DNA from: Aquisphaera giovannonii
Lineage (GTDB): Bacteria > Planctomycetota > Planctomycetia > Isosphaerales > Isosphaeraceae
Length of the DNA stretch: 64,000 nucleotides
NCBI RefSeq assembly: GCF_008087625.1
Contig: NZ_CP042997.1
Span: 3,720,001 to 3,784,000, forward strand
Reading direction: 5' to 3'
Shown here: positions 1-64,000 of the stretch, in pieces
How the letters are laid out: the number at the start of each line of letters is the position of its first letter
How positions within the stretch are numbered: position 1 is the stretch's first letter
Notes under the pieces: model-generated
What the model was told of the DNA's origin: nothing
Databases searched by the model: none
Seen by the model: only the letters and a program-made list of their open reading frames with translations
Made by a program: the position numbers and the translations under genes

Positions 1-1
1 G

Positions 2-3000
2 CTGTCCATCATCATCACCCTGGCTGGGGCCATCACGCTGGCCACCCTGCCGGTGGCCCAGTACCCGGACATCACGCCGCCCACGGTCGAGGTCTCGGCC
101 TACTACCCGGGCGCCAACGCCCAGGTCGTCGCCGACACCGTGGCCGCGCCGATCGAGCAGCAGGTCAACGGCGTCGAGAACATGATGTACATGTCGTCCC
201 AGTGCACCAACGACGGCACGTACATCCTGACGGTGACGTTCAAGCCCGGCACCGACCTGAACATGGCCCAGGTGCTCGTGCAGAACCGCGAGTCGCTCGC
301 CGAGCCGATCCTCCCGGACCTGGTCAAGCGGCGCGGGGTGTCGGTGAAGAAGAAGTCGCCCAGCATCCTGATGATCATCAACGTCTTCTCGCCCGACGGG
401 TCGAAGGACAACCTCTACATCAGCAACTACGCGACAATCCAGCTCCGCGACGAGCTCGCCCGGCTGGACGGCGTCGGCGACATCACCTACATCGGCCAGC
501 GGAATTACAGCATGCGGGTCTGGCTCGACCCGCAGAAGATGACCTTCCGGGGCCTGACCTCGTCCGACATCGTCGCGGCGATCGAGCAGCAGAACATCCA
601 GGTGGCCGCCGGCCAGCTCGGCCAGCCGCCGGTGGACACCGGCCAGGCCTTCCAGTTCACCATCACGACCAAGGGGAGGCTCTCGGAGGCCGAGGACTTC
701 TCCGACATGATCCTCAAGACCGACGTGAACGGGGGCGTCGTCCGCCTCCGCGACGTCGGCCGGATCGAGCTCGGCGCCCAGGGCTACGACCAGGCCTGCA
801 CGCTCGACGGCAAGCCGACCGTGGCCCTCTCGGTGTATCAGCGCCCCGGCTCGAACGCGCTCGATACCGCGAGCCTCGTCCGCGAGAAGATGGAGGAGCT
901 GAAGCAGCGGTTCCCCGACGGCGTGGACTACGCGATCGTCTACGACACCACGCCGTTCATCACCGAGTCGGTCGCCGAGGTGTTCAAGACCCTCCGGGAC
1001 GCCGTCATCCTCGTGGCCATCGTCGTCCTCCTGTTCCTCCAGAACTGGCGGAGCGCCCTGATCCCGCTGATCGCCGTCCCCGTGGCCATCGTGGGCACGT
1101 TCGCGGTGATGGCCTGCTTCGGCTTCTCGCTGAACAACCTGACGCTGTTCGGCCTTGTGCTGGCGATCGGCATCGTGGTGGACGACGCCATCGTCGTCGT
1201 CGAGGCCGTGGAGCACCACATCGAGCACGGGCTGGCGCCGCGCGAGGCGACCATCCGGGCCATGGAGCAGGTGTCCGCCCCGGTGATCGCGGTCGGGCTG
1301 GTTCTCACCGCGGTGTTCCTGCCCTGCGCGTTCATCACGGGGATCACCGGGCAGTTCTACCGCCAGTTCGCCCTGACGATCGCGACCTCCACGATCATCT
1401 CCGCCTTCAACTCGCTGACCCTGAGCCCCGCCCTCGCCGCCCTGCTGCTCAAGCCCCGCCAGAAGGGGGTCTATGAGGCGCTGCCCGTCTTCGCCTTCGT
1501 CGCGGCCGGCGGCTGGGCCGGCAGCCTGTTCGCCCCGCAGCTCGCGGGATGGCTCGGCGGCATGGTCCATGGTCCGCTCCCGGAATACCTGACGATGGAC
1601 CGCCTCGGGCTCCTCGCGGGGATCGCCATCGGCGCCCTGGCCGGCTGGATCGTCAGCGGCCCGATCAACCGGATCCTGGGCTGGCTGTTCTTCCTCTTCA
1701 ACCGGGCCTTCGACGCGGCGACGGGGCTCTACACGGGCGTCGTGTCGGGCCTCCTCCGGGTCAGCCTGGTGGTGCTCCTGATCTACGGCGGCCTCCTCGG
1801 CCTGACCTACTGGGGCTTCACGCGGACGCCCACGGGGTTCATCCCCGCCCAGGACAAGGGCTACCTCCTTGTCAACGTTCAGCTCCCCGACTCCTCGTCG
1901 CTGGAGCGCACGCAGGGGGTCATGAAGCGGGTCGAGCAGCTCGCCGGGGCCCAGCCGGGCGTCGCGCACACGCTCGCCATCGCCGGGCAGTCGATCCTGA
2001 TGAACGCCAACGCCCCCAACTTCGGGGCCATGTACGTCATGCTGGACGAGTTCCACCACCGGGCCCACTCCGGGCTCACCGGGCCGGCGGTCGCGTCCCA
2101 CCTCCAGGCGGCGCTCGAGGAGGAGATCAAGGAGGGGCTGGTCAACGTCTTCGAGGCCCCGCCGGTGGACGGCCTGGGCACCGCCGGCGGCTTCAAGATC
2201 GTTGTCGAGGACCGCGGCGACCTGGGCTCCGGGGAGATCGAGTCGGTGGCCAACCGGATCGTCGCCTCGGGCTCGGCGGACGGCCTGCTCCAGGGCCTGT
2301 TCACGAGCTTCCGGGCCGACACGCCGTGGCTCTACCTGGACATCGATCGCGAGAAGGCCAAGCTCCTGGGCGTCTCCATCGGCGAGCTGTTCAACACCCT
2401 GCAGGTCTACCTGGGCTCGCTGTACGTCAACGACTTCAACCGATTCGGCCGCACCTGGCAGGTCAACATCCAGGGCGACGCCAACTTCCGCAAGCAGATC
2501 GAGGACCTCTCCGGCCTCCGCGTCCGCAGCGACCGGGGGGGCATGGTCCCGCTGGGGTCGCTGGCGCAGATCCGCGACGTGAGCGGGCCGGTGATGATCA
2601 TCCGCTACAACCTCTACCCGTCGGCCACCGTGAACTTCAACTCGTCGCCCGGCACGAGCTCGGGCCAGGCGCTTCAAGGGATGCAGCGGGTGGTCGACCG
2701 CGAGCTGCCCCAGTCGATGCGGTCCGTCTGGACCGAGCTGGCGCTGCTCCAGCTCGAGACCGGCAACACGGCGATGTACGCCTTCACGCTGGCGGTCATC
2801 CTCGTCTTCCTGGTGCTGGCCGCGCAGTACGAGAGCTGGTCGCTGCCCCTGGCGGTGATCCTCGTGGTGCCGATGTGCCTGCTCTGCTCGACGATCGGGG
2901 TGAACGCCGCGAAGATGGACATCAACATCTTCACCCAGGTCGGGTTCATCGTGCTCGTGGGCCTGGCGTGCAAGAACGCGATCCTCATCGTCGAATTCGC

Positions 3001-3415
3001 CAAGGCCCAGCGGGAGGCCGGCGCGACGCGGCTGCACGCCACGCTCGACGCCTGCGAGCTGCGGCTCCGGCCGATCATGATGACCTCGTTCGCGTTCATC
3101 CTCGGCGTCGTGCCCCTGATCACCTCCACCGGCGCCGGCTCGGAGATGCGGCAGACGCTCGGCGTCGCGGTGTTCAGCGGCATGCTGGGTGTCACCCTGT
3201 TCGGGATCTTCCTGACGCCCGTGTTCTTCTACGTCATCCAGTGGGTGGAGGATCGCCGCGGGGGCGGCGACGGGAAGAAGCCCAAGGCCGCCGCGGAGGC
3301 GTCCCGCAACGTCGATCCCAACGGCGACGGTCACCACGCGGTCGGCTCGAACGGGGATGCTCACCATCCGGCCCCGGTCCTGACGGCCGAGGTCCAGCGT
3401 TCGCCCGCCAACTGA
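2..3415 (+). CDS. RND multidrug efflux permease (HAE1/AcrB family), 5' truncated by window edge
   Basis: Inner-membrane proton-driven pump subunit that works with a periplasmic adaptor and an outer-membrane channel to export hydrophobic compounds. The reading frame is open to the left edge, and the first residues match the end of the first membrane helix of AcrB-type pumps (LPVAQYP), so only about 15-25 residues are missing. The paired aspartates of the proton relay are visible in GIVVDDAIVVVE (D394 and D395 of the visible protein), and the relay lysine lies in the GLACKNAILIVEF helix (K991). The visible part is 1137 residues, longer than AcrB (about 1050). Much of the excess is an insertion after the sixth helix (about nt 1470-1700) with two more hydrophobic stretches. 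The tail is charged and rich in His, Asn and Gly. The adaptor gene would be expected to the left. The family is certain; the substrate is unknown. Confidence 0.95.
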   Translation: MSIIITLAGAITLATLPVAQYPDITPPTVEVSAYYPGANAQVVADTVAAPIEQQVNGVENMMYMSSQCTNDGTYILTVTFKPGTDLNMAQVLVQNRESLAEPILPDLVKRRGVSVKKKSPSILMIINVFSPDGSKDNLYISNYATIQLRDELARLDGVGDITYIGQRNYSMRVWLDPQKMTFRGLTSSDIVAAIEQQNIQVAAGQLGQPPVDTGQAFQFTITTKGRLSEAEDFSDMILKTDVNGGVVRLRDVGRIELGAQGYDQACTLDGKPTVALSVYQRPGSNALDTASLVREKMEELKQRFPDGVDYAIVYDTTPFITESVAEVFKTLRDAVILVAIVVLLFLQNWRSALIPLIAVPVAIVGTFAVMACFGFSLNNLTLFGLVLAIGIVVDDAIVVVEAVEHHIEHGLAPREATIRAMEQVSAPVIAVGLVLTAVFLPCAFITGITGQFYRQFALTIATSTIISAFNSLTLSPALAALLLKPRQKGVYEALPVFAFVAAGGWAGSLFAPQLAGWLGGMVHGPLPEYLTMDRLGLLAGIAIGALAGWIVSGPINRILGWLFFLFNRAFDAATGLYTGVVSGLLRVSLVVLLIYGGLLGLTYWGFTRTPTGFIPAQDKGYLLVNVQLPDSSSLERTQGVMKRVEQLAGAQPGVAHTLAIAGQSILMNANAPNFGAMYVMLDEFHHRAHSGLTGPAVASHLQAALEEEIKEGLVNVFEAPPVDGLGTAGGFKIVVEDRGDLGSGEIESVANRIVASGSADGLLQGLFTSFRADTPWLYLDIDREKAKLLGVSIGELFNTLQVYLGSLYVNDFNRFGRTWQVNIQGDANFRKQIEDLSGLRVRSDRGGMVPLGSLAQIRDVSGPVMIIRYNLYPSATVNFNSSPGTSSGQALQGMQRVVDRELPQSMRSVWTELALLQLETGNTAMYAFTLAVILVFLVLAAQYESWSLPLAVILVVPMCLLCSTIGVNAAKMDINIFTQVGFIVLVGLACKNAILIVEFAKAQREAGATRLHATLDACELRLRPIMMTSFAFILGVVPLITSTGAGSEMRQTLGVAVFSGMLGVTLFGIFLTPVFFYVIQWVEDRRGGGDGKKPKAAAEASRNVDPNGDGHHAVGSNGDAHHPAPVLTAEVQRSPAN

Positions 3416-3423
3416 AGCATGCG

Positions 3424-3454
3424 GGGGCGGTCCGGGCAGGTCCCGGGCCGCCCC
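3424..3454. terminator. Hairpin between convergent genes, probable bidirectional terminator
   Basis: Two 13-base arms (3424-3436 and 3442-3454) pair around a 5-base loop with a single G-T wobble. The hairpin sits directly behind the efflux pump stop codon and faces the end of the convergent DUF1559 gene. There is no strong T-run, so termination is inferred from position and stem strength only. Confidence 0.5.
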
Positions 3455-3486
3455 TCGCGTCTTATGGCCGCCTTCAGCACGGCCCC

Positions 3487-4626
3487 TCAATAGGCGTCGG
3501 CGCTGACCACCTCGCCGCCGTTGACCGTCCCGATGGCCTGCCAGACCCCGACCTTCATCCCGGTCCCGGGGACCCACACCGACTGGTCCCTGGTCGCCCC
3601 GACGGGATAGCCCGTGGCCGGGACGAGCTGCCAGGTGTCGATCGAGTCCTTGATGAACCGCACCGAGCCGTCCACGAAGGCGACATTGATGCCGCCGGGG
3701 TGGAAGCTCGAGGCGCCGTTGACGAAGGCGCCTCCCTGGTCCACGGTCGCCACGTTCAGCGTCTTCTTCTGCGGGTTCACGGGCCAGTAGTGGGCGTAGC
3801 TCGTGTCGCCCAGGTTGCCCGACGTCCACCACTGCCAGTCCTCGAAGCTGCCGTGGGGCGAGTAGTCATTCTTCGAGAGGAGGCCGTGGGCGATCTCGCT
3901 GAAGGCGGCCGTGTTGCTCGTCCCGTCGGTCACCGCGGCGATCCGCACGGGTGCGCGGACGACGCCGGCGTAGGTGGGTAGGAGGGCCGACCCGGCCGCC
4001 CCGTAGCCGTTGGAGACGAACACGCCGTTGAACTGCTTCAGGGCGGCCGCCCTGTGGGCGGCATCGGCCGTCCCCCCGGGCCAGGTGCCGGTGGGGCTGC
4101 CCGTCCAGGAGCCCCAGTTCCCGCGGTAGTTGGAGTAGCACATGGGATGCGGGAGGTTGTTGTAGATCTCCGACGGGGCATAGGTGGAACGATAACCCTG
4201 GATGGATCCGTCGCTCGGGCACCAGATCGTCGCCACGCCCGTCCCGTCGATCGTCGAGTTGACGTCCCCGAAGGCCTCCACGGAGGTGTTGTAGCTGTTC
4301 CAGAGCGCCCCCTGCTCGTAGTACGGCAGCAGGGCCACCATCGGGCCGTAGCCGTTGCCGATGGAGCCGGCGCACGTGCCGCCGGCCTCGCACCACTGCC
4401 AGAAGAAGGCCATCGGGAACGAGCCGTTGGCGCTTTCATAATTCGCCAGCGCCAGGCCGAGCTGCTTGAGGTTGTTGGTGCACTGCGAGCGCCGGGCCGC
4501 CTCGCGGGCGCTCTGCACGGCCGGTAGCAGCAGGGCGATGAGGACGGCGATGATGGCGATCACGACGAGCAGCTCGATCAGCGTGAAGCCGGGTCGAGAC
4601 GCGGCGGTCGGTCTTCTCTCGTGCAT
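3487..4626 (-). CDS. DUF1559 domain protein with type IV pilin-like N-terminus
   Basis: Surface or periplasmic pseudopilin-like protein of the large family expanded in planctomycetes; its molecular role is not established. The N-terminus carries the prepilin methylation signal [14 protein letters not shown], with cleavage expected after the Gly and Glu at mature position 5, followed by the family's hydrophobic helix and the QSAREAARR stretch. The C-terminus has the conserved H-G-G-x-N-V-x-F-x-D-G block and ends in SADAY, as does the second copy in this window. The start at 4626 (MHERRP) was chosen over one 25 codons upstream because AGGAG lies 7 bases ahead and the pilin signal then starts within 15 residues. 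The protein is 379 aa. A small lipoprotein gene precedes it by 93 bases on the same strand, as often seen for this family. Confidence 0.9.
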   Translation of the reverse strand: MHERRPTAASRPGFTLIELLVVIAIIAVLIALLLPAVQSAREAARRSQCTNNLKQLGLALANYESANGSFPMAFFWQWCEAGGTCAGSIGNGYGPMVALLPYYEQGALWNSYNTSVEAFGDVNSTIDGTGVATIWCPSDGSIQGYRSTYAPSEIYNNLPHPMCYSNYRGNWGSWTGSPTGTWPGGTADAAHRAAALKQFNGVFVSNGYGAAGSALLPTYAGVVRAPVRIAAVTDGTSNTAAFSEIAHGLLSKNDYSPHGSFEDWQWWTSGNLGDTSYAHYWPVNPQKKTLNVATVDQGGAFVNGASSFHPGGINVAFVDGSVRFIKDSIDTWQLVPATGYPVGATRDQSVWVPGTGMKVGVWQAIGTVNGGEVVSADAY

Positions 4627-4719
4627 GGGGCGGCTCCTGGTAGGGTAGGGGACGGGGTGGGGCGCGGTCCGATCGACGAGGCACGGTGATGGCGGGTACA
4701 CCGAGGCGAGGAGGGCCGA

Positions 4720-4935
4720 TCAGAGGCCCCCGTCCTTCGGCCCGGCCGGCTTGGCGGACTTGTCCTTCGCGGGGGGGGCCGCCGCGTCTTCCTTGCCGCC
4801 GCCGTCGCGACGGGGCGGCGAGATGGTCCCGCGCGAGGGCTGGGCCGGGTCCTCGCTGCACCCCGAGGCGCCGACGAGCCCCGCCGCCACGAACGCCGAA
4901 CCGAAGACGAATCCAAGACACCGACGACGATTCAT
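4720..4935 (-). CDS. Small predicted lipoprotein, 71 aa
   Basis: Very small secreted protein. It starts with MNRRRC, then a hydrophobic stretch, then a lipobox ending in ASGC (Cys26), so it is probably lipidated and held in a membrane. The mature part of about 45 residues is charged and rich in Pro, Lys, Gly and Asp, with no recognisable fold. The start at 4935 has a good AAGGAA ribosome site; an upstream in-frame Met would give a poorer signal peptide. It lies 93 bases ahead of the DUF1559 gene on the same strand and is probably co-transcribed with it. The second DUF1559 gene here is also coupled to a lipoprotein gene, although that one is larger and unrelated in sequence. Confidence 0.65.
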   Translation of the reverse strand: MNRRRCLGFVFGSAFVAAGLVGASGCSEDPAQPSRGTISPPRRDGGGKEDAAAPPAKDKSAKPAGPKDGGL

Positions 4936-5496
4936 GTGAAGGTTCCTTTTTCCGAGACGCGTGGATGCGCAAGCCGCCACCCCCGCGAGGACGCGGGGCG
5001 CGGGAGGTCGTGCGACCTCCGCTTTTCATGGCCAAGGGACCGGGGCGCGAGGATTCTTCGAGGAGTCGGGGCCCTCCGAATGGATTCGGAGTACCCCGCC
5101 CCGGTCGAGGGCTATTCCCTGCTCCCCAAAGGCGAACTGCGTGGTGTCGGGGCGGGCCGACGCCTCGGCCTCGGAGAGTACGCGGCGGAGGTGACGGCCG
5201 ATGGAGAGGACGGACTGAGCGCGGACAGCGGACGCGGGGCGACCGATGGCCCCTGACTGAAGCGACTTCGACTGGTGGAAGAGACAACCGATCAGCGAGC
5301 GAAGATGGAGAGGAAGCGGCGATATCGTAATCCAATTATTGCACGATTCAAGCCCCCGGTCGAAATCGTTGGCGTATCGACGCCTCGCGGAGCCCGGGGC
5401 CCTGCCTCGTTGAGTCGCGGTCGCGCGAGGCGTAGAGTGGACGTGTCGGTGAGATCCGAACACTCGAATGCGAGCGACGAAGTCGCGGGTGATGCC
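4936..5496. other. Intergenic region, 561 nt, no gene recognised
   Basis: Separates the divergent lipoprotein and patatin genes and should hold both promoters. It contains a lower-GC patch at about 5320-5350. On the minus strand, TTGAAT and TACGAT 16 bases apart in this patch could be a promoter, but it lies about 400 bases from the lipoprotein start, so I do not claim it. Open frames through this stretch lack recognisable protein features. Confidence 0.5.
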
Positions 5497-6498
5497 ATGG
5501 AGACCGGGTCCCGGAGCAGGGTGGCGATCGCGTGCCAGGGCGGCGGCAGCCATACGGCGTTCTCCTCGGGCGTCCTGCAGGAGTTGCTCGGCGACCTGCC
5601 CGGGGACGCGGAGATCGTGGGCATCAGCGGCACCTCCGGGGGCGCCATCTGCGCGGCGATCGCCTGGGACGGCCTGGTGCGGGGCGAGCCGGAAGCGGCG
5701 GCCGTCAAGCTCCGCCGGTTCTGGGGCGAGGTCGCGGCCCGCGACCCGCTGGACAAGCTCCTCAACGAGGCCCTCCTGGCCTCGATCCGCCTCCGCGACC
5801 ACATGGCCTTCCCCGAGGTCAGCCCGTACCTCCTGCCCACCTGGGGCGAGGAGCGCTTCCTCCAGCTGCTCCGCGACCACCTGGACTTCGCCGAGCTCCG
5901 CCGGCTCGCCGGGCGGCCCGGGGCCCCGGCGCTGCACATCGGCGCGGTGGAGATCCTCACCGGGCATTTCGAGGTCTTCGAGGGCCACGAGCTGACGGCG
6001 GAATGCCTGCTCGCCTCGGCGGCGATCCCCCAGCTCTTCCGGGCGGTCCGCATCGAGGGGAAGGGGACGTACTGGGACGGCCTCTTCTCCCAGAACCCTC
6101 CCATCCACGACCTTCCTCATCTCAATATCAACGAGCTGTGGGTGATCCAGATCAACCCCAGCACATGCCCCCGCGTCCCGACGCAGACGCACGAGATCAT
6201 CGACCGGCAGAATGAGCTCTCGGGGAACCTGTCCATGGAGCAGGAGCTCCGGCAGATCGAGATGCTCAACCGCCTGATCGCCCGGCGGGCGATCACCGAC
6301 CCGAGGTTCCACCCGATCGACGTCCGGCGGATCGCCCTCGATCGCGACCTGGACTACTCGACCAAGCTCGACCGCTGGCCGAGCTTCCTGGAGGAGCTGA
6401 GCGAGTACGGCCGGACCAAGGCGCGACGATTCCTGGGCGAGCGACGGGACCGATCCGAGGCCGTCGCCGCGCCCGCCGCGGGCGGGCCGTCGGCCTGA
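5497..6498 (+). CDS. Patatin-like phospholipase family protein
   Basis: Predicted serine acyl hydrolase acting on lipids. The patatin features occur in order: the oxyanion-hole glycines in ACQGGGSHTAF (Gly15-17), the nucleophile elbow G-T-S-G-G with Ser47, and the second catalytic residue in YWDGLFS (Asp194), forming the Ser-Asp dyad. The protein is 333 aa, normal for the bacterial soluble family, and has no signal peptide, so it is probably cytoplasmic. The start at 5497 was chosen because the patatin fold begins within ten residues; the frame stays open further upstream without family similarity. It is convergent with the porin gene, 22 bases away. The substrate cannot be read from sequence. 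Confidence 0.9.
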   Translation: METGSRSRVAIACQGGGSHTAFSSGVLQELLGDLPGDAEIVGISGTSGGAICAAIAWDGLVRGEPEAAAVKLRRFWGEVAARDPLDKLLNEALLASIRLRDHMAFPEVSPYLLPTWGEERFLQLLRDHLDFAELRRLAGRPGAPALHIGAVEILTGHFEVFEGHELTAECLLASAAIPQLFRAVRIEGKGTYWDGLFSQNPPIHDLPHLNINELWVIQINPSTCPRVPTQTHEIIDRQNELSGNLSMEQELRQIEMLNRLIARRAITDPRFHPIDVRRIALDRDLDYSTKLDRWPSFLEELSEYGRTKARRFLGERRDRSEAVAAPAAGGPSA

Positions 6499-6500
6499 GG

Positions 6501-6515
6501 CCCGGCCGCGCCGGG
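6501..6515. terminator. Short GC hairpin between convergent genes
   Basis: A 6-bp stem (CCCGGC and GCCGGG) around a 3-base loop lies in the 22-base gap between the patatin and porin stop codons. It has no T-run, so it may be only a weak or chance terminator. Confidence 0.3.
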
Positions 6516-6520
6516 CGGGA

Positions 6521-8275
6521 TCAGAAGTCCGTGAACCATTGCAACTGGTAGAGCACGCCACTCTCGCCGGCCCGGTAGCCGGTGAGGATGTTCTGCGCCG
6601 GGGAGCGCTGGATGCCGAGGACCTCCGCGGTCATCCTCCATTCCCGGGAGCCCAGGACGTACCAGTTGGCGCCGCCGCCGACCTCGTAGCCGCCCCCGAA
6701 CGGGCCGCTGACGAACGAGGTCCGTAGGAAGCCTTCCAGCCTCCTGGGGACCACGAAGTAGCCGGCCTGGAGGAGGCCGCCGTGGTCGAAGATCGATCGC
6801 ATCGGCGGGCTCGCCCCCGCGGAGCGGAAGCCGTCGAGCCAGCGGAAGAAGTACTCGCCGCTGACCCCGACCCCGCGATACTTGAAGGCGGCGTCGACGG
6901 TCCAGAGCTGCACCGCGGTGGAGGCCAGCTCGACGCCGGGACCCAGCGAGCCGACGCGGAACAGCGGGACGCCGTCGGACAGGCGGATGATCGTGTCCTC
7001 CGGGTTCCCGAGCTGGAGGGCGGTGAAGCCCTGGTTCTGCTCCCGGGCGAGGGCCAGGCTCGTCCCCAGGCGCGGGGTGAACCGCTCGTGGTGCTCGGCA
7101 TCCGAGGGCCCCGGCCCGAACGCGCCAAGGGGCTCCCAGCGCAGCGTCCCGCCGAAGGTCGCCGCCGCGCCGAGGCGCTCGACCCCCTGGCTGAAGCGGT
7201 TCAAGGAGTTCGCCAGCATGGCCACGTAGTGGAGCCCATCGACCGGCTCCCCCTGGATCCAGATGCCGGGGCTGATGTTGGGGCGGAAGAACGTGGTGGC
7301 CATGAGCCGGTCGGAGCCCATCGTGTAGCGGAACGACTCGTACCACTCGCGCGTCCCCGGGACCATCCAGTTGCCCACGCGGAGGTCCAGGGCCCGGCTG
7401 AATCGGTAGTTGATCCACCCCAGGTAGACCGTGTCGTTGAGCGCGGTCGACGAGAAGATCCAGGCCGTGAACTGGAGCCGGGGGTCCAGGGCGTAACCCG
7501 TGAAGCCGATGAAGTTGCGATTCACCTCCAGCGACTGGAAGTTGCGGACGGGGAGCGTCGCTCCCCGGTGATCGGTCCAGGTCGCGCGGCTCTTCGCGAA
7601 GTTGAAGTAGCGGGCCTGGGTGAAGACGTCCACGCGTAGCTCGAACGGCACGCTCCTCTCGTCGCGCGGCCGCACCAGCACGAACTGCCCGCGTTCGTCG
7701 TCGTAGTCGCCGACGAAGAACCGAGACGTGCCGGACGTGGAGGTCCAGGCCGGCGGAGGGGAAGGGGCGAAGAATCTCGGGTCCCATCCCTCCCCGGAGC
7801 TGGCATTCCCGACCTGGCCCCGCAACCATCCGGCCTGGTCCGGGGCGGAGGCCTTCGGCATGGCGGGCGACGGGGTCCCGCCGGGGGAGGCGATCGAGGG
7901 CAAATCCGCCCGATCCAGCCGGCGGTTGAGCGAGTCGTACTTGCCGGAGACCTCGCGGAACCTCTCGCCCAGGGCCCGGTTCTCCCTCGCGAGCCGGTCG
8001 TTCTGCTCGGCCAGCCGGGCATTCTGCTCCTCGACCCGCTGGAGGCGACGGGCCAGCTGCTCGACGGTGATCCGCTCCGAGTCCACCGCGGGCGGGGTGG
8101 TTGGGAAGACGGGCGGCTGTGCCGACGCCACCCCGGGCAGGAGGGCCGAAAGCCCGAGCAGGGCTGCCGGGAGGCATAGGCCGATCGACCGCCCGCTCGT
8201 GGGCGTGCCCGATCGCCGGTTCTGGGCCTGACGGAGGGCCATGCCAGTCGCCCCGCGGACGGATTCGGCGTCCAT
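6521..8275 (-). CDS. Outer-membrane porin, phosphate-selective OprO/OprP-like
   Basis: Predicted 16-strand beta-barrel channel in the outer membrane. A signal peptide ends near GVASAQ. A coiled-coil-like segment rich in Glu, Gln, Asn and Arg follows (roughly residues 65-110), probably a periplasmic trimerisation helix. The rest alternates polar and aromatic residues in short strands and ends in aromatic FTDF, typical of barrel C-termini. Such planctomycete proteins resemble phosphate-selective porin O/P in overall layout, but substrate specificity is not shown. The start at 8275 has GAGG about 10 bases ahead; a start at 8242 would give a shorter n-region (about 20 residues) and is a real alternative. 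The protein is 584 aa. Confidence 0.75.
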   Translation of the reverse strand: MDAESVRGATGMALRQAQNRRSGTPTSGRSIGLCLPAALLGLSALLPGVASAQPPVFPTTPPAVDSERITVEQLARRLQRVEEQNARLAEQNDRLARENRALGERFREVSGKYDSLNRRLDRADLPSIASPGGTPSPAMPKASAPDQAGWLRGQVGNASSGEGWDPRFFAPSPPPAWTSTSGTSRFFVGDYDDERGQFVLVRPRDERSVPFELRVDVFTQARYFNFAKSRATWTDHRGATLPVRNFQSLEVNRNFIGFTGYALDPRLQFTAWIFSSTALNDTVYLGWINYRFSRALDLRVGNWMVPGTREWYESFRYTMGSDRLMATTFFRPNISPGIWIQGEPVDGLHYVAMLANSLNRFSQGVERLGAAATFGGTLRWEPLGAFGPGPSDAEHHERFTPRLGTSLALAREQNQGFTALQLGNPEDTIIRLSDGVPLFRVGSLGPGVELASTAVQLWTVDAAFKYRGVGVSGEYFFRWLDGFRSAGASPPMRSIFDHGGLLQAGYFVVPRRLEGFLRTSFVSGPFGGGYEVGGGANWYVLGSREWRMTAEVLGIQRSPAQNILTGYRAGESGVLYQLQWFTDF

Positions 8276-8600
8276 GCCCGCGCCGCCTCGGGGCGCACGG
8301 GCCCATGTCCCTATGTCGGCACGACGGGCGCCGCCGCTCCAGTCCGGCTTCCGGGATCCCGACCCTCCAGGGGCAGGGCAGCGTGTTGGCGCGGCGCGGC
8401 CCGCCCCATAGGATGACGGTATGTTGGACGGTCGGCCGGGATGAGCTCGGGAAATCGACGCGGCCCGTCGGGCCTCGGCTCGACGCCCGGAGCGACGATC
8501 ATCCGCACCGGCGGATCGGGCTGGCTGTAAGTCGAGGCGCGACGCCGCGAGGCGCCGGCTCCGGCCTCGATCCCGCGGATTCCCCTTGAGGAACGCCCCC
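8276..8600. other. Intergenic region, 325 nt, divergent promoters expected
   Basis: Lies between the divergent porin and large secreted protein genes. It is GC-rich, and I see no gene, strong hairpin or convincing promoter hexamers in it. Confidence 0.4.
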
Positions 8601-11240
8601 GTGCGACAACCACGAGTCCGTGCCCATTTCGAAGTCGCCCCGACCGGGCCGCCGCCCGCCCGCCTCGCCGCCGCCCGCTCCCCTCGCCGGCTCGCCGGGC
8701 TGGCCGTGGCCCTGGCAACCGTCGGGACGCTCGCGGGCCTCGACGCCCGCGCCCAGGCCCCGTCGACGACGGCGCCCGCCGCAGCCGGCGCCGATTCGGC
8801 GAAGTCTTCGGCCGGCGACGGCGGCCCGCTCGCCCGCTATGTCCCGAAGGACAACCTGGTCTTCATGGCGAGCTTCGACGGCCTGGACGCCCACGCCGAG
8901 GCGTGGCAGAAGACGGCCGCATACAAGATGCTCAACACCACGCCCCTGGGCGTGATGCTCGAGGAGGTCGCCGCGCAGCTCCTGGACCGGGCGCTCGAGG
9001 GCGTCCCCAACCGGCGGCTCAACGGCACCGAGGCCGTGGCCCTGCTCGAAACCATCCTCCGCAAGGGCTGGCTGCTCTCCTTCACGGCCCCCGGGAAGGG
9101 CGGCCCCCCGCCGGTCGCCATGCTCGTCTTCCGGGGTATGGCCGCCAAGGAGACGCGGCTCCAGGCGAGCCGGGCCCTGGGCATGCTGATGGGGGCGGAC
9201 AAGCCGCGGACGGAGCGCAGGAAGGGCCGCTTCGTGGTCCTCATCAACGCGGCGGGGACCGCCTGGTGGGCCGAGAAGGACGACATCGTCATCGGCCCCT
9301 CGAAGGAGGGCATCGACTACATCACCGACGTCCTCGACGGCAAGGTGCCCTCGGCGGTGGAACACCCCGTCGTGAAGGAGCTCTCGCAGGCCGAGGGGAC
9401 GTTCCGCCCGGTCCTGACGTGCTTCATGGCGGAGAGCGGGGTGACCGACAGGCCCCTCTCGGGCATCGAGACCTTCGTCCAGACCCTCCATACGTCCGTG
9501 GGCGTCACCCGCCTCGACTACCGCTGGGGCTTCGACGACGACGCGCTGATGAGCGTCCTGCGGCTCAACGCACCTTCGCCCCGGAAGCCCGTGCTCGCGT
9601 TGTTCGACCAGCCCAGGCTGGACACCAAGCAGCTCATCCCGATCCCGGATGGCGTGGATTCGTTCGTCACCGTCTCGGCATCGCCGGCGAAGCTCCTGGA
9701 GTCGATCGCCGAGCTGGACCGCTCCGGTCAGGTCCGCGGCAAGATCGATGAGCTGCTCGAGCGCATCAAGGGGCAGGGCAAGCTCAATATCGAGAAGGAC
9801 CTCCTGGGCAACCTCGGCCCGAGGATGACCCTCTACCTGGCCCCGGGGCGGTCCGCGGCGGCGACCGACGAGGCCCCCAAGGCCGGCCTCGACCTCGGCT
9901 CGCTGATGACGATGATCCAGCCGCTGTTCCCCAAGCCGACGCTCGTGGCCGAGATCCGGGATCCGGTGGCGTTCAACAGGGCGCTCGACGCGACCGTGAT
10001 CGCGATCAACAAGGAACTGAAGGCGATGGCGGTGGAGAAGGCGGCGACCCTGGCCGAGGCGGGCGGCGAGGGACGGCCCGGTCAGGCCGGGGCGCCCCCG
10101 GGCCAGGGGAACGATCGCTCGTCGCGGCGGCGGAGCAACAGGGAGACCCCCGCGCCGGAGCTCCGGCTGGCCCCCGGGGCGGAGACGGTGAAGACCTACA
10201 TGCTCGTCGTCCCCCCCGATTCGCCGATCAAGCTGAACATCCCGGGCCTCCGGCCCACGATCCGCCAGGAGGGCAAGTTCGTCGCCATCGCGTCGACGTC
10301 CGAGGCGGCCCGCGTCGCCATCGATGCGGTCAAGAAGAAGGACTGGAAGCCCTCCGCGGACATCGACCAGGCCCTCGGCCATACGCCCCCCAATTCCATC
10401 CTGCTGGCCGTCGATGACCTGCGATCGACGGCCCCCGGGATCCTGGCCAATCTGCCCGGGACCATCCAGATGCAGGTCAACACGACGATCGCGGTGCTCC
10501 AGTCCCAGCAGGGCATGCAGCCCGGGCAGGTGCCGGGCGGCTATCCCGGGGCGTCCGCCCCCGGCAGCTTCGGCCCCGCCCCGTCCACGCCGCCGGGAGG
10601 CAGCCCCGGCGGCAGGCCCGGGCTGCCCAGGGGCGCGGGGGGCCGGGATCGCGGCCCGAACGCCGAGGGGTTCGACCCGGCGGGCCAGCCCCCCTCGGCA
10701 TACCCCGGCGCCGGCGGCCAGGCCCCGGCCGGCTATCCCGGCTCCGGGGGGCAGCGCCCGCCCGGATACCCCGGCGCCGGCGGCCAGGCCCCGGCCGGCT
10801 ATCCCGGCTCGGGCGGCCCCCAGCCCGGCGGAGCCGGGAACGCCGGCGGGGCCCCGGCGATGATGGAGATCAAGGTGGATCCGTCCAAGCTCCCCAAGGC
10901 GGAGGACCTCAAGGCGCTGATGTTCCCGGGGACCTGCGCCGTCTCCGTGGACGACAAGTCGATCCGGATCGTCATCCGGGAGTCGTTCCCGAATCCCGTG
11001 ACGCTGATGACCTTCGGCGGCGGGGTGGGCGGCTGGTATTACACCGTCTCGCAGGCCGCGCAGAGGGCCCAGCAGGCGGCCGGGGGTGCGGACGGCGCCG
11101 GGGCGGCCCCGGCACCGGGCGGCCCGCCGCAGGCCGGGCCGGGCTCCCCCGGCGGGCCGGCGAGCCCCAGGGGGCGGCCGGGCGGCCCGGCCGGCGCGAG
11201 GGGGCCGGGAGGCCGCGGAATGACTCGCCCGAACGATTGA
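8601..11240 (+). CDS. Large secreted protein of unknown function with Pro/Gly-rich repeats
   Basis: I do not recognise a family with certainty. After a long basic n-region (residues 1-35) there is one hydrophobic segment ending near ALA-type residues, consistent with a signal peptide or anchor. The opening of the mature part (LARYVPKDNLVFMASF) and the alternating helices resemble secreted proteins of the DUF3352 kind, but that is a weak resemblance. A Gly/Pro/Gln-rich segment (about residues 640-760) contains a 22-residue unit repeated nearly exactly, and the C-terminus is again Gly/Pro/Ala-rich. The start GTG at 8601 was chosen because GAGGAA lies about 8 bases upstream. The protein is 879 aa. 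It precedes the ACT-domain gene by 156 bases on the same strand. Confidence 0.7.
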   Translation: MRQPRVRAHFEVAPTGPPPARLAAARSPRRLAGLAVALATVGTLAGLDARAQAPSTTAPAAAGADSAKSSAGDGGPLARYVPKDNLVFMASFDGLDAHAEAWQKTAAYKMLNTTPLGVMLEEVAAQLLDRALEGVPNRRLNGTEAVALLETILRKGWLLSFTAPGKGGPPPVAMLVFRGMAAKETRLQASRALGMLMGADKPRTERRKGRFVVLINAAGTAWWAEKDDIVIGPSKEGIDYITDVLDGKVPSAVEHPVVKELSQAEGTFRPVLTCFMAESGVTDRPLSGIETFVQTLHTSVGVTRLDYRWGFDDDALMSVLRLNAPSPRKPVLALFDQPRLDTKQLIPIPDGVDSFVTVSASPAKLLESIAELDRSGQVRGKIDELLERIKGQGKLNIEKDLLGNLGPRMTLYLAPGRSAAATDEAPKAGLDLGSLMTMIQPLFPKPTLVAEIRDPVAFNRALDATVIAINKELKAMAVEKAATLAEAGGEGRPGQAGAPPGQGNDRSSRRRSNRETPAPELRLAPGAETVKTYMLVVPPDSPIKLNIPGLRPTIRQEGKFVAIASTSEAARVAIDAVKKKDWKPSADIDQALGHTPPNSILLAVDDLRSTAPGILANLPGTIQMQVNTTIAVLQSQQGMQPGQVPGGYPGASAPGSFGPAPSTPPGGSPGGRPGLPRGAGGRDRGPNAEGFDPAGQPPSAYPGAGGQAPAGYPGSGGQRPPGYPGAGGQAPAGYPGSGGPQPGGAGNAGGAPAMMEIKVDPSKLPKAEDLKALMFPGTCAVSVDDKSIRIVIRESFPNPVTLMTFGGGVGGWYYTVSQAAQRAQQAAGGADGAGAAPAPGGPPQAGPGSPGGPASPRGRPGGPAGARGPGGRGMTRPND
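10700..10810 (+). repeat. 66-bp tandem repeat inside coding region
   Basis: A 45-base stretch starting at 10700 recurs identically at 10766, giving a 66-bp (22-residue) period that encodes YPG/AGGQAPAG/YPGSGG units. The near-identity at DNA level suggests recent expansion or slippage within the Pro/Gly-rich linker. Confidence 0.85.
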
Positions 11241-11396
11241 CCCGCCGGATGGCGTCGCGGCCCCGGCGGCGAGGCAGCCGCCTCGCCCCGGAGGCCGCCG
11301 CGAACCACGCCCCGGCCGGCGATCGTCCCGTGGCGCCCGCGCCGGGCCGGCGGGGCGTGCGCCCGATCGTACGCGAACCCTAGCCCAGGAGAGCAC

Positions 11397-11843
11397 ATGA
11401 TGGAGATCGTCCATGAAGTGACCGCCCGCCTCGAGAACAAGCCCGGGCGCCTGGCAAAGATCTGCTCCGCGCTGGCCCAGGAGAAGGTCGATATCCGGGC
11501 CATCGCCGTCATGGAGAGCGACGGCCCGAGCGTCCTCCGATTCGTGACCTCGGACCTGGAGGAGACCCGCAAGACCCTCACGTCCCTGGGCGTGGAGCAC
11601 TCGATCGTCGAGGTCCTCGCCGTCCAGATCGAGGGCCGCCCCGGCGCCCTCTCGAAGGTGCTCGAACGGCTGGCGGAGGAGCATATCAACATCGATTACG
11701 CGTACGCCTCCTCGGCCGGGGGCGGGAACAAGGCCCTGGGCATCTTCCACACGAACAACACCAAGCGGGCGCTCCAGGTCCTCGCCGAGGCCGCGCCCTC
11801 CGCCGACAAGTCCGCCGGCCGCAGGCCCCTGCACTCGCGCTAG
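11397..11843 (+). CDS. Tandem ACT-domain protein
   Basis: Small cytoplasmic protein of 148 aa made of two ACT domains (about residues 2-70 and 72-140). ACT domains bind amino acids or similar ligands and usually regulate enzymes of amino-acid metabolism. The first has the typical start V-T-A-R-L-E-N-K-P-G-R-L; the second has the matching I-E-G-R-P-G-A-L. There is no catalytic or DNA-binding domain, so it is a free-standing regulator whose ligand and partner are unknown. AGGAG lies just before the ATG. It sits 71 bases ahead of rsgA, but no functional link to rsgA is evident. Confidence 0.85.
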   Translation: MMEIVHEVTARLENKPGRLAKICSALAQEKVDIRAIAVMESDGPSVLRFVTSDLEETRKTLTSLGVEHSIVEVLAVQIEGRPGALSKVLERLAEEHINIDYAYASSAGGGNKALGIFHTNNTKRALQVLAEAAPSADKSAGRRPLHSR

Positions 11844-11914
11844 CGAGGGCCGCGCCCCCGGCACCCTCGCCTGCCGGGTCGGGCGAGGCCCACTCCCCCC
11901 GAGCGAGCCCCGCC

Positions 11915-13105
11915 GTGGCCAAGAAGAAGAAGGTCCGCGTCGCCCTCAAGAAGAATCGCCAGAAGAGGACGCGCGCCAACGACCTGACGCGCACCTACGA
12001 GGGCGGCCCGGCCGGCCCCGGCCCGGAGGCGGCCCCCGGGCCGGACGAGGCGGCCACCCAGGAGCGGGTCCGCGCCAAGGGTGACCTGTCGCGATACCGG
12101 ACGATCCTCACCGAGGAGGCGGACGATCCGGGGCGGGCGAAGGCCGGGGGGGCCGCCGAGGGCGCCGCGTCCCTCCGCGCCGTCGATGAGTCCACGAGCC
12201 TCCGGGGCCGGGTCGTCCGCGTCCACGGCCTGGTCTCGATCGTCGAGGCCGACGGCGGCGGCACGTTCCCGTGCCACGTCCGTCGGCTGCTCAAGAGCCT
12301 GGCCATCGACGGGCGGAACGTGGTCGCGGTCGGCGACCGGGTCTGGTTCCGCCCCGCCGGGCGACCCGGCGAGGACGGCCTGATCGAGAAGGTCGAGCCC
12401 CGGGGCGGCGTGATCAACCGCGGCTACCGCAACCGACGGCACGTCATCGCGGCCAACGTGGACACCGTCCTGATCGTCGCGTCCATGGCCGAGCCGCCGC
12501 TGAAGCTCGGCCTCGTGGACCGCTACCTGGTCGCCGCCGAGACCGGCGGGGTGCGGCCGGTGATCGTGCTCAACAAGGCCGACCTGGTGGACCTCGCCCC
12601 GTTCCAGTGGATCGTCGGGCTCTACACGCAGCTCGGCTACGAGACCATCCTCACCTCCGCCCTCGGCCGCGGCATCGACCGGCTCCGGGAGCTGATGGCC
12701 AGCGGCGTGACCGCCGTCTCGGGGCAGAGCGGGGTGGGCAAGAGTTCGCTGCTGAACGCCATCCAGCCCGGCCTCAACCTCAAGGTCCGCGAGGTCTCGG
12801 ATTGGACCTCCAAGGGCAAGCACACCACGACCGCCGCGGAGCTCATCCGCCTGGAGGCCGGCGGCTACGTCATGGACACCCCGGGCCTCCGCCAGTTCGA
12901 GCTCTGGGGCGCCCCCCCGGCCGAGCTCGAGGGCCACTTCGTCGAGTTCCGCCCCTACATCCCCCTCTGCCGGTTCCCCGACTGCACCCACACCCACGAG
13001 GGCCGCTGCGCCGTCAAGGACGCCGTCCACTGGGGCCAGATCCACCTCGGCCGCTACGAGAGCTACCGGCGCCTCTTCGAGCAGAGGCCGCTCGACGTCG
13101 AGTGA
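11915..13105 (+). CDS. rsgA: Ribosome small subunit-dependent GTPase A
   Basis: Circularly permuted GTPase that assists late maturation of the 30S subunit and is stimulated by it. The domain order is an N-terminal basic extension (KKKK, residues 2-30), an OB fold, then the G motifs in permuted order: NKAD (Asn220) before the P-loop GQSGVGKSS (Lys276) and DTPG (Asp321). A zinc-binding C-terminal domain has the ligands Cys352, Cys357, His359 and Cys365 in the C-x4-C-x-H-x5-C spacing of E. coli RsgA. The protein is 396 aa, somewhat longer than usual because of the lysine-rich N-terminus. The GTG start at 11915 has a weak ribosome site, so a later start remains possible. Confidence 0.95.
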   Translation: MAKKKKVRVALKKNRQKRTRANDLTRTYEGGPAGPGPEAAPGPDEAATQERVRAKGDLSRYRTILTEEADDPGRAKAGGAAEGAASLRAVDESTSLRGRVVRVHGLVSIVEADGGGTFPCHVRRLLKSLAIDGRNVVAVGDRVWFRPAGRPGEDGLIEKVEPRGGVINRGYRNRRHVIAANVDTVLIVASMAEPPLKLGLVDRYLVAAETGGVRPVIVLNKADLVDLAPFQWIVGLYTQLGYETILTSALGRGIDRLRELMASGVTAVSGQSGVGKSSLLNAIQPGLNLKVREVSDWTSKGKHTTTAAELIRLEAGGYVMDTPGLRQFELWGAPPAELEGHFVEFRPYIPLCRFPDCTHTHEGRCAVKDAVHWGQIHLGRYESYRRLFEQRPLDVE

Positions 13106-13619
13106 GGTCCACACCCTCTGGGGCGTCCAATAATCCTCCTGGCCGGGCGAACAGGCATGCGAGCGGGCGGTGTCGCGATGCGCCGGCGGCGGCGTGCGGC
13201 ACGCCGCGCCCGCGGAATGGGAGCAGGGGCCGGCCTTTTTCGCGGCGCGATCGACGTCCGAATCGCGTCTAGAAGGTTGCGGGAAGAAGACGGCGGACCC
13301 GGCCCGAAGCGAAGTCCGAGGAGAGAAGCTTGCATTCCCTAAGGAATTCGTTATGACTGGAGAGGATGCGAGATCATCTCTCTCGATCATGCCCCCCGGG
13401 CCGGTTCGCCGGGGGGTCGGGCGGGGCTGACTCACTGAGTCGTCGTGCATGCCCTCGGCCGACATCCGGGGGAAGGGTCTGCCGATCGTGACGGAGGACG
13501 CGGGTGCCCCAGGGCCCGCGTGAGGGGCCGGTGCGCGCGGTCGCGCCTCGATTAGGTCGTTTCCGGGTGATCATGGCCGAGGCGGGTGCGCGCCCGGCCA
13601 ATCCTCAGGGTGGAGTGCC
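13106..13619. other. Intergenic region, 514 nt, no gene recognised
   Basis: GC-rich stretch between rsgA and the WD40 gene. Small open frames in it have no family features. A perfect 8-bp GC stem with a 9-base loop lies at 13392-13416 without a T-run. The WD40 promoter should be near the right end, but I cannot place it. Confidence 0.45.
13392..13416. repeat. GC-rich inverted repeat (hairpin)
   Basis: Perfect 8-base arms CCCCCCGG and CCGGGGGG surround a 9-base loop. It is about 290 bases downstream of rsgA, so it could end rsgA transcription, but no T-run follows. Confidence 0.4.
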
Positions 13620-14768
13620 ATGGGTATGTACCGTCGAGTTGCGGAGGATGCGGTCACGGACGACGTCCTCGCCCCCGAGAGGTCGCGTGTCCGTTCGGGG
13701 AAGGTCCGTTTCTCGATCCTGAGCCGGGAGCTCTCCGCCCTGATCGTCCTCGCCGCGGTCCTTGGTGCCGGGGTCATCTGGGGCGGCCAGGGCGGGCAGA
13801 AAGACGTCGAGGCATCGCGGGGCTTCCCGGCCCATGAAACGCTGCTGGAGTCCATGATCTTCACCTCCGACGGCCAGTCGCTGGCGTCGTGCGGCTGGGA
13901 CAAGCAGGTCAAGATCTGGGACCTGCGGAGCAAGCAGCCCCCGTGGCGCCGGGAGCTCTTCGCCATCAAGCAGGACTGGCACGTCTTCGACGTGACCATG
14001 ACGCCCGACGATTCGCTGCTTGCCAGCGGCGGGGCGGGCGGGCTGAGCGTCTGGGAGGCGGACGGCGAGGGCGGCTGGACGCAGGTCGGCGAGGAGCGGG
14101 GCGTGTCGAGGCGTTGCGTCGCGGCCTCCCCGGACGGCCGCACCCTGGCCAGCGGCGGCGGCGACGGCTCGGTCCGCCTCTGGGACGTCGAGACTCGCAA
14201 GGAAGTCCCCCTCGCGTCGAAGATCCCGGATGAGCCCCGGGCCATCGCCTTCTCGAGCGACAACCGGATGCTGGCCGTCGCCACCTTCGGCGGCGCCTTC
14301 CGGATGTGGGACCTCAAGGCGGAGGGCGGGCCCCGCCCCGTTCCCCTGGACCTCGACTCCGTCCAGTCCTTCGCCTTCCCGCCCGGCGGGCGGCTCGTCG
14401 CACTGGCCCGATCCGGGGACAAGGCGAGGGGCATCGTCGTCTTCGACTACGTCAGCGGGTCGGAGGTCCTCCGCCTCTCGGACAACTCGACCGGGACCTC
14501 GGCCATGGCCGTCTCCGCCGACGGCAAGACCCTGGCCGCGGCCGACAGGGAACGGACGGTCCGACTCTGGGACCTCGCCACCGGCCTGCTCAAGCAGACC
14601 TTCCGCAACGAGGGGGGCTGGATCCAGACCGTCTGCTTCAGCCGCGACGGCCGCCAGCTCGCGTTCGGCGGCAAGAGCGGATACCTCTACCTCCGGACGG
14701 TCGACGCCGAGGGCCGATTCGTGGAGACCACCCCTCCCTCGCAACCGGCCCGCGACGGCATGAGCTGA
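13620..14768 (+). CDS. Membrane-anchored WD40 repeat protein
   Basis: A protein-interaction scaffold rather than an enzyme. A single hydrophobic helix (about residues 36-56) follows a basic, cytoplasmic-looking N-terminus. The remainder holds seven WD-type repeats, each ending in forms such as VKIWDL, VRLWDV, FRMWDL and VRLWDL. Seven blades make one closed beta-propeller, which would lie outside the cytoplasm if the helix is an ordinary signal anchor. The start ATG at 13620 has GGAG 5 bases ahead. No kinase or protease domain is fused to it, unlike many planctomycete WD40 proteins. The protein is 382 aa; its partner is unknown. A strong terminator hairpin follows the stop codon. Confidence 0.85.
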   Translation: MGMYRRVAEDAVTDDVLAPERSRVRSGKVRFSILSRELSALIVLAAVLGAGVIWGGQGGQKDVEASRGFPAHETLLESMIFTSDGQSLASCGWDKQVKIWDLRSKQPPWRRELFAIKQDWHVFDVTMTPDDSLLASGGAGGLSVWEADGEGGWTQVGEERGVSRRCVAASPDGRTLASGGGDGSVRLWDVETRKEVPLASKIPDEPRAIAFSSDNRMLAVATFGGAFRMWDLKAEGGPRPVPLDLDSVQSFAFPPGGRLVALARSGDKARGIVVFDYVSGSEVLRLSDNSTGTSAMAVSADGKTLAAADRERTVRLWDLATGLLKQTFRNEGGWIQTVCFSRDGRQLAFGGKSGYLYLRTVDAEGRFVETTPPSQPARDGMS

Positions 14769-14808
14769 ACCGGCCTTCGCGCGACCGTTCACCTCCCCCA
14801 AGTCACTC

Positions 14809-14849
14809 GGCCTCCCCCGCACGCCTCGGCGACGCGGGGGAGGCCGTTT
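14809..14849. terminator. Rho-independent terminator, 12-bp stem
   Basis: Perfect 12-base arms GGCCTCCCCCGC (14809-14820) and its complement (14834-14845) are followed by GTTTTC. It lies between the ends of the convergent WD40 and Hsp20 genes and may serve both, although the T-run favours the plus strand. Confidence 0.85.
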
Positions 14850-14912
14850 TCGTGAGTACGCCGGTCTAACGGCGGCGACGACCGGACCCGAGGGGACGGG
14901 CGGAACCAGGCC

Positions 14913-15362
14913 TCAGGAGCCCTTGAGCGTGATCTTGCGAGGCCGGGCCTCGGCCTTCCGCGGGAGGGTCAGTCGGAGGACGCCGCCGGAGAGGGTCGCG
15001 TCCACCTTCTCGGAATCCACCGCTTCGGGCAGGCGCAGCGTCCGCTCGAAACGTCCGAACGCGCGGCCGTTGAACAGGTACTTGCGGCCCTCGGGCTCGG
15101 CCCGGCCGGCCTTGATCGTCAGCACGTCGCCGTGGACCGTGAGCTCCACGTCCTTCTCCTCGACGCCGGGGGTGTCCACCTCGATGTACAGGTCTTCCTC
15201 ATCGGCCCACAAGGACATCGGCAGGGGAGCCCCACCGCGGCCTTGCGCGACTGCCGCATCCCCTTCGTCCCCCAGCAACCGATCGAAGAACACGTCCAGC
15301 CTGTTGAAGGGCGTCCCGAGAAACGGCGTGAGCGGCATACGATTGCGACTAACAGGCAACAT
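14913..15362 (-). CDS. Hsp20/alpha-crystallin family small heat shock protein
   Basis: ATP-independent chaperone that holds unfolding proteins. The alpha-crystallin domain spans about residues 45-140 and shows the family blocks VDTPGVEEKDVELTV and GVLRLTLPR. The short N-terminal arm is typical of bacterial class proteins, and the C-terminus (KITLKGS) holds only a minimal anchoring motif. The length of 149 aa is normal. The start at 15362 has a strong AAGGAGAAGGA-type ribosome site. The next ATG, eight codons in, is less likely. No CIRCE element is visible upstream. Confidence 0.95.
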   Translation of the reverse strand: MLPVSRNRMPLTPFLGTPFNRLDVFFDRLLGDEGDAAVAQGRGGAPLPMSLWADEEDLYIEVDTPGVEEKDVELTVHGDVLTIKAGRAEPEGRKYLFNGRAFGRFERTLRLPEAVDSEKVDATLSGGVLRLTLPRKAEARPRKITLKGS

Positions 15363-15700
15363 CTTTCCTTCTCCTTACCGCGAGTTGCTACCTGCGAGCG
15401 TCCCATGTCAACAAGATTCGGGCCGAGAGGATCGGCTTTCATCGCCCCTCGTCCACGAAATCCCAGAGAGGAGCAAGCCGCATGCCATTATGGCCTTTCC
15501 AATAGCAAGTCACTATACTCCATAACATTAGGCAAATTGAATTCGGATATCCACTCGCAAGACTCCTGAGGCGACCCAGCACCGACTGCCATAACAACTT
15601 GTCACACCGCGCAAATAATGTCATTTTGGCACCCCAGAAATTCGTCTGCCGAATGAACAGTTTCAGAGAAGGCAAGGATTCCGAGGCTGGGGCGGTACGC
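15363..15700. other. Lower-GC intergenic region, 338 nt, divergent promoters
   Basis: Between the divergent Hsp20 and metallophosphoesterase genes lies a stretch (about 15480-15660) clearly richer in A and T than anywhere nearby. It contains a candidate minus-strand promoter (listed separately). No gene is recognised. Confidence 0.5.
15512..15541 (-). promoter_or_regulatory. Candidate sigma-70-type promoter for the Hsp20 gene
   Basis: Read on the minus strand, TTCAAT (15541-15536) and TATAGT (15517-15512) are separated by 18 bases, about 150 bases ahead of the Hsp20 start. It rests on hexamer similarity in an AT-rich stretch only. Confidence 0.3.
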
Positions 15701-16372
15701 ATGAAGATTCTGGCGATCAGCGACTTGCATGGCGAGCTCTCCCAGGCCCGCGAGGCGCTGGGTGCGGTCAGGCCCGACGTGGTCCTCTCGTGCGGAGATT
15801 GGGGAGATCCGGGCGAGATCGATGAGGCGGATTTCGGGCCGTTCCTGGATCGAGGGCCCTTGCTGACGACGTTCGGGAATCATGACCCGCGCGACCTGCT
15901 GGCGGCCTTGAGGAACCGAGACGGCTCGCCGGTCCTGATCGGCCAGGGCGAGATCCGCGAAATCGGGGGCCTGAGGGTCGCGGCCATCGGCGGCATCTGG
16001 GCCAAATCGCACAGCAAGCCCTACTACGTCACGGATGAGGACGTGGCCGGGTGGTCGAAGGAGGTGGCGGCACGGGGCCCGATCGACGTGCTCCTCACGC
16101 ACGGCTGCCCGATCGGCATGGCGGACCGCACGCCTTCCGGGCGGCGCGGCGGGCAGCGTTGCTTCGCGGAAGCCTTCCGCACGATCGCCCCGCGGCTCCA
16201 TCTCTGCGGCCATTTGCATGTGGCCCAGGGGCACACGACGCGTGATGGCAGGATGGTCATCAACGTGGGCGCGACGCCGGAAGGCTCGATCGCGATCCTC
16301 GATTTCGACCCCGCGACGGGAGCGCTGGCCGGCCGCCTCGCCAGGGTCGGCGAGGAGGCCGGGCCGGGTTAG
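15701..16372 (+). CDS. Metallophosphoesterase (calcineurin-like)
   Basis: Predicted two-metal phosphohydrolase. The metal-binding motifs are in order: SDLHGE (Asp8, His10), CGDWGDP, GNHD, LTHGCP and GHLHVAQGH near the C-terminus. The protein is 223 aa, in the range of small YfcE-like phosphodiesterases and related enzymes. There is no signal peptide, so it should act in the cytoplasm. The start at 15701 (MKILAISDLHG) is where family members usually begin; the ribosome site is weak, and an in-frame Met 15 codons upstream exists. It is convergent with the membrane ATPase gene, 33 bases away. The substrate is unknown. Confidence 0.9.
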   Translation: MKILAISDLHGELSQAREALGAVRPDVVLSCGDWGDPGEIDEADFGPFLDRGPLLTTFGNHDPRDLLAALRNRDGSPVLIGQGEIREIGGLRVAAIGGIWAKSHSKPYYVTDEDVAGWSKEVAARGPIDVLLTHGCPIGMADRTPSGRRGGQRCFAEAFRTIAPRLHLCGHLHVAQGHTTRDGRMVINVGATPEGSIAILDFDPATGALAGRLARVGEEAGPG

Positions 16373-16405
16373 CGCCGCGTGGCCGCCCGGGGGGCTCGCG
16401 TCGGC

Positions 16406-17920
16406 TCAGCCGTGGCCGTAGCCGCGGTCGAAGGCATCCAGGTCGCGCATGTACGCCTGGAAGGTCGTGCGGAAGGTGTCCGAGTCGACGGCCCATTTCG
16501 GCTGGTCCTCGGTATGCCGGTGGCAGTGTTCCTCGATGAGCCGGTGGAGGAACTTGAACAGGTGCCGGGGCGTCCGCAAGTTGCCCAGGGCGTCCTTCAA
16601 TGAGTCGTCGGAGACCGATTCCTCGACCATCTCCCGGAGTCGCGGGCCCGACGAGGCGTCGTCCGGGTCGATACCCGGGGCGTGGCCGCCGGCCTCGCCG
16701 TTGGCCGACGGGGCGACCGCGCAGGCCTTGAGCCGGTCGCTGGCCAGGTCGTAGAGCGAGGGGCCGGTCCAGCGGAGCGGCTTGATCATGTTCAGCTTGT
16801 CCGGGCGGGCCCGGTCGTAGAACTCCTTATCCTCTTTCTCCAGGTAGTAGGCCAGCTCGATCGGCAGCAGCAGCTTCACGCCGATGCCCGGATGGCGGAG
16901 GAACTTGTTGTCGAGCAGGGGCCAGATCAGCGCCCGCATCTTGCGCGGGTCGCCCTCGATCTGCTGGGGCTCGTCCACCCGGTCGATCAGGACGATGATG
17001 CCGGCGTAGCCGAGGGTGCTCAGCACGCCCTGGAACTTGCGGAGCAGCTCGTACCGCTCCTCGGCCCGGCGGGCCGCCGTGGGCAGCGGCTGGCCGCCGA
17101 GCTCGCCCGGCTTGAACCAGAGCAGCTCCCAGCGCAGGGCCGAGCCGTCCCGGTTGAGGACCTTCAGGCCCTTGCGGATGTCCCGCGCGTACCAGTCGGC
17201 CCGGAGGAGCCGCCAGCCCCAGTAGAGCCAGCCGACGAGGATCGGCACGAGCAGCCAGGGGAGGATGCGGGTCTCCCGGAGCGTCGGGAAGAGGTAGAGC
17301 AGGAGCAGGACGACCAGGGTCGTGCCGAAGCCGATCTGGAGGTCCCTCCGGCTCCAGAGCGGCCGGAAGCCGGAGCGGCGGCGGAGCCGGCTCCATCGCT
17401 TCTCGATCGGCTCGCCCGTGGAGGCGTCGTAGAGGGCCGCCAGGAGCAGCAGGTCTCGCCTCTGGTCGAGGCCCAGCGTGGCCAGGTCGATCTTCTCGCT
17501 CGTCAAGAGGTCCACGAGCTGGGTGACGCCCAGCGAGAGGATCGCGTCCATGTGGTCCTGGAGCTGCCAGCGCTTCAGGACCTCGCCGGTGTCGCCGGCG
17601 CGGACGGCCTGCCGGTAGTGGTCGAGGTAGGGGTTGAAGTCGTCGTAGGAGATGACGAACACCCGCTCGCCGGGGTTCGCCTGGTTGTAGGCCTCGATCT
17701 CGGACATCGCCTGGAGCCGGAGGGCGGTCTTGCCGCTCCCCTTCTCGCCGAAGACGAGCGCCGTGGAGGGGTCCGCCGGACTGCCGAAGAACTTGTTCCA
17801 GGCCGGGTGGTGGATCGTGTCCATGCACCGCCGCTTGAACACCGTATCGGTCTGGGCATCCTCCTCGCTGAACGGGTTGCCCTTGATTCCGTGATGCCTG
17901 AGGAACTGTTCCGTCTTCAT
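16406..17920 (-). CDS. Membrane-associated P-loop ATPase, KAP/AAA-like
   Basis: Predicted NTPase of the STAND/KAP-related kind with an inserted membrane hairpin. Walker A is GEKGSGKTA (Lys64, Thr65), and Walker B is IIVLIDRVDEP (about residues 308-318). Two hydrophobic helices (about 195-214 and 219-239) lie between them, a layout seen in KAP NTPases, whose ATPase core is interrupted by membrane segments. The C-terminal part is helical and contains VDSDTFRTTFQAYMRDLDAFDRG. The start at 17920 (MKTEQFLRHHGIKGNPFSEEDAQ) was chosen because it gives a family-like N-terminus; an in-frame start 46 codons upstream is less likely. The protein is 504 aa. It is divergent from modABC, with no obvious partner gene. 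The role is unknown. Confidence 0.75.
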   Translation of the reverse strand: MKTEQFLRHHGIKGNPFSEEDAQTDTVFKRRCMDTIHHPAWNKFFGSPADPSTALVFGEKGSGKTALRLQAMSEIEAYNQANPGERVFVISYDDFNPYLDHYRQAVRAGDTGEVLKRWQLQDHMDAILSLGVTQLVDLLTSEKIDLATLGLDQRRDLLLLAALYDASTGEPIEKRWSRLRRRSGFRPLWSRRDLQIGFGTTLVVLLLLYLFPTLRETRILPWLLVPILVGWLYWGWRLLRADWYARDIRKGLKVLNRDGSALRWELLWFKPGELGGQPLPTAARRAEERYELLRKFQGVLSTLGYAGIIVLIDRVDEPQQIEGDPRKMRALIWPLLDNKFLRHPGIGVKLLLPIELAYYLEKEDKEFYDRARPDKLNMIKPLRWTGPSLYDLASDRLKACAVAPSANGEAGGHAPGIDPDDASSGPRLREMVEESVSDDSLKDALGNLRTPRHLFKFLHRLIEEHCHRHTEDQPKWAVDSDTFRTTFQAYMRDLDAFDRGYGHG

Positions 17921-18152
17921 CCCTGGCGAGGCCTTTCCGGTAGGATGGCGAAGGTCCGATTCGCGGCCGTGTCCGCCGTGCCGGAGGGGGGCCTCCCTCG
18001 CCGCGATCGTGCCAAGATACCATGGGATCGTTTTATACGATTCGGCGGGATCCCGCAATCTCGAGCGGTTGACGCCCCGGACGGCCGGCCCGTACCATGC
18101 ATCGGGCCAGGCACCACGACGATTCGCCCCGACTCCCGGAGAGGACGCCGCA

Positions 18153-18986
18153 ATGCGCCCGTTGCGACCTGGCCCGCCGATCTACCTGCTCCTTGGTGCA
18201 GCCCTCGCCGGCTGCTCCGCGCCGGCCACCGACGCCGGCGCGAGAGACGCCACGCCGCTGAGGATCGCCGCCGCCTCCGACCTCCAGCGGGCCCTGCCGA
18301 GGCTCGTCGAGCGGTACCAGGCCGAGTCGGGCGCCTCGGCGTCGATGACGCTGGACGCCTCCGGCCGGCTCGCGGAGCAGATCAAGGCGGGAGCCCCGTA
18401 TGACGTCTTCCTCTCGGCCAACGAGAAATTCGTCCGGGACCTCGAGGAGCAATCTTTCGTCGAGCCCGGGACGGGCAGGCCGTACGCCCGCGGCTCGCTC
18501 GTCCTCTGCGTGCATCCCTCGGCCGCGGCGGCCGTGAAGGGGCTGCGCGACCTGGCAAGGCCCGAGGTCCGGTGGATCGCGATCGCCAACCCGGAGTTTG
18601 CCCCGTACGGCCTCGCGGCGCGACAGGCGTTGGAGGCGATCGGCCTCTGGGGTGCCCTCGGGCCCAAGATCGTCCGCGCGGAGAGCGTCCGCCAGGCGTT
18701 CGTGTACGCCCAGCGGGGGGAGGCGGACGTCGCGCTCGTCAGCCGGTCGCTGATCGGGGCCGATCCGGGCGTGTCGGTCATCGAGGTCGATCCGGCCCTC
18801 TACTCCCCCATGGTCCAGTTCCTCGGCATCGTCGCCGGGTCGAAGCACCGCGACGAGGCGGAGGCCTTCGCCCGGCTCGTCCTCGGCCCCGAGGGGCAGG
18901 CGATCCTCCGGGAGAGCGGCCTCGCGCCCCCGGGCCCCGCCACGCCCCCGCCGGCCCCGGCGACGAAGGCCGAGACGCGTCCATGA
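18153..18986 (+). CDS. modA: Molybdate ABC transporter substrate-binding lipoprotein
   Basis: Periplasmic binding component that captures molybdate or tungstate and hands it to ModB. A signal peptide ends in the lipobox LAGC (Cys21), so it is membrane-tethered. The mature part starts with the family pattern [14 protein letters not shown] and continues with [11 protein letters not shown] and [13 protein letters not shown], all characteristic of the ModA family. The protein is 277 aa. The start at 18153 has GGAGAGG upstream; the frame remains open upstream without similarity. Its stop overlaps the modB start by 4 bases (ATGA), so the three genes form one operon. Confidence 0.93.
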
Positions 18987-19651
18987 TCGACCTGGGGCCG
19001 CTCCGGCTCTCGCTCATGGTCGCGACGGCCGCCACGGGCCTGATCGTCGCGGTCGGACTGCCCGTCGCCCTGCTCCTCGCCCGCGCCCGGTTCCCCTTCA
19101 AGGAGCTCTTGGCCGGCGTGCTCGTCCTGCCGCTCGTGCTGCCCCCCACGGTCCTCGGCTACCTGCTGCTCCTCCTCCTGGGCCGCCGGGGCACGCTCGG
19201 CGGATGGCTGGAGCAGTCGATCGGCGTCGTCCTCGTCTTCCACCGGTCGGGCGCGGTGCTCGCGTCGGCGGTGGCGGCCTTCCCCCTGTTCCTGCTGCCG
19301 GCCCGCGGCGCCTTCGAGGCCGTCGATCCCGCGCTCGAGGACGTCGCCCGGCTCCTCGGCCGGGGCGAGCTCTCGGTCCTCCGGTCGGTCACGCTGCCCC
19401 TGGCCTGGCGGGGGCTGGCCTCCGGGACCATCCTCGCCTTCGCCCGGGCGCTCGGCGATTTCGGGGCCACGATGATGGTCGCCGGCAACATCCCGGGCGA
19501 GACCCAGACCGCCGCGCTGGCCATCTACGACGCCGTCCAGGCGGGCGAGCCGCTCCGCGCGGCCGTGCTCGCGGCCTGCATCTCGACGATCTCGATCGCC
19601 GCGCTCGCCGCCGTCCAGCTCGCCTCGCCGCGGCGGAGGACGTCCCCGTGA
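18983..19651 (+). CDS. modB: Molybdate ABC transporter permease
   Basis: Inner-membrane channel subunit of the molybdate importer, 222 aa, with five or so membrane helices. The EAA-type cytoplasmic loop that docks on ModC is seen as [23 protein letters not shown] followed by the [13 protein letters not shown] block typical of ModB. It starts within the modA stop (ATGA) and ends within the modC start (GTGA), so all three are translationally coupled. Confidence 0.93.
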
Positions 19652-20769
19652 GCGACGACGCCGCGGGCCTGGACGTCCGCCTGGTCCGCCGGCTCCGGGA
19701 CGGCCTCACGGTGGACGTCGCCTTCCGGCTCGGCCCGGAGATCGCCGTGCTGTTCGGCCCGTCGGCCTCCGGCAAGACCTCGATCCTCCGCCTCATCACC
19801 GGCCTGCTCCGCCCGGACGGGGGCCACGTCCGCCTCGGCGGCGAGGCCCTCTTCGACGCGGGCCGGGGCATCGACCTCCCGCTCCGCCGCCGTCGCATCG
19901 GCATGATCTTCCAGGACGACCTGCTCTTCCCGCACCTCCGCGTCGGCGACAACATCGGCTTCGGCCTCGCCGGGAGCGGCTCGCCGGCGAGGCGGGCCAG
20001 GATCGGCGAGGTCGCCGCCCTCTGCGGCGTGGAGCACCTCCTCGACCGCCGCCCCGCGATGCTCTCCGGCGGCGAGCGCCAGCGGGTCGGCCTGGCGAGG
20101 GCCCTCGCGCCCCGGCCCCGGCTCCTGCTCTGCGACGAGCCCGTCTCGGCACTCGACGTCGCCGGCCGGCACGTCCTCCTCGACCGCCTCCGGGCCGTGC
20201 AGCGGAGCGAGGCGATCCCCGTCCTCTACGTCACGCACAGCCCGGCGGAGGCCGTCGGCCTGGGCACCCACCTGATCCTCCTCCGCCGCGGCACGATCGC
20301 CGCCGAGGGCCCGCCCCTGGAGGTCCTGACCGGCGCCGCGGCGGCCCTGGGCCCGATCCAACTGGACGGCGTCCGGAACGCCCTGGCCGCGACCATCGAG
20401 GGCCACGAGGCGCCCCAGGGCTCAACTCGGCTGCGCCTGATGGGCGGCCCCCCGCTGATCGTCCCACACGTCTCCGCCCCCGTGGGTGCCGCCGTCACCG
20501 TGACCGTCCGATCCGACGACATCCTCCTCGCCCGCGGCCCCGTCGCCGGCCTGAGCGCCCAGAACCTCATCCCCGGCACCGTCGAGCGCATCGCCCCCCA
20601 CGGCGCCGAGGCCGAGGTCCTCGTCCGCACCGGCGCCGTCGCCTGGATCGTCAGCATCGTCCTCCCCGTCGTGGAGCAGCTCGGGCTCTCGCCCGGCGTG
20701 GACGTCCACATGATCATCAAGGCACGTAGCTGCCGCGTCGATCACCCCGCCGACGCCGCCGGCGAGTGA
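19648..20769 (+). CDS. modC: Molybdate ABC transporter ATP-binding protein
   Basis: ATPase that powers the molybdate importer, 373 aa. Walker A is GPSASGKTS, the signature is LSGGERQR, Walker B is [12 protein letters not shown], and the switch histidine is in VTHS. The C-terminal third (from about residue 260) is a TOBE/Mop domain that can bind oxyanions and regulate uptake. The GTG start at 19648 overlaps the modB stop by 4 bases. Downstream there is a 101-base gap before the kinase gene on the same strand. Confidence 0.93.
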
Positions 20770-20870
20770 CCCCCTCCGGTGCCGGCCGGCCGGGACGGTG
20801 GTTGCTGAACCCGGCCGGGCGAGTTGATATAGTTGGAGGCCGCGATCCCCCATGATTCCACGCTCCAACC

Positions 20871-22646
20871 GTGCGACCTCTCGTGTGCCATATGCCGCAT
20901 CCCGACGACCAGGTTGAGGCAACGTCGCCCGGCTGGGTGGCCTCCGAGGAGAGCCGGCCCGACAGCTTCGCCGCCCGCCGCCGCATCGCGGAGGCGACGC
21001 CGGAGGAGCGCCGGTGCGAGTCCCGGGACCTGCTCCGGGGGCGGCTCTTCGCCGCCACGCTGGTGATGGCCGTCGGCCTCGCCACCCTCGTGATCCGGGA
21101 CCTCTTCTTCCCGAGGTTCCTCCGCCAGTCCGTCGTCCACGCGGCCACCCTGGCCTGGCTGACCCTGCTCCTGCTGGCGCTCTGGAGCCGCCTGAGGCTG
21201 GACTTCGGCCGGCTGCGCGGCATCGAGGTCCTCGCCTTCGGGTCCGTGGTGGCCTGCCTGGTCGCCAGCCAGTCGCTGGGCTTCCACGGGCACCTGAGCC
21301 GCCAGACGCTCGACGCCGCCGAGCTGCGCGTGCTGTTCAAGGCCAGCATCATCGGCGTCCTGATCCTCATCTTCACCTACACGATCTTCATCCCCAACTC
21401 GGCCCGGCGCGCGGCCGCGTTCATCGTCCCGATGGCCTTCTCGCCCCTCGTCGCCCCGCTGCTGCTGGGCCTCACGGTGCCCGCCTTCCGGCAGGTCTCC
21501 GAGGAGGCCCGCACCCTCGACAAGCTCGTCGAGAATTCCCTCTACCTGCTTCTCGGCGCAGCCACCGCGATCTATGGGGCCTCGGTCATCAACGCCTGCC
21601 GAGGCGACGCCGACGACGCCAGGCGGCTGAGCCAGTACCGGCTCAAGGAGAAGCTCGGCTCCGGCGGCATGGGCGAGGTCTACTACGCCGTCCACCGGCT
21701 GCTCAAGCGCCCCTGCGCCATCAAGCTGATCCGCGAGGACCTCGTGAGGAGGCCCAACATCCTCGCCCGCTTCGAGCTGGAGGTCCGGGCCACGGCCAAG
21801 CTGTCCCACTGGAACACGGTGGAGATCTACGACTACGGCCGCGACGTCGACGGCTCGCTCTTCTACGTGATGGAGTACCTGCCGGGCCTCAGCCTCCAGG
21901 AGCTCGTCCAGCGGCACGGCCCGCTGCCGGCGGCCCGCGTGATCTACCTCATGAGGCAGGCCTGCGACGCCCTCCACGAGGCCCACCGCGCCGGGCTGGT
22001 CCACCGCGACCTCAAGCCCCCCAACATCTTCGCGGCCTACCGGGGCGCCCGATACGACGTCACCAAGCTGCTCGACTTCGGGCTGGTCAAGCCGATCAAG
22101 GGCGGCGATTCGCCCCTGATCACGAAGGAAGGCATGGTCACCGGCTCCCCGCTGTACATGGCCCCGGAGCAGGTCTCCAGGTCGGCCCCCATCGACGGCC
22201 GGACCGACCTCTATGCCCTCGGCGCCGTGGCCTATTTCTGCCTGACGGGCCAGCCCCCGTTCGTGGATTCGAACTCCATGGCCGTGATGATCGCCCAGGT
22301 CAGGGATCCCGCGAAGCCGCCGTCCGAGATTCGCCAGGGCATCCCGGCCGACCTCGAGGAGGTCGTGCTCCGCTGCCTCGAGAAGGAGCCCGACGCCCGC
22401 TACCAGGACGCGGACAGCCTGGGGCGGGCCCTCGAGGCCTGCCGCGACGCCCGCGGCTGGTCTCCCGAGGACGCCGAGGCCTGGTGGCTCGCCAACCAGC
22501 CGCTCGAGGACCCCGAACGGCCCTCCGCCCCCCACGCCCCGAGCCCCGGCGTGCCGACCGAGGAGCTGACCCGCGCCGAGGCCTCCGGCGTGACCCTCCA
22601 GGCGGCCGCCGTCGAGGATCGGGCCTCGCCGGAGCGACGCGGATGA
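20871..22646 (+). CDS. Membrane Ser/Thr protein kinase with N-terminal multi-pass region
   Basis: Predicted Hanks-type kinase. The N-terminal part (about residues 50-245) holds about six hydrophobic segments. The kinase domain follows (about 258-530) with the glycine loop GSGGMGEV (263-270), the lysine in CAIKLI, HRDLKPPN with catalytic Asp380, DFG with Asp402, and APEQ. Usually planctomycete kinases place the kinase domain first and the membrane helix after it, so this order, with a six-helix-like membrane domain first, is less common and could be a sensor. The C-terminal tail is Pro/Ala/Glu-rich. The GTG start at 20871 has no good ribosome site; ATG at 20892 is an alternative. The stop overlaps the next start by 4 bases. 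The protein is 591 aa. Confidence 0.9.
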   Translation: MRPLVCHMPHPDDQVEATSPGWVASEESRPDSFAARRRIAEATPEERRCESRDLLRGRLFAATLVMAVGLATLVIRDLFFPRFLRQSVVHAATLAWLTLLLLALWSRLRLDFGRLRGIEVLAFGSVVACLVASQSLGFHGHLSRQTLDAAELRVLFKASIIGVLILIFTYTIFIPNSARRAAAFIVPMAFSPLVAPLLLGLTVPAFRQVSEEARTLDKLVENSLYLLLGAATAIYGASVINACRGDADDARRLSQYRLKEKLGSGGMGEVYYAVHRLLKRPCAIKLIREDLVRRPNILARFELEVRATAKLSHWNTVEIYDYGRDVDGSLFYVMEYLPGLSLQELVQRHGPLPAARVIYLMRQACDALHEAHRAGLVHRDLKPPNIFAAYRGARYDVTKLLDFGLVKPIKGGDSPLITKEGMVTGSPLYMAPEQVSRSAPIDGRTDLYALGAVAYFCLTGQPPFVDSNSMAVMIAQVRDPAKPPSEIRQGIPADLEEVVLRCLEKEPDARYQDADSLGRALEACRDARGWSPEDAEAWWLANQPLEDPERPSAPHAPSPGVPTEELTRAEASGVTLQAAAVEDRASPERRG

Positions 22647-23773
22647 ACGCCGAGACCGAGATGAAGGCCGGCCCGGAGGCGGACTGGATCGACGCGCCCC
22701 AGGCGGTCGTGGTGCACTTCGCCTTCGCCCTGGACATAGGCGACGAGATCGACCTGGACGCGGCGCGGAACCTCCTCCAGGGCGAGCCCGGCGTCCTGCC
22801 CCGCCGCAGGCGGACCCCGGGCTCGATCGGGTATCGCCCCGCCCCGATCCGCGTCCCGGTGGACCCCGACGGCATCCGGCTCCCCGGCGCGATCTCGCCC
22901 GCGAGGGAGCCCTCGGCCGACCTCTCGCTCTTCGACTTCGGCGCCATCTCCCTGGCCGTGCGCTTCCCGCTCATCATCACTCCCCGGGCGCTGCGCGACC
23001 TGGCCGGGGACCTCGCCGACCCCGCGGAGCTGAACGACGCGGCCCGCCGGCGGCTGGCGCCCTGGATCGATCGACTGAGGCCGGCGGTGTACGACTTCGC
23101 GCCCAGCGAGCTGTCCGAGGAGTACATCGTCTTCCAGCTCGCGGAGGCCCGGTCCAACTGGCTCTCGTCCCGCGCCGGGTGGATCGCCGGCCTCGTCCGG
23201 CTGGAGTCGGAGCCGCTCAGCCTGGGCGAGGTCGCCGAGGCGACCCGGCTGGCGATCTCGTACACGCCGGACGACCTCGTCCTTCTGGATTGGGCGGCCG
23301 GCTTCATCGCCGACGCCGACTGCGAGGACACGCTCCGGGTCATCGAGTTCGCCAACGTCCAGCTCCTGGAATTCCGCCACATCGACGACCGCCTGGACGA
23401 CCGGCTGGAGGCCGCCTACAAGCTCATCCGCCCGGAACGGCGGCGGGGGCGCTGGCTGAGCGCCTGGAAGGGCCACGAGCAGGCCGTCCGCCACATCCGG
23501 GAGCTGGAGATCGAGGCGGCCAGCCTCTTCGAGCGGGTGGACAACGCCCTCAAGCTCGTCGGCGACCACTACCTCTCGCGGGTCTTCGAGCTGGCCTCCA
23601 GCCGCTTCCACCTCCGCGGCTGGCAGCAGTCCATCCGCCGCAAGCTGGAGACCGTCGGCGACGTCTACGACCTCCTCATCCAGCAGGCCGGCGGCCACCG
23701 CATGGAGGCCCTCGAGATCACCGTCGTCATCCTCATCGCCCTGGAGATCCTCCTGGCCCTCTGGCGACACTGA
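22643..23773 (+). CDS. DUF155/RMND1-like membrane-tail protein
   Basis: Member of the RMND1/Sif2-Sif3/Mrx10 (DUF155) type by its overall plan: an N-terminal alpha/beta part, a long helical region, and a C-terminal single hydrophobic anchor, here RMEALEITVVILIALEILLALWRH-like (about residues 351-375), preceded by RKLETVGDVYDLL. In mitochondria RMND1 supports translation; bacterial function is not established. The FAFALDIGDEIDL and FDFGAISLAVRFPL segments fit the N-terminal strands of that family. It begins inside the stop codon of the kinase gene (ATGA), so the two are translationally coupled, which suggests a joint role at the membrane. The protein is 376 aa. Confidence 0.7.
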   Translation: MNAETEMKAGPEADWIDAPQAVVVHFAFALDIGDEIDLDAARNLLQGEPGVLPRRRRTPGSIGYRPAPIRVPVDPDGIRLPGAISPAREPSADLSLFDFGAISLAVRFPLIITPRALRDLAGDLADPAELNDAARRRLAPWIDRLRPAVYDFAPSELSEEYIVFQLAEARSNWLSSRAGWIAGLVRLESEPLSLGEVAEATRLAISYTPDDLVLLDWAAGFIADADCEDTLRVIEFANVQLLEFRHIDDRLDDRLEAAYKLIRPERRRGRWLSAWKGHEQAVRHIRELEIEAASLFERVDNALKLVGDHYLSRVFELASSRFHLRGWQQSIRRKLETVGDVYDLLIQQAGGHRMEALEITVVILIALEILLALWRH

Positions 23774-24616
23774 TGTGCTTCGCGTACGGCCCTCCTCCAG
23801 TCCTCGGTGGCTTCCCTCGTCGCGCCACCGTTCCCCGGATCATTCAACGCTGGACCTTACCTGACAGACCTTTACGTCGATATTCGCTAGGCTTCATCGC
23901 CTCGTACCATTCTGGATTCTCGAACTGGAAGCGCCACGGCACCCATCGTGGGCGGGGTTCCCTCGCCGCCCGCGTATGCCCGTCACCGCAACCGAATTGT
24001 CAAGGAGCAATCGCTGGCCATCGCGGGGAAGGTGGCCTCCCCCGCCCCAATGATCCGCCCCAGTGCGGCGAGGGTTTCAGGCCGGCGTCCGCTTCCCTGC
24101 GAGACTCTTCGGGCCGAGGCCGGCACGTTCCGTCCGGTCGTTGGTCCGCCACCAATCGCCGGCCGCGTGGTGGGTTCGCTCGTCGCCCGACGACCGAACC
24201 CAACTCCATGGTTTCTCATGACAACCAAACAGGTTACGTCGTCGAAATGGACCTCCCCGCGATTGTCGATCCTGCGAATCTGCGGTCATCCGCTCGTCGG
24301 GGAAAGGCCCGCTCCTCGTGCGATAGGCCCGATCGGCCCGCGTCGATTCGGGATCCGGCCACCGACGACGTACGGCGTTGGGAATCTCTTCCAACCCGCC
24401 CACACCATTCGCCTCACCGCGCATCGTTCCTCGGCAGTCTCGCGGCAAGGGTGGGCCCTGCGCGAGTTCGCCCCTCTACATAGAGACTAGCGCCATGTTT
24501 TAGATTTTCGGAGGATGCTCGGGAGAATCCTGGGGCGATCTTCCCCCACAGCCCGCGCACCATGGTCGCTCCCTCCATCTCCGGCGGGCCATCCGCGGCC
24601 TCGGCGGGAGGTTGCC
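23774..24616. other. Long intergenic region, 843 nt, no intact gene recognised
   Basis: Separates the kinase/DUF155 operon from the small membrane protein gene. Open frames through it lack family features and codon bias looks irregular. It may hold decayed coding sequence. No tRNA or strong hairpin was seen. Confidence 0.4.
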
Positions 24617-25000
24617 GTGGTGACTGCCCAATCGCTCTGCCCTCAATACGCCATCGAGGTGTCATTGAAGACGTACCTGCCGGTCCTCGTCACGTTCGGC
24701 TTCAGCGTCGTCGGGGTGGTCGGCGATTACCTGCTGAAGCTCGCCAGCGAGCGGGAAGAGCCCTTGCGATCGCCCTGGTTCTACGTCGGTTTCGCCGTCT
24801 ATGCCTCCACGGCCTTCGGTTGGGTCTACGTGATGCGGCACCTCAAGCTCGCGACGATCGGCGTCGTGTACTCCGTCTCGATGATCCTGCTGCTGACCGG
24901 CATCGGCACGCTCGCCTTCCGCGAACCGCTGAGCGCGCCGGAGATCCTCGGCATCCTGATGGCCGTCGGCTCGCTCGTCCTGCTGATCCGCTTCGCCTGA
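24617..25000 (+). CDS. Small four-helix membrane protein of the DMT/EamA type
   Basis: Predicted 127-aa membrane protein with four hydrophobic segments (about residues 17-40, 50-74, 77-99 and 104-127) that fit half an EamA/DMT transporter or an SMR-like exporter. The last two helices (VVYSVSMILLLTGIGTLAF and EILGILMAVGSLVLLI) match the usual C-terminal helix pair of these transporters. The GTG start at 24617 was chosen because GGGAGG (24606-24611) lies 5 bases ahead. Members this small act as dimers. The substrate is unknown. It is followed by a region with a short acyltransferase remnant. Confidence 0.7.
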   Translation: MVTAQSLCPQYAIEVSLKTYLPVLVTFGFSVVGVVGDYLLKLASEREEPLRSPWFYVGFAVYASTAFGWVYVMRHLKLATIGVVYSVSMILLLTGIGTLAFREPLSAPEILGILMAVGSLVLLIRFA

Positions 25001-25006
25001 GCCACG

Positions 25007-25071
25007 GAGCGGGGCAGGCCCAGTCAGAGTCTGTCCCGGAAGTCCGGTTCCGAGGCGAGCGGGACAGGCCC
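25007..25071. repeat. Pair of 15-bp direct repeats
   Basis: GAGCGGGGCAGGCCC at 25007-25021 recurs with one mismatch at 25057-25071. It lies in the otherwise empty 325-base gap between the small membrane protein gene and the MFS gene, close to the acyltransferase remnant. Its origin is unknown. Confidence 0.5.
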
Positions 25072-25179
25072 TCCGTTCTTCGTCACGCCCTGAAGTTCGG
25101 GTCCGGTACCCGTGAGGGCGAGGCTTCAGCCGAGCCACCACGTGGTCCCCCGTTACCCGTGCCGCCCGCCGCGCCGAGG

Positions 25180-25266
25180 CATCTCTCGCTCTCGGGTCAA
25201 TTCGGGGTCCAGTTGTTCTTCGTCGTGAGCGGCGCGGCCATGTTCCTCCGCCCGGGAGTCTGGGCC
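25180..25266 (+). pseudogene. Short remnant of an acyltransferase-3 family gene
   Basis: The frame reads HLSLSGQFGVQLFFVVSG, then AAMFLRPG. The GVQLFFVVSG block is the conserved early helix of membrane acyltransferase family 3 proteins (OafA/YrhL-like). About 25-30 codons of similarity are present, with no start or catalytic His upstream and with non-family sequence after it. It is therefore read as the leftover of a deleted gene. A chance match cannot be excluded without alignment. Confidence 0.5.
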
Positions 25267-25325
25267 GAGTCCGGGGTATTCGCCCCCCCGCAGGGCCCCG
25301 ACCACCCGGGCTCATGGGACGGGCA

Positions 25326-26744
25326 TCAATGCCCGAACCCGCCGGCTTCCGGCGCGGGCCCGCCCTCGGCGGCGATCCGGTCCATGTCCTCGGGGAGGTA
25401 GCGGGAGCCGATCAGGAAGAGGATGCCGCCCAGGATCAGGACCGGGCCGACGGCGAGCATGGCGACCGTCAGGTTCGTCATCAGCCCGTTCTCGTCCGGC
25501 TTCGGCCCCGCGCCGATGGACTCCAGGAACGTGCCCAGGGGGGACGTCATGATGGCGTCGGAGCCGAAGAGGTCGGAGATCCAGCCCAGGAGGATGGGCG
25601 AGCCGATGTCGCCTAGGACGTGGATCAGGAAGATGAACAGGGCGTAGCCGGCCGCCCGCTGGTTGGCCGGGACGACGTTGGCCGTGACCGTATTCGACGG
25701 GCCCAGGACCATCGCCATCAGGATCGAGGCGAAGAAGAGGAAGGCGAGCGCCGGGGTCCGTTGGGGCTCGAGGATGCCCAGGATTCCCAGGGGGACGGAG
25801 GCCAGCACCGTCAGCGCCGGCAGGAGCATGTAGGCCCGCCGCGTCCGCTTGCGGAGGAGGTCCGTCACGAAGGTGCTCAGGGCGATGCCGATCAGGCCGG
25901 CCAGCGCCAGCAGGATGCCGATCCACAGATTGGCATCGGCGAGGCTCATGCCGCGGACGCGCTGGTAGAACGTGGAGCCCCAGGCCGCATACGCGCCGGT
26001 CGCGAAGGTAGCGGCGGCCATGCCGAGCGTGTTGTAGACGAAGGTCTTCGTCTTGAAGAGGTTCAGGTAGTCGCCCATCCTGGGCCGGTCGGCCTTCGGG
26101 GAGAAGGACTTGCCCTCGGACGCGCCCCGGCCCGGGTCCAGGATCGTCAGCCCGGCGAAGGCCGCGACGAGGCCCGGCAGGCCGACGACGTAGAAGACGT
26201 GCCGCCAGCCCCAGTGGGTGGCCACGTAGCCGGCGACCATGAACCCGAGCGCCGTGCCGATCGGCAGGGCCAGGTAGTAGATGCCCATGGCCCGGCCGCG
26301 TTTCGAGACCGGGAAGAGGTCCGCGATGAGCGCCGGGGCGATGACGCCGTAGCTCGCCTCGCCGACGCCGAGCAGGGCCCGCCAGAAGAACATGTGGCTC
26401 ACGTCGGTGGAGAACGCGGTGCCGACCGTCGCGACGCTCCAGATCCCGACCCCGGTCGCCAGCAGGACCCGGCGGTTGTACCGATCTCCGAGCCAGCCCA
26501 TGATCGGCGAGATGATCGTGTAGACGATCATGAACGAGCCGCCGAGGTAGCCGTACCAGGAGTCGTCGATCTTCAGGTCGCGCTTGACCTGCGTCGCCAC
26601 GGCGAAGAACGAATAGCGATCGATGTAGTTCAGCAGGTTCATCGAGAACAGGATCGCCAGCGCGAAGCCCGCCCCGCCGAGGGTCGGCAGGAACGTCCTT
26701 CTCGGGAGTGACTCGCTGGGGACTTCCGCGGGAGATCGATGCAT
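25326..26744 (-). CDS. MFS transporter, spinster-like
   Basis: Predicted 12-helix secondary transporter, 472 aa. The N-terminal helix carries NLLNYIDRYSFF, and motif A between helices 2 and 3 reads GWLGDRYNRRVLL. GVGEASYGVIAP and the FPVSKRGRAMGIYY loop are the usual pattern of the Spns/spinster branch, whose bacterial members have unknown or varied substrates. The start at 26744 has GAGG about 10 bases ahead. It is transcribed away from the secretin-like gene and its neighbours give no hint of substrate. Confidence 0.85.
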   Translation of the reverse strand: MHRSPAEVPSESLPRRTFLPTLGGAGFALAILFSMNLLNYIDRYSFFAVATQVKRDLKIDDSWYGYLGGSFMIVYTIISPIMGWLGDRYNRRVLLATGVGIWSVATVGTAFSTDVSHMFFWRALLGVGEASYGVIAPALIADLFPVSKRGRAMGIYYLALPIGTALGFMVAGYVATHWGWRHVFYVVGLPGLVAAFAGLTILDPGRGASEGKSFSPKADRPRMGDYLNLFKTKTFVYNTLGMAAATFATGAYAAWGSTFYQRVRGMSLADANLWIGILLALAGLIGIALSTFVTDLLRKRTRRAYMLLPALTVLASVPLGILGILEPQRTPALAFLFFASILMAMVLGPSNTVTANVVPANQRAAGYALFIFLIHVLGDIGSPILLGWISDLFGSDAIMTSPLGTFLESIGAGPKPDENGLMTNLTVAMLAVGPVLILGGILFLIGSRYLPEDMDRIAAEGGPAPEAGGFGH

Positions 26745-27083
26745 CGTCGAGGGGCCTCGCCTGGGATCACAAACAGCGGCCGGATCAACCGTTATACCCG
26801 CTCCCGCGACGCATGGCGAGACGCGCGGAGGCCCGACGACGGGCTGCCGGCCTCACCTGTCATGCACGGAGCGGGCCCGCGCGTGCCAGCGAGGCCGCCC
26901 GGGGGCGAGGCGGCGATTTCCCGGCCCGGTATCCACGATGCCGAGCCAGGGCCGGTCGGGTCGGGCCGGCTCGCGGCGGGAGGCCCCTCGGCCTGGCCGC
27001 GGGCGGCCGGCGAGGTCAGTGCAGGGGAGGGAGGTGGCTCGCGCGGCAGGGCGGAGGGACGCGTCGCGAGCCCGGGGGCTCGC
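26745..27083. other. Intergenic region, 339 nt
   Basis: Lies between the MFS start and the end of the secretin-like gene, both on the minus strand. The MFS promoter should be here. I see no gene or clear hairpin. Confidence 0.4.
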
Positions 27084-28367
27084 TCACGGATTGCCCGCGG
27101 CATCGTCCTCGGAGTCGACGTCGGGGCCGCGGGTCGCTCGCCTCGGCTTGCGGGACCGGGCCGGCGGATCCGCATCGGATTCGTCGGCGACCGCGGCGCG
27201 AGGGCGGCCCCGGCGGGGGGCCTCGTCCTCGTCGGAGGCGCTCGCCTGCTCGATCTCGGGCTTCGGCCGCGAGGCCTTCGAGTTCGCCTTGCCGGCGGTC
27301 TCGATGTCGATGAAGACGAGGACCTCGCTCGCGGTCGGCGCCCCGATGGGGGTGCCGAGCCAGCCGCTCTTGCTGTCCAGGACGCCCGGGTGGATGCCGC
27401 CGGTGATCAGGAGGACCTGGCCGAGCTGCCAGTTCTTGACCACCTGGTCCAGCCGGGTCATGCTCACCTCGGGGACGTCCACGCTCATCTCGGGCGGCCC
27501 CTGCTCCCGGGCCGCGATCACCTTCGTGCGGTGGAAGCCCCGCACCGTGTTGACCGCCAGGTCGATCGACGCGTCCACCATCCCGTCGTCGAAGGTCAGC
27601 AGGGGGCTCACCTTCAGGACGATGCTCTCCTCCAGCTTGTCGGCGCGGGGGGTGTATCCCTGGCCCGCGGCGTTCTCCCGCTGCATGCCGCCGGCGAAAG
27701 TCCGGGGCTGGGCCTGGCGGAAGGTGAGCGTCTGCCCGTTGATCATCTCGAACCGCTCGTCGGCCAGCGGGCGGAGCATCTTCAGGTTCTGGAGCTGCGT
27801 GATCAGCACCACCGCGTCGGTCATCCGCAGCGTCCAGATCTGCTGGCCCTGGGGCCCGCTGCCCACGGGGGCGAGCTGAGAGAAGATGTCGTGCCGCCAG
27901 CGGGTGTCGGAGGCGACGTACATCCGGACGTGGACCGCCAGGATGTCGTCGGCCGCGCCCGTGAACCGCTCGACGACCTCGTCGACCTGCTTGAGGATCT
28001 CCGGGCTGTTGTAGACCCGGAGCTGATTCCGGCTGGCGGAGAGCACCGCGATCCGGTCGCCGTGCCAGTCCGCGGTGCCGGTCCGGCGGAAGATCCACTC
28101 GACGATCGCCTTCTGGGGATTCTGCTGGCGCTGGTCGAGCCTCGTGTAGGACGAGATGTCGTACGTCCGCATCTGGTAGCCGGGCTCGCGGAGGAGCCCG
28201 CTCGGCGGCTCGTCCGGGCTGTTCGGGTCGGCCCGCTCGTCGTCGGCGGGCTGGAGCGCCTTGCCGCGGCCCGCGGCCTTGCGACCCCCGGACTCCTGGC
28301 CGAACAGGGCGGCCGGCGAGAGGCAGCCCAGCAACGTCGTCAGAATCATGGCCTTGCGGCGATTCAT
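27084..28367 (-). CDS. Secreted protein, secretin-like middle region
   Basis: A signal peptide (MNRRKAMILTTLLGCLSPAALFGQ) leads to a 400-residue mature part. Features such as VEWIFRRTG, LSASRNQLRVYNSPEILKQVDEVVERF and LKVSPLLTFDDGMVDASIDLAVN match the N-domain and start of the secretin domain of type II/III secretion proteins, and LLITGGIHPG resembles their last strand. The chain is short for a true gated secretin (427 aa), and the C-terminal 70 residues are charged and disordered. It is therefore more likely a secretin-derived periplasmic protein than a complete pore. AAGGAGG precedes the start. It follows the two permease genes in the same direction. Confidence 0.65.
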   Translation of the reverse strand: MNRRKAMILTTLLGCLSPAALFGQESGGRKAAGRGKALQPADDERADPNSPDEPPSGLLREPGYQMRTYDISSYTRLDQRQQNPQKAIVEWIFRRTGTADWHGDRIAVLSASRNQLRVYNSPEILKQVDEVVERFTGAADDILAVHVRMYVASDTRWRHDIFSQLAPVGSGPQGQQIWTLRMTDAVVLITQLQNLKMLRPLADERFEMINGQTLTFRQAQPRTFAGGMQRENAAGQGYTPRADKLEESIVLKVSPLLTFDDGMVDASIDLAVNTVRGFHRTKVIAAREQGPPEMSVDVPEVSMTRLDQVVKNWQLGQVLLITGGIHPGVLDSKSGWLGTPIGAPTASEVLVFIDIETAGKANSKASRPKPEIEQASASDEDEAPRRGRPRAAVADESDADPPARSRKPRRATRGPDVDSEDDAAGNP

Positions 28368-28511
28368 GCCAGGGGCCTCCTTGCCTTGCCAGCCCGTCCG
28401 ATCGACCGATCGGGGGAGGGACGTGCCGCGCGATCCTTGCGCGACAGCCGCCGATCCTCCCCGCCCGCGAAGTGCTCGCGCAAGGTCCGCCTCGCCGAGT
28501 CCGCGGGGAAG

Positions 28512-30368
28512 CTAGCAGGAGACCGGATTTCCCTCAAGTCCAATGGCCCGGGAGCCGACACGTCCGTCTGACGCGGCGTCCGGGCCGGATCGCCGCGACT
28601 CGCCGGCCCGCCCCATGCAGCGGTCGAAGGCCAGGAGCGTCAGCAACAGGACCACGGCGGCGAAGAGGTAGACGACCAGCAGGCAGGCGAGGGAGAGGCC
28701 CCAGAGCAGGTGCCGGTCGCGGATCCAGGATCGGTCCAGGAGTTCCAGCGGAGCGACCTGGCCCCCGAAGGGGCTCAGGGCCCCCAGCGGCAACTCCAAG
28801 GCCGCGCTCGCGTCGCGGAAATCGGAGGCGACCCGGCCATTCCACCACCAGACGAGCAGACGGACGCCGATCTCCGCGACGACGACCCAGCCGATCGAGA
28901 ACAGGAGGAAGGCCGACACGCTGGCCGCCACCGCGCGGCTGGTCCTGCGGAGCCAGGTCGCGAACGCGAGGCCCAGGCTGGTCACCGCCGCCGCATGGCC
29001 GAGCAGGAAGGCCGAGGGCAGGATGGCGGCGAGGACCTTCTCGTAGGTCTCGAGGGGGATCGGCTCGCCCAGGCGATAGGCCTGGGTCGGCTCCAGGGCC
29101 GTCGCGGCCACGAACAGCCCGGCCAGGGACGGGAAGACGAGCAGCGGGAGGGATCGTCGGAAGACGGCCAGCCACTTCCCGAGGACGACCTCCCGCGTGG
29201 TCAGCGTGGTGCTCAGGAGGATGTCCAGGCTCCCCCGGACCCGTTCCTCCGACAGCGACGTCGGCGCCGAGGCGCTCAGGAGGAGCAACCCGAGCATGGC
29301 GGCGATCAGGTTGGTCCCCGAGACGAACCTCGATTGGGCCCCGGTCCCGAGCCAGATCATCTCGTACAGGCCGATCCCCATGCCCACGGTCATGACGATC
29401 GCGAAGAGGGCGCCGACGCCCCGCGCGATCCGCGTGGGCCGGCTCCGGCGCCACTCCCGCCAGAGCACCGGGTTGCCGTCCAGCGAGGGAGACGGCCACC
29501 ACGAGGCGAGGTTCGCCCGTATCCAGGCCCCGGCCGCCTCGAGCCGGGCCGATCGGCCCCGGAGCGGAGCCGGCTCGCGACGCAGCCCGGCGATCGCAAA
29601 CGCGACGCAGGCCGCAGTGACCAGCAGACAGACGGCCGCGAAGACGCCCAGGTCGGACCAGCCCGCATACCCGGGGCTCGCGTACGGGGAATACACCAGC
29701 ACGAACGGATTCAGCTTGATGAACCAGGCGGCGGGGCCATTCCGTTGGAAGACCCGGGCGAGCGCCTCCCAGGTCGGAGCGGCCAGGAGCCATGCCGCCC
29801 AGGCCCCGAAGACGGCCATCAGGACCTCGTGGCTCCTGGTGGCGCGGGCCGAGACGGCCATCGAGAAGGAGCTGCCCCCGAGGAGGACCAGCATCGTCAC
29901 CGCGGCGAGCATTCCCAGGGCCTCCGGGATGATCCCGCCCAGCAGCATCGCCAGGAGGAACACCGGCACGCCCGTCAGCACGAGGCCCGCCGCCGAGAGG
30001 AACCGCGAGGCCAGCTTTCCCAGCACGATCTCCGCGTCCGAGAGCTCCGTGACGAAGGCGTGCGTCAGCCAGCCCCCGGCCCGGTCCGCGCAGATCGACC
30101 CGGCCGACGCCGCCGGCGCGACGAGCAGGGCCAGGCCGAGCTGGATCCCCGCGGCCCCGCAGTAGAAGTATTCCGCGACCTCGGCCAGCGTCTGCCTCAC
30201 GTCCACGCGTGGGCGGAGATCGCCGACTCCGACCGCGTCCCAGGCGAACGCCAGCGAGGCGAGCAGCCCTGACACCAGCAGTGCCCGCAGCGCATAGGCC
30301 TGCCATCGCCGCGACGCCGCGATCGTCTCGTAAAGGAACACCGGGCTGAACGCGGGCAGTCGAGGCAT
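28512..30368 (-). CDS. ABC-2-type permease-like protein, paralog B
   Basis: Multi-pass membrane protein of 618 aa with at least ten hydrophobic segments. It contains two copies of the ABC-2 permease signature, LSDAEIVLGKLASR in the N-half and RGSLDILLSTTLTTREVVLGKW in the C-half. It thus looks like a fused pair of permease halves. The neighbouring upstream gene is a clear paralog with near-identical N-termini (VFLYE-IAASRRWQAYALRALLV). No ATPase gene is visible nearby, so the ATP-binding partner, if any, is encoded elsewhere. The start at 30368 has GGAG about 10 bases ahead. The substrate is unknown. Confidence 0.8.
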   Translation of the reverse strand: MPRLPAFSPVFLYETIAASRRWQAYALRALLVSGLLASLAFAWDAVGVGDLRPRVDVRQTLAEVAEYFYCGAAGIQLGLALLVAPAASAGSICADRAGGWLTHAFVTELSDAEIVLGKLASRFLSAAGLVLTGVPVFLLAMLLGGIIPEALGMLAAVTMLVLLGGSSFSMAVSARATRSHEVLMAVFGAWAAWLLAAPTWEALARVFQRNGPAAWFIKLNPFVLVYSPYASPGYAGWSDLGVFAAVCLLVTAACVAFAIAGLRREPAPLRGRSARLEAAGAWIRANLASWWPSPSLDGNPVLWREWRRSRPTRIARGVGALFAIVMTVGMGIGLYEMIWLGTGAQSRFVSGTNLIAAMLGLLLLSASAPTSLSEERVRGSLDILLSTTLTTREVVLGKWLAVFRRSLPLLVFPSLAGLFVAATALEPTQAYRLGEPIPLETYEKVLAAILPSAFLLGHAAAVTSLGLAFATWLRRTSRAVAASVSAFLLFSIGWVVVAEIGVRLLVWWWNGRVASDFRDASAALELPLGALSPFGGQVAPLELLDRSWIRDRHLLWGLSLACLLVVYLFAAVVLLLTLLAFDRCMGRAGESRRSGPDAASDGRVGSRAIGLEGNPVSC

Positions 30369-30467
30369 GGCAGGTGTGCTCCCCTTTCCGTTCCGTGGAA
30401 CCGACCACGAGGCCGGCCATCACTCCAGTCCAAAAGCCTGCGTCCCGTGGGATCGGGTCTCGTCCGT

Positions 30468-32369
30468 TCATGGCTCCGAGGCCCTCGCACGCGTCGCGCG
30501 GCGTGGCGGCCGCGGCAGGGAGAGGGGCCTCTGCTCGTTCATCCGCCCCATGCACCGGTTGAACGTCAGGAGGGTCAGCCCGAGCAGCGCCGCGGCGAAG
30601 AGGAGGATCACCGACAGCGTCCCGAGCATGCAGAGCCAGTAAGCCTCACGGCCCGGATCCGAGGGCGCATCGTAGCCGTAGGACGCGATGCCCCTGTCGA
30701 ACACATTGCCGGTCAGGACGCGATACGGCGCCATCTGGCCGCCCAGCGGGCCGAGCGCCGCGGCCGACCGGGAGAGGATCCGCAGCGCCCCCCCGTCGTC
30801 ATAGGAGTAGACGCTCAGCAACCAGGCCAGGGCTGTGGGGAGGGCGGCCTGGCCGAAGAGTTCCCATCCGGCGGAGAACAGGACGACGGTCGTGACGCAG
30901 GCGGCCACCGCGCGGCCCGTGCGGCGAATCCAGGTCGCCGAAAGGACGCCGACGCTGGTGATCGCCGCGGCATGGGCGATCAGGAACGTGGAAGGAAGGA
31001 CGGCCGCGAGGCATCGATCGCGGATGGTGACCTGGGTCTCCCCGGCGGAGCCATAGTAGAAGTAGCTCATGGAAGGCCGGGCCGGCGCGGTGAACGCGAT
31101 GAAGCCCCCGGCCGCGGCGGTGAAGAGCAGGAAGGGGAACGAGCGGGCGAAGGCCGCCCGCCACTTCCCCATGACGATCTCGCGCGTGCTCAGCGGCGTG
31201 CCCATGAGCAGGTCGAGGCTGCCCCGCAGGCGTTCCTCTGCCAGCGAGGTCGGGGCCGAGGCGCCGAGCAGCAGGAGCCCGAGGAGCGCCGCCAGGACGC
31301 TCACCCACTCGATGAACGGGTTCGACGTGCCCTCGAACCAGCCGTTCCCCAGCCAGGCCATCTCATAGAGGCCGACGCCCATCGAGACGGCCAAGAGCAG
31401 GGCGAACAGGGCGAAGATGGCCCGGGCGTACCACGCGGGCCGGTTGATCCGCCATTCGCGCCACAAGACCGGATTGTCGTCGAGGCTCGGCGCCGGCCAC
31501 CAGGAGCCGAGTCGAGCCCTGGCCCGGTCCAGGGCGGCGTCGATGCGACGCGAGAGCGACGGCGAACGGCCCGCGTCGCCGCGCAAGGAACGGACGGTGA
31601 ACAGCACGGCCGCCGCCGAGATGCCGAGGCAGGCCGCCGCGAAGATCGCCAGGTCGGCACCGATGGGGGCCCACGCGGGCGAGTACGCAGCGTAGACGAG
31701 GAAGAAGGGATTGAGCCGATCCAGCCATTCGGGCGGGAGCGGGTAGCCGATCAGCTCGGCGATCGGCCGCCAGATCGTCGGCCCGAAGATCCACACGGCC
31801 CAGGAGCCGAAGACGACCAGGAGGACCTCGTGGCTCTTGGTCGCCCGGGACGAGACCGCCATGGAGAGCGAGCAGCCGAGGAGCAGCACCAGCAGGGTCA
31901 CGGCCGCGAGGACGAAGAGGGCCTCGGGCACGATCCCCCCGAGCAGAGAGACCAGCAGGAAGACGGGGAGGCCGGTCAGCACGAGGCCCGCCGCCGACAG
32001 GTAGCGAGAGGCCAGCTTGCCGAGCACGATCTCCGCGTCCGACAGGTCGGTCACGAAGGCGTGCGTCAGCCAGCCCCGGGCCCGATCCACGCAGATCGAC
32101 CCGGCCGACGCCGCCGGCGCGACCAGCAAGGCCAGCGCGACCAGGATGCCGGCCGCCCCCTTGTAGAACGCCACGCCGACCTCGGCCAGCACGCGGGTCA
32201 GGTCGCCGACGTGGATCGTGTCGTCCGCCCCCGCCGAGAACCAGGCGAGCCAGAGCGACTGGAGCAGCCCCGCCACCAGCAGGGCCCGCAGCGCATAGGC
32301 CTGCCACCGCCGCGAGGCCGCGATCGACTCGTACAGGAACACCGGGCCGGGCGCGAGGAGTCGGGGCAT
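30468..32369 (-). CDS. ABC-2-type permease-like protein, paralog A
   Basis: Upstream paralog of the preceding gene, 633 aa, same topology with two ABC-2 signatures: LSDAEIVLGKLASR and RGSLDLLMGTPLSTREIVMGKW. The ATP-free permease pair may form a heterodimer. The start at 32369 (MPRLLAPGPVFLYE) has AGGTGGA about 8 bases ahead and aligns with the start of the paralog; an in-frame Met nine codons upstream is the alternative. The genes are separated by 99 bases and are likely one transcript. They are divergent from the secreted protein gene at 32524. Confidence 0.8.
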   Translation of the reverse strand: MPRLLAPGPVFLYESIAASRRWQAYALRALLVAGLLQSLWLAWFSAGADDTIHVGDLTRVLAEVGVAFYKGAAGILVALALLVAPAASAGSICVDRARGWLTHAFVTDLSDAEIVLGKLASRYLSAAGLVLTGLPVFLLVSLLGGIVPEALFVLAAVTLLVLLLGCSLSMAVSSRATKSHEVLLVVFGSWAVWIFGPTIWRPIAELIGYPLPPEWLDRLNPFFLVYAAYSPAWAPIGADLAIFAAACLGISAAAVLFTVRSLRGDAGRSPSLSRRIDAALDRARARLGSWWPAPSLDDNPVLWREWRINRPAWYARAIFALFALLLAVSMGVGLYEMAWLGNGWFEGTSNPFIEWVSVLAALLGLLLLGASAPTSLAEERLRGSLDLLMGTPLSTREIVMGKWRAAFARSFPFLLFTAAAGGFIAFTAPARPSMSYFYYGSAGETQVTIRDRCLAAVLPSTFLIAHAAAITSVGVLSATWIRRTGRAVAACVTTVVLFSAGWELFGQAALPTALAWLLSVYSYDDGGALRILSRSAAALGPLGGQMAPYRVLTGNVFDRGIASYGYDAPSDPGREAYWLCMLGTLSVILLFAAALLGLTLLTFNRCMGRMNEQRPLSLPRPPRRATRARASEP

Positions 32370-32523
32370 CGGCGCGTCCACCTGACCGTTCCGCATTCGA
32401 CAAAAGTCGTGGGAGCGGACGCCAGTGTAGCGGAGCCGTCGAGGTTTCGCCAACGATCCGGGATCGTTACGATCGAGCCCTGTCGGTCGGGGCTGGTTGG
32501 CCGCTTGGACAGGAGTCAGCAGG

Positions 32524-34140
32524 ATGGGCCGGGCGGGATGGACCCTTCGCGTGTGTCTTGCGGTCGCGTCCGCGTCGGGGACGGCGGCGTCCGCCCCCGC
32601 CGGCGACGATGCCGGGGAGCCGATCGTCGTCGAGGCGGTCCATCCGGAGGGCCTGGCCGCGGCGCTGATCGGCCTCTTCGACGGCGCGAGGGCCCCGCAT
32701 CCGGCCGCCGCGCTCTCGCGATGGAAGCGGGCCGGCGCCGAGCCGGGCCGGCTGGCCAAGCCGCTGGAGGCGGCGATCGCCGTCTTCAACCCGGAGATGG
32801 CCCCCGAATGGAAGGCCCTGGACGGGGCGACGCTCGCGGCCGGGCTCGACCCGTCGCGGGGATCGCTCCGATGGCGCATACACATCCCGCATGACGACGG
32901 CTCGATCGCCTCGCTGCTCACCGCGATGCGGCTCTCCGGGGGCTCCGACGACGAGCCGCTGGGAGAAGCGAAGCTCCCGGTGGAGCGCCTGGGGAGCGGC
33001 TCGGCGGTGGCGTGCCGCGGCGACGCGGGGCTGGACGTCGCCGCCTCCCGCGCGGACCTCGAGAGGGCGATCCGAGGTCGCGAGGCCGGCCGGATTCCGC
33101 GGGCCGGCGGGGCAGGGGCCCCTGGCGTCCCCGGGCTGGCCTTCCGGATCGAGCCGGCGAAGCTCCCGGAGCCGGAGCAGGCCAACGACGCGACGCGGCG
33201 GGCCGTCGCGCTGGCCAGGGGCCTGGGATGCCGGTCCCTGGACGGCACGCTCGCCGTCCGAGGCGACGCGATCGGCCTGGAGATCGCCGGCCGGCTCGAC
33301 CCGTCGAGCCCCCTAGGACGCGGGCCGGGCGGCCGGGCCATCGAGCCGGCCTGGCTCGCCCTCGCCCCGGATGACGCGGCGGCGGTCCTCTGCCTGGCGA
33401 CCGGCGACGGCCCCGGCTACTGGGACGCGCTCTTCCGCCTGGCCGACCGCGTGGATCGGGCGCCGCCGGCCCGCGCGGGGATGGCCCCGCTGAGGACCCG
33501 GCTCGCGCTCCTGACCGCGGCCGCGGGTGCCAAGGTTGAGGCGGACCTCTGGCCCCACCTGAGGGGCCTGACGCTCGTCCTCCTGGCCCATCCCTCGACG
33601 GAGCCGACGATCGGGCTGGCCTTCCACATGGACTCCGAGACCTCAGCGAGGGTCCTCATCGAACAGACGCTGCCGAGGCTGGCCACGCTCTGGGGAGGCG
33701 GTCGGGGCAAGGCGGGCCCGGCGGGGCCCCCGGGCGAGGGGAAGCATCTCGGCCGGGTGGGCTCCCGGCCTCTCGAGGCGGCCTCGCGGGGATCGACCGT
33801 GGTCCTCGGCTGGGGCGACGGCGTCCTGGCGGCGCTGCTGGATGCCGCCGAGAAGCCCGCGAACGGGTGGACGGCCCGGGTCGAGCGCGAGGCATCCCGC
33901 CAGCCCGGCCGCGCCCTCCCGGACCGGGTCGGCTTCCTCCAGCCCGGACGCGTCCGAATCCCCATAAAGAGGTGGGCCGGGCCCTCGCCGCTGGAGGAAT
34001 CCCTCGCGGAGGGCGCCCCGCTCGTCTGGGCCGGATGGACCCGGGGGGAGGATTCGTTCGACCGGGTCGAGTGGGCCGACCTGAAGTCGCTGATCCGCCG
34101 ATTCCTCGAGAGGATCCCCCTCGCCCCCGCGACAAGGTGA
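32524..34140 (+). CDS. Secreted protein of unknown function, 538 aa
   Basis: The N-terminus is a signal peptide-like segment (MGRAGWTLRVCLAVASASGTAAS). The mature part alternates helices and strands with LALAPDDAAAVLCLATGDGPG and VEADLWPHLRGLTLVLLAH, a loose resemblance to the DUF3352 kind of secreted protein seen in the window at 8601, but no recognised domain can be stated. AGGAG lies 8 bases before the ATG. It is followed after 9 bases by the M19-like gene and is probably in the same operon. Function is unknown. Confidence 0.6.
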   Translation: MGRAGWTLRVCLAVASASGTAASAPAGDDAGEPIVVEAVHPEGLAAALIGLFDGARAPHPAAALSRWKRAGAEPGRLAKPLEAAIAVFNPEMAPEWKALDGATLAAGLDPSRGSLRWRIHIPHDDGSIASLLTAMRLSGGSDDEPLGEAKLPVERLGSGSAVACRGDAGLDVAASRADLERAIRGREAGRIPRAGGAGAPGVPGLAFRIEPAKLPEPEQANDATRRAVALARGLGCRSLDGTLAVRGDAIGLEIAGRLDPSSPLGRGPGGRAIEPAWLALAPDDAAAVLCLATGDGPGYWDALFRLADRVDRAPPARAGMAPLRTRLALLTAAAGAKVEADLWPHLRGLTLVLLAHPSTEPTIGLAFHMDSETSARVLIEQTLPRLATLWGGGRGKAGPAGPPGEGKHLGRVGSRPLEAASRGSTVVLGWGDGVLAALLDAAEKPANGWTARVEREASRQPGRALPDRVGFLQPGRVRIPIKRWAGPSPLEESLAEGAPLVWAGWTRGEDSFDRVEWADLKSLIRRFLERIPLAPATR

Positions 34141-34149
34141 CGACCTCCG

Positions 34150-35100
34150 ATGCGACTCCTCGACCTCCGCTGCCACTGGGCCCTCCAGTACGCCACCGCG
34201 AGCACCCAGTACGATCCCGAAGCCTATGCGGAGATCCCCGCACGCCTGGGCCGGCTCGACGGCTACCTGACCACCGTCGGCGCCGCGGTCCTGCCGTGCG
34301 GGCGTAAGCGGTCCGACTGGGAGGGTCAGCCCGATCCCTGGCAGGCCCTGCGCGCGATGCTCGCCCGCTACGAGGCCGAGTTCTCCGGCCGGCTCCTGAT
34401 CGGGCCGGAGGACGTCGCCCGCTGGCTCGCCGAGCCCGACGACTTTCTCTGCTGGGGCATGCTCGGGATCGACGACCTGGACGCCCTGATCCGGGACGAA
34501 TCCGACTTGCCCCACCTCAACCCGCTGTTCGACCGCGGAGTCCGCGTCTTCCGGCCCGTCGCCGACGACTGGCCGGGCCCGCTCCGTCGACGATTCCTGC
34601 AGGAGTTGGCAGGGCTCGCGAAGGGGGGCGGGCCGAGGCCGGTCCTCGACCTCGCCGGGATGCGAGCCGAGGCGGCCGCCGAGGCGCTCGCCTGGCTCGA
34701 ATCCGACGCGGCCGCCGGGCGGCTCCTCCTCGTCCATTCGCACGGCGAGCCGTCCTTCGATCTCGGACGCTTCCGCGCGCTGGGCGGCCTGCTCGGCGTG
34801 GGCGTCGGGAAGGCCTTCGCGGCGACGGCCGACGAGCTGGCGGGCCGGATCGAGGCCATCGCCGCCATCCCCTTCCGGGGCCGTCCCGGCTTCGAGGGGC
34901 TCGCGATCGCCACGAACTTCCTCGAGGCCGAGGAGGTCGTCGAGGGCCTCGGGAACGCCGAGCAGGTCCTCGCCTGGCTCGCCGGCCGATTCGGCGGCCG
35001 CGAGGCCGCGATGCTGGCATGGGGGAATGCCGAACCGCTCTTCCGGGAGGCGGCGGGGGCACCGTCCCCCGCGCCGCCTCCAGAAGGGGCCCCCGCCTAG
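34150..35100 (+). CDS. Membrane dipeptidase (M19)-like protein, probably degenerate
   Basis: A 316-aa protein with the barrel-type layout of M19 dipeptidases: LLDLRCHWALQY at the start, LCWGMLGIDDLDAL, LNPLFDRGVRVFRP, VLDLAGM, LLLVHSHGE and a late GFEGLAIATNFLEA. In active M19 enzymes the first block carries a His-x-Asp metal pair, the second a Glu, and a later block a second His. Here the first pair reads R-C-H-W and the Glu is replaced by Asp, so metal ligands look partly lost while VHSH is kept. No signal peptide is visible, so it is probably cytoplasmic. The gap from the preceding gene is 9 bases. The stop codon overlaps that of the nitric oxide reductase gene on the other strand by 3 bases. 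Confidence 0.6.
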   Translation: MRLLDLRCHWALQYATASTQYDPEAYAEIPARLGRLDGYLTTVGAAVLPCGRKRSDWEGQPDPWQALRAMLARYEAEFSGRLLIGPEDVARWLAEPDDFLCWGMLGIDDLDALIRDESDLPHLNPLFDRGVRVFRPVADDWPGPLRRRFLQELAGLAKGGGPRPVLDLAGMRAEAAAEALAWLESDAAAGRLLLVHSHGEPSFDLGRFRALGGLLGVGVGKAFAATADELAGRIEAIAAIPFRGRPGFEGLAIATNFLEAEEVVEGLGNAEQVLAWLAGRFGGREAAMLAWGNAEPLFREAAGAPSPAPPPEGAPA

Positions 35101-37415
35101 CGGGCGGAGGGGGCCGGTTCCGTGGCGTCGAGCCGTCCCTCGGCCGAGAGCGTGGCCACGGCGTCCGGCCCCGACTCCAGCGACCAGCCCGTCTTCAGGC
35201 CGAGGACGAACCAGCCCAGCGCGAACGCCCCGGCGGCGAACAGGGTGTCGCCGAAGACCCGCATCCAGCGCAATCGGTTCATGAGCGGTGTCTGGAGGAA
35301 CTCGGCGGAGCGGGCGTACCAGGTGCCGTGCTCGACGCTCGCCCAGGTCTGGAGAAGGCCCACCGGCAGCAGGCTCATCAGGACCATGAGCGCCAGGCCC
35401 GCGTTGATCGCCCAGAAGGCGAACGCGAGGCTGCCGGTCTTCCAGGCGCGATGGATCGTCAGCCCCTTCAGGCAGAAGAGCATCAGGCCGATGCCGAGCA
35501 TGCCGTACACGCCGAAGAGCGCCGTGTGGCCGTGGACGGGCGTCGTGTTCAGCCCCTGCATGTAGTAGAGCGCGATCGGCGGGTTGATGAAGAACCCGAA
35601 CAGCCCCGCACCGACGAGGTTCCAGAAGGCCACCGCGACGAAGAAGTAGATCGGCCACCTGTAAGCCCGGACCCACGGCCTGGCCCTCGTCAGCGTGAGG
35701 TTCTCATACGCCTCGAAGCCGATGAGGACCAGCGGGACGACCTCCAGGGCGCTGAAGGTCGCGCCCAGCGACGTGACGGCGAGCGGCGTGCCCGTGAAGT
35801 ACAGGTGGTGGAACGTGCCGATGATCCCCCCGGAGAGGAAGATCGTCGTGGAGAAGAGCACCGCCGAGGTCGCCGTCGCCGGCCGCAGCAGCCCCATCCG
35901 GGTGAACAGGAAGGCGATCACGACCGTCGCGAAGACCTCGAAGAAGCCCTCCACCCAGAGGTGGACGACCCACCACCGCCAGTACTCCGCGATCGACAGG
36001 TGCGTGTGCCGGTGCCACATCAGGCCCGGCGTGTAGAAGAGCGGGATCGCCGCCGAGGCCAGGAGGAACAGCGCCAGCAGGTTCCGGTTCGCCGAGTCGA
36101 TGCGAAGCGCCGGCCAGATCGCCCGGGTCATCAGCCCCAGCCAGAGGAACAGGCCGACGGCGAGGAAGAGCTGCCAGAACCGGCCGAGGTCCACGTATTC
36201 ATAGCCCTGGTGGCCGAACCAGAAATTCGCCTCCAGCCCCATCCGCTGGCGGGTCGCCATCCACTGGCCCAACAGGCTGCCGACCACGATGATCAGCAGG
36301 CAGAGGAAGAGGAAGTTCACGCCCAGCCGCTGGAACCTCGGCTCGCGACCCGAGACGGCCGGCGCGATGAACAGGCCGGTGGCCAGCCAGGCCGTCGCGA
36401 TCCAGAAGATGGCGAGCTGCGTGTGCCACGTCCGCGTGACCGAGTAGGGGAGCCACTTCGCCAGCGGGATGCCGTAGAAGCCCGTCCCTTCCACGCCGTA
36501 GTGCGCCGTCAGCACCCCCATGCCGATCTGGGCCAGGATCAGGGCGGTCACCACCCAGAAGTACTTGAGGGTCGCCTGCATCGACGGCGTGGCCCGCAGG
36601 GCCAGCAGCGGGTCGGACGCCGGCAGTGCCGCGTCGTGGTCGGCCTCGTGGCCGTGCTGCGTGGCGAAGTACCAGGCGAGCGCCCCGATGCCCGCGAGCA
36701 GCGCCACGAAGCTGATCACGGACCAGACGATGAGCTGCCCCGAGGGCCGGTTGTCGATCAGCTCCTCCGACGGCCAGTTGTTCGTGTACGAGACCGCCGC
36801 GCCGGGCCGGTCGGTGCCGCAGGCCCAGGCGGCCCACCAGAAGAAGGCCGCGATCTGACGCCGGCGGGCGGGATCCGGGATCGAGTCCGCCGGGATCGCG
36901 TACGCCTCGCGGAGATCGTGGAGACCGGGCTCGGCCCCGAAGAGGGCGTCATAATGCCCCGCGACCGCCTCGATGGCCCGGGCCCGCTCCTCGGAGACCC
37001 GGATCGTGCCCGTCGCCGGGTCGTACGTGTTGGTCCGCATCTCCTTCTTGAGCCGCGCCCTGAGCGCCGCGAGCCGCTCGTCGCCGAGTTCCGCGGGGGC
37101 GGCGTGGTCTTCCTTCCGGGCCCAGCCCTCCAGCAGGAGGGACGCCTCGCGGTGCAGGAAATCCGCGGTCCAGTCCGGCGCGACGTAGGCGCCATGCCCC
37201 CAGACGCTGCCGACCTCCTGCCCGCCGATCGACTGCCAGACGTTCTGCCCGTCGCGGATGTCCGCCGCCGTGAACAGCGTCCGCCCCCCCTCCGTGACGA
37301 CCCTTTCCGGGATCGGCGGGGCCTGCTGATAGAGCTCCTTCCCGTAATATCCGAGCACCGCGAAGGACCCGCCGATCACCAGGATCAACGCGGCCCAGAG
37401 CCGACCATAACGCAT
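35097..37415 (-). CDS. norB: Nitric oxide reductase, quinol-dependent type (qNOR)
   Basis: Membrane enzyme that reduces nitric oxide to nitrous oxide using quinol. The 772-aa single chain has an N-terminal cytochrome-like extracytoplasmic segment (about residues 25-210, with GQEVGSVWGHGAY) fused to a 12-helix heme-copper-type core, which is the qNOR layout rather than the two-subunit cytochrome type. Metal-ligand blocks include WHTQLA, LMWHRHTHL, HLWVEGFFEVFATV, IIGTFHHLYFTGTP and PVHGHTALFG. The start at 37415 is backed by AAGGAGGGG at ideal spacing, whereas the open frame upstream is non-coding. The gene is divergent from an Rrf2 regulator, and its promoter carries an inverted repeat. Confidence 0.95.
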   Translation of the reverse strand: MRYGRLWAALILVIGGSFAVLGYYGKELYQQAPPIPERVVTEGGRTLFTAADIRDGQNVWQSIGGQEVGSVWGHGAYVAPDWTADFLHREASLLLEGWARKEDHAAPAELGDERLAALRARLKKEMRTNTYDPATGTIRVSEERARAIEAVAGHYDALFGAEPGLHDLREAYAIPADSIPDPARRRQIAAFFWWAAWACGTDRPGAAVSYTNNWPSEELIDNRPSGQLIVWSVISFVALLAGIGALAWYFATQHGHEADHDAALPASDPLLALRATPSMQATLKYFWVVTALILAQIGMGVLTAHYGVEGTGFYGIPLAKWLPYSVTRTWHTQLAIFWIATAWLATGLFIAPAVSGREPRFQRLGVNFLFLCLLIIVVGSLLGQWMATRQRMGLEANFWFGHQGYEYVDLGRFWQLFLAVGLFLWLGLMTRAIWPALRIDSANRNLLALFLLASAAIPLFYTPGLMWHRHTHLSIAEYWRWWVVHLWVEGFFEVFATVVIAFLFTRMGLLRPATATSAVLFSTTIFLSGGIIGTFHHLYFTGTPLAVTSLGATFSALEVVPLVLIGFEAYENLTLTRARPWVRAYRWPIYFFVAVAFWNLVGAGLFGFFINPPIALYYMQGLNTTPVHGHTALFGVYGMLGIGLMLFCLKGLTIHRAWKTGSLAFAFWAINAGLALMVLMSLLPVGLLQTWASVEHGTWYARSAEFLQTPLMNRLRWMRVFGDTLFAAGAFALGWFVLGLKTGWSLESGPDAVATLSAEGRLDATEPAPSAR

Positions 37416-37504
37416 CGTTTCCCCTCCTTGCGCGCACCCTGTCCGGGGCCCGCCCTCGGGTTTTTCTCGTGGATTCCGCTGGCTTTTTCCGCCTCGCGCC
37501 GACC

Positions 37505-37533
37505 ATAATAGATGTTCTGGATCTTGATGTCCA
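37505..37533 (-). promoter_or_regulatory. Predicted norB promoter
   Basis: On the minus strand TGGACA (37533-37528) and TATTAT (37510-37505) are 17 bases apart, the ideal spacing. The implied transcription start is about 83 bases ahead of the norB start codon. The inverted repeat 37515-37536 covers the -35 box and spacer. Confidence 0.65.
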
Positions 37534-37536
37534 GAA
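37515..37536. promoter_or_regulatory. Inverted-repeat operator, likely Rrf2 binding site
   Basis: TTCTGGA (37515-37521) and TCCAGAA (37530-37536) are perfect 7-base complementary arms with an 8-base centre. The site lies in the 141-base divergent region, over the norB promoter and 21 bases before the regulator start. This fits auto-repression and repression of norB by the adjacent regulator. Binding itself is inferred. Confidence 0.7.
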
Positions 37537-37556
37537 TGTAACTCCGAGGTATCCGT

Positions 37557-38036
37557 ATGATTTCCCAGACCGCCGAATACGCCCTCCGGGCCGTCGTCCT
37601 GCTGGGGAACAGCGCGGGCGAGCCGCTGACGACGCAGCAGATCGCCCGGGCGTCGAGGGTGCCGGGCGGCTATCTGTCGAAGGTGCTCCAGTCCCTGGGC
37701 CGCGCCGGCCTGGTCGAGGCCCGGCGGGGCCTGCACGGGGGCTACGTGCTCACGAAGGGGCTCGACGAGCTCAGCGTGTATGACGTGGTCAACTCGGTGG
37801 ACCCGCTCCAGCGGATCCACCGCTGCCCGCTCCGGCTCGCGTCCCACGCGGGGAAGTTGTGCCCGCTGCATCAACGGCTGGACGACGCCGTGGCGATGCT
37901 CGAGGAGTACTTCAAGCAGACGACGATCGGCTCCCTGCTGAAGCACGCGTCCCCCGACTCGCCTCCGCCGCTCTGCGAGGTCGCCACGCTCGTCGGCGAG
38001 ATGGCCCCCGCCGGGCCGGCCCCGTCCGGGCATTGA
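37557..38036 (+). CDS. Rrf2 family transcriptional regulator, likely nitric-oxide responsive
   Basis: DNA-binding regulator of 159 aa. The winged helix spans about residues 1-80 with the Rrf2 start MISQTAEYALRAVVLL, recognition helix RASRVPGGYLSKVLQSL, and wing RRGLHGGYVL. Rrf2 proteins of the NsrR type hold an Fe-S cluster; here Cys90 and Cys102 lie in the expected segment (HRCPLRLASHAGKLCPLH) and Cys140 lies later, with no third Cys between 90 and 102. The cluster ligation is thus not the classic NsrR three-Cys set. The gene is divergent from norB, and a palindrome sits between them. I do not use the name nsrR because the sensor set differs. Confidence 0.85.
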   Translation: MISQTAEYALRAVVLLGNSAGEPLTTQQIARASRVPGGYLSKVLQSLGRAGLVEARRGLHGGYVLTKGLDELSVYDVVNSVDPLQRIHRCPLRLASHAGKLCPLHQRLDDAVAMLEEYFKQTTIGSLLKHASPDSPPPLCEVATLVGEMAPAGPAPSGH

Positions 38037-38286
38037 AGGGCCACGCCGCCGGTCTGCCGAATTGGCAGAGGCGAGTCGCCAACTCCGCCGGTCGGCAGCC
38101 TACCCTCCCCCATCGCGCCACGCCGACAATCCACAAGCCTTTCCCATATAGCAACTTAGCTCCAGACCGCCCGCGGGCACACCCGTTGCATAAGGTGCGG
38201 GCGACATGGTTGCGCCCGGAGACGGCGACATCGTGCTCCGCGTGGCGCGAGTGGATGTTTCGGACGTTCCTCAGGAGACAGTGTCG

Positions 38287-38577
38287 ATGAATCTCAAGCC
38301 ACTCGGCGATCGCGTCGTGGTCGAGCGTGAAGAGGCCAAGGAGACGACCGCCGGCGGGATCGTGCTGCCCGATACCGCGAAGGACAAGCCCCAGAAGGGG
38401 AAGGTCGTGGCGGTGGGCGACGGCCGGGTCACCAAGGACGGCAAGCGCCGCGAGCTCCAGGTGAAGGTGGGCGACACGGTGCTGTTCACCTCCTACGCCG
38501 GCGAGGAGTTCAAGCTGGGCGGCGAGAAGAAGGTCCTCCTGATGCGTGAGGAAGACATCCTCGCGGTCGTCGGCTGA
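38287..38577 (+). CDS. groES: Co-chaperonin GroES
   Basis: 10-kDa lid of the GroEL folding chamber, 96 aa. The start [14 protein letters not shown] and the mobile loop [15 protein letters not shown] are characteristic, and [24 protein letters not shown] is the usual end. AGGAG lies about 9 bases before the ATG. An upstream in-frame start is not needed. It is 131 bases ahead of groEL. No CIRCE element (HrcA site) is visible upstream. Confidence 0.97.
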
Positions 38578-38708
38578 GCGGGCCACGCTCGGCCTCGGCC
38601 CGCACGGGCGGCGGCCGGGAAGCGATTCGAAATCGAATTCGATCGACGTTCCAGAAGACACCAGACGAGACCACACGAGAACCGGACCGGTTCGGGAGAG
38701 CATCGAAG

Positions 38709-40337
<1,629 letters not shown>

Positions 40338-40383
40338 TCGACGCCGGGGCATCCGCCCCGCGGCGTCCGGCTGGAAATCCCAA

Positions 40384-40425
40384 GGGGAGGACCGGGTCGT
40401 TCGGCCCGGCCCTCCTCCTTTTTTT
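40384..40425 (+). terminator. Rho-independent terminator after groEL
   Basis: AGGACCGGG pairs with CCCGGCCCT (one mismatch) around a short loop and is followed by CCTCC and seven T residues. It directly follows the groEL stop codon by about 50 bases, and another hairpin lies between them at 40341-40366. Confidence 0.9.
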
Positions 40426-40448
40426 CGAAGACTCGCCCCGCGAGCCGG

Positions 40449-40856
40449 TCAGGAGAGGAGCTGGAGGAGCACCGAGAAATCGAGCGGCTTGACGAAGTAA
40501 TGGTCGAATGCGGGCTTGCGGGCGATGGGCTGGTCATTACAGGAATAGGCCGTCACGAGGATCACCAGAAGCTCGTCCCCGAACTGCTCGCGGAGGCGAT
40601 CCGACAGCTCGTGGCCGTCGATGCCCGGGAGCCCGACGTCCAGCAGCGCGACGTCGGGGCGGAAGCGGGCCGCGACTTGCAAGGCGTCCAGGCCGTCGTA
40701 CGACGTCTCCACCTCAAATCCCTGGAGCTTCAATAGCCAGGATGTGCTCAGCGCGATGTCCTTGTTGTCATCGACAACGAGGATACGACGCTTCAGCCCG
40801 ATGCTCGTCCCGGCCCGGTTCGAGAGACTGTCGAGTTGAGCCTTATCCCCATTCAT
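40449..40856 (-). CDS. Single-domain response regulator (CheY-like receiver)
   Basis: Receiver domain alone, 135 aa, with no output domain. The acid pocket is Asp29-Asp30 (VVDDN), the phosphorylated residue is Asp73 (LLDVGLPG), the switch Thr is Thr102 (VTAYS), and the Lys is Lys123 (FVKPLD). The FVKPLDFSVLLQLL end suits a stand-alone response domain that acts through protein contact. No histidine kinase is nearby, so it is orphan in this window. The start at 40856 was chosen as the last Met before the domain; its ribosome site is weak. It is convergent with groEL, across the terminator. Confidence 0.88.
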   Translation of the reverse strand: MNGDKAQLDSLSNRAGTSIGLKRRILVVDDNKDIALSTSWLLKLQGFEVETSYDGLDALQVAARFRPDVALLDVGLPGIDGHELSDRLREQFGDELLVILVTAYSCNDQPIARKPAFDHYFVKPLDFSVLLQLLS

Positions 40857-41084
40857 CGCCGCCCCACGCTTTCCTGTCCATCCCCCCCACAGCCGCACAT
40901 CTCCCTGGCCATACCTCGTTCCTATATGCATCCCGAATACCGACCGGGCGGAAAACGAGACCCGCTCAGCTCCGAAATGGGGCGATCCTGATCCGTATGC
41001 CGGCCCGGACCGGCCGGCCGAGCGCCTGCTCGGCACGATCGCAACGGCCCGCGGCGGGGCGAGTTCCGGACATCCGCTCGCGCC

Positions 41085-43862
41085 TCAGCGGACCTCGCCG
41101 CGAAGCGGCGGCTCGACCTCGAAGCGGATGACCTCCCCCTCGACCCCCTTGTAGCCTCCCCATCCCACGCTGATGGCGCCGATGCGCGAGGGATCGAGGA
41201 GGCCGTCGGCGTCCTTCGCCCCCTCAAATCGCCGGAACCGGCCGACGGGGATGATGCTCCGGATCCGCCCCGGCTCGGCGAGCGACCGGGCGGCCGTCGC
41301 GAGGAAGTCCCCCCCGCCCGCCTCGTGCAGGAAGACGAGCAGCTCGGTGGAAGTCGCCTGGCCGGGCGGGACCGTGACGTCGACGACGACGCAATCGCCG
41401 GGCGACAGCGACCTCGGCCGGTCGAAGCGGAACTGGACGAAAGCGTGGACGTCCACGCCGGCCTTCGTGAGCCGGGCGACGGACTCGTACCGGGCCGGGC
41501 GGCCGTCCTTCGCTCCCGCGAGGGTCCGCAGCTCGCCCCGGACGAACTCCCCGTGCCCGAGCGTCGGCGGGCCGGGATCGAGCCGGCTCACGGCGAGGCC
41601 CGGCAGCGGGCCCGAGACCAGGGGCTTCCGGGGGACCGGCCGCACCGGCGGGGACCGGAGGAGGGTCGCACCGTAGGGCCCGAGAGTGAGCGAGGCCGCC
41701 GGCCGCGGCCCAATGGCGTAACCGCGGCCGTCGGCCGGGTCCCAGCGGGTGACCGGCCCGGCCCCCGCGTCAGCCGGCAAGGTCAAGACGCCCGTCCAGG
41801 GACGCGGCGAGTCATTGATCACGAAATAGAGGTCGTGGTCCTCCCCCCGGCGATGCGTCATCCGCACCGGCCCGGGATTGCCGCCCACCTCCAGGTCGGG
41901 CCCGAGCACGCCGCGGAGGGCGATCGGCAGCAGGGACTCCGACCCGGGAGGCAGGTAGATGCCCCCTCCGCCCCGTTCGTTCGCCGTCGCAGTAGGGCCC
42001 GGCCCGGCCGGCCCGAAGACCTCGCGGGCGATCTCCCGCACGCGGGGAGAGGGGAACTCGGCCTCGCTGTTGGCCGGCAGCTTGCCCAGCGCGATGACGA
42101 CGCCCCCCTCGCGGGCGAACTGCGCCAGGTTCTCCCACGCGGCGATCGGCATCGTATCCGCGCCGGGGAGGACGATCACGCGCCACGCCTGGTCCTTGTG
42201 GAAGAGGGTCCCGTCCACGGGCTTCGCCTCGGCCAGGGCCCTGGAATCGACGACCAGGAACTCGCGGCGGGCCCCGAAGAGGCCCTCCATCGCGTCCCGG
42301 AAGAGGGCGTCGAACGCGCCCGCGGCCGGGCAGTCCCCGGTCCAGAGCCGAGACGGCGTGAACCGGACCCAGGCGCTCTCGATCGGGTAGACGACCGCGA
42401 CGTCCGCGACCGGATGCGTCCCCCGGAGCATGGTGGCGCAGCGCCCGAATCCCTCGTTCAGCCTCCGGACGGCGTCATCGGGCAGGCCGTGGAAGCTGTA
42501 GTAGCTCGTGATGCAATTCACGCCGCCGACGAGCAGGCGGTTGAGCGTCCCCCGGATCTCCGCCTCGGTGACGTCGCGGATCGGCCGCCGGTCGCCCGGG
42601 GGCCGATGACGCTGGGCGTGGTCCGAGGTCTCACTCATCACGACGGTGTTCCCCTCCAGTTCCCCCGCGCCGGCGACCATCCTCGCGACGTACCAGGGAA
42701 CCTCCGGCGGCAGGCTCGTCAGGCAGTCCATGCCCGGCGCGTCCAGCATCCGGACGCACCGGAAGAGGTCGCCGTAGAGCGGCACGTGCGCGGCGAGGCT
42801 CTCCTCCATGAGCAGGTGGCCCCCGGAGAGCAGCCCGTGTCCCCGGCACCAGTCGCGGATCGCGCCGAAGTAGTTCTCGGAGACGAGCTCGGCGATCGTC
42901 AGCCAGAAGTCGTGGCGGGCCTTCGGGCCGACCGGGCCGGCCTCGGCGACGAGCGCGGACAGGGCCGGCTCCAGCGGGTAGCCCCGGCGCGCCCGGAACT
43001 CGGCCGCAAGCCGAGGGGACCAGGGCAGGGCGGCGTAGGGCATCGGCCGCATGAACACGCTCATGAGCGACGGCTCGTCCGTGAACGAGGCGATGAACAG
43101 GCCGCCGAGGTCCTTCCCCAGCCGGTCGGCGTACCGGCGATGGGTCACGTCCAGGAAGTATCGGGTCGCCTCGGGCACCAGCAGGTTGATGTACGGCCGC
43201 TTGTCCGACAGGTTGGAGTCGGCGTGCGTCCCCTCGTAGAGCCGATCCTCGGTGATCAGCAGGACGCGCCACGGCCCTCCCGTCGCGGGAGGCTCCCACT
43301 CGAGGCGGCCGGACTGCACCCGGGCGGCGAGGTCGATCTTCCCCGCCATGTCGATCGCCCCGTCGCGCATCGGGAACGCCGCGGCGAGGACGACGCGGCC
43401 CTGGGGCGAGGCCAGCGAGACCGGCTTCCCCGCGGTCACGCCCTGGGCGACGAGCAGCCCGCGGGCCTCCCACTCCGGATGGTCGCGGAGGACGATCCCC
43501 CCGGCGTTGCCGGACGGATAACCGCGCTCGTCGTACAGCCATTGCGCGAAGCCCCTCCGCCTCGCCTCGTCGACCGCCCGGGCGAAGGCCTCCCAGCGGG
43601 GCGGGCTCTCCAGGTAGCCCTCGAACGAGACGTTGCTCACCATCCCCCCGAATCCCTGGGCTTCCAGCGAGCGCATGACCTCGTCCTGCTTCGCCGGGGG
43701 GTCGGGCCAGGAATGGATGATCTTGAGCATCCGCGCGTCCGCCGGGGGCCTGGCGAACCGCCCCTCGAGGGACGGCCGGGCCGCATCGTCTTCGGCGGCC
43801 TCCGCGAAGGGCGCGAGCAGGGCCAGCAGGGCCGACAGGGCGAGGAGTGGCGATCGGGTCAT
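41085..43862 (-). CDS. Secreted glycoside hydrolase-like protein, GH106-type barrel
   Basis: Predicted extracytoplasmic sugar hydrolase, 925 aa. A signal peptide (LLALSALLALLAPFAEAAE) leads to a barrel-like region with GGMVSNVSFEGYL, WLYDERGYPSGNAGG, and FIASFTDEPSL, which are typical of GH106-like alpha-L-rhamnosidases and related uncharacterised barrels. A C-terminal part (from about residue 560) has a Rossmann-like segment (VIVLPGADTMPIAAWENLAQFAREGG) and beta-rich sheets, also seen in that group. Catalytic Glu residues cannot be assigned with certainty. The activity against rhamnosides is inferred from family likeness only. GGAG precedes the start. It lies 185 bases downstream of the FecR gene. 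Confidence 0.7.
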   Translation of the reverse strand: MTRSPLLALSALLALLAPFAEAAEDDAARPSLEGRFARPPADARMLKIIHSWPDPPAKQDEVMRSLEAQGFGGMVSNVSFEGYLESPPRWEAFARAVDEARRRGFAQWLYDERGYPSGNAGGIVLRDHPEWEARGLLVAQGVTAGKPVSLASPQGRVVLAAAFPMRDGAIDMAGKIDLAARVQSGRLEWEPPATGGPWRVLLITEDRLYEGTHADSNLSDKRPYINLLVPEATRYFLDVTHRRYADRLGKDLGGLFIASFTDEPSLMSVFMRPMPYAALPWSPRLAAEFRARRGYPLEPALSALVAEAGPVGPKARHDFWLTIAELVSENYFGAIRDWCRGHGLLSGGHLLMEESLAAHVPLYGDLFRCVRMLDAPGMDCLTSLPPEVPWYVARMVAGAGELEGNTVVMSETSDHAQRHRPPGDRRPIRDVTEAEIRGTLNRLLVGGVNCITSYYSFHGLPDDAVRRLNEGFGRCATMLRGTHPVADVAVVYPIESAWVRFTPSRLWTGDCPAAGAFDALFRDAMEGLFGARREFLVVDSRALAEAKPVDGTLFHKDQAWRVIVLPGADTMPIAAWENLAQFAREGGVVIALGKLPANSEAEFPSPRVREIAREVFGPAGPGPTATANERGGGGIYLPPGSESLLPIALRGVLGPDLEVGGNPGPVRMTHRRGEDHDLYFVINDSPRPWTGVLTLPADAGAGPVTRWDPADGRGYAIGPRPAASLTLGPYGATLLRSPPVRPVPRKPLVSGPLPGLAVSRLDPGPPTLGHGEFVRGELRTLAGAKDGRPARYESVARLTKAGVDVHAFVQFRFDRPRSLSPGDCVVVDVTVPPGQATSTELLVFLHEAGGGDFLATAARSLAEPGRIRSIIPVGRFRRFEGAKDADGLLDPSRIGAISVGWGGYKGVEGEVIRFEVEPPLRGEVR

Positions 43863-44047
43863 GGCGAGGCTCCGGAGCGTGGCGGGCGCCGCGATGGCGA
43901 GGGCAGGGCGGGGCAGGGCCGGGAAGGCCCGACTACGGCGAGTGGCCGCGTCGCCCCGCGGAAGGCCGGCGTGGGCCGGCGTCCATCATCGCAGGGTCCA
44001 CGCCCCGCTTCCAAGACCCAGGCCCGACGCCCGGCGTCCCGCCGGCA

Positions 44048-45730
44048 TCACCGGCGGTCGCCCGTGGCATTGCCGCCGGCGGCCTCCGTCGGGCGCGTCC
44101 AGACGGTGGCCTTCAGCCCCTTGATCGTGAGCGTCCTGGAGACCTCGGTCTGGGGATTGGCGCCGAAGACGCCCACGTAGAGGTCGGCGGCGCCGTCGAG
44201 GTAATCCGGGTGCTTGACGGTGAGGGTATTCGAGGATCCCCGCGAGAGGTTCTCGACCAGGAGGGAGTACCGGCCGCCGAACCGTCGCAGGGTCAGGCGC
44301 AGGTCCTGGCCTCGCGTCATCAGGCCGACCTCGTTGAGGTCCTGGTCGATCCCCGACTTGTTGTTCACGAGGAAGAGGTTGTACCGGTCCTGCTCCTGCC
44401 GGCTGATGAGGCCGCCGCGGATACTGGCCCTGCTGTCCGCCCCGGCGTACAGGCCGAACTGGCCGACCGGCCTGAGCCCGGGGATCTGGGAGAACGTGGC
44501 CCCGACCTCGAAGTCCTCGTCGCGGGCCAGCCCGAGGTCGGCCAGCCGGAAGCCCAGGTACTCGCCGCCCGGCATCCCGTCCTGGGTATTCAGGTCGCTG
44601 CGGGTCGTGGTCAGCCAGAGGGCACGCTCGGCCGTGTCGATGCGGAGGTTCGGATCCCGGGCCGGCAGCGCCGTGCCGGTGCCCGGCAGGCGATGGGTCA
44701 GGCCGGTGCCGTTCCCCGTCCTATCGAGGAGCGAGCCCTGCACCAGCCTGGCGAAGTCCAGCGCGTCGGAACGGGGGACGATCAGGGAGGGCGGGACGAT
44801 CGAGCGGATGAAGGGTTGGGCTGCCGTCGGGGCCTCCGTAGCCACGACGGCCCGCTGGCGATCCAGGCGGGCGGCCTGGTCGCTCCGGAGCTGGAGGGTG
44901 TTGCTCGGCCATTCCGCGGATTCCAGCGGGGACGCCTCGACGAGCCCTTCGAACACGCGCACCGTCGTGGCGCCGTCCTCGTCCACCGACAGGCCGAACT
45001 CCGTCCCCAGGTCGATGACCTTGCCGCGGGGCGAGAAGACCGTGAAGCCGCGCGCCGGCTCGGGCACGCGCGCGGTGAGCGAGCCCTGCACGAGCCGGGC
45101 CGAGCTGCCCCCCAGGAGCACGAACTCGGCCGGGCCGTGGAGGAGGACGCGGGCCCCCTGCTCGAACTCGATCTCGGCCAGGCCGGAGCGGAGGCGGAGG
45201 ATCTTGCCGGACCTCATGTCGCGCCCCGGCATCTCGGCCTCGGATCCCGCCCAGACGCAATCCTGGGCGTTCAGCAGCCAGGCCACGTTGCCGAAGGGCA
45301 GCCCGCCCCCCCGCGTGGCCGACGGGTCGTGGCCCGCCGGGACGCCCCGACCCCCGCGCAGGTACCAGGCGCAGGCCCCGGCCGCGAGCAGGGCCCCCGC
45401 GGCGATCCCGGCGATCGCCGCGGGCCGGCGCCATCGCCGGGCCGGCCCGGTCCCCGCCGCGACCCCTCCGGGCCGCGGAGGCGGGTCGGCCTGAGCCCGG
45501 CCCGCCAGGACGCTCTCGAGCACCTCGTCGGTGGCGCGGCGGGAGCGGACGGCGAAGGCCAGCTCGGTGTGCGCGTGGAAGGCCCTCACGAACTCGAGCC
45601 GGGCCGCGTCGCTGCCGCGCAGCAGGGCCTCGAGCTCGCGCAGGCCCGCGTCGTCGATGAGGCCGTCGCAATACAGCTCGATCAGCTCGCCCAGCCGGGG
45701 GGGCTCGTTCGGTGGTTCCTCGTGGCTCAT
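44048..45730 (-). CDS. FecR-domain membrane protein paired with ECF sigma factor
   Basis: Predicted membrane regulator or structural protein, 560 aa. The N-terminal 80 residues (LIELYCDGLIDDAGLRELEALL) form a small helical domain as in planctomycete anti-sigma-like proteins, followed by one hydrophobic helix (about 105-126) and a FecR domain (about 170-290, with GTEFGLSVDEDGATTVRVFEGLVE). The C-terminal part (about 340-550) looks like a LamG/concanavalin-type beta sandwich. Its start codon overlaps the sigma factor stop by 4 bases (ATGA), so the two are translationally coupled and the protein probably controls the sigma factor. The start at 45730 is fixed by this overlap. Confidence 0.85.
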   Translation of the reverse strand: MSHEEPPNEPPRLGELIELYCDGLIDDAGLRELEALLRGSDAARLEFVRAFHAHTELAFAVRSRRATDEVLESVLAGRAQADPPPRPGGVAAGTGPARRWRRPAAIAGIAAGALLAAGACAWYLRGGRGVPAGHDPSATRGGGLPFGNVAWLLNAQDCVWAGSEAEMPGRDMRSGKILRLRSGLAEIEFEQGARVLLHGPAEFVLLGGSSARLVQGSLTARVPEPARGFTVFSPRGKVIDLGTEFGLSVDEDGATTVRVFEGLVEASPLESAEWPSNTLQLRSDQAARLDRQRAVVATEAPTAAQPFIRSIVPPSLIVPRSDALDFARLVQGSLLDRTGNGTGLTHRLPGTGTALPARDPNLRIDTAERALWLTTTRSDLNTQDGMPGGEYLGFRLADLGLARDEDFEVGATFSQIPGLRPVGQFGLYAGADSRASIRGGLISRQEQDRYNLFLVNNKSGIDQDLNEVGLMTRGQDLRLTLRRFGGRYSLLVENLSRGSSNTLTVKHPDYLDGAADLYVGVFGANPQTEVSRTLTIKGLKATVWTRPTEAAGGNATGDRR

Positions 45731-46257
45731 GCCATGCTTTCCCTCGAGAGGGTGCGCCGCACGCACTCCTGGATCGCCTGCCGGAGTCGCTTCAGGGAAT
45801 TGTGGATGCTCTGGGAAGACCGGCCCCAGGTCTGGGCCACCTCCGCGACCCGCATCGACCGCCGATAGCAGGCGTCGAGCAGCTCCTGGTCGCGACGGCG
45901 GAGCTTGTTAATGCAATCGTTCATCGCCTCGAGCCGGTCCTCGACGTTCCCGAGGTCGATCTCGCCGTGCGCCTCGGCCAGCAGCAGGTTGAGCTCGTCG
46001 CTGAAATAGAGCTTGGACCGGCTCCGGGAGCGGAGGAAGTTGGAGACCTCGAACCGGGCGATCCCGAACGCCCAGGCCGCGAAGCTCCGCGCCGGGTCGT
46101 ACTCGTCGATCTTCTTCCAGAGGGCCAGGCACGTCTGCTGGTAGAGGTCGTCCGCATCGTCCATGTCGCGCACGAGGGAATAGATGTAGCCGAAGAGCTG
46201 GACCTGGAGCCGGATCAGCCGCTCCGAGAACTCCGCTTCCTTCTCCCCTCGGCTCAT
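45727..46257 (-). CDS. ECF-type RNA polymerase sigma factor, planctomycete group
   Basis: Alternative sigma factor of 176 aa. Region 2 reads DADDLYQQTCLALWKKIDEYDPARSFAAWAFGIARFEVSNFLRS and region 4 reads DQELLDACYRRSMRVAEVAQTWGRSSQSIHNSLKRLRQAIQECV in the Rhodopirellula/Verrucomicrobium-type ECF group. No extra C-terminal domain is present. GGGGAG lies about 7 bases ahead of the start. The coupled FecR gene suggests its activity is held by that membrane protein. The upstream region contains TCGGATGAA elements shared with the divergent DUF1559 promoter region. Confidence 0.92.
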   Translation of the reverse strand: MSRGEKEAEFSERLIRLQVQLFGYIYSLVRDMDDADDLYQQTCLALWKKIDEYDPARSFAAWAFGIARFEVSNFLRSRSRSKLYFSDELNLLLAEAHGEIDLGNVEDRLEAMNDCINKLRRRDQELLDACYRRSMRVAEVAQTWGRSSQSIHNSLKRLRQAIQECVRRTLSRESMA

Positions 46258-46375
46258 GACGGACTCCCCGAGGCCGACTCGATGAGGCGGCGCCTCCGCC
46301 CGTTCACCTGGCCCAGGCCGCCCTCCCCAAACCTGCGGCGCGACTCGTCGCTATTTCAGCCGCGACCGCCCCGCT

Positions 46376-46509
46376 TTCATCCGAAATCCCCTTCCGCCGT
46401 GAAAAAGACGACCCCCGCCGGGAGGCCGGCCCGCCGAGCCCGGAGCCACGCGGAAAATCCCGCGGCGAGATTTTTTCGGATGAATCCCCGGGTGACTCGG
46501 ATGAATCCC
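46376..46509. promoter_or_regulatory. Repeated TCGGATGAA elements in divergent promoter region
   Basis: TCGGATGAATCCC occurs at 46476-46488 and again at 46497-46509, exactly 21 bases apart, and its first nine bases occur inverted at 46376-46384. They lie between the divergent ECF sigma and DUF1559 genes (373 bases apart). This spacing of two helical turns suggests a protein-binding array, maybe linking the two operons. No gene is seen in this gap. Confidence 0.6.
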
Positions 46510-46630
46510 TTGTAACCTCTCGATCCCGCCCCGGCGATGCTCCCGCGCCGCGGGCCCTCGCTGAATGTCGGCTCTACGTATCTTGCATGCCCTCGCGCGA
46601 CCTCTCAGCCCTGGCACAAGGAGCGCTCCC

Positions 46631-47716
46631 ATGGTAAGGGACCGTCGTCATCGCGGCTTCACGCTGATCGAGCTGCTCGTCGTCATCGCCATCATCGCCG
46701 TGCTCATCGCGCTGCTGCTGCCGGCCGTCCAGTCCGCCCGCGAGGCCGCGCGTCGGGCGCAGTGCGTGAACAACCTCAAGCAGATCGGCCTCGCCATCCA
46801 CAACTACCACAGCGCGACGAACGCCGTACCCTGGGGAGACGGCCCCTGGTGGAATGAATGGTCGGCCCATACGCTGCTGCTCCCCTACATCGAGCAGGGC
46901 CCGCTGTACAATGCCATCAACTTCGGGGACGGCTTCCCGAGCGGGAGTGCCGACTGGGTGGCCGGCGCACCTTACAACACGACCGTGACCTACGCACGGG
47001 TGGCGGCCTTCCTGTGCCCCTCGGACGACGACCGCCTCACCAACCCCTTCGGCCACAACAATTACATGGCCAACTCGGGCTCCGCCCCGAATTCCTGCTA
47101 CGGCGGCATCGCGGGGACGCCGGCCTGGAGCAGCCCCACCGCGGGGCCGTTGATCTTCTCGTCCGACGCCTATCACCTCTACGGCGGGACGTACGGCGGC
47201 AGCGCCATCTCCATGGCGTCGATCACGGACGGCCTGAGCAACACGGCGGCATTCAGCGAGCGGGTCAAGGCCATCGGGTCGAATACGACCCCGGCGAGCG
47301 CCCCCTTCGACGGCTCGAAGCCCACGGCCTCGCTCGCCGTGCCGGCCGCCGTGGACACGAAGCTCGAGGGCTCGCCGCAGGCGTATTATCAGGTCTGCAT
47401 CCAGACGCCCCCGGTCCCCGGGTCGTCCAACAACGACGCGGCTGCGGACGGCAATGACGACAACATTTCCGGCTCGCTGTGGGCCATGGGAATCCCCGCG
47501 GCGAGCCGTTATGTCCACGTCATGACGCCCAACACGTGGAGCTGCCGCAGCGGCCTCCAGATCGCCCACGTCGCCAGCAGCCGCCACCCGGGCATCGTCA
47601 ACGTCCTCTTCTGCGACGGCTCGGTGAAGGCCGTCAAGTCGACGATCGACAAGTCGACGTGGTGGGGCCTCGGCACCCGAGGCGGCGGCGAGGTGATCTC
47701 CGCGGACGCCTACTGA
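46631..47716 (+). CDS. DUF1559 domain protein with type IV pilin-like N-terminus (second copy)
   Basis: Pseudopilin-like surface protein of the planctomycete expansion, 361 aa. The N-terminus holds [35 protein letters not shown] with the prepilin cleavage signal, the middle has the [15 protein letters not shown]-type block, and the C-terminus has the [12 protein letters not shown] block and ends in [14 protein letters not shown] lies 8 bases before the ATG at 46631, which was chosen over an upstream in-frame Met. It opens an operon with a lipoprotein and a TPR protein, and it diverges from the ECF sigma gene. Confidence 0.92.
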
Positions 47717-47754
47717 GTCGGATCCCATCGCCCGATGCCGACCGCGCCGTCGCA

Positions 47755-47776
47755 CCGACCGCGACCGTGCGGTCGG
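47755..47776. repeat. Small perfect hairpin between DUF1559 and lipoprotein genes
   Basis: CCGACCGC and its complement GCGGTCGG (8 bases each) surround a 6-base loop. It lies in the 96-base gap inside the operon without a T-run, so it may modulate read-through or mRNA stability. Confidence 0.5.
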
Positions 47777-47812
47777 CCCCCGATCATGGCCCGAAGTGAA
47801 GGAACGAGTCCG

Positions 47813-48253
47813 ATGTTGAAGAGTCGACGGAAGAGGCACGCCCCGGCCATCGCGCTCGCCCTGTGGGGGCTCCTGATCACCGGATGCGGCGACGGCAAGC
47901 CCTCCACGGACACCTCGCTCACGGAGGCGACGGTCTCGGGCGTCGTGACGGTGAAGGGCACGCCGGCCGCGGGCGGCGAGATCCACTTCAATCCCAGCAA
48001 CTACGGGCGGATCGTGCCCCCTCGCACGGCCCCGATCGGGCCGGACGGCAAGTACACCATCAAGACCTACACCGGCGACAACGTCGTGACATTCGGCGGC
48101 GAGGTCGCCAGCAAGAACCGCGGCGTCGGCCTGATCAAGGAAGGGACGATCGTCCAGTCCGGAGAGAACGAGATCAACTTCGACCTCATGGGGGCCGGCG
48201 CGAAGAACGTGACCTACGACCTCTCCAAGGCCGCGAAGAAGAAGGGCCGATGA
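47813..48253 (+). CDS. Predicted lipoprotein with transthyretin/carboxypeptidase-regulatory-like fold
   Basis: Secreted lipoprotein of 146 aa with the lipobox LLITGC (Cys25). The mature part begins ATVSGVVTVKGTPAAGGEIHFNPSN and continues with PIGPDGKYTIKTYTGDN, the pattern of small beta-sandwich domains attached to planctomycete pseudopilin operons. AAGGAA lies about 8 bases before the ATG. It follows the DUF1559 gene and overlaps the TPR gene start by 4 bases, so the three should act together at the cell surface. Molecular role unknown. Confidence 0.8.
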   Translation: MLKSRRKRHAPAIALALWGLLITGCGDGKPSTDTSLTEATVSGVVTVKGTPAAGGEIHFNPSNYGRIVPPRTAPIGPDGKYTIKTYTGDNVVTFGGEVASKNRGVGLIKEGTIVQSGENEINFDLMGAGAKNVTYDLSKAAKKKGR

Positions 48254-49530
48254 GGCCCGGCCGGGGCGGGAACCCCGCCCGGGTCGACGAGGCCTCCTCC
48301 GAGTCGACGCGGCCGCCCCGATCATCCTTGTTGTTCGTCGTCGGCGGCATCGTCCTCGTCGCCTGCGCGGGAGCCGCAATCTGGGCGCTCGCCCGTCGCG
48401 GCGAGGATCCCGACAGCCTCTGGTCGCGGGCCGAGCGGGCGTTCCTCTCGGGCGATCATGCGACGGCCCGCCGAGGCCTGCACCGGCTCCGCCGGCTCCG
48501 CGACAGGTCGCCCCGCGACCTGATGCTCGAGGCCCAGCTCGCGCTCGCCGAGGGCCGTCCGGAGGCCGCTCGCGAGGCCCTCGCCCGGATCGCCGACGGC
48601 CAGCCCCTCGCGGCCCAGGCCCGGCTCCTGGAAGGGCGGATGTCCCGCCAGGCGAAGCGGCTCAGGGATGCCGAGGCGAGCTTCCTCCGCGCGCTGAGGG
48701 TCGACCCCCGCCAGGTCGAGGCCCGCAAGGAGCTCGTCTACATCTACGGCATCCAGCTCCGCCGCGTCGAGGTGGACGCCCAGTTCCGCGCCCTCGCCGC
48801 GCTCACACCCCTCTCGCACCGCGACCTCTTCGCCTGGGCGCTGACGCACTACACGACATGGCGGCCCGAGATCGCCGTCGAGCTCCAGGGCTACATCGAC
48901 GCCGACCCCTCGGACCGCGCCAGCCGCCTGGCCCTCTGCGAATACCTCGTAGATCAGCCCGGGCGTGAGGCCCAGGTGGAGGCCGTCATCGCGGAGATGC
49001 CGCCCGACGACCCGGACGCCCTCGCCGTGCGGATCGCCCTCGCGCTCAACAAGGGGGACCTGGAGCGGGCCCGGGCCCTGCTCGCCGCCGCGCCGGAGGA
49101 CCACCCGCGGATCGCCCGGATGCGCGGGCAGCTCGCGATGAGGCGGCGGGACGTGGACGCGGCGATCCGGTGCTTCACCGCCGCCCTCACCGCCGAGCCC
49201 TACGACCGGATCTCGCCCATGGAGCTGGCCCAGGCCTTCCGCCTGAAGGGCGACGAGGCCGCCGCGGCGAAGCACCTGGACCGCGTGCGACGCCTCAACG
49301 AAGTCTTCAACCTGGTCATGAAGATCCGGTCGCCGGAGCAGGCCAGCCGCCCCTCCGACCTCCTCGCCGTCGCACGGGCCTGCGAGTCCGCGGGCCTGCT
49401 CGACGAGGCCCGCGGCTGGTACACCCTCGTCATCGCCGCCAGCCCCCTCGACGCCGAGGCCCAGCAGGCGCTCGCCAGGCTGCCCCGACCGGCCGCGATG
49501 CCCGCGGCCACGGCCGTCACGAAAGGCTGA
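48250..49530 (+). CDS. Membrane-anchored tetratricopeptide repeat protein
   Basis: Protein of 426 aa with a single membrane helix near residues 27-49 after a short cytoplasmic N-terminus, then helical repeats across the rest. TPR-like units can be read in LWSRAERAFLSGDHATARRGLHRL, EAQLALAEGRPEAAREALARI, DAEASFLRALRVDPRQ and IRCFTAALTAEPYD. TPR domains mediate protein contacts. It begins in the stop codon of the lipoprotein gene (ATGA), so it is coupled to the pseudopilin operon, perhaps as a scaffold for surface assembly. Confidence 0.82.
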   Translation: MRPGRGGNPARVDEASSESTRPPRSSLLFVVGGIVLVACAGAAIWALARRGEDPDSLWSRAERAFLSGDHATARRGLHRLRRLRDRSPRDLMLEAQLALAEGRPEAAREALARIADGQPLAAQARLLEGRMSRQAKRLRDAEASFLRALRVDPRQVEARKELVYIYGIQLRRVEVDAQFRALAALTPLSHRDLFAWALTHYTTWRPEIAVELQGYIDADPSDRASRLALCEYLVDQPGREAQVEAVIAEMPPDDPDALAVRIALALNKGDLERARALLAAAPEDHPRIARMRGQLAMRRRDVDAAIRCFTAALTAEPYDRISPMELAQAFRLKGDEAAAAKHLDRVRRLNEVFNLVMKIRSPEQASRPSDLLAVARACESAGLLDEARGWYTLVIAASPLDAEAQQALARLPRPAAMPAATAVTKG

Positions 49531-49567
49531 CGGCGGATGGAAGGCAACAGGCCGTTTCTGTGTCTCC

Positions 49568-49627
49568 CCGCGATCGACATCCAGACGCAAGGCCATCGCA
49601 TTCCGCGGCTCTCCGCAATCGACATCC
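49568..49627. repeat. Pair of 15-bp direct repeats downstream of the TPR gene
   Basis: CCGCGATCGACATCC at 49568-49582 recurs with one mismatch at 49613-49627, 45 bases apart. It lies in the 379-base gap before the inverted repeat. Its role is unknown. Confidence 0.6.
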
Positions 49628-49668
49628 GAGCGCGGAGCTATCGAAGCGTCTGACGAAAGCGAGCACGG

Positions 49669-49846
49669 CTCTCTCCCTCTCCCGCTCGGCGGGAGAGGGC
49701 TGGGGTGAGGGCGGGGCAGCCCTTGGCTCGCCCTCCGTCTGATCTCGCGGACGGAGCAACTCCGAGATTGAAGGCCCTCCAGGAACGGCAAGGCTAATGA
49801 AGCCCCTCACCCCAGCCCTCTCCCGCCGAGCGGGAGAGGGAGAGAG
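49669..49846. repeat. Perfect 43-bp inverted repeat with inner hairpins
   Basis: Arm 49669-49711 and arm 49804-49846 are perfect reverse complements, separated by 92 bases. Each arm contains its own 11-bp stem (CCCTCTCCCGC, loop TCG). Similar CCCTCTCCCGC...GGGAGAGGGCTGGGGTGAGGG elements are known as dispersed repeats in many bacterial genomes. It sits between the convergent ends of the TPR and GH116 genes. It could be a REP-like or MITE-like element or serve as a terminator. No transposase is present here. Confidence 0.85.
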
Positions 49847-49909
49847 ATTGGTGCGAGCCCACGCAATAGGACTTCTTCAAGCTCGTTACCGGAGCTCGCC
49901 CAGTCCCCA

Positions 49910-52900
49910 TCATGCCAGGGTCACGCCGAGTGTCCGGTCCGCCTCGATCGTCAGTCGCTTCGGAAGCACGACTCGGACCGCCGAGCCCTCGGGCTCCCAT
50001 CGGATCACGACGCCTTCGAGCGGCTGGCCGTCGATCTGCACGCTCACCTTCGCGGGCGGCTGCTTGCCGCCCGGGACCAGCTTCAGCTCCTTGAGCGAGA
50101 GCCGGCCCCAGCGGACGCGGACCGTCGCCGTGAACCCGTCGCCCCGGCGCTGCTGCGAGAACGTGCCCCAGCCCTCGGCCGCGGTGAACGCCGCGCGGAA
50201 GTCGCCCGGCGAAAGACGGGGCGCGAACGCCAGGTAGCCCCTCGGGCCGTGGTACTCGAAGCCGCACGCGGCGAGGTACACGCCGTAGCTGGCCATCGAC
50301 CGCGCGTAGTGGTCGCCGCACTCGACCTCGTTCCACGGGTTCCGGCGGGAGGCATCGTAGCGGTCGTGGATCGCCCGGGTGATCGCCAGGCCCTCCTCCA
50401 CCAGGCCCTCCCAGATCATGTGGCCGGCGACCTGGTACTCGAACCCGTTCATACATTCATTGAAATACATCGTGGACCAGCCGCCCGTCGGGTCGTCGAT
50501 CCCCGGGCGGTTGCCGTTCGGGAAGGTGACCATCAGCAGGCCGGCCTCGCCGGGCATCGCGTACCAGCGGCCGGGCTTGTTTGCGGCGCGGTACGGCCCG
50601 ACGTCGGGGGCGAAATTGTACGTCCAGAGCGACTTCAACGCGCGTCGGACCCGATCCGCGTCCAGGATCCGGCCGAGGCCGACCTGGAAGGCCCAGTGCT
50701 GGCCGAAGACCTGGTCGATCTCGCAGCCGTCGTACGAGCCGACCGCCTTCGCGTGCGAGGGGTCCGCGCGCTGGACGAAGTAGCCGAACTCGTCGTTCCA
50801 GGTCGCGGTGATGAGGTTCCTAGACCCCTTCTCGCGGATCGCCCGGCAGCGGGCCGCGAAGCCCTCGTCATCGACCTCGCGGGCCATCGCCTCGCCGGCC
50901 GCCAGGGCGGCGAGGTAGAGGGAGCTGAGCCAGGGGACGAGGCCGAACCACTGCGCGTCCAGCGTGTTGTGCTGGGCCCCTTCGAGCAGGCCGTCGGAGT
51001 TTACGTCCTGGAGGATGAGGTACTCCAACGACCTCTTCACGCCCGGCCACAGCCGCTTCAGGAACGACGCGTCCGCGGACATCTGGTGTTCCCGGTACGC
51101 CCGCAGGATGTTGCCGGCTTGCCCGTCCACCGCCGGGCCGACGGGTTCCTCGGCCCGGTGGCTGATCATGCCGGTCCTGGGCTCGAAGCCGACCCCTTCG
51201 GCATAGTCCACCCGCTCCCGGAGGATCCGCTCCAGCTCGGGGAACAGTCGGGCGACGGCCTGGGCGTAGTGCCAGACGTGCGTGCACGTCCCCGCGCAGC
51301 AGCCGACGCCCTCCCACCCGTAGAAGCGGCCGTTGCGGAATCGGTGGCACGTCGAGGTGGCGAGGATGGACGTGTTGGCGAACGTCCGGTCGAGGAACCA
51401 GTAGGGGAGCGTGGAGTCGTACCAGGTGTCATGCCAGAGCGTCGTCTCGGCGACGAGCCGCGCCTGCTCCTTCTGGAGGAACCGCGCGACATCGAGCGCC
51501 GAGGGGAACCGCGTGGCATAGTGCCGGCCGAGGTCCGCCGGGAGCCGCGTCCCCGGCAGCGACAGGTTCGGGAAATGCCAGGTGATCGCGAACCGGACGC
51601 GGGCCTCCTCGCCCGGGGCGAGCTTCCACGAGCGGGATAGCGCGCCCACCAGTTTGTGCCCGATCGGGGCCGTCTCGGGCGGCGCGCCGGCGAAGATCGC
51701 ATCGCTCGCGGGCCCCGTGGTGATGGCCGGCATCGCCCGGTCGGTCGGCGCCGCGTCGAGGAGGACCAGGCACATCGTGCCGAAGTCCGGCCGCCTCGCG
51801 AGCGGGACCTTCGGGACCCTCGGCTCATCCGACATCTCGACCTGGTCGATGTCGATATGGCCCCATCCGCCGGAGTGCTCGTCCACGATCTCCAGGACGG
51901 CCGCCTTGCCGTCCAGGTCTCGGACGGACCAGGTGGCCCAGGCCATCCGATCCGTGTCCCGGCCCGTCGCCGTGCGGACGACCTTGCCGCCGACCTTCAG
52001 GTTGATGCACGTCTCGCCCGGGTGATTCCCGCCGCCGATCAGGAAGTTGACGTAATCGCGTTCGACCGTGAACGGGGCCGAGACGAGCCTGCCCCTCGGC
52101 CCGTCGTCCTTCACCCAGGTGTTGACGAGCCCCTTGCCGATGAAGCCCGAGAGCCGCTGCTCCGGCGTCGGCGCCCCGCCGCTCGGCGTCTCGCCCATCG
52201 CGACGCCGGAAGGCTTCCATGTCCCGTACGTGCCCCCCTCGAAGTCGCCCAGGACGATCGCCGGCCGCGGCCCGCGATTCGGGGACTCGACCGCCGGCTC
52301 GGCCTCGCAGACGAGGGCGAGCAGGTCGCCCTCGCGAACCGCCCGGTTCCTCCGCCGGCCGTCGGGGGCCGCCCCGGTGTCCAGGCCCACGGCGTTCTCC
52401 AGCCAGCCTCCCAGCTCGACCTCGACGCCGGCCGGCGACGCGTTCTTGACGGTGTACTCCAGGATCGTCGCCGGCAGGCTGGAGTCGTCGGTGTTCAGCG
52501 GGATGAGCGGCGAGAAGGCCCGGAGCGAGACCTCGACCGGGGCGCCGGCATCCCGGTACGCGACCAGGCCGATCGGGTACTCGCCGCGGAATCGGACGTC
52601 CGCGAAGCCCTGCCGATCGAGCGTGCGGACCTCGGCGCCGGCCTGCGACTTGACCTTCACGGCGAAGCCCTGGTCCACGGGCGATCGCGCGGGCATCGGG
52701 TGCTCGTAGTGCTCGGGACCCGTCGCCTGATGGCGGTTGAAGATGTCCCAGTGCCAGAGCCGGCCGTCCCCGCCCAGGTAGAGCTGCCCCGCGCAGAGGC
52801 CGCCGACGGGCATCCCGATCGTCGCGAGGTCGTCGCCGCGGTACACCTGCGGCTCGCCCCGCGCGGTGAGCGACTTCACCCAGTCCGGCGCGAGCTTCTT

Positions 52901-53077
52901 GTCGGGCGGCACGAGCTTCGCGAAGTCGTCGGCCTCGAAAGGCCCGGCCATCGCGCGGGCCTCGCCGCTTCGGCCCGAGCCGAGGGCCGCCAGCCCGCCC
53001 AGGCCGACGGCCTGGAGGAACTCGCGGCGGCTGCCGCAGCATCCGGGGCCCGAGCAGGGGCTCTCTCCATTTCCCAT
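49910..53077 (-). CDS. GH116 family beta-glucosidase-like enzyme with inserted levanase-type module
   Basis: Predicted secreted enzyme, 1055 aa, related to the non-lysosomal glucosylceramidase family (GH116). A Tat signal (GSRREFLQAVGLGG) precedes the mature chain. The N-terminal beta sandwich (from about residue 80 with MPVGGLCAGQLYLGG) is interrupted at about residues 275-417 by a module with DFEGGTYGTW, SGFIGKGLVNTW, NFLIGGGNHPGETCINL and GGWGHIDIDQVEMSD, which matches the extra module found in GH32 levanases. The helical C-terminal barrel holds the likely nucleophile Glu589 (GWEGV) and acid/base Asp788 (EIDQVFGQHW), by comparison with GBA2-type enzymes. GAGGA precedes the start. It follows the Gfo/Idh gene by 37 bases in the same operon. 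Confidence 0.87.
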   Translation of the reverse strand: MGNGESPCSGPGCCGSRREFLQAVGLGGLAALGSGRSGEARAMAGPFEADDFAKLVPPDKKLAPDWVKSLTARGEPQVYRGDDLATIGMPVGGLCAGQLYLGGDGRLWHWDIFNRHQATGPEHYEHPMPARSPVDQGFAVKVKSQAGAEVRTLDRQGFADVRFRGEYPIGLVAYRDAGAPVEVSLRAFSPLIPLNTDDSSLPATILEYTVKNASPAGVEVELGGWLENAVGLDTGAAPDGRRRNRAVREGDLLALVCEAEPAVESPNRGPRPAIVLGDFEGGTYGTWKPSGVAMGETPSGGAPTPEQRLSGFIGKGLVNTWVKDDGPRGRLVSAPFTVERDYVNFLIGGGNHPGETCINLKVGGKVVRTATGRDTDRMAWATWSVRDLDGKAAVLEIVDEHSGGWGHIDIDQVEMSDEPRVPKVPLARRPDFGTMCLVLLDAAPTDRAMPAITTGPASDAIFAGAPPETAPIGHKLVGALSRSWKLAPGEEARVRFAITWHFPNLSLPGTRLPADLGRHYATRFPSALDVARFLQKEQARLVAETTLWHDTWYDSTLPYWFLDRTFANTSILATSTCHRFRNGRFYGWEGVGCCAGTCTHVWHYAQAVARLFPELERILRERVDYAEGVGFEPRTGMISHRAEEPVGPAVDGQAGNILRAYREHQMSADASFLKRLWPGVKRSLEYLILQDVNSDGLLEGAQHNTLDAQWFGLVPWLSSLYLAALAAGEAMAREVDDEGFAARCRAIREKGSRNLITATWNDEFGYFVQRADPSHAKAVGSYDGCEIDQVFGQHWAFQVGLGRILDADRVRRALKSLWTYNFAPDVGPYRAANKPGRWYAMPGEAGLLMVTFPNGNRPGIDDPTGGWSTMYFNECMNGFEYQVAGHMIWEGLVEEGLAITRAIHDRYDASRRNPWNEVECGDHYARSMASYGVYLAACGFEYHGPRGYLAFAPRLSPGDFRAAFTAAEGWGTFSQQRRGDGFTATVRVRWGRLSLKELKLVPGGKQPPAKVSVQIDGQPLEGVVIRWEPEGSAVRVVLPKRLTIEADRTLGVTLA

Positions 53078-53114
53078 CGCGTGGTCCTCGATCCTGCGGC
53101 GTGCGTGGTGCGTA

Positions 53115-54485
53115 TCAGACGAACCGGTACTGACCCGGGATGGCGACCGGCGGGAACGGCGCGGGGCCGAGCCGGTACTCGGCCGGCCCGAGCCTGGTCC
53201 TCGACCTGAGGGCTTCCTCCCAGGTGATCGCCCGGCCGCTGTAGGCCGCCTCGCGGCCGAGGATGCCCGTGAGCGTGGACTCGGCGATGGCCCGGGCCTC
53301 GTTGATCGGCCTGCCGGCGAGGATGCTGGCGATCAGGTCCTGGTGCTCCTGGTCGTACGGGTTGGGCGACGGCCCCCGATACCGCCATCGGCCCGAGCCC
53401 CCCTTCGGGTCGATCCGGTCGGCGCAGTTGCTCGTCCCCTTCGTCCCGACCACGGACTCGCCGACGAGGTTGTCGCAGTTGCTGATCTGGCGGCACTGGC
53501 TGAAGACCGTGATCCCGCCCGGGTACTCGAACTCGACGGCGAAGTGGTCGTAGATGTGCCCCTGCCGCTCGCCGTGCCGCGCCTGTCGGCCGCCCAGCGC
53601 CGAGACCGCCTTCACGGGATGGGACCCGAGCACCCAGTTCATCACGTCCAGGTTGTGCACGTGCTGCTCGACGATGTGATCGCCGGATAGCCACGTGAAA
53701 TAATTCCAATTCCTCAGCTGCCATTCCATCTCGGACATGGACGACTCTTTATCCACCACCCAGATCTGGCCGCCGTTCCAGTAGGCCTTGGCGTAGACGA
53801 CGTCGCCGATGGCGCCGTCGCGGATCCGCCTGATGGTCTCGATGTAGCTCTTCTGGTGCCGCCGCTGGGTGCCCGCGGCGATGCCCAGGTTCTTCCTCGC
53901 GGCGAGCTCGCCCGCCTCGATCAGGAGGTGGACGCCCGGGACGTCCACGGCGGCCGGCTTCTCGATGAAGGCGTGCTTGCCGGCCTGGATCGCCGCCATG
54001 AGGTGCGCGGGGCGGAAGTGGGGCGGCGTCGCCTGGATGACGTAGTTGACCTCGTCGACTTCGAGGAGCTTCTTGTAGGCCTCGAAGCCGGTGAAGCAGC
54101 GGTCCCGGTTGACCTCGACGCCCACCTTGGCGAGCTCGCCGCGGGCCTTCTCCAGCCGGTCGTCGAACAGGTCGGCGAGGGCGACGACCTTGATGTTCGA
54201 CTGCGAGACCTTCGCCCCTTCGGCCGCGTCCTCGGTGTGGTATCCGGCCGAAGGATAGATGACCTTCGTCGCCGCCCCCAGCGCATTGAGGACGGCGCCC
54301 GTGCCGCGGCCCCCGCAGCCGATCAGTCCGATCTTGATCTCCGTGGCTCGGGCGTCCTCGCCCGACCCTGCATGGACCAGGGGGACCGCGGAGGCCACCG
54401 CGGCGCCGGCCAACCCGGTCGAGGCCTGCCTGAAGAAATGGCGACGCGATGCGCCGCCATCCGCATGGGCGTTCGATCTCTTCAT
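53115..54485 (-). CDS. Gfo/Idh/MocA family oxidoreductase, Tat-exported
   Basis: NAD(P)-dependent sugar oxidoreductase-type protein, 456 aa. A Tat signal (SRRHFFRQASTGLAGAAVAS) leads to a Rossmann fold with GLIGCGGRGTGA, followed by EKPAAVDVPG, typical of the family, and the C-terminal alpha/beta domain with DHIVEQHVHNLDVMNW. Family members act on sugars, inositols or glycosides, often oxidising and then eliminating. The exported location fits planctomycete paralogs. The start at 54485 has GGAG upstream; the open frame above is non-coding. It is co-directional with and 37 bases before the GH116 gene, so the two may process the same glycoside. Confidence 0.9.
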   Translation of the reverse strand: MKRSNAHADGGASRRHFFRQASTGLAGAAVASAVPLVHAGSGEDARATEIKIGLIGCGGRGTGAVLNALGAATKVIYPSAGYHTEDAAEGAKVSQSNIKVVALADLFDDRLEKARGELAKVGVEVNRDRCFTGFEAYKKLLEVDEVNYVIQATPPHFRPAHLMAAIQAGKHAFIEKPAAVDVPGVHLLIEAGELAARKNLGIAAGTQRRHQKSYIETIRRIRDGAIGDVVYAKAYWNGGQIWVVDKESSMSEMEWQLRNWNYFTWLSGDHIVEQHVHNLDVMNWVLGSHPVKAVSALGGRQARHGERQGHIYDHFAVEFEYPGGITVFSQCRQISNCDNLVGESVVGTKGTSNCADRIDPKGGSGRWRYRGPSPNPYDQEHQDLIASILAGRPINEARAIAESTLTGILGREAAYSGRAITWEEALRSRTRLGPAEYRLGPAPFPPVAIPGQYRFV

Positions 54486-54846
54486 CGAGGGAGACTCCGC
54501 CAGGCGAGGCGGGAGGGGAGGGAGCGATCGCGATGGCCGCCGCGGGCTCCCGCCGGCCCCCGGCGCAGCCCTCAACATACGGCGCCCCGGGCCCCGAGGA
54601 AAGCGACTGCCGAGGGATCGCGGGCCGGGCCTCGATGATCCCCGGTCCACGATCCCGGACGCATGCCCGTCGATGGAGGGCTCGATGGCCAGCCCTCCGA
54701 TCGGCGGAGCCTCCTCGGGGAGAGGCCACGATCGCCCCGGGATCGTGGAGACGGGCCCCGGCCGATCGCGGGGGCGGCCGAGGAGACGGCCGCCCGCCTG
54801 CATCGCCGACGGCCACGAGAGATGGCGCCGGCGGTGGACGCCCGGG
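54486..54846. other. Intergenic region, 361 nt
   Basis: Lies between the Gfo/Idh start and the end of the large glycosyltransferase. GC-rich; no gene recognised in it. The Gfo/Idh promoter should be in this stretch. Confidence 0.4.
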
Positions 54847-57800
54847 CTACGCGACGCGACTCGTCCGGGATGTCGATTCCCGCGGCCGTCCCGGCCCGGC
54901 CTCGCACGCCCGGGCGTAGGCCCCCGAGCAGACCGAGGCCAAGGAGATCGGGTCCGCGGGATCCGGCAGTTCGATCAGCCGCGGCCCGGAGGGCTGGGAG
55001 AGCTGCCGCGTCACTCCGTCGTCGGCCCGGGCCTCATGGAAGATGCCCGCGGCCGATCTCGCCGCGTGCTGGAGGATGGGGAAGTCTGCATCCCGGGTCA
55101 CGTCCCCGAGGTGGGTGAACCAGGGGAGGTCCAGGTCGTCCATGATGTCCAGGACGAGGCGGTCGGCAGCCCTCGAGAACGAATGGACGACGTCGATCGC
55201 ATGGCTCCGCATGAGCTCCCTCAGCAGCTTGCAGCGGGCCGACTGGCCGGAGAGGGTGCCCGCCCCGGGTGGGTCGCCGGCGAGCGTCGTGATGCCGACC
55301 CCGAGTGTCCCTTCGAGGCGGACGACGTCATCGGCCACGCGGGCCGCGACATCGGGATCGTAGTCCCAGGGTCGCGCATTGCAGAGGTACACGCGATGGT
55401 CGGGCGCGAGCGAATTGGCGAGGTCGATCGCCGCGTGGGCCTCGCCCGATGGCCCGAGGCCTCCGACCACCAGCAGGACGCCCGGCCCGGTCCGCCCGCT
55501 GGCCTCGTGCCGCCGTCGGAGATGATCGCGAATCCGCCGCAAGGGGCCCTGGGCCCGGGGATTGGCCGTGAAGACGGGCCGATCCAGCTGGTGCTCCCGC
55601 GTCAGGTGGTCGTACTCGACCGCGGAGCGGGCCAGGGCGGAGGCGATGGAGTGGATCGAGAGCGGGTACGTCTCCATGATCCTGGCACGGACGTGGAGCG
55701 TCTCCTCCACATAGGTGTCCCCGCGTACCACCTGATGGGTGTTCGTCTGGGGGTGGCGGCGGAAGAGGTTCAGCACCTGGGGCACGTAGGTGATCTTGCC
55801 CCCGCGGAGCTGCATCGCGTAGAAGAGCCAGTCCCCCGCGAACCGCATCGTCTCCAGCTCGTCGGCGAACTCGGGACGGCCCTCGGGGCGGCGGAAGACG
55901 ACCGCGCTCGCGTTGGGGATCGTGTTGATCTGGCTCAGCGCCAGCTCCGCTTCCTCGTTCCCGGGGACGCAGAAGGGCGACCGCCAGCGATCGGGCGAGA
56001 GGCCGTCGGTGTACTTCAGGAAATCCCCCTCAAGCACCTCATCGTCGGGGCCGATGATCGCCGACTGGCAGTAGGCGAGCGTCACCTCCGGATCGTAGAA
56101 ACCCGGGACCAGCCGCTCCAGGAGCTGGGGGTGGCAGTCGTCGTCCGCTTCGGCGATCCACACCAGGTCGCCGGTGGCGAGGCTCAGGCCCTTCATCCAC
56201 TGGATGAACGTGCTGCCGTTGTTCTCCTCGTTGACGACGATCCTCATCGGCACGGGCGACTCGCCCGCGAGGCGCCGCGCCACTTCCACGCTGTCGTCCG
56301 GGGAGGCATTGTCCAGGAAGATGATCTCATGGGGCCGGAGCGTCTGGTTGAAGATGCCCCGGAGCCGCCGCTCGAGGTATCGGGCGTGGCGGTAATTCGG
56401 CACGATGACCGAGACCTTGAGCGGGGCCGAGGGATGGTAGTCGTAGTCCGTACGGAGGATCTCCGTGAACTCCTCCATGAAGCGGTCCCAGGTGAAGTGC
56501 TCTCGGATCGTGGCCTGCCCCCGCCGGCCCATGGCGGTCCGCCTCGCGGGGTCATTCAGCAGGGCCCGGACCGCGTCCGCCATGGCGGCGACGTCCAGGT
56601 AGGGCACGCAGGAGCCCGCCTCCTTCAGGACCTCGGGGGCGCCGCCGGCGTCTTCGAACGCCACGACGGCCAGGCCGCTCTCCATCGCCTCGAGGTTGAC
56701 GAAGGGGCAGGGGTCCTCGCGGGACGTCAGCGCGAACAGGTCGGCCGCCAGGAAGTAGGCGGCCGTCGAGTCGCGAGGGCCGGCCATGATCAGCCGGCTC
56801 ATGCCGGGCCCGTGCTGCCCGTCGTGGGCCAGCCACATCGGGGAGTATGCGGTGCCGAACGAGCCGAGCCAGACGAACCACGCATCGGAGGACGGCTCCC
56901 CGGCCTCGCTACGCAACAGGACGAGCCGGCAGAGCTGGGCGAACAGGTCGGTCCCCTTGCGGAAATCGGCCGTCCCGCACCCCAGGACGATGGGGGCATC
57001 CTCCGGGATCCCGAGCTCGCGACGCACCTGCTGGCGCATCATCGGCCGGAACTGGGCCAGGTCGAGCGTCCGAGGCTCCAGCCCGTAATACAGGGTCCGC
57101 AGGCGGTCGGGGTCGACCGAGTACCGGGCGATCAGCGAGTCGCGCACCGCATCGGCGGGGACGATGACGCGCCGCGAGGCGGCGAAGATCCGGTCGATCG
57201 TCGCCTGCCCGCCGATGTGAGCGATGCACACGGAGAGCTCGTGGACCCACGCCAGGACGGGGACCCTCTGCTCCGCGAAGGCCGCGTGGAAGGCGCTCAC
57301 CTCCGCGGTGTTGCAGATCGCGACGCCCCGGCTGGCGAACTCGCGGAAGCGTCGCGCGATGAGCCCCGGCATCTCCGAGGCGTCCCGGCCCTCGCCGGCC
57401 ATCGCCTCGGCGTCCAGCGTGGGGGCCGCCCGGGCGAAGTCGTCGGCCAGTTCGCCGCCCTGCCTCAGCACGACCCAGCACTCGAAGTCCGGCGACCGGC
57501 CCAGCCTCTCCGCGAGCTCGAGCAAGCAGAGCGGCGCCCCGGTCCGGCTGCCGTTGTGGGAGACGATCAGGACCTTGAAATGGCCGCCCGGGCCCCTGGC
57601 GCCGGGGGCCCCGGCCCCGAGGTATCGCCAGGGCAAGTCCAGGAACCCCTCGCGAATCGCGGGCGGGGTCTCCTCGACGCGGATGGCCTCGACGCGGATG
57701 GCCTCGACGGGAACGGCCTCGGCGACCCGGACCTCGGGGTCGAGGGCCGGTTGGGGCCCGCGGATCTTCGCCCGGACTTTCTTGGCCGCCTTCCCGACCG

Positions 57801-58320
57801 CGACCCTGGGGCCCGAGGCGATCAGGGTGGCCGCGAACCGCGACGCGAGGCGCCAGCAACGACCCGACAGCCGGCCCTCCCGGAAGATCCTGCGACGGGC
57901 GCCCCGGGCCTTCCGGAGGAGGAGCCCGCCCAGGCCCCGTTCAAACGCCCCGACCTGCTCGACCAGCGCCGCGTAGCCCGGCTCCAGGGACGCGAGGCGC
58001 TCCCTCATCGAGCGGGCCTCGGCCTGGAGGGCCCGTTCCTCGCGGCTCAACGCAAGGTACGCCGACCGCAATTCCGAGTGCTCAATCCTGAGCCTCCGGT
58101 CGGGCTCCCACCACCGGTCGGCCCGCGGGCCGCCCCCCGGTGTCTCGCCTTCGGTCGCGGCGACGGAGCCGACGGATCGCCCCACGCCGGCGTCATAGCC
58201 CCGCGACGGACCGGTGTCCCCGCCGGGATGCCCCCCGGCGTCTGGCCGCGATCCCGGCCCTGATCCGCAGCCATGTCCCGATTCGCCCGCCGCGGCCTGC
58301 ACGATTTCGTCCTTGTCCAT
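54847..58320 (-). CDS. Composite glycosyltransferase GT4-GT2-partial GT4
   Basis: Very large cytoplasmic enzyme of 1157 aa for glycan or surface polysaccharide synthesis. An N-terminal low-complexity and coiled-coil part (to about residue 240, with ALQAEARSMRERLASLE) is followed by a GT4-type transferase (about 247-627, HFKVLIVSHNGSRTGAP to the LNLEAMESG region), then a GT2-type transferase (about 633-870, KVSVIVPNYRHARYLE with the metal site EADDD), and finally the N-half of a second GT-B fold (about 947-1120, GVLLVVGGLGPSGEAHAAI). The C-half of that last fold is missing. The start at 58320 has GGAGGGAG upstream. Sugars and acceptors are unknown. Confidence 0.85.
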   Translation of the reverse strand: MDKDEIVQAAAGESGHGCGSGPGSRPDAGGHPGGDTGPSRGYDAGVGRSVGSVAATEGETPGGGPRADRWWEPDRRLRIEHSELRSAYLALSREERALQAEARSMRERLASLEPGYAALVEQVGAFERGLGGLLLRKARGARRRIFREGRLSGRCWRLASRFAATLIASGPRVAVGKAAKKVRAKIRGPQPALDPEVRVAEAVPVEAIRVEAIRVEETPPAIREGFLDLPWRYLGAGAPGARGPGGHFKVLIVSHNGSRTGAPLCLLELAERLGRSPDFECWVVLRQGGELADDFARAAPTLDAEAMAGEGRDASEMPGLIARRFREFASRGVAICNTAEVSAFHAAFAEQRVPVLAWVHELSVCIAHIGGQATIDRIFAASRRVIVPADAVRDSLIARYSVDPDRLRTLYYGLEPRTLDLAQFRPMMRQQVRRELGIPEDAPIVLGCGTADFRKGTDLFAQLCRLVLLRSEAGEPSSDAWFVWLGSFGTAYSPMWLAHDGQHGPGMSRLIMAGPRDSTAAYFLAADLFALTSREDPCPFVNLEAMESGLAVVAFEDAGGAPEVLKEAGSCVPYLDVAAMADAVRALLNDPARRTAMGRRGQATIREHFTWDRFMEEFTEILRTDYDYHPSAPLKVSVIVPNYRHARYLERRLRGIFNQTLRPHEIIFLDNASPDDSVEVARRLAGESPVPMRIVVNEENNGSTFIQWMKGLSLATGDLVWIAEADDDCHPQLLERLVPGFYDPEVTLAYCQSAIIGPDDEVLEGDFLKYTDGLSPDRWRSPFCVPGNEEAELALSQINTIPNASAVVFRRPEGRPEFADELETMRFAGDWLFYAMQLRGGKITYVPQVLNLFRRHPQTNTHQVVRGDTYVEETLHVRARIMETYPLSIHSIASALARSAVEYDHLTREHQLDRPVFTANPRAQGPLRRIRDHLRRRHEASGRTGPGVLLVVGGLGPSGEAHAAIDLANSLAPDHRVYLCNARPWDYDPDVAARVADDVVRLEGTLGVGITTLAGDPPGAGTLSGQSARCKLLRELMRSHAIDVVHSFSRAADRLVLDIMDDLDLPWFTHLGDVTRDADFPILQHAARSAAGIFHEARADDGVTRQLSQPSGPRLIELPDPADPISLASVCSGAYARACEAGPGRPRESTSRTSRVA
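57676..57705 (-). repeat. 15-bp tandem repeat inside the glycosyltransferase gene
   Basis: A 15-base unit beginning GCCTCGACGCGGATG occurs twice in tandem and is followed by a degenerate third, encoding the VEAIR-VEAIR stretch. It lies in the linker ahead of the GT4 domain. Confidence 0.7.
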
Positions 58321-59048
58321 GATCGACGGGCTCCCTCCATGTTTCGTGTAGCAAGAGTCTCCGGGAGATGAGGCTGCTGTTGCCGACCTGGGAGGTGCGG
58401 GGAGACTGCTGCCGATACTTCGCGGTTCGGCCGACACCTGCGTTCGCGAGCGCTCGGGCGGCCCGGAAGCGGGCGGAAATATGACACGATACGGGGAGCC
58501 AGTCAATGCCGAGCACGAAGTCGGGCATCGCCTTCGGGTCAGGCCGCACCGGACTCATCGGCACGCGACACCAGCCCCGCCCGCCGGGCGCGGGGCATGC
58601 ATCGGCTCGACCTTCGCGGGTGAGGACGGCCGATTCGCCCGCCGTCTCGAGAGAACCACGCATGCGAGCCGCCACGGCGAGGAGGGAGGGGGCGGCCGGG
58701 CATCCCGGGCCGCGCGGGACCGTCGCGGGCCGGAGGCCGTCGCACCGGCCCTCCCCTCGGCTCGTCCCGGGGTCCCTGCCCGCCCGCCGGCCACCCTAAG
58801 AAAGCCCGGTCGGCCACTCCCCGATCACATTCGTCTTGCCCGCAAATTTGACACGGCATATAACGTCGCTCGAACGGCGGTCGCGTTGCCCCCCCCGGTC
58901 CGCGTTGGCGAGCGAAATCATCACGTCGGACGCCGCTCGCCCTGGCTCGGACTCGTTGCGTCGTCGAGGGACCGCGGAGCGACGCGGCCCGGCCCCCCCC
59001 CCGCGGGGGACTTGCAGGATGCGCCCCCTCCCGAGGAAACATACGGAA
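58321..59048. other. Intergenic region, 728 nt, divergent promoters
   Basis: Separates two divergent glycosyltransferase genes. A good plus-strand promoter (listed separately) lies near its right end; the minus-strand one is not located. Open frames in it show no family features. Confidence 0.5.
58836..58864 (+). promoter_or_regulatory. Candidate sigma-70-type promoter for the downstream glycosyltransferase
   Basis: TTGCCC (58836-58841) and TATAAC (58859-58864) are 17 bases apart on the plus strand in a locally AT-rich patch, about 185 bases ahead of the next start codon. It rests on hexamer similarity only. Confidence 0.4.
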
Positions 59049-61457
59049 ATGTTGACATCAACAATCCACGACGAGTTTCCCGATGAGTCCCTGGCCACGC
59101 GTCCCGGCGCCGGTCTCCATCGGTCGGCCCGCGGGGGCGTCGACGCGACGGGGCCGTTGCGGGTCTGCATCGCGAGCCATTGCCTGCTGGGCCCGGTCCG
59201 GGAGGGCGCCATCGCGGGCCACTACATGGCCCTGGCCCAGGCGCTCCTGGACGCCGGCCACGACGTGACCTTCCTGTACACCGGCGGCCCCCTCGGCGAG
59301 GCGAGCTCGATCGGGGAATGGATCGGACGCTACGCGGAGGCGGGATTGCGCGTCGTCCCCCTCCCGGGGCCGCGTCTTCCCATCAACAACCACTACGAGT
59401 CATGCATCTCCTACCTGACGTACGAGTGGCTGAGGGAGCATGACGAGTTCGACGTCGTGCATTTCCACGAATGGCGGGGCATCGGCTACTACAGCCTGCT
59501 GGCCAAGCATCAGGGGCTGGCCTTCCGGCGGGCCACCCTCTGCGTCGGGGTGCACGGCCCGTCGCTGTGGGTCAAGCAGAGCAACCACGAGCTCCTCGAT
59601 CGGGTGCTCGACCTGGAGGTGGACTACCTGGAGCGTCAGAGCGTGGCCCTGGCCGACGTGGTGACCAGCACGAGCCGCTACATGCTCGAGTGGCTCACGC
59701 AGCAGCGATGGGCCCTGCCATCGGCCTGCGACGTCCGGTCCATCCTGCGACCGGCCCTCCCGCGGACGGGTCGCGTGCGCGAGGCGGCTCCGCCGACGGC
59801 CGGCGAGGGCCGGGTCGAGGAGCTGGTCTTCTTCGGCCGGCTCGAGGGGGGCAAGGGGCTGGCCCTGTTCTGCGACGCCCTGGACCGGCTCGCGGCCGGC
59901 CCATCGCGGCCCTTCCACGTCACATTCCTGGGCCATGACGGGATCGTCGAGGGGCAGCACGGCCTGGGATACATCCGGCACCGATCGCAACGCTGGCCGT
60001 TCCCCTGGCGGGCGATGGCGGAGCTGGACGATGCCGGGGCGATCGACTACCTGAGTCGGCCGGGCCGGCTGGCGGTCCTCCCCTCGCTGATGGAAAACTC
60101 CGCGATCGCGGTGCACCAGTGCCTCGCGGCCGGCATCCCGTTCCTGGCCAGCGACGTCGGCGGGATCCCCGAGCTCGTGAGGGCCGAGGATCGCCCGGCG
60201 GTCCTCGTCCAGCCGAGGCCCTCGCCCCTGGCCGAGCGTATGAGGGCGGCGCTCGACCGGCCGGCGCGTCCGGCGCGGCCGGCGTTCGACGAGCAGGCCG
60301 ACCGCAGGGCGTGGCTGGAGTGGCACGCCGACGCGGCCCGTCTCGCGGCCGCGGCCCCCACGACCGGCGGGCGGCACGACGGGGAGGCACGACCGCGGGT
60401 CAGCGTCTGCATCGCCCACTTCAACCGGCCGGAATACCTCCGGCTCGCGCTGGAGTCGGTGGAGGCGCAGGACTATCCCGACTTCGAGGTGATCGTCGTG
60501 GACGACGGCAGCACGCTGCCGGCCGCGGTCGCCTACCTGGACTCCCTGGAGCCGAAGTTCGCCGCCCGGGGATGGCAGATCCTGCGGCAGGGCAATCTCT
60601 ATCCGGGCGCGGCGAGGAACAACGCGGCGCGGCATGCCACCGGCCAGTACCTGATGTTCATGGACGACGACAACGTCGCGAAGCCTCACGAGCTCTCGCG
60701 GTTCGTCCAGGTGGCGGAGCAGACGGGGGCCGACATCCTCACATGCTTCATGGAAGTCGTCGAGTCGGACGACCCGATCGACCTCGACCGGGCCCCCAGC
60801 AGCATGACGCTCTTCCTCGGCGACTGCCTGAGCGTCGGGGCCCTCTACAATTGCCTGGGCGATACGAACTCCCTGGTGCGCCGCGACTCCTTCCTGGCCG
60901 TCGGAGGGCTCACCGAGGACTGGGGGCATAACCACGAGGACATGGAATTCTACGCCCGCGCGATCTTCAAGGGCCTCCGCCTCCTCGTCGTCCCCGAGGC
61001 GCTCTTCCTCTATCGGTCGAGCACGAGCAGCCTGATCAAGACGTCCTCGGAGTACCTGAACAGCATGCGGGGGCTGCGTCCCTACTCCGAGAACCTCCCC
61101 GTGCCGATCTCGCAGATCGTGAGCTACGCGGTCGCGCAGGCCAAGAAGGAGCTCTCGCCGCCCCCGCCCCCACCCCCGCCCGTGGTCGAGCCGCCCGCCC
61201 CGGTCGAGTTGCCGCTCCGATATCGGCTCGCCGATCGCATCAACCTCCTCGCCAGGAGGGCCGGGCCCGTCCATGGTGCCGCAAGGGCCTCCCTCGTGCT
61301 CGGCCTCGGTATCGCCCGACGCATGCGGCGATTCGCGCGAGGCCTCGGTGAGATGGCCCGGGCTCGTGGCGCCGGCCGGGACAGCTCGCCGACGCCGCGT
61401 CTCGTGGCACCGAGAGGGCCGCACAAGCGAGTGCGCGACGGCGCGCCGCGTCGGTGA
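59049..61457 (+). CDS. Composite glycosyltransferase GT4-GT2
   Basis: Cytoplasmic enzyme of 802 aa with two transferase folds. The GT4-type part (about residues 40-420) has RVCIASHCLLGPVREGAIAGHY, VFFGRLEGGKGL and SLMENSAIAVHQCLAAGIPFLASDVGGIPEL, the last being the nucleotide-sugar site. The GT2-type part (about 450-680) has RVSVCIAHFNRPEYLRLALESV and MFMDDDN, the metal-binding triad. A poly-Pro linker follows (about 705-725), then a basic amphipathic tail that could touch the membrane. The start at 59049 has GAGGAA upstream; an ATG at 59019 is an alternative. The two halves could add two sugars in sequence. Substrate unknown. Confidence 0.85.
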   Translation: MLTSTIHDEFPDESLATRPGAGLHRSARGGVDATGPLRVCIASHCLLGPVREGAIAGHYMALAQALLDAGHDVTFLYTGGPLGEASSIGEWIGRYAEAGLRVVPLPGPRLPINNHYESCISYLTYEWLREHDEFDVVHFHEWRGIGYYSLLAKHQGLAFRRATLCVGVHGPSLWVKQSNHELLDRVLDLEVDYLERQSVALADVVTSTSRYMLEWLTQQRWALPSACDVRSILRPALPRTGRVREAAPPTAGEGRVEELVFFGRLEGGKGLALFCDALDRLAAGPSRPFHVTFLGHDGIVEGQHGLGYIRHRSQRWPFPWRAMAELDDAGAIDYLSRPGRLAVLPSLMENSAIAVHQCLAAGIPFLASDVGGIPELVRAEDRPAVLVQPRPSPLAERMRAALDRPARPARPAFDEQADRRAWLEWHADAARLAAAAPTTGGRHDGEARPRVSVCIAHFNRPEYLRLALESVEAQDYPDFEVIVVDDGSTLPAAVAYLDSLEPKFAARGWQILRQGNLYPGAARNNAARHATGQYLMFMDDDNVAKPHELSRFVQVAEQTGADILTCFMEVVESDDPIDLDRAPSSMTLFLGDCLSVGALYNCLGDTNSLVRRDSFLAVGGLTEDWGHNHEDMEFYARAIFKGLRLLVVPEALFLYRSSTSSLIKTSSEYLNSMRGLRPYSENLPVPISQIVSYAVAQAKKELSPPPPPPPPVVEPPAPVELPLRYRLADRINLLARRAGPVHGAARASLVLGLGIARRMRRFARGLGEMARARGAGRDSSPTPRLVAPRGPHKRVRDGAPRR

Positions 61458-62304
61458 CGTCGTCGTCGCAGAGTAGGTTGTCGGGCTCGATATCCGCCCC
61501 CGGGCATCCGGGATGATTTGCGCGTCGATACCGACGGAGCAGGCGCCGGCTGCACCCGCCGGGTCGCCGATCAGGCCCCGCTCGAAGGCCGCGTATCGCC
61601 GGGGCGGCTCGAAATCCCGGTTGCTGGCCCCACAAGGTTCATCGGTGATTCGAGCCCATACCGGGCCTCTCGCCGGGCCGCGGAGTGGCGTCCCAGGTCC
61701 ATGGACCCTCGGCGAACTCCCGGTGAACTCCCTCCGACGCCTCGGGCCATCGCGGGGCGGGGCGGATGGGACGAGGCCATCAGGTGCGCCAGGGGCCCAT
61801 CGACCGCGGCTCGTAGATGACAGGCCCCCCAGCGACCCCGACGCCATCCCGGGTCTCATCGACGGGCGAGGGTGCCGCGACGGCCTCGCGTCCGGACGGT
61901 GTTTCCGGCCGTCGCGGACCTGGACCCTCACGCGTGGATTCGACCGGCCGCGGAGTTGGAGGCTCGCCTCGCCGCCGTCGCGTACGAGCCGGCGGGACTT
62001 CGGGCCGTCTCGATGGCCCGCGACGATGCCCCGAGCGGTGGACTCGGGCCATCGCGGGGCTCCCAAATAGGCCTCCACCTCCGGCAGGCATTCGCTTGCC
62101 ACCAGGAGCGTGAGCCCGAGGGCTCGGGCCTGGAATCGCGGGGGCCGGGAGCCAGGTTGGTGAGCCTGCGAACAACCGGCCCTGGCTCAGCACGGGCCGA
62201 GGGGCGGATGGGACCTTGCGGGCCGGACGTGCGCCGAGTTCGAGGAGGACATGCGCGGACGCGCGGCGACCTCGCGGGGACGAGCGACGCTCGCCAGCTC
62301 GACC
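61458..62304. other. Long intergenic region, 847 nt, no intact gene recognised
   Basis: Between convergent ends of two glycosyltransferase genes. Open frames on both strands have no family features. An 18-base unit is repeated 302 bases apart, suggesting repeat-derived or decayed DNA. Confidence 0.4.
61741..62060. repeat. Pair of 18-bp direct repeats, 302 bp apart
   Basis: CTCGGGCCATCGCGGGGC occurs at 61741-61758 and again at 62043-62060. It lies in the gap between the two convergent glycosyltransferase genes. No coding role is seen. Confidence 0.65.
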
Positions 62305-63942
62305 TCAGGCCGCCGTGATCTCCGCACGGAGCGGGCCGCTCCGATAGCCGGGCGTCGCGGCGACGTCCCGAGCGAATCGCTCGGGCGAGTGCTGGTCGAG
62401 GAGCCGTCGGTATCCCTCCCAGACCATCCGCGCCGCGCCGGCGCGGTCCCGGTCGACTTCTCGGAGTGCCGCCCGGTAGGCTTGCACATCGTCGAACGGA
62501 TCGATGAGGTAGCCCGTCTCGCCCGGGCGGATCAGCTCCTTGACGCCGCCGGCGCTGGAGGCGACGACGACCAGGCCGCGGGACATGGCCTCCTGGAGGA
62601 CGTTGGGCAGGCCGTCCCATTGCGACGTGTAGAGGAAGACGTCGAACTCGTGCGCCGGCAGGCTCTCGAAGCCGTTGTAGGGCCCGTGGTAGGTCAGGTT
62701 AGGGCCCTGAGGGAAGGGCGTATCCCGGTCGAGCACGTGGCTGCCGTAGGCGTGGATCTCGAAATCCTCCCCGGCGCAGGCGTCGGCGATGGCGTTGAGG
62801 ACGTCGACGCGCTTCTGATAATCGAGCCGGCCGGCCCACAGGATCTTGAGCGGCCCGGTCGACGAGGCGACCCGCGGCGGACGCCTCTCCTTCAGGACGA
62901 CGGGCTGATAGTGGGCCAGCAGACGGGCCGGGTCCAGCCCGTAGATCTCCTGCATCTCGTCGAGCAGCGTCTGATTGTCGCTGATCACCGCCGAGGCGAC
63001 GTCGAAGTATCGCGGCGCGTGGTTGACGGGATAGCCGACGCGTTGCCCCTCGCGCGTCATGTCGTAGCAGAAGACGTGCCCCACGAGGTGCGAGTTCTGG
63101 GAAAGGGCCTTCCCGTGGCTGATGAACGCCTCGTTCCCGACCCATGAGTTCAGGTTGTGGATCATCCGCGGCTTCATCTGGAGGAGCAGGCGCACCAGCA
63201 GCGCCTTGCGCTCGGGGAAGCTCAGGTCGCGATAGAGCTGCCCGATCGGCAGGAAGTCCACGCCGGGGGGCAGGCGATCGGCCCAGGTCGAGTCCCGGTC
63301 CTCGGTCGCCAGCATCGCGATGCGGGCGGCCTGCCGCTGGTCGTGCAGCGCATGGACGTAATTCAGGGCCGTGAGATCCGACCCGCCGGTCGTGAGCCAG
63401 GGCACGAGGAAGACGTGGCTGGGCCAGGGTTCGCCCAGGCGGCGGCACGCATCGGCATAGGCCGCACCCACGGGCGACTCGGCGGCCTCGAGGCCCCACC
63501 GGGCGCCCCCGAGTTGCTCCCTGGAGGGGAACAGGTGAGGTTCGACCGAATGGATGTCCTTCCAGTCCTCGACCAGCCACCCGGGCAGGTGGTCGGCCGG
63601 ATGCGGGAACGTCGGATTCGCGGGCGCCTGATCCGACGCGGGAGCGGGATGGGACTGCGGGAGCTCCTGAGGCCAGGACGGGACGATCCCCCCTTCGGCC
63701 TCCCCCGATCGACCCGCCGCCCGACGCGCGAGAGCGCCGGCGCCAGACCTGATGGCCCGCGCCTTCCCGCGGGCCCACTGCTTGCCACCCATCGGGAACG
63801 TGGAGAGGTACAGGCGTCGCAGGGCCGAATCAAAAGATGCCGGCACGTACGGTTTGACCAATGACCGATACGCCACCTTCAGGGAGGAACGAGGCCGGGC
63901 GGGCGCGGGCTCGGTCGGGGGCTGTTCCTCGATCGGCATCAC
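62305..63942 (-). CDS. GT4-family glycosyltransferase, start not certain
   Basis: Cytoplasmic glycosyltransferase of 545 aa from a GTG at 63942, with ATG at 63939 as the next candidate. The N-terminal part is rich in Arg, Ala and Pro. The N-fold shows VFLVPWLTTGGSDLTALNYVHAL, and the C-fold shows KILWAGRLDYQKRVDVLNAI, FDVFLYTSQWDGLPNVLQEAMSRGLVVVASSAGG, the typical GT4 nucleotide-sugar and catalytic region. The frame stays open from 63942 to the window edge (LPEIRLARTAAEEAHEVERV), and the ribosome site is weak, so the true start may lie beyond the edge. Function is as for the neighbouring transferases. Confidence 0.8.
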   Translation of the reverse strand: MMPIEEQPPTEPAPARPRSSLKVAYRSLVKPYVPASFDSALRRLYLSTFPMGGKQWARGKARAIRSGAGALARRAAGRSGEAEGGIVPSWPQELPQSHPAPASDQAPANPTFPHPADHLPGWLVEDWKDIHSVEPHLFPSREQLGGARWGLEAAESPVGAAYADACRRLGEPWPSHVFLVPWLTTGGSDLTALNYVHALHDQRQAARIAMLATEDRDSTWADRLPPGVDFLPIGQLYRDLSFPERKALLVRLLLQMKPRMIHNLNSWVGNEAFISHGKALSQNSHLVGHVFCYDMTREGQRVGYPVNHAPRYFDVASAVISDNQTLLDEMQEIYGLDPARLLAHYQPVVLKERRPPRVASSTGPLKILWAGRLDYQKRVDVLNAIADACAGEDFEIHAYGSHVLDRDTPFPQGPNLTYHGPYNGFESLPAHEFDVFLYTSQWDGLPNVLQEAMSRGLVVVASSAGGVKELIRPGETGYLIDPFDDVQAYRAALREVDRDRAGAARMVWEGYRRLLDQHSPERFARDVAATPGYRSGPLRAEITAA

Positions 63943-64000
63943 CCGCTCGACTTCATGGGCCTCTTCGGCGGCGGTACGTGCGAGTCGAATTTCGGGCAGG

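Follow-up and report, generated by a model that had tools for sequence, protein, structure and literature searches.

Conserved but separable pairing of a membrane-sensor Ser/Thr kinase gene with a gene for an anchored protein whose tail is remotely related to RMND1, beside modABC in Isosphaeraceae

In the stretch of Aquisphaera giovannonii DNA analyzed here (64,000 nucleotides, referred to as the window), the gene of a membrane-bound Ser/Thr kinase (P0001) is followed by the gene of a protein (P0002) that is anchored in the membrane and belongs to a planctomycete family without a name; the two are a conserved but separable operon pair and thus candidates for a possible, not obligatory, signalling partnership. 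This description is based on direct observations of how the genes are arranged and conserved, of the kinase motifs, of the relationship of the tail and of the modABC linkage. With middling confidence, the job of P0002 is considered to be independent of the kinase, which would provide an optional regulation of the membrane locus with P0002 as one plausible substrate.

20871..22646, + strand: Hanks-type Ser/Thr kinase P0001 (PF00069, E 1e-42; HRDLKPPN and DFG)
21039..21596, + strand: six-helix N-terminal membrane region of P0001 (residues 57-242, hydropathy)
21636..22406, + strand: kinase catalytic domain of P0001 (PF00069)

The kinase reading frame and the multi-pass membrane region ahead of its kinase domain, both proposed in the first-pass annotation, were borne out by the PF00069 search and the hydropathy profile: The match to PF00069 spans residues 256-512 (E 1e-42; 146.5 bits versus a gathering cut-off of 31.7), and six hydrophobic segments are located at residues 57-242, all before the kinase domain and none behind it. 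According to the sequence, the gene starts with GTG at 20871, an ATG at 20892 being equally good. The glycine-rich loop GSGGMGEV and the motifs HRDLKPPN and DFGL are intact, which assigns P0001 to the Hanks-type kinases; the catalytic motifs are likewise intact in 22 of 22 kinases at the locus. P0001 is not the PASTA kinase PknB (NF033483, 268.6 bits versus an equivalog cut-off of 450). With its N-terminal region as query, five copies were found in the window's genome, i.e. in at least four other kinases, and about 80 kinases with this type of membrane region are present in 37 of 45 Isosphaeraceae genomes. The earlier description of its domain arrangement as the reverse of the usual order therefore holds in comparison with the PknB plan but not within this genome, where the arrangement is ordinary. 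Judged from their sequences, the six-helix membrane-sensor kinases appear to be a locally expanded family in the Isosphaeraceae, and P0001 adds a new member to a kinase type already known. Among planctomycete Ser/Thr kinases in general, 70-80% have been reported to be membrane-bound, mostly by one helix and in some cases by up to 18, many of them with C-terminal WD40 or TPR repeats (PMC11032199).

22631..22634, + strand: GGAG, possible Shine-Dalgarno sequence of P0002, 8 nt before its ATG (sequence)
22643..22646, + strand: ATGA, start of P0002 overlapping the stop of P0001 (sequence)
22643..23773, + strand: P0002, 376-residue membrane-anchored protein of an unnamed planctomycete family

The overlap of the kinase stop codon TGA with the ATG of the next gene was confirmed by reading the sequence (ATGA, 22643-22646). 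The same 4-bp overlap is found in Aquisphaera insulae (L001, 5992-5995; the kinase match ends at 5992, the position of the ATG), where it was missed by the gene caller and read by hand, and by automatic start choice also in G003; the called gap in the other kinase-P0002 pairs is 6-220 bp, start codons and gap lengths of the relatives being approximate, as they were obtained with a home-made codon-usage caller. At the G010 locus (L102, 7307-8143, minus strand), the P0002 relative has a 4-bp overlap with a YaeI-like phosphodiesterase gene in place of the kinase.

The kinase gene is positioned directly upstream of P0002 and on the same strand in 14 of the 26 Isosphaeraceae genomes with P0002, these 14 representing six genera, and the junction is uninterrupted in all of them; the adjacency is therefore no single-strain feature. 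Regarding the complete set of 45 genomes, both genes are present together in 14, P0002 without an adjacent kinase in 12, the kinase only in 7 and neither in 11 (Fisher p = 0.37, relatedness uncorrected; G018, whose contig ends inside the kinase, was left out of the counts). The 38 loci of P0002 relatives sampled outside the Isosphaeraceae contained no kinase within two genes, and no Ser/Thr columns separated the P0002 proteins with a kinase neighbor from those without. In the kinase tree (final version without row L054, which was in the wrong frame), 16 of the kinases from the locus group together with support (100/98), those accompanied by P0002 being interspersed with those lacking it; in consequence, P0002 has been lost or gained several times, and the P0002 tree requires three changes of kinase adjacency. 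The g20 and G003 kinases are placed on a backbone of low support (31/84), a single origin not being rejected (p-AU 0.39); some of the locus kinases, namely these two, may not be orthologous.

These data bear on two opposing views of the pair. On the one hand, the kinase might respond to a signal from the membrane or envelope and phosphorylate P0002 directly as its main output: Such a dedicated pair would be in line with the ATGA overlap in the window, in A. insulae and (by automatic start) in G003, with the lack of inserted genes at the junction in the 14 genomes and with the predicted cytoplasmic domains of both membrane proteins; however, the 7 genomes with kinase but without P0002, the 12 in the converse situation, the lack of Ser/Thr residues conserved exclusively in the kinase-bearing lineages and the fact that in G010 an ATGA overlap joins a P0002 relative to an unrelated phosphoesterase gene instead of a kinase render it doubtful. 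On the other hand, the genes might be unrelated neighbors held together by slow rearrangement, since a kinase neighbor is unremarkable in a genome with about 149 PF00069 matches and the co-occurrence is not significant; this view is hardly more convincing, as the kinase-P0002 junction holds in six genera while the order of the genes farther out is not kept beyond the genus. The independent losses would fit mere neighbors as well as the favored view of an optional kinase input. The suggestion of a new signalling pair, with which the analysis began, is therefore upheld with respect to the recurrent adjacency and weakened by the separate losses, by the absence of kinases from the 38 outside loci and by the missing kinase-specific Ser/Thr positions.

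16406..17920, - strand: P-loop ATPase, divergent from modA, conserved flank (weak NCBIfam matches)
18153..18986, + strand: modA, molybdate-binding protein (TIGR01256, E 2e-48, 165.4 bits; cut-off 62.5)
18983..19651, + strand: modB, molybdate permease (TIGR02141, E 1e-64, 218 bits; cut-off 182.6)
19648..20769, + strand: modC, molybdate transporter ATPase with TOBE domain (TIGR02142, ABC_tran, TOBE)
25326..26744, - strand: convergent MFS transporter gene that delimits the block downstream in several genera (MFS_1, E 1e-52)

The pair is preceded by modABC in the window and in most Isosphaeraceae loci of P0002 or the kinase, both with and without the latter (the TIGR02142 score of ModC, 274.2 bits, is slightly below the cut-off of 285.05, modC being the best among 164 families). 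This molybdate-transporter surrounding, the broader setting of the pair, was absent from the first-pass annotation. P0002 directly follows modC without a kinase in G037, G038, G006, G007, G004 and G009 (distances of 15-117 bp, based on automatic starts), so that at least six of the 12 genomes with P0002 but without adjacent kinase show this arrangement; conversely, the kinase follows modC without P0002 in G020, G021, G022, G028 and G029. P0002 could therefore serve the molybdate transporter, i.e. the stability, assembly or regulation of ModBC, with the kinase as an incidental or secondary insertion: The direct succession of modC and P0002 in the six genomes and the persistence of the mod link across lineages with and without kinase speak for this possibility, but no mod gene was recognized beside P0002 relatives outside the Isosphaeraceae (in a comparison with the window proteins), and within this family some P0002 relatives are located elsewhere, e.g. 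behind miaA or a phosphoesterase gene; it is regarded as unlikely. Part of the support for the favored view of P0002 as an independent protein with an optional kinase input is that the kinase-P0002 junction is never interrupted (14 of 26 genomes, six genera), whereas in several genomes BlaI/M56 or other genes have been inserted between modC and the kinase. The genes at the outer edge of the block (24665, 27084 and 28512) are not kept beyond the genus; the conserved block is thus not simply a result of general synteny.

Several further features of the surroundings were recorded. A gene for a BlaI-type repressor and one for an M56 (BlaR1-like) peptidase separate modC from the kinase or immediately precede the latter in L091 (5678-8772), L093 (5106-8260), L095, L098 and L116; in L091, the M56 peptidase gene is fused to a DUF1559 part. 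The P-loop ATPase at 16406-17920 (DS41_1_antiphage, E 5e-26, and Sll1717 family, E 1e-13, both below cut-off) is found next to the mod genes or next to the kinase in the majority of the Isosphaeraceae loci sampled, with 63-96% identity, and looks better conserved than modA. The adjacent minus-strand genes at 28512-30368 and 30468-32396 encode proteins with a nearly identical N-terminus (FLYE[TS]IAASRRWQAYALRALLV), which points to a probable tandem duplication of membrane proteins.

23570..23770, + strand: RMD1/RMND1-like tail of P0002 (coiled coil and anchor, residues 310-376; hhalign 95.9%, E 5e-9)
23708..23764, + strand: C-terminal membrane anchor of P0002 (residues 356-374, hydropathy)

The second open reading frame of the pair and its predicted C-terminal anchor were likewise recovered as annotated, the anchor as one strong hydrophobic segment at residues 356-374. 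P0002 had no match in Pfam at E values up to 10 and none in NCBIfam; its family is present in 26 of 45 Isosphaeraceae genomes and in 82 of 392 sampled Planctomycetota genomes, the latter being about one fifth, and is named by none of the profile libraries used. Positions kept throughout the phylum include E159, Y161, E188, D211, W217, L241, R245, K304, G307, D308, R313, W327 and E358, and a basic stretch at residues 54-70 (RRxRTPxSxxYRPxPxR) is invariant among the Isosphaeraceae. According to an AlphaFold model calculated from nine sequences (pLDDT 68.7), a well predicted alpha/beta part (approximately residues 20-160) would be followed by long helices. P0002 belongs to an old planctomycete family; in the topology predicted from these features, its alpha/beta domain is cytoplasmic and is connected by a helical stalk to the anchor at the C-terminus. 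A sequence search of the solved structures gave no match, and a Foldseek search with the model yielded nothing at E of 0.001 or less, TBP just missing this threshold. The VIA-align comparison of the modest-confidence model resulted in Z values of 10.6 to the CorA of Campylobacter jejuni and of 9.9 to TBP, such values being reached by helical bundles by chance. That P0002 might be a pore-less CorA/Mrs2 relative, with the alpha/beta domain, the long stalk and a single remaining membrane helix, would be compatible with the former Z value; it is highly improbable in view of the similar value for TBP, the hhalign probability of 0.2%, the missing GMN motif and the confidence of the model. A relationship to CorA at the profile level was also rejected on account of this hhalign result, the lack of GMN and the end of the protein after one membrane helix.

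The earlier assignment of P0002 to the “DUF155 plan” had to be abandoned in the strict sense: PF02582 (DUF155) did not match P0002 at E values up to 10 and matched no protein of the window's genome, whereas true RMD1 proteins score 108-133 bits with this model; the NCBIfam search gave no DUF155 match either. A resemblance to RMD1 is restricted to the C-terminal 67 residues and is detectable by profile only. Genuine DUF155 proteins are represented once among 294 Planctomycetota genomes; this protein, three annotated plasmid proteins of the RMD1 family and one unannotated Novosphingobium relative served as references (n=5). A profile of 24 close P0002 relatives matched all five references in the C-terminal region of about 65 residues (14.6-25.6 bits). 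Since a single RMD1 sequence against this narrow alignment gave only 67%, a wider P0002 alignment was built (61 sequences used), which against the five references reached 95.9% (E 5e-9, 67 columns); the controls remained at 0.2% (reversed profile), at most 0.9% (30 column shuffles) and 0.2% (CorA, likewise a protein with a stalk and a membrane helix). The DUF155 core gave no more than 3% with the P0002 family when the tail was removed, and the middle region was also without signal. In the reference protein of 258 residues, PF02582 extends only to residue 209, so that the greater part of the matched tail is not covered by the Pfam domain. By these profile comparisons, the P0002 tail is remotely related to the RMD1/RMND1 family, i.e. 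to the superfamily in the wider sense, and P0002 is best described as a variant with an anchored RMD1 tail and without a detectable DUF155 core. A divergent P0002 branch of about 346 residues (L186, L187, L189 and L191), two members of which touch the DUF155 core model at E 0.018-0.1, could be a bridge to the true DUF155 proteins. An RMD1-family gene is also present on a viral (IMG/VR) contig (L198, 1318-2259), where it is adjoined by a terminase-like gene on the opposite strand; the single-sequence AlphaFold model of a viral-contig RMD1 protein had a pLDDT of 47.6, too low for a fold comparison.

RMND1 has been proposed to tether mitochondrial ribosomes close to where RNA matures (PMC7564844), and the DUF155 proteins of plants are located in mitochondria (PMC4588890); by analogy, through the common tail, P0002 might have an RMND1-like role in translation or ribosome tethering. 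None of the paper titles listed concerned a bacterial role of DUF155/RMD1 proteins, and no bacterial kinase-RMD1 pair is described in the literature searched (outside subscription papers and preprints). According to the favored explanation, P0002 would most likely serve as a scaffold or adaptor tethered to the membrane, a role that is assumed for RMND1 and borrowed from it by way of the tail. Its basic function would need no kinase, because P0002 occurs without one in 12 Isosphaeraceae genomes and in all 38 outside loci. In the Isosphaeraceae, P0002 would have joined the modABC neighborhood, in which a six-helix membrane-sensor kinase is also encoded; where both are kept, the genes would share a transcript and be either translationally coupled or separated by short distances, and the two proteins would sit in one membrane with their domains on the cytoplasmic side. 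The kinase would probably modulate the membrane locus with P0002 as a plausible substrate, although a direct phosphorylation of P0002, as judged from the sequence data, is possible at best.

Direct control of a bacterial RMND1 relative at the membrane, exerted by a membrane-sensor Ser/Thr kinase beside a molybdate transporter, is, taken as a whole, improbable; if true, it would be the first known signalling input for any protein with a tail of the RMND1 type and would make the function of this class dissectable in bacteria. The tail provides a remote link to RMND1, a human disease protein of unsettled biochemistry, and the occurrence of P0002 with and without an adjacent kinase near modABC offers a natural comparison for its function and for the relevance of phosphorylation. 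If the link is merely positional, the locus still cautions against taking overlapping stop and start codons and a common anchor by themselves as proof of a signalling pair.

In comparison with known systems, P0001 resembles the PknB/PASTA kinases (NF033483) in its kinase domain but, unlike them, lacks a membrane helix at the C-terminus and any match outside the kinase domain, its membrane region preceding the latter. With the planctomycete Hanks-type kinases (PF00069) it shares the intact catalytic motifs and the membrane-bound state, whereas its six helices before the kinase domain distinguish it from the majority of the planctomycete membrane kinases with their single helix. The low-to-middling confidence model of P0002 loosely resembles CorA/Mrs2; in contrast to these, P0002 has no sequence relation, no GMN motif and a single membrane helix. 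Like RMD1/RMND1 (PF02582), P0002 has a C-terminal coiled coil and a single anchor after a soluble N-terminal part; in contrast to the bacterial RMD1 proteins used (approximately 260-320 residues), it comprises 376 residues with an invariant motif set of its own, and the DUF155 core is not alignable.

Follow-up and report, generated by a model that had tools for sequence, protein, structure and literature searches.

Among the closest described relatives of the regulator considered here, IscR acts on genes for iron–sulphur assembly, and RsrR from Streptomyces venezuelae holds its cluster through E8, H12, C90, and C110, i.e., with two cysteine ligands. In NsrR, the ligands are Cys93, Cys99, and Cys105 (S. 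coelicolor) together with Asp8 of the partner subunit, which is bridged to Arg12, and the corresponding set in IscR consists of Cys92, Cys98, Cys104, and His107 (PMC5411485). The NsrR operator follows the motif gATGyAT-N5-ATrCATc, norB, hmp, and hcp belong to NsrR regulons described in the literature, and motifs for HcpR and DNR are given in the same source (PMC1274295). RsrR, first taken for an NsrR homologue, is a redox-responsive [2Fe-2S] protein with full sites built as 11-3-11 repeats and targets in redox and nitrogen metabolism (PMC5015018). The Rrf2 wing carries the motif Lx3Gx6Gx2GGx2L, and in the NsrR–DNA complex the recognition helix and wing contact bases about 4–6 and 9–11 positions from the operator centre (PMC9338935). 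As for planctomycetes, NsrR homologues have been listed by BLAST in magnetotactic Planctomycetota, in sections that give no operator (PMC11014258), and the relevant sections on Planctomycetes MAGs of one mat report no nsrR (PMC10866078). Rrf2 genes have been noted near nosZ (PMC6264515). We found no planctomycete nitric oxide (NO) regulon or operator of the kind presented below in the open-licence PMC literature, and nothing on a two-cysteine Rieske-like type in the literature searched.

The window (the whole 64,000-base stretch analysed, C1:3720001–3784000 of the 10.5-Mb Aquisphaera giovannonii genome) contains a norB gene (35097–37415, minus strand, 772 aa) divergent from a gene for an Rrf2-family regulator (37557–38036, plus strand, 159 aa). 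The starts, at 37415 and 37557, are separated by a gap of 141 bases, in which the norB ribosome-binding site AAGGAGG is found at 37423–37429 on the minus strand. NorB matches PF22085 (3.6e-71) and PF00115 (1.9e-60), and is the single PF22085 match in its own genome. It has an N-terminal cytochrome c-like domain fused to a haem-copper domain, and from this fusion the enzyme is presumably of the quinol type. The regulator (PF02082, 1.1e-26) scores above both Rrf2 cut-offs, with 93.9 bits against 30 for PF02082 and 104.6 against 73.3 for TIGR00738. Downstream of it, on the same strand, groES-like and groEL-like genes were recognized by eye (38287–40337).

For comparison, 116 loci were gathered: 45 genomes from the bacterial family gave 36 strong matches, and named genomes gave the other 80, the best of 545. 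Removal of six duplicate rows, and then of L020, which is the same locus as L086, left 109 distinct loci; counts over these cover close relatives of the regulator. Among the best 80 of 545, the lineage is found mainly in Planctomycetota and, by record titles, in MAGs labelled Melainabacteria, Obscuribacterales, Nitrospinaceae, Nitrospirae, and further groups. E7, R11, and H105 are invariant in 109/109 aligned regulators, C90, H97, and C102 are each present in 108 (the exception being L041), and C140 in 101. The wing motif is present in the window protein as L47-G51-G58-G61-G62-L65, with G58, G61, G62, and L65 invariant in an alignment of 77 sequences. This alignment combines the window with 70 named-genome loci (of 80) and six family loci, some cut back C-terminally; ten loci are left out, L132 because of a stop in the range and the others by choice. 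An AlphaFold model of the regulator (pLDDT 86.5) has a full Rrf2 fold, for which the structural matches to IscR (4hf0; Z 14.8, rmsd 2.4, 118 residues aligned), RsrR (Z 14.7, rmsd 3.4, 143 aligned), and CymR (Z 14.4, rmsd 2.5, 124 aligned) are tied; DNA-bound NsrR gives Z 13.4 (rmsd 2.7, 138 aligned). Searched by sequence, the PDB gives RsrR as the nearest relative (6y45/6hsd, E 6e-13).

C90 and C102 with H97 and/or H105, perhaps together with E7, would bind an iron–sulphur cluster, and comparison with the three described proteins shows which parts of their ligand sets recur. The RsrR set is not matched, since the position of H12 is occupied by R11 in 109/109 regulators. In a sequence reading, E7 and R11 stand at the positions of NsrR D8 and R12 (PMC5411485). 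Unlike NsrR, the regulator lacks the middle cysteine and has the conserved H97 between C90 and C102. In analogy to IscR, where His107 follows Cys104, H105 is placed three residues after C102; equivalents of IscR Cys92, Cys104, and His107 are thus present, but not of Cys98 (PMC5411485). Taken together, the predicted set looks like that of IscR with the middle cysteine changed to histidine, plus an NsrR-like acid and arginine. Against NCBIfam NF008240 (cut-off 182 bits) the window protein scores 48.3 bits, and L057, a three-cysteine NsrR-like protein from the same bacterial family used as a control, scores 120.8, also below the cut-off. The likeness to NsrR comprises the fold, an operator palindrome that overlaps the promoter, autoregulation as a probable feature, and targets of norB/hmp/hcp type. 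Because the three-cysteine and operator features of NsrR are not found, the regulator, although it would act in the manner of NsrR, is placed within Rrf2 and not as NsrR. The L057 gene adjoins norB in genome G031, which also has a regulator of the Cys-His type beside flavohaemoglobin (L052), so that this genome has two Rrf2 regulators with a link to NO.

The original prediction placed a perfect 7-base inverted repeat with an 8-base centre over the norB promoter and close to the regulator start. Such a repeat, TTCTGGA-N8-TCCAGAA, is present at 37515–37536 (TTCTGGATCTTGATGTCCAGAA, no strand assigned; core GGATCTTGATGTCC at 37519–37532), with arms at 37515–37521 and 37530–37536 that are complementary in 7/7 positions. 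It is the sole inverted repeat with arms of at least 7 bases in 37410–37560, and ends 20 bp from the Rrf2 start codon. The −35 hexamer of norB, TGGACA (37528–37533, minus strand), is inside the box and separated by a 17-bp spacer from the −10 hexamer TATTAT (37505–37510, minus strand). The predicted overlap and spacing are thereby confirmed, with 10/12 promoter matches, and no other promoter-like site occurs in 37416–37556, where shuffling gave a mean of 0.0 (n = 50). A possible −10 of the regulator, CATAAT (37504–37509, plus strand), overlaps that of norB; its −35 is weak, with 7/12 matches in all. CATAAT is similarly placed in Aquisphaera insulae (L018).

By itself, the repeat is weak evidence, because dinucleotide shuffling of the region yields perfect 7-bp repeats separated by 3–20 bases in 159/2000 cases (by exactly 8 in 14/2000). 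The 22-base pattern has one exact match in the 10.5-Mb genome; allowing up to two mismatches, it is no commoner (38 sites) than its reversed control (35 sites). A scan of the same genome for TGGAYNTNNANRTCCA with one mismatch was noisy, giving 153 sites against 91 for the reversed control, and a box model with A/T-rich flanks is more selective there than such exact-pattern scans. It is the cross-species comparison, rather than the palindrome, that makes the putative operator convincing.

A motif fitted starting from the window site, AAAAACTGGATGTCAAGGTCCAATTTTC, describes a 28-bp box in which the conserved element is GGAY-N6-RTCC with A/T-rich flanks. Conservation in relatives, which the original prediction proposed as a check, thus holds for the box but not for the exact 22-base form. 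With leave-one-out scoring, 64 of the 109 distinct loci have a box of at least 18 bits no more than 200 bp ahead of the regulator gene (70 at a threshold of 14 bits), and 60 do when all regulators more than 60% identical are left out. The background elsewhere in the same DNA is 17 positions of at least 18 bits in 814,357 bp, or 0.0042 per 200 bp, and 14 of the 17 are in loci that also hold a query-set gene; leaving out the more than 60% identical regulators gives 15 positions at 18 bits. The window site scores 24.5 bits leave-one-out and 24.4 bits by the stricter procedure. The exact core GGAYNTNNANRTCC occurs upstream of 35/109 regulators, and its reversed control upstream of 2/109. Below 18 bits are 45 of the 109 loci, and 29 are below 10 bits. 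In the window's own genome, four further genes are clearly of the Rrf2 family; their loci have no box of at least 6 bits, and their proteins, by eye, lack the C-H-C-H pattern. All 11 loci where norB is divergent (less than 300 bp) keep a box of at least 18 bits, also when the more than 60% identical regulators are left out; the refuting condition set by the original prediction, loss of the repeat where relatives retain the gene pair, is thus not observed. In Aquisphaera insulae, an 18.0-bit box is kept before the regulator and no PF22085 match was found, which fits autoregulation. The GGA/TCC arms and A/T-rich flanks fall about 4–6 and 9–11 positions from the centre, as noted above for the NsrR contacts. 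Conservation together with the regulator supports the predicted placement of an Rrf2 operator over the norB promoter, and the box is very probably the operator of this Rrf2 lineage. The L041 regulator (G019) has no cysteine and no H97, yet a 24.6-bit box stands upstream of its gene, and this locus offers a naturally occurring case in which to ask if binding requires the metal site.

Genes near the regulator were identified by tblastn with 14 query proteins, the majority identified through Pfam or NCBIfam. Among the 109 distinct loci, and no more than 300 bp from the regulator, the divergent gene is norB in 11, protoglobin in 12, flavohaemoglobin (Hmp) in six, Hcp in three, a Tll0287-like gene in four, a CXXCH protein in two, a radical SAM protein in one, a cytochrome c ahead of narG in three, and a cupin in three. 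Boxes of at least 18 bits accompany every norB, protoglobin, Hcp, Tll0287-like, radical SAM, and cytochrome c case, two of the cupins, and neither of the CXXCH proteins, one of which has a box of 16.8 bits. In the flavohaemoglobin group, where three loci reach 18 bits (two with relatives left out), the box is related but altered. Altogether, 45 of the 109 loci have a query gene at this distance, 41 of them with a box at 14 bits, and 29 of the other 64 have one. Read from their sequences, the targets norB, flavohaemoglobin, protoglobin, Hcp, and NnrS-like proteins point to nitric oxide.

The CXXCH protein (L048, 3113–4465; C1:7577612 onward in the window's own genome) has about 450 residues and one CXXCH site, with no Pfam match at E ≤ 1 and no NCBIfam match at 0.001. 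It is strongly conserved among 14 aligned copies. A model (pLDDT 68.5) had no counterpart in the PDB at E ≤ 0.001, a result of little weight given the low-confidence middle part of the model. Relatives (L199, L200, L206, L196, L133, and others) repeatedly adjoin the regulator or follow a box, and the protein may be a haem protein linked to NO.

The centre of the box is TTGACA when read on the same strand as the divergent gene. The register was counted over 84 distinct loci with a site above 8 bits, taking query genes divergent within 900 bp: the box centre agrees with a −35 in at least 5/6 positions in 43/48 loci with a divergent query gene versus 12/36 without. This difference favours reading the asymmetric centre as the −35 of the target, held between symmetric arms. 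The window is off this family register, since its centre hexamer TCAAGA has no −10 and the promoter hexamer TGGACA is displaced by six bases. Among the protoglobin-divergent loci, 11/12 have a further match that resembles the box but varies in its centre; as a rule, it closely follows a −35/−10 pair reading toward the regulator. This pattern is loose, and some of the matches listed are probably due to chance.

Sites away from the regulator were sought with R1, a sequence-only box model of 55 sites with the window site in its training set. In the window's own genome, where 150 of 2110 first-look candidates were scored, five distinct R1 sites reach E ≤ 10, the best being the window site itself. 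Four of the five precede genes of recognizable families: norB and the regulator, the CXXCH protein (C1:7577450), a radical-SAM protein (C1:2498387) above the TIGR04053 cut-off and 54% identical to the regulator-divergent one in L149, and a Tll0287-like protein (C1:4292972). The fifth (L184) is within a long open frame and has no match with the query set. Taken one at a time, the E-values of 0.088 to 1.92 are weak, and the argument for sites in trans in this genome is carried by the gene identities, not by the E-values. The families concerned also adjoin the regulator in other loci. The query set was fixed before the R1 scan; the CXXCH gene was included because its site had already been seen in the exact-pattern scan, and the family also emerged independently from clustering ORFs near other regulators.

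In the 45 genomes, scanned at E ≤ 0.1 with stricter filters, R1 finds 23 distinct sites in 16 genomes, of which 13 are beside the regulator or a remnant of it and ten elsewhere. Seven of these ten precede CXXCH, Tll0287-like, or norB genes by tblastn, and an eighth (L203) is assigned by position only, to the same norB–CXXCH region of G040; for the other two (L202, G024:C564, and L204, G023:C3), the neighbouring DNA had no match among the 14 queries. In G040, norB is unlinked to the regulator and has two boxes, and a box stands between norB and the CXXCH gene. In G039, a box is found at norB beside a broken regulator remnant (L062, G039:C35); the box is intact, and a second regulator copy is located elsewhere in the genome (L034). 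Among the norB genes of the first type, G032 has a box of just 16.5 bits, and G038, G031, G027, G029, G030, G018 (L064), G017 (L065), G008, G042, and G021 have none of at least 10 bits. At the box-free norB of L057, L061, L063, L065, and L066, the upstream ORF is truncated-globin-like by eye. A second type of norB (about 170 bits; ten rows, L070–L079, with two loci shorter than the rest) is mostly without a box, the exceptions being a strong one in G002 (31.8 bits) and weak ones in G015 (17.4 bits) and G009 (11.5 bits). The strong one stands upstream of this more distant norB type in a congeneric genome (L071/L205, G002:C413).

Based on the position of the box and the residues of the regulator, a mechanism can be proposed. 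An Rrf2 dimer on the palindrome would cover the norB −35, much of the spacer, and the presumed start of the regulator transcript, and would thus shut off both norB and the regulator by steric repression and autoregulation. A cluster bound by C90, C102, and H97 and/or H105, to which the partner subunit might contribute E7, would keep the protein in its DNA-binding form; nitric oxide would attack this cluster, the dimer would let go, and norB would be expressed until the NO is removed. The same protein would control further sites in trans. We infer binding, cluster, NO signal, and repression, and consider it likely that the Rrf2 protein is a repressor of norB and of itself that is relieved by NO.

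Among other readings, the best survivor keeps the operator and the repressor and replaces the signal by the redox state of the cluster or by oxygen or iron supply, with the NO-related genes serving downstream needs. The nearest solved relative, RsrR, is indeed a redox-responsive [2Fe-2S] protein (PMC5015018), two cysteines and two histidines would suit a cluster of this type, and some partners, i.e., nitrate reductase, the TIGR04053 radical-SAM protein, and the CXXCH protein, are not NO enzymes. However, the commonest divergent partners consume NO or are linked to it (norB 11, protoglobin 12, Hmp 6, and Hcp 3 of 109), and R11 stands in all 109 regulators where RsrR has the ligand H12, which makes another signal unlikely. 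Far less probable is that the palindrome belongs to another regulator, either a classical NsrR or an activator of FNR/DNR/HcpR type reading TTGAT or TTGAC. The centre, TTGAT in the window and TTGAC on the divergent strand in the family, resembles half an FNR-type site, but TTGAC is explained as the embedded −35, and the box travels with this Rrf2 regulator. The NsrR, FNR, and DNR motifs were rejected as the identity of the box, since few regulator upstream regions match them (NsrR with up to three mismatches 1/109, FNR-like with up to one 4/109, DNR with up to two 2/109), and the window is not among them; the exact core, by comparison, has the 35/109 against 2/109 given above. It is hardly credible that the repeat arose by chance, or forms an RNA hairpin in the regulator leader, with no operator role, since despite the frequency of such repeats in shuffles (159/2000) and its listing as terminator-like on the minus strand, the sequence is conserved upstream of 64/109 regulators and ahead of unlinked genes.

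With the NO-relieved repressor as the preferred reading, these regulators may constitute a separate and widespread lineage of Rrf2 NO sensors, with a cluster on Cys-His-Cys-His and a partner Glu, the operator GGAY-N6-RTCC, the −35 of the target often in the operator, and control of NO-related genes including that of the unannotated CXXCH protein; this broader proposal is tentative, and falls somewhat short of probable. The regulator family offers putative cluster ligands that are directly comparable with those of NsrR and IscR. If true, the reading would provide a concrete NO-response regulon for planctomycetes, and connect haem-type proteins whose function is poorly known with nitric oxide.
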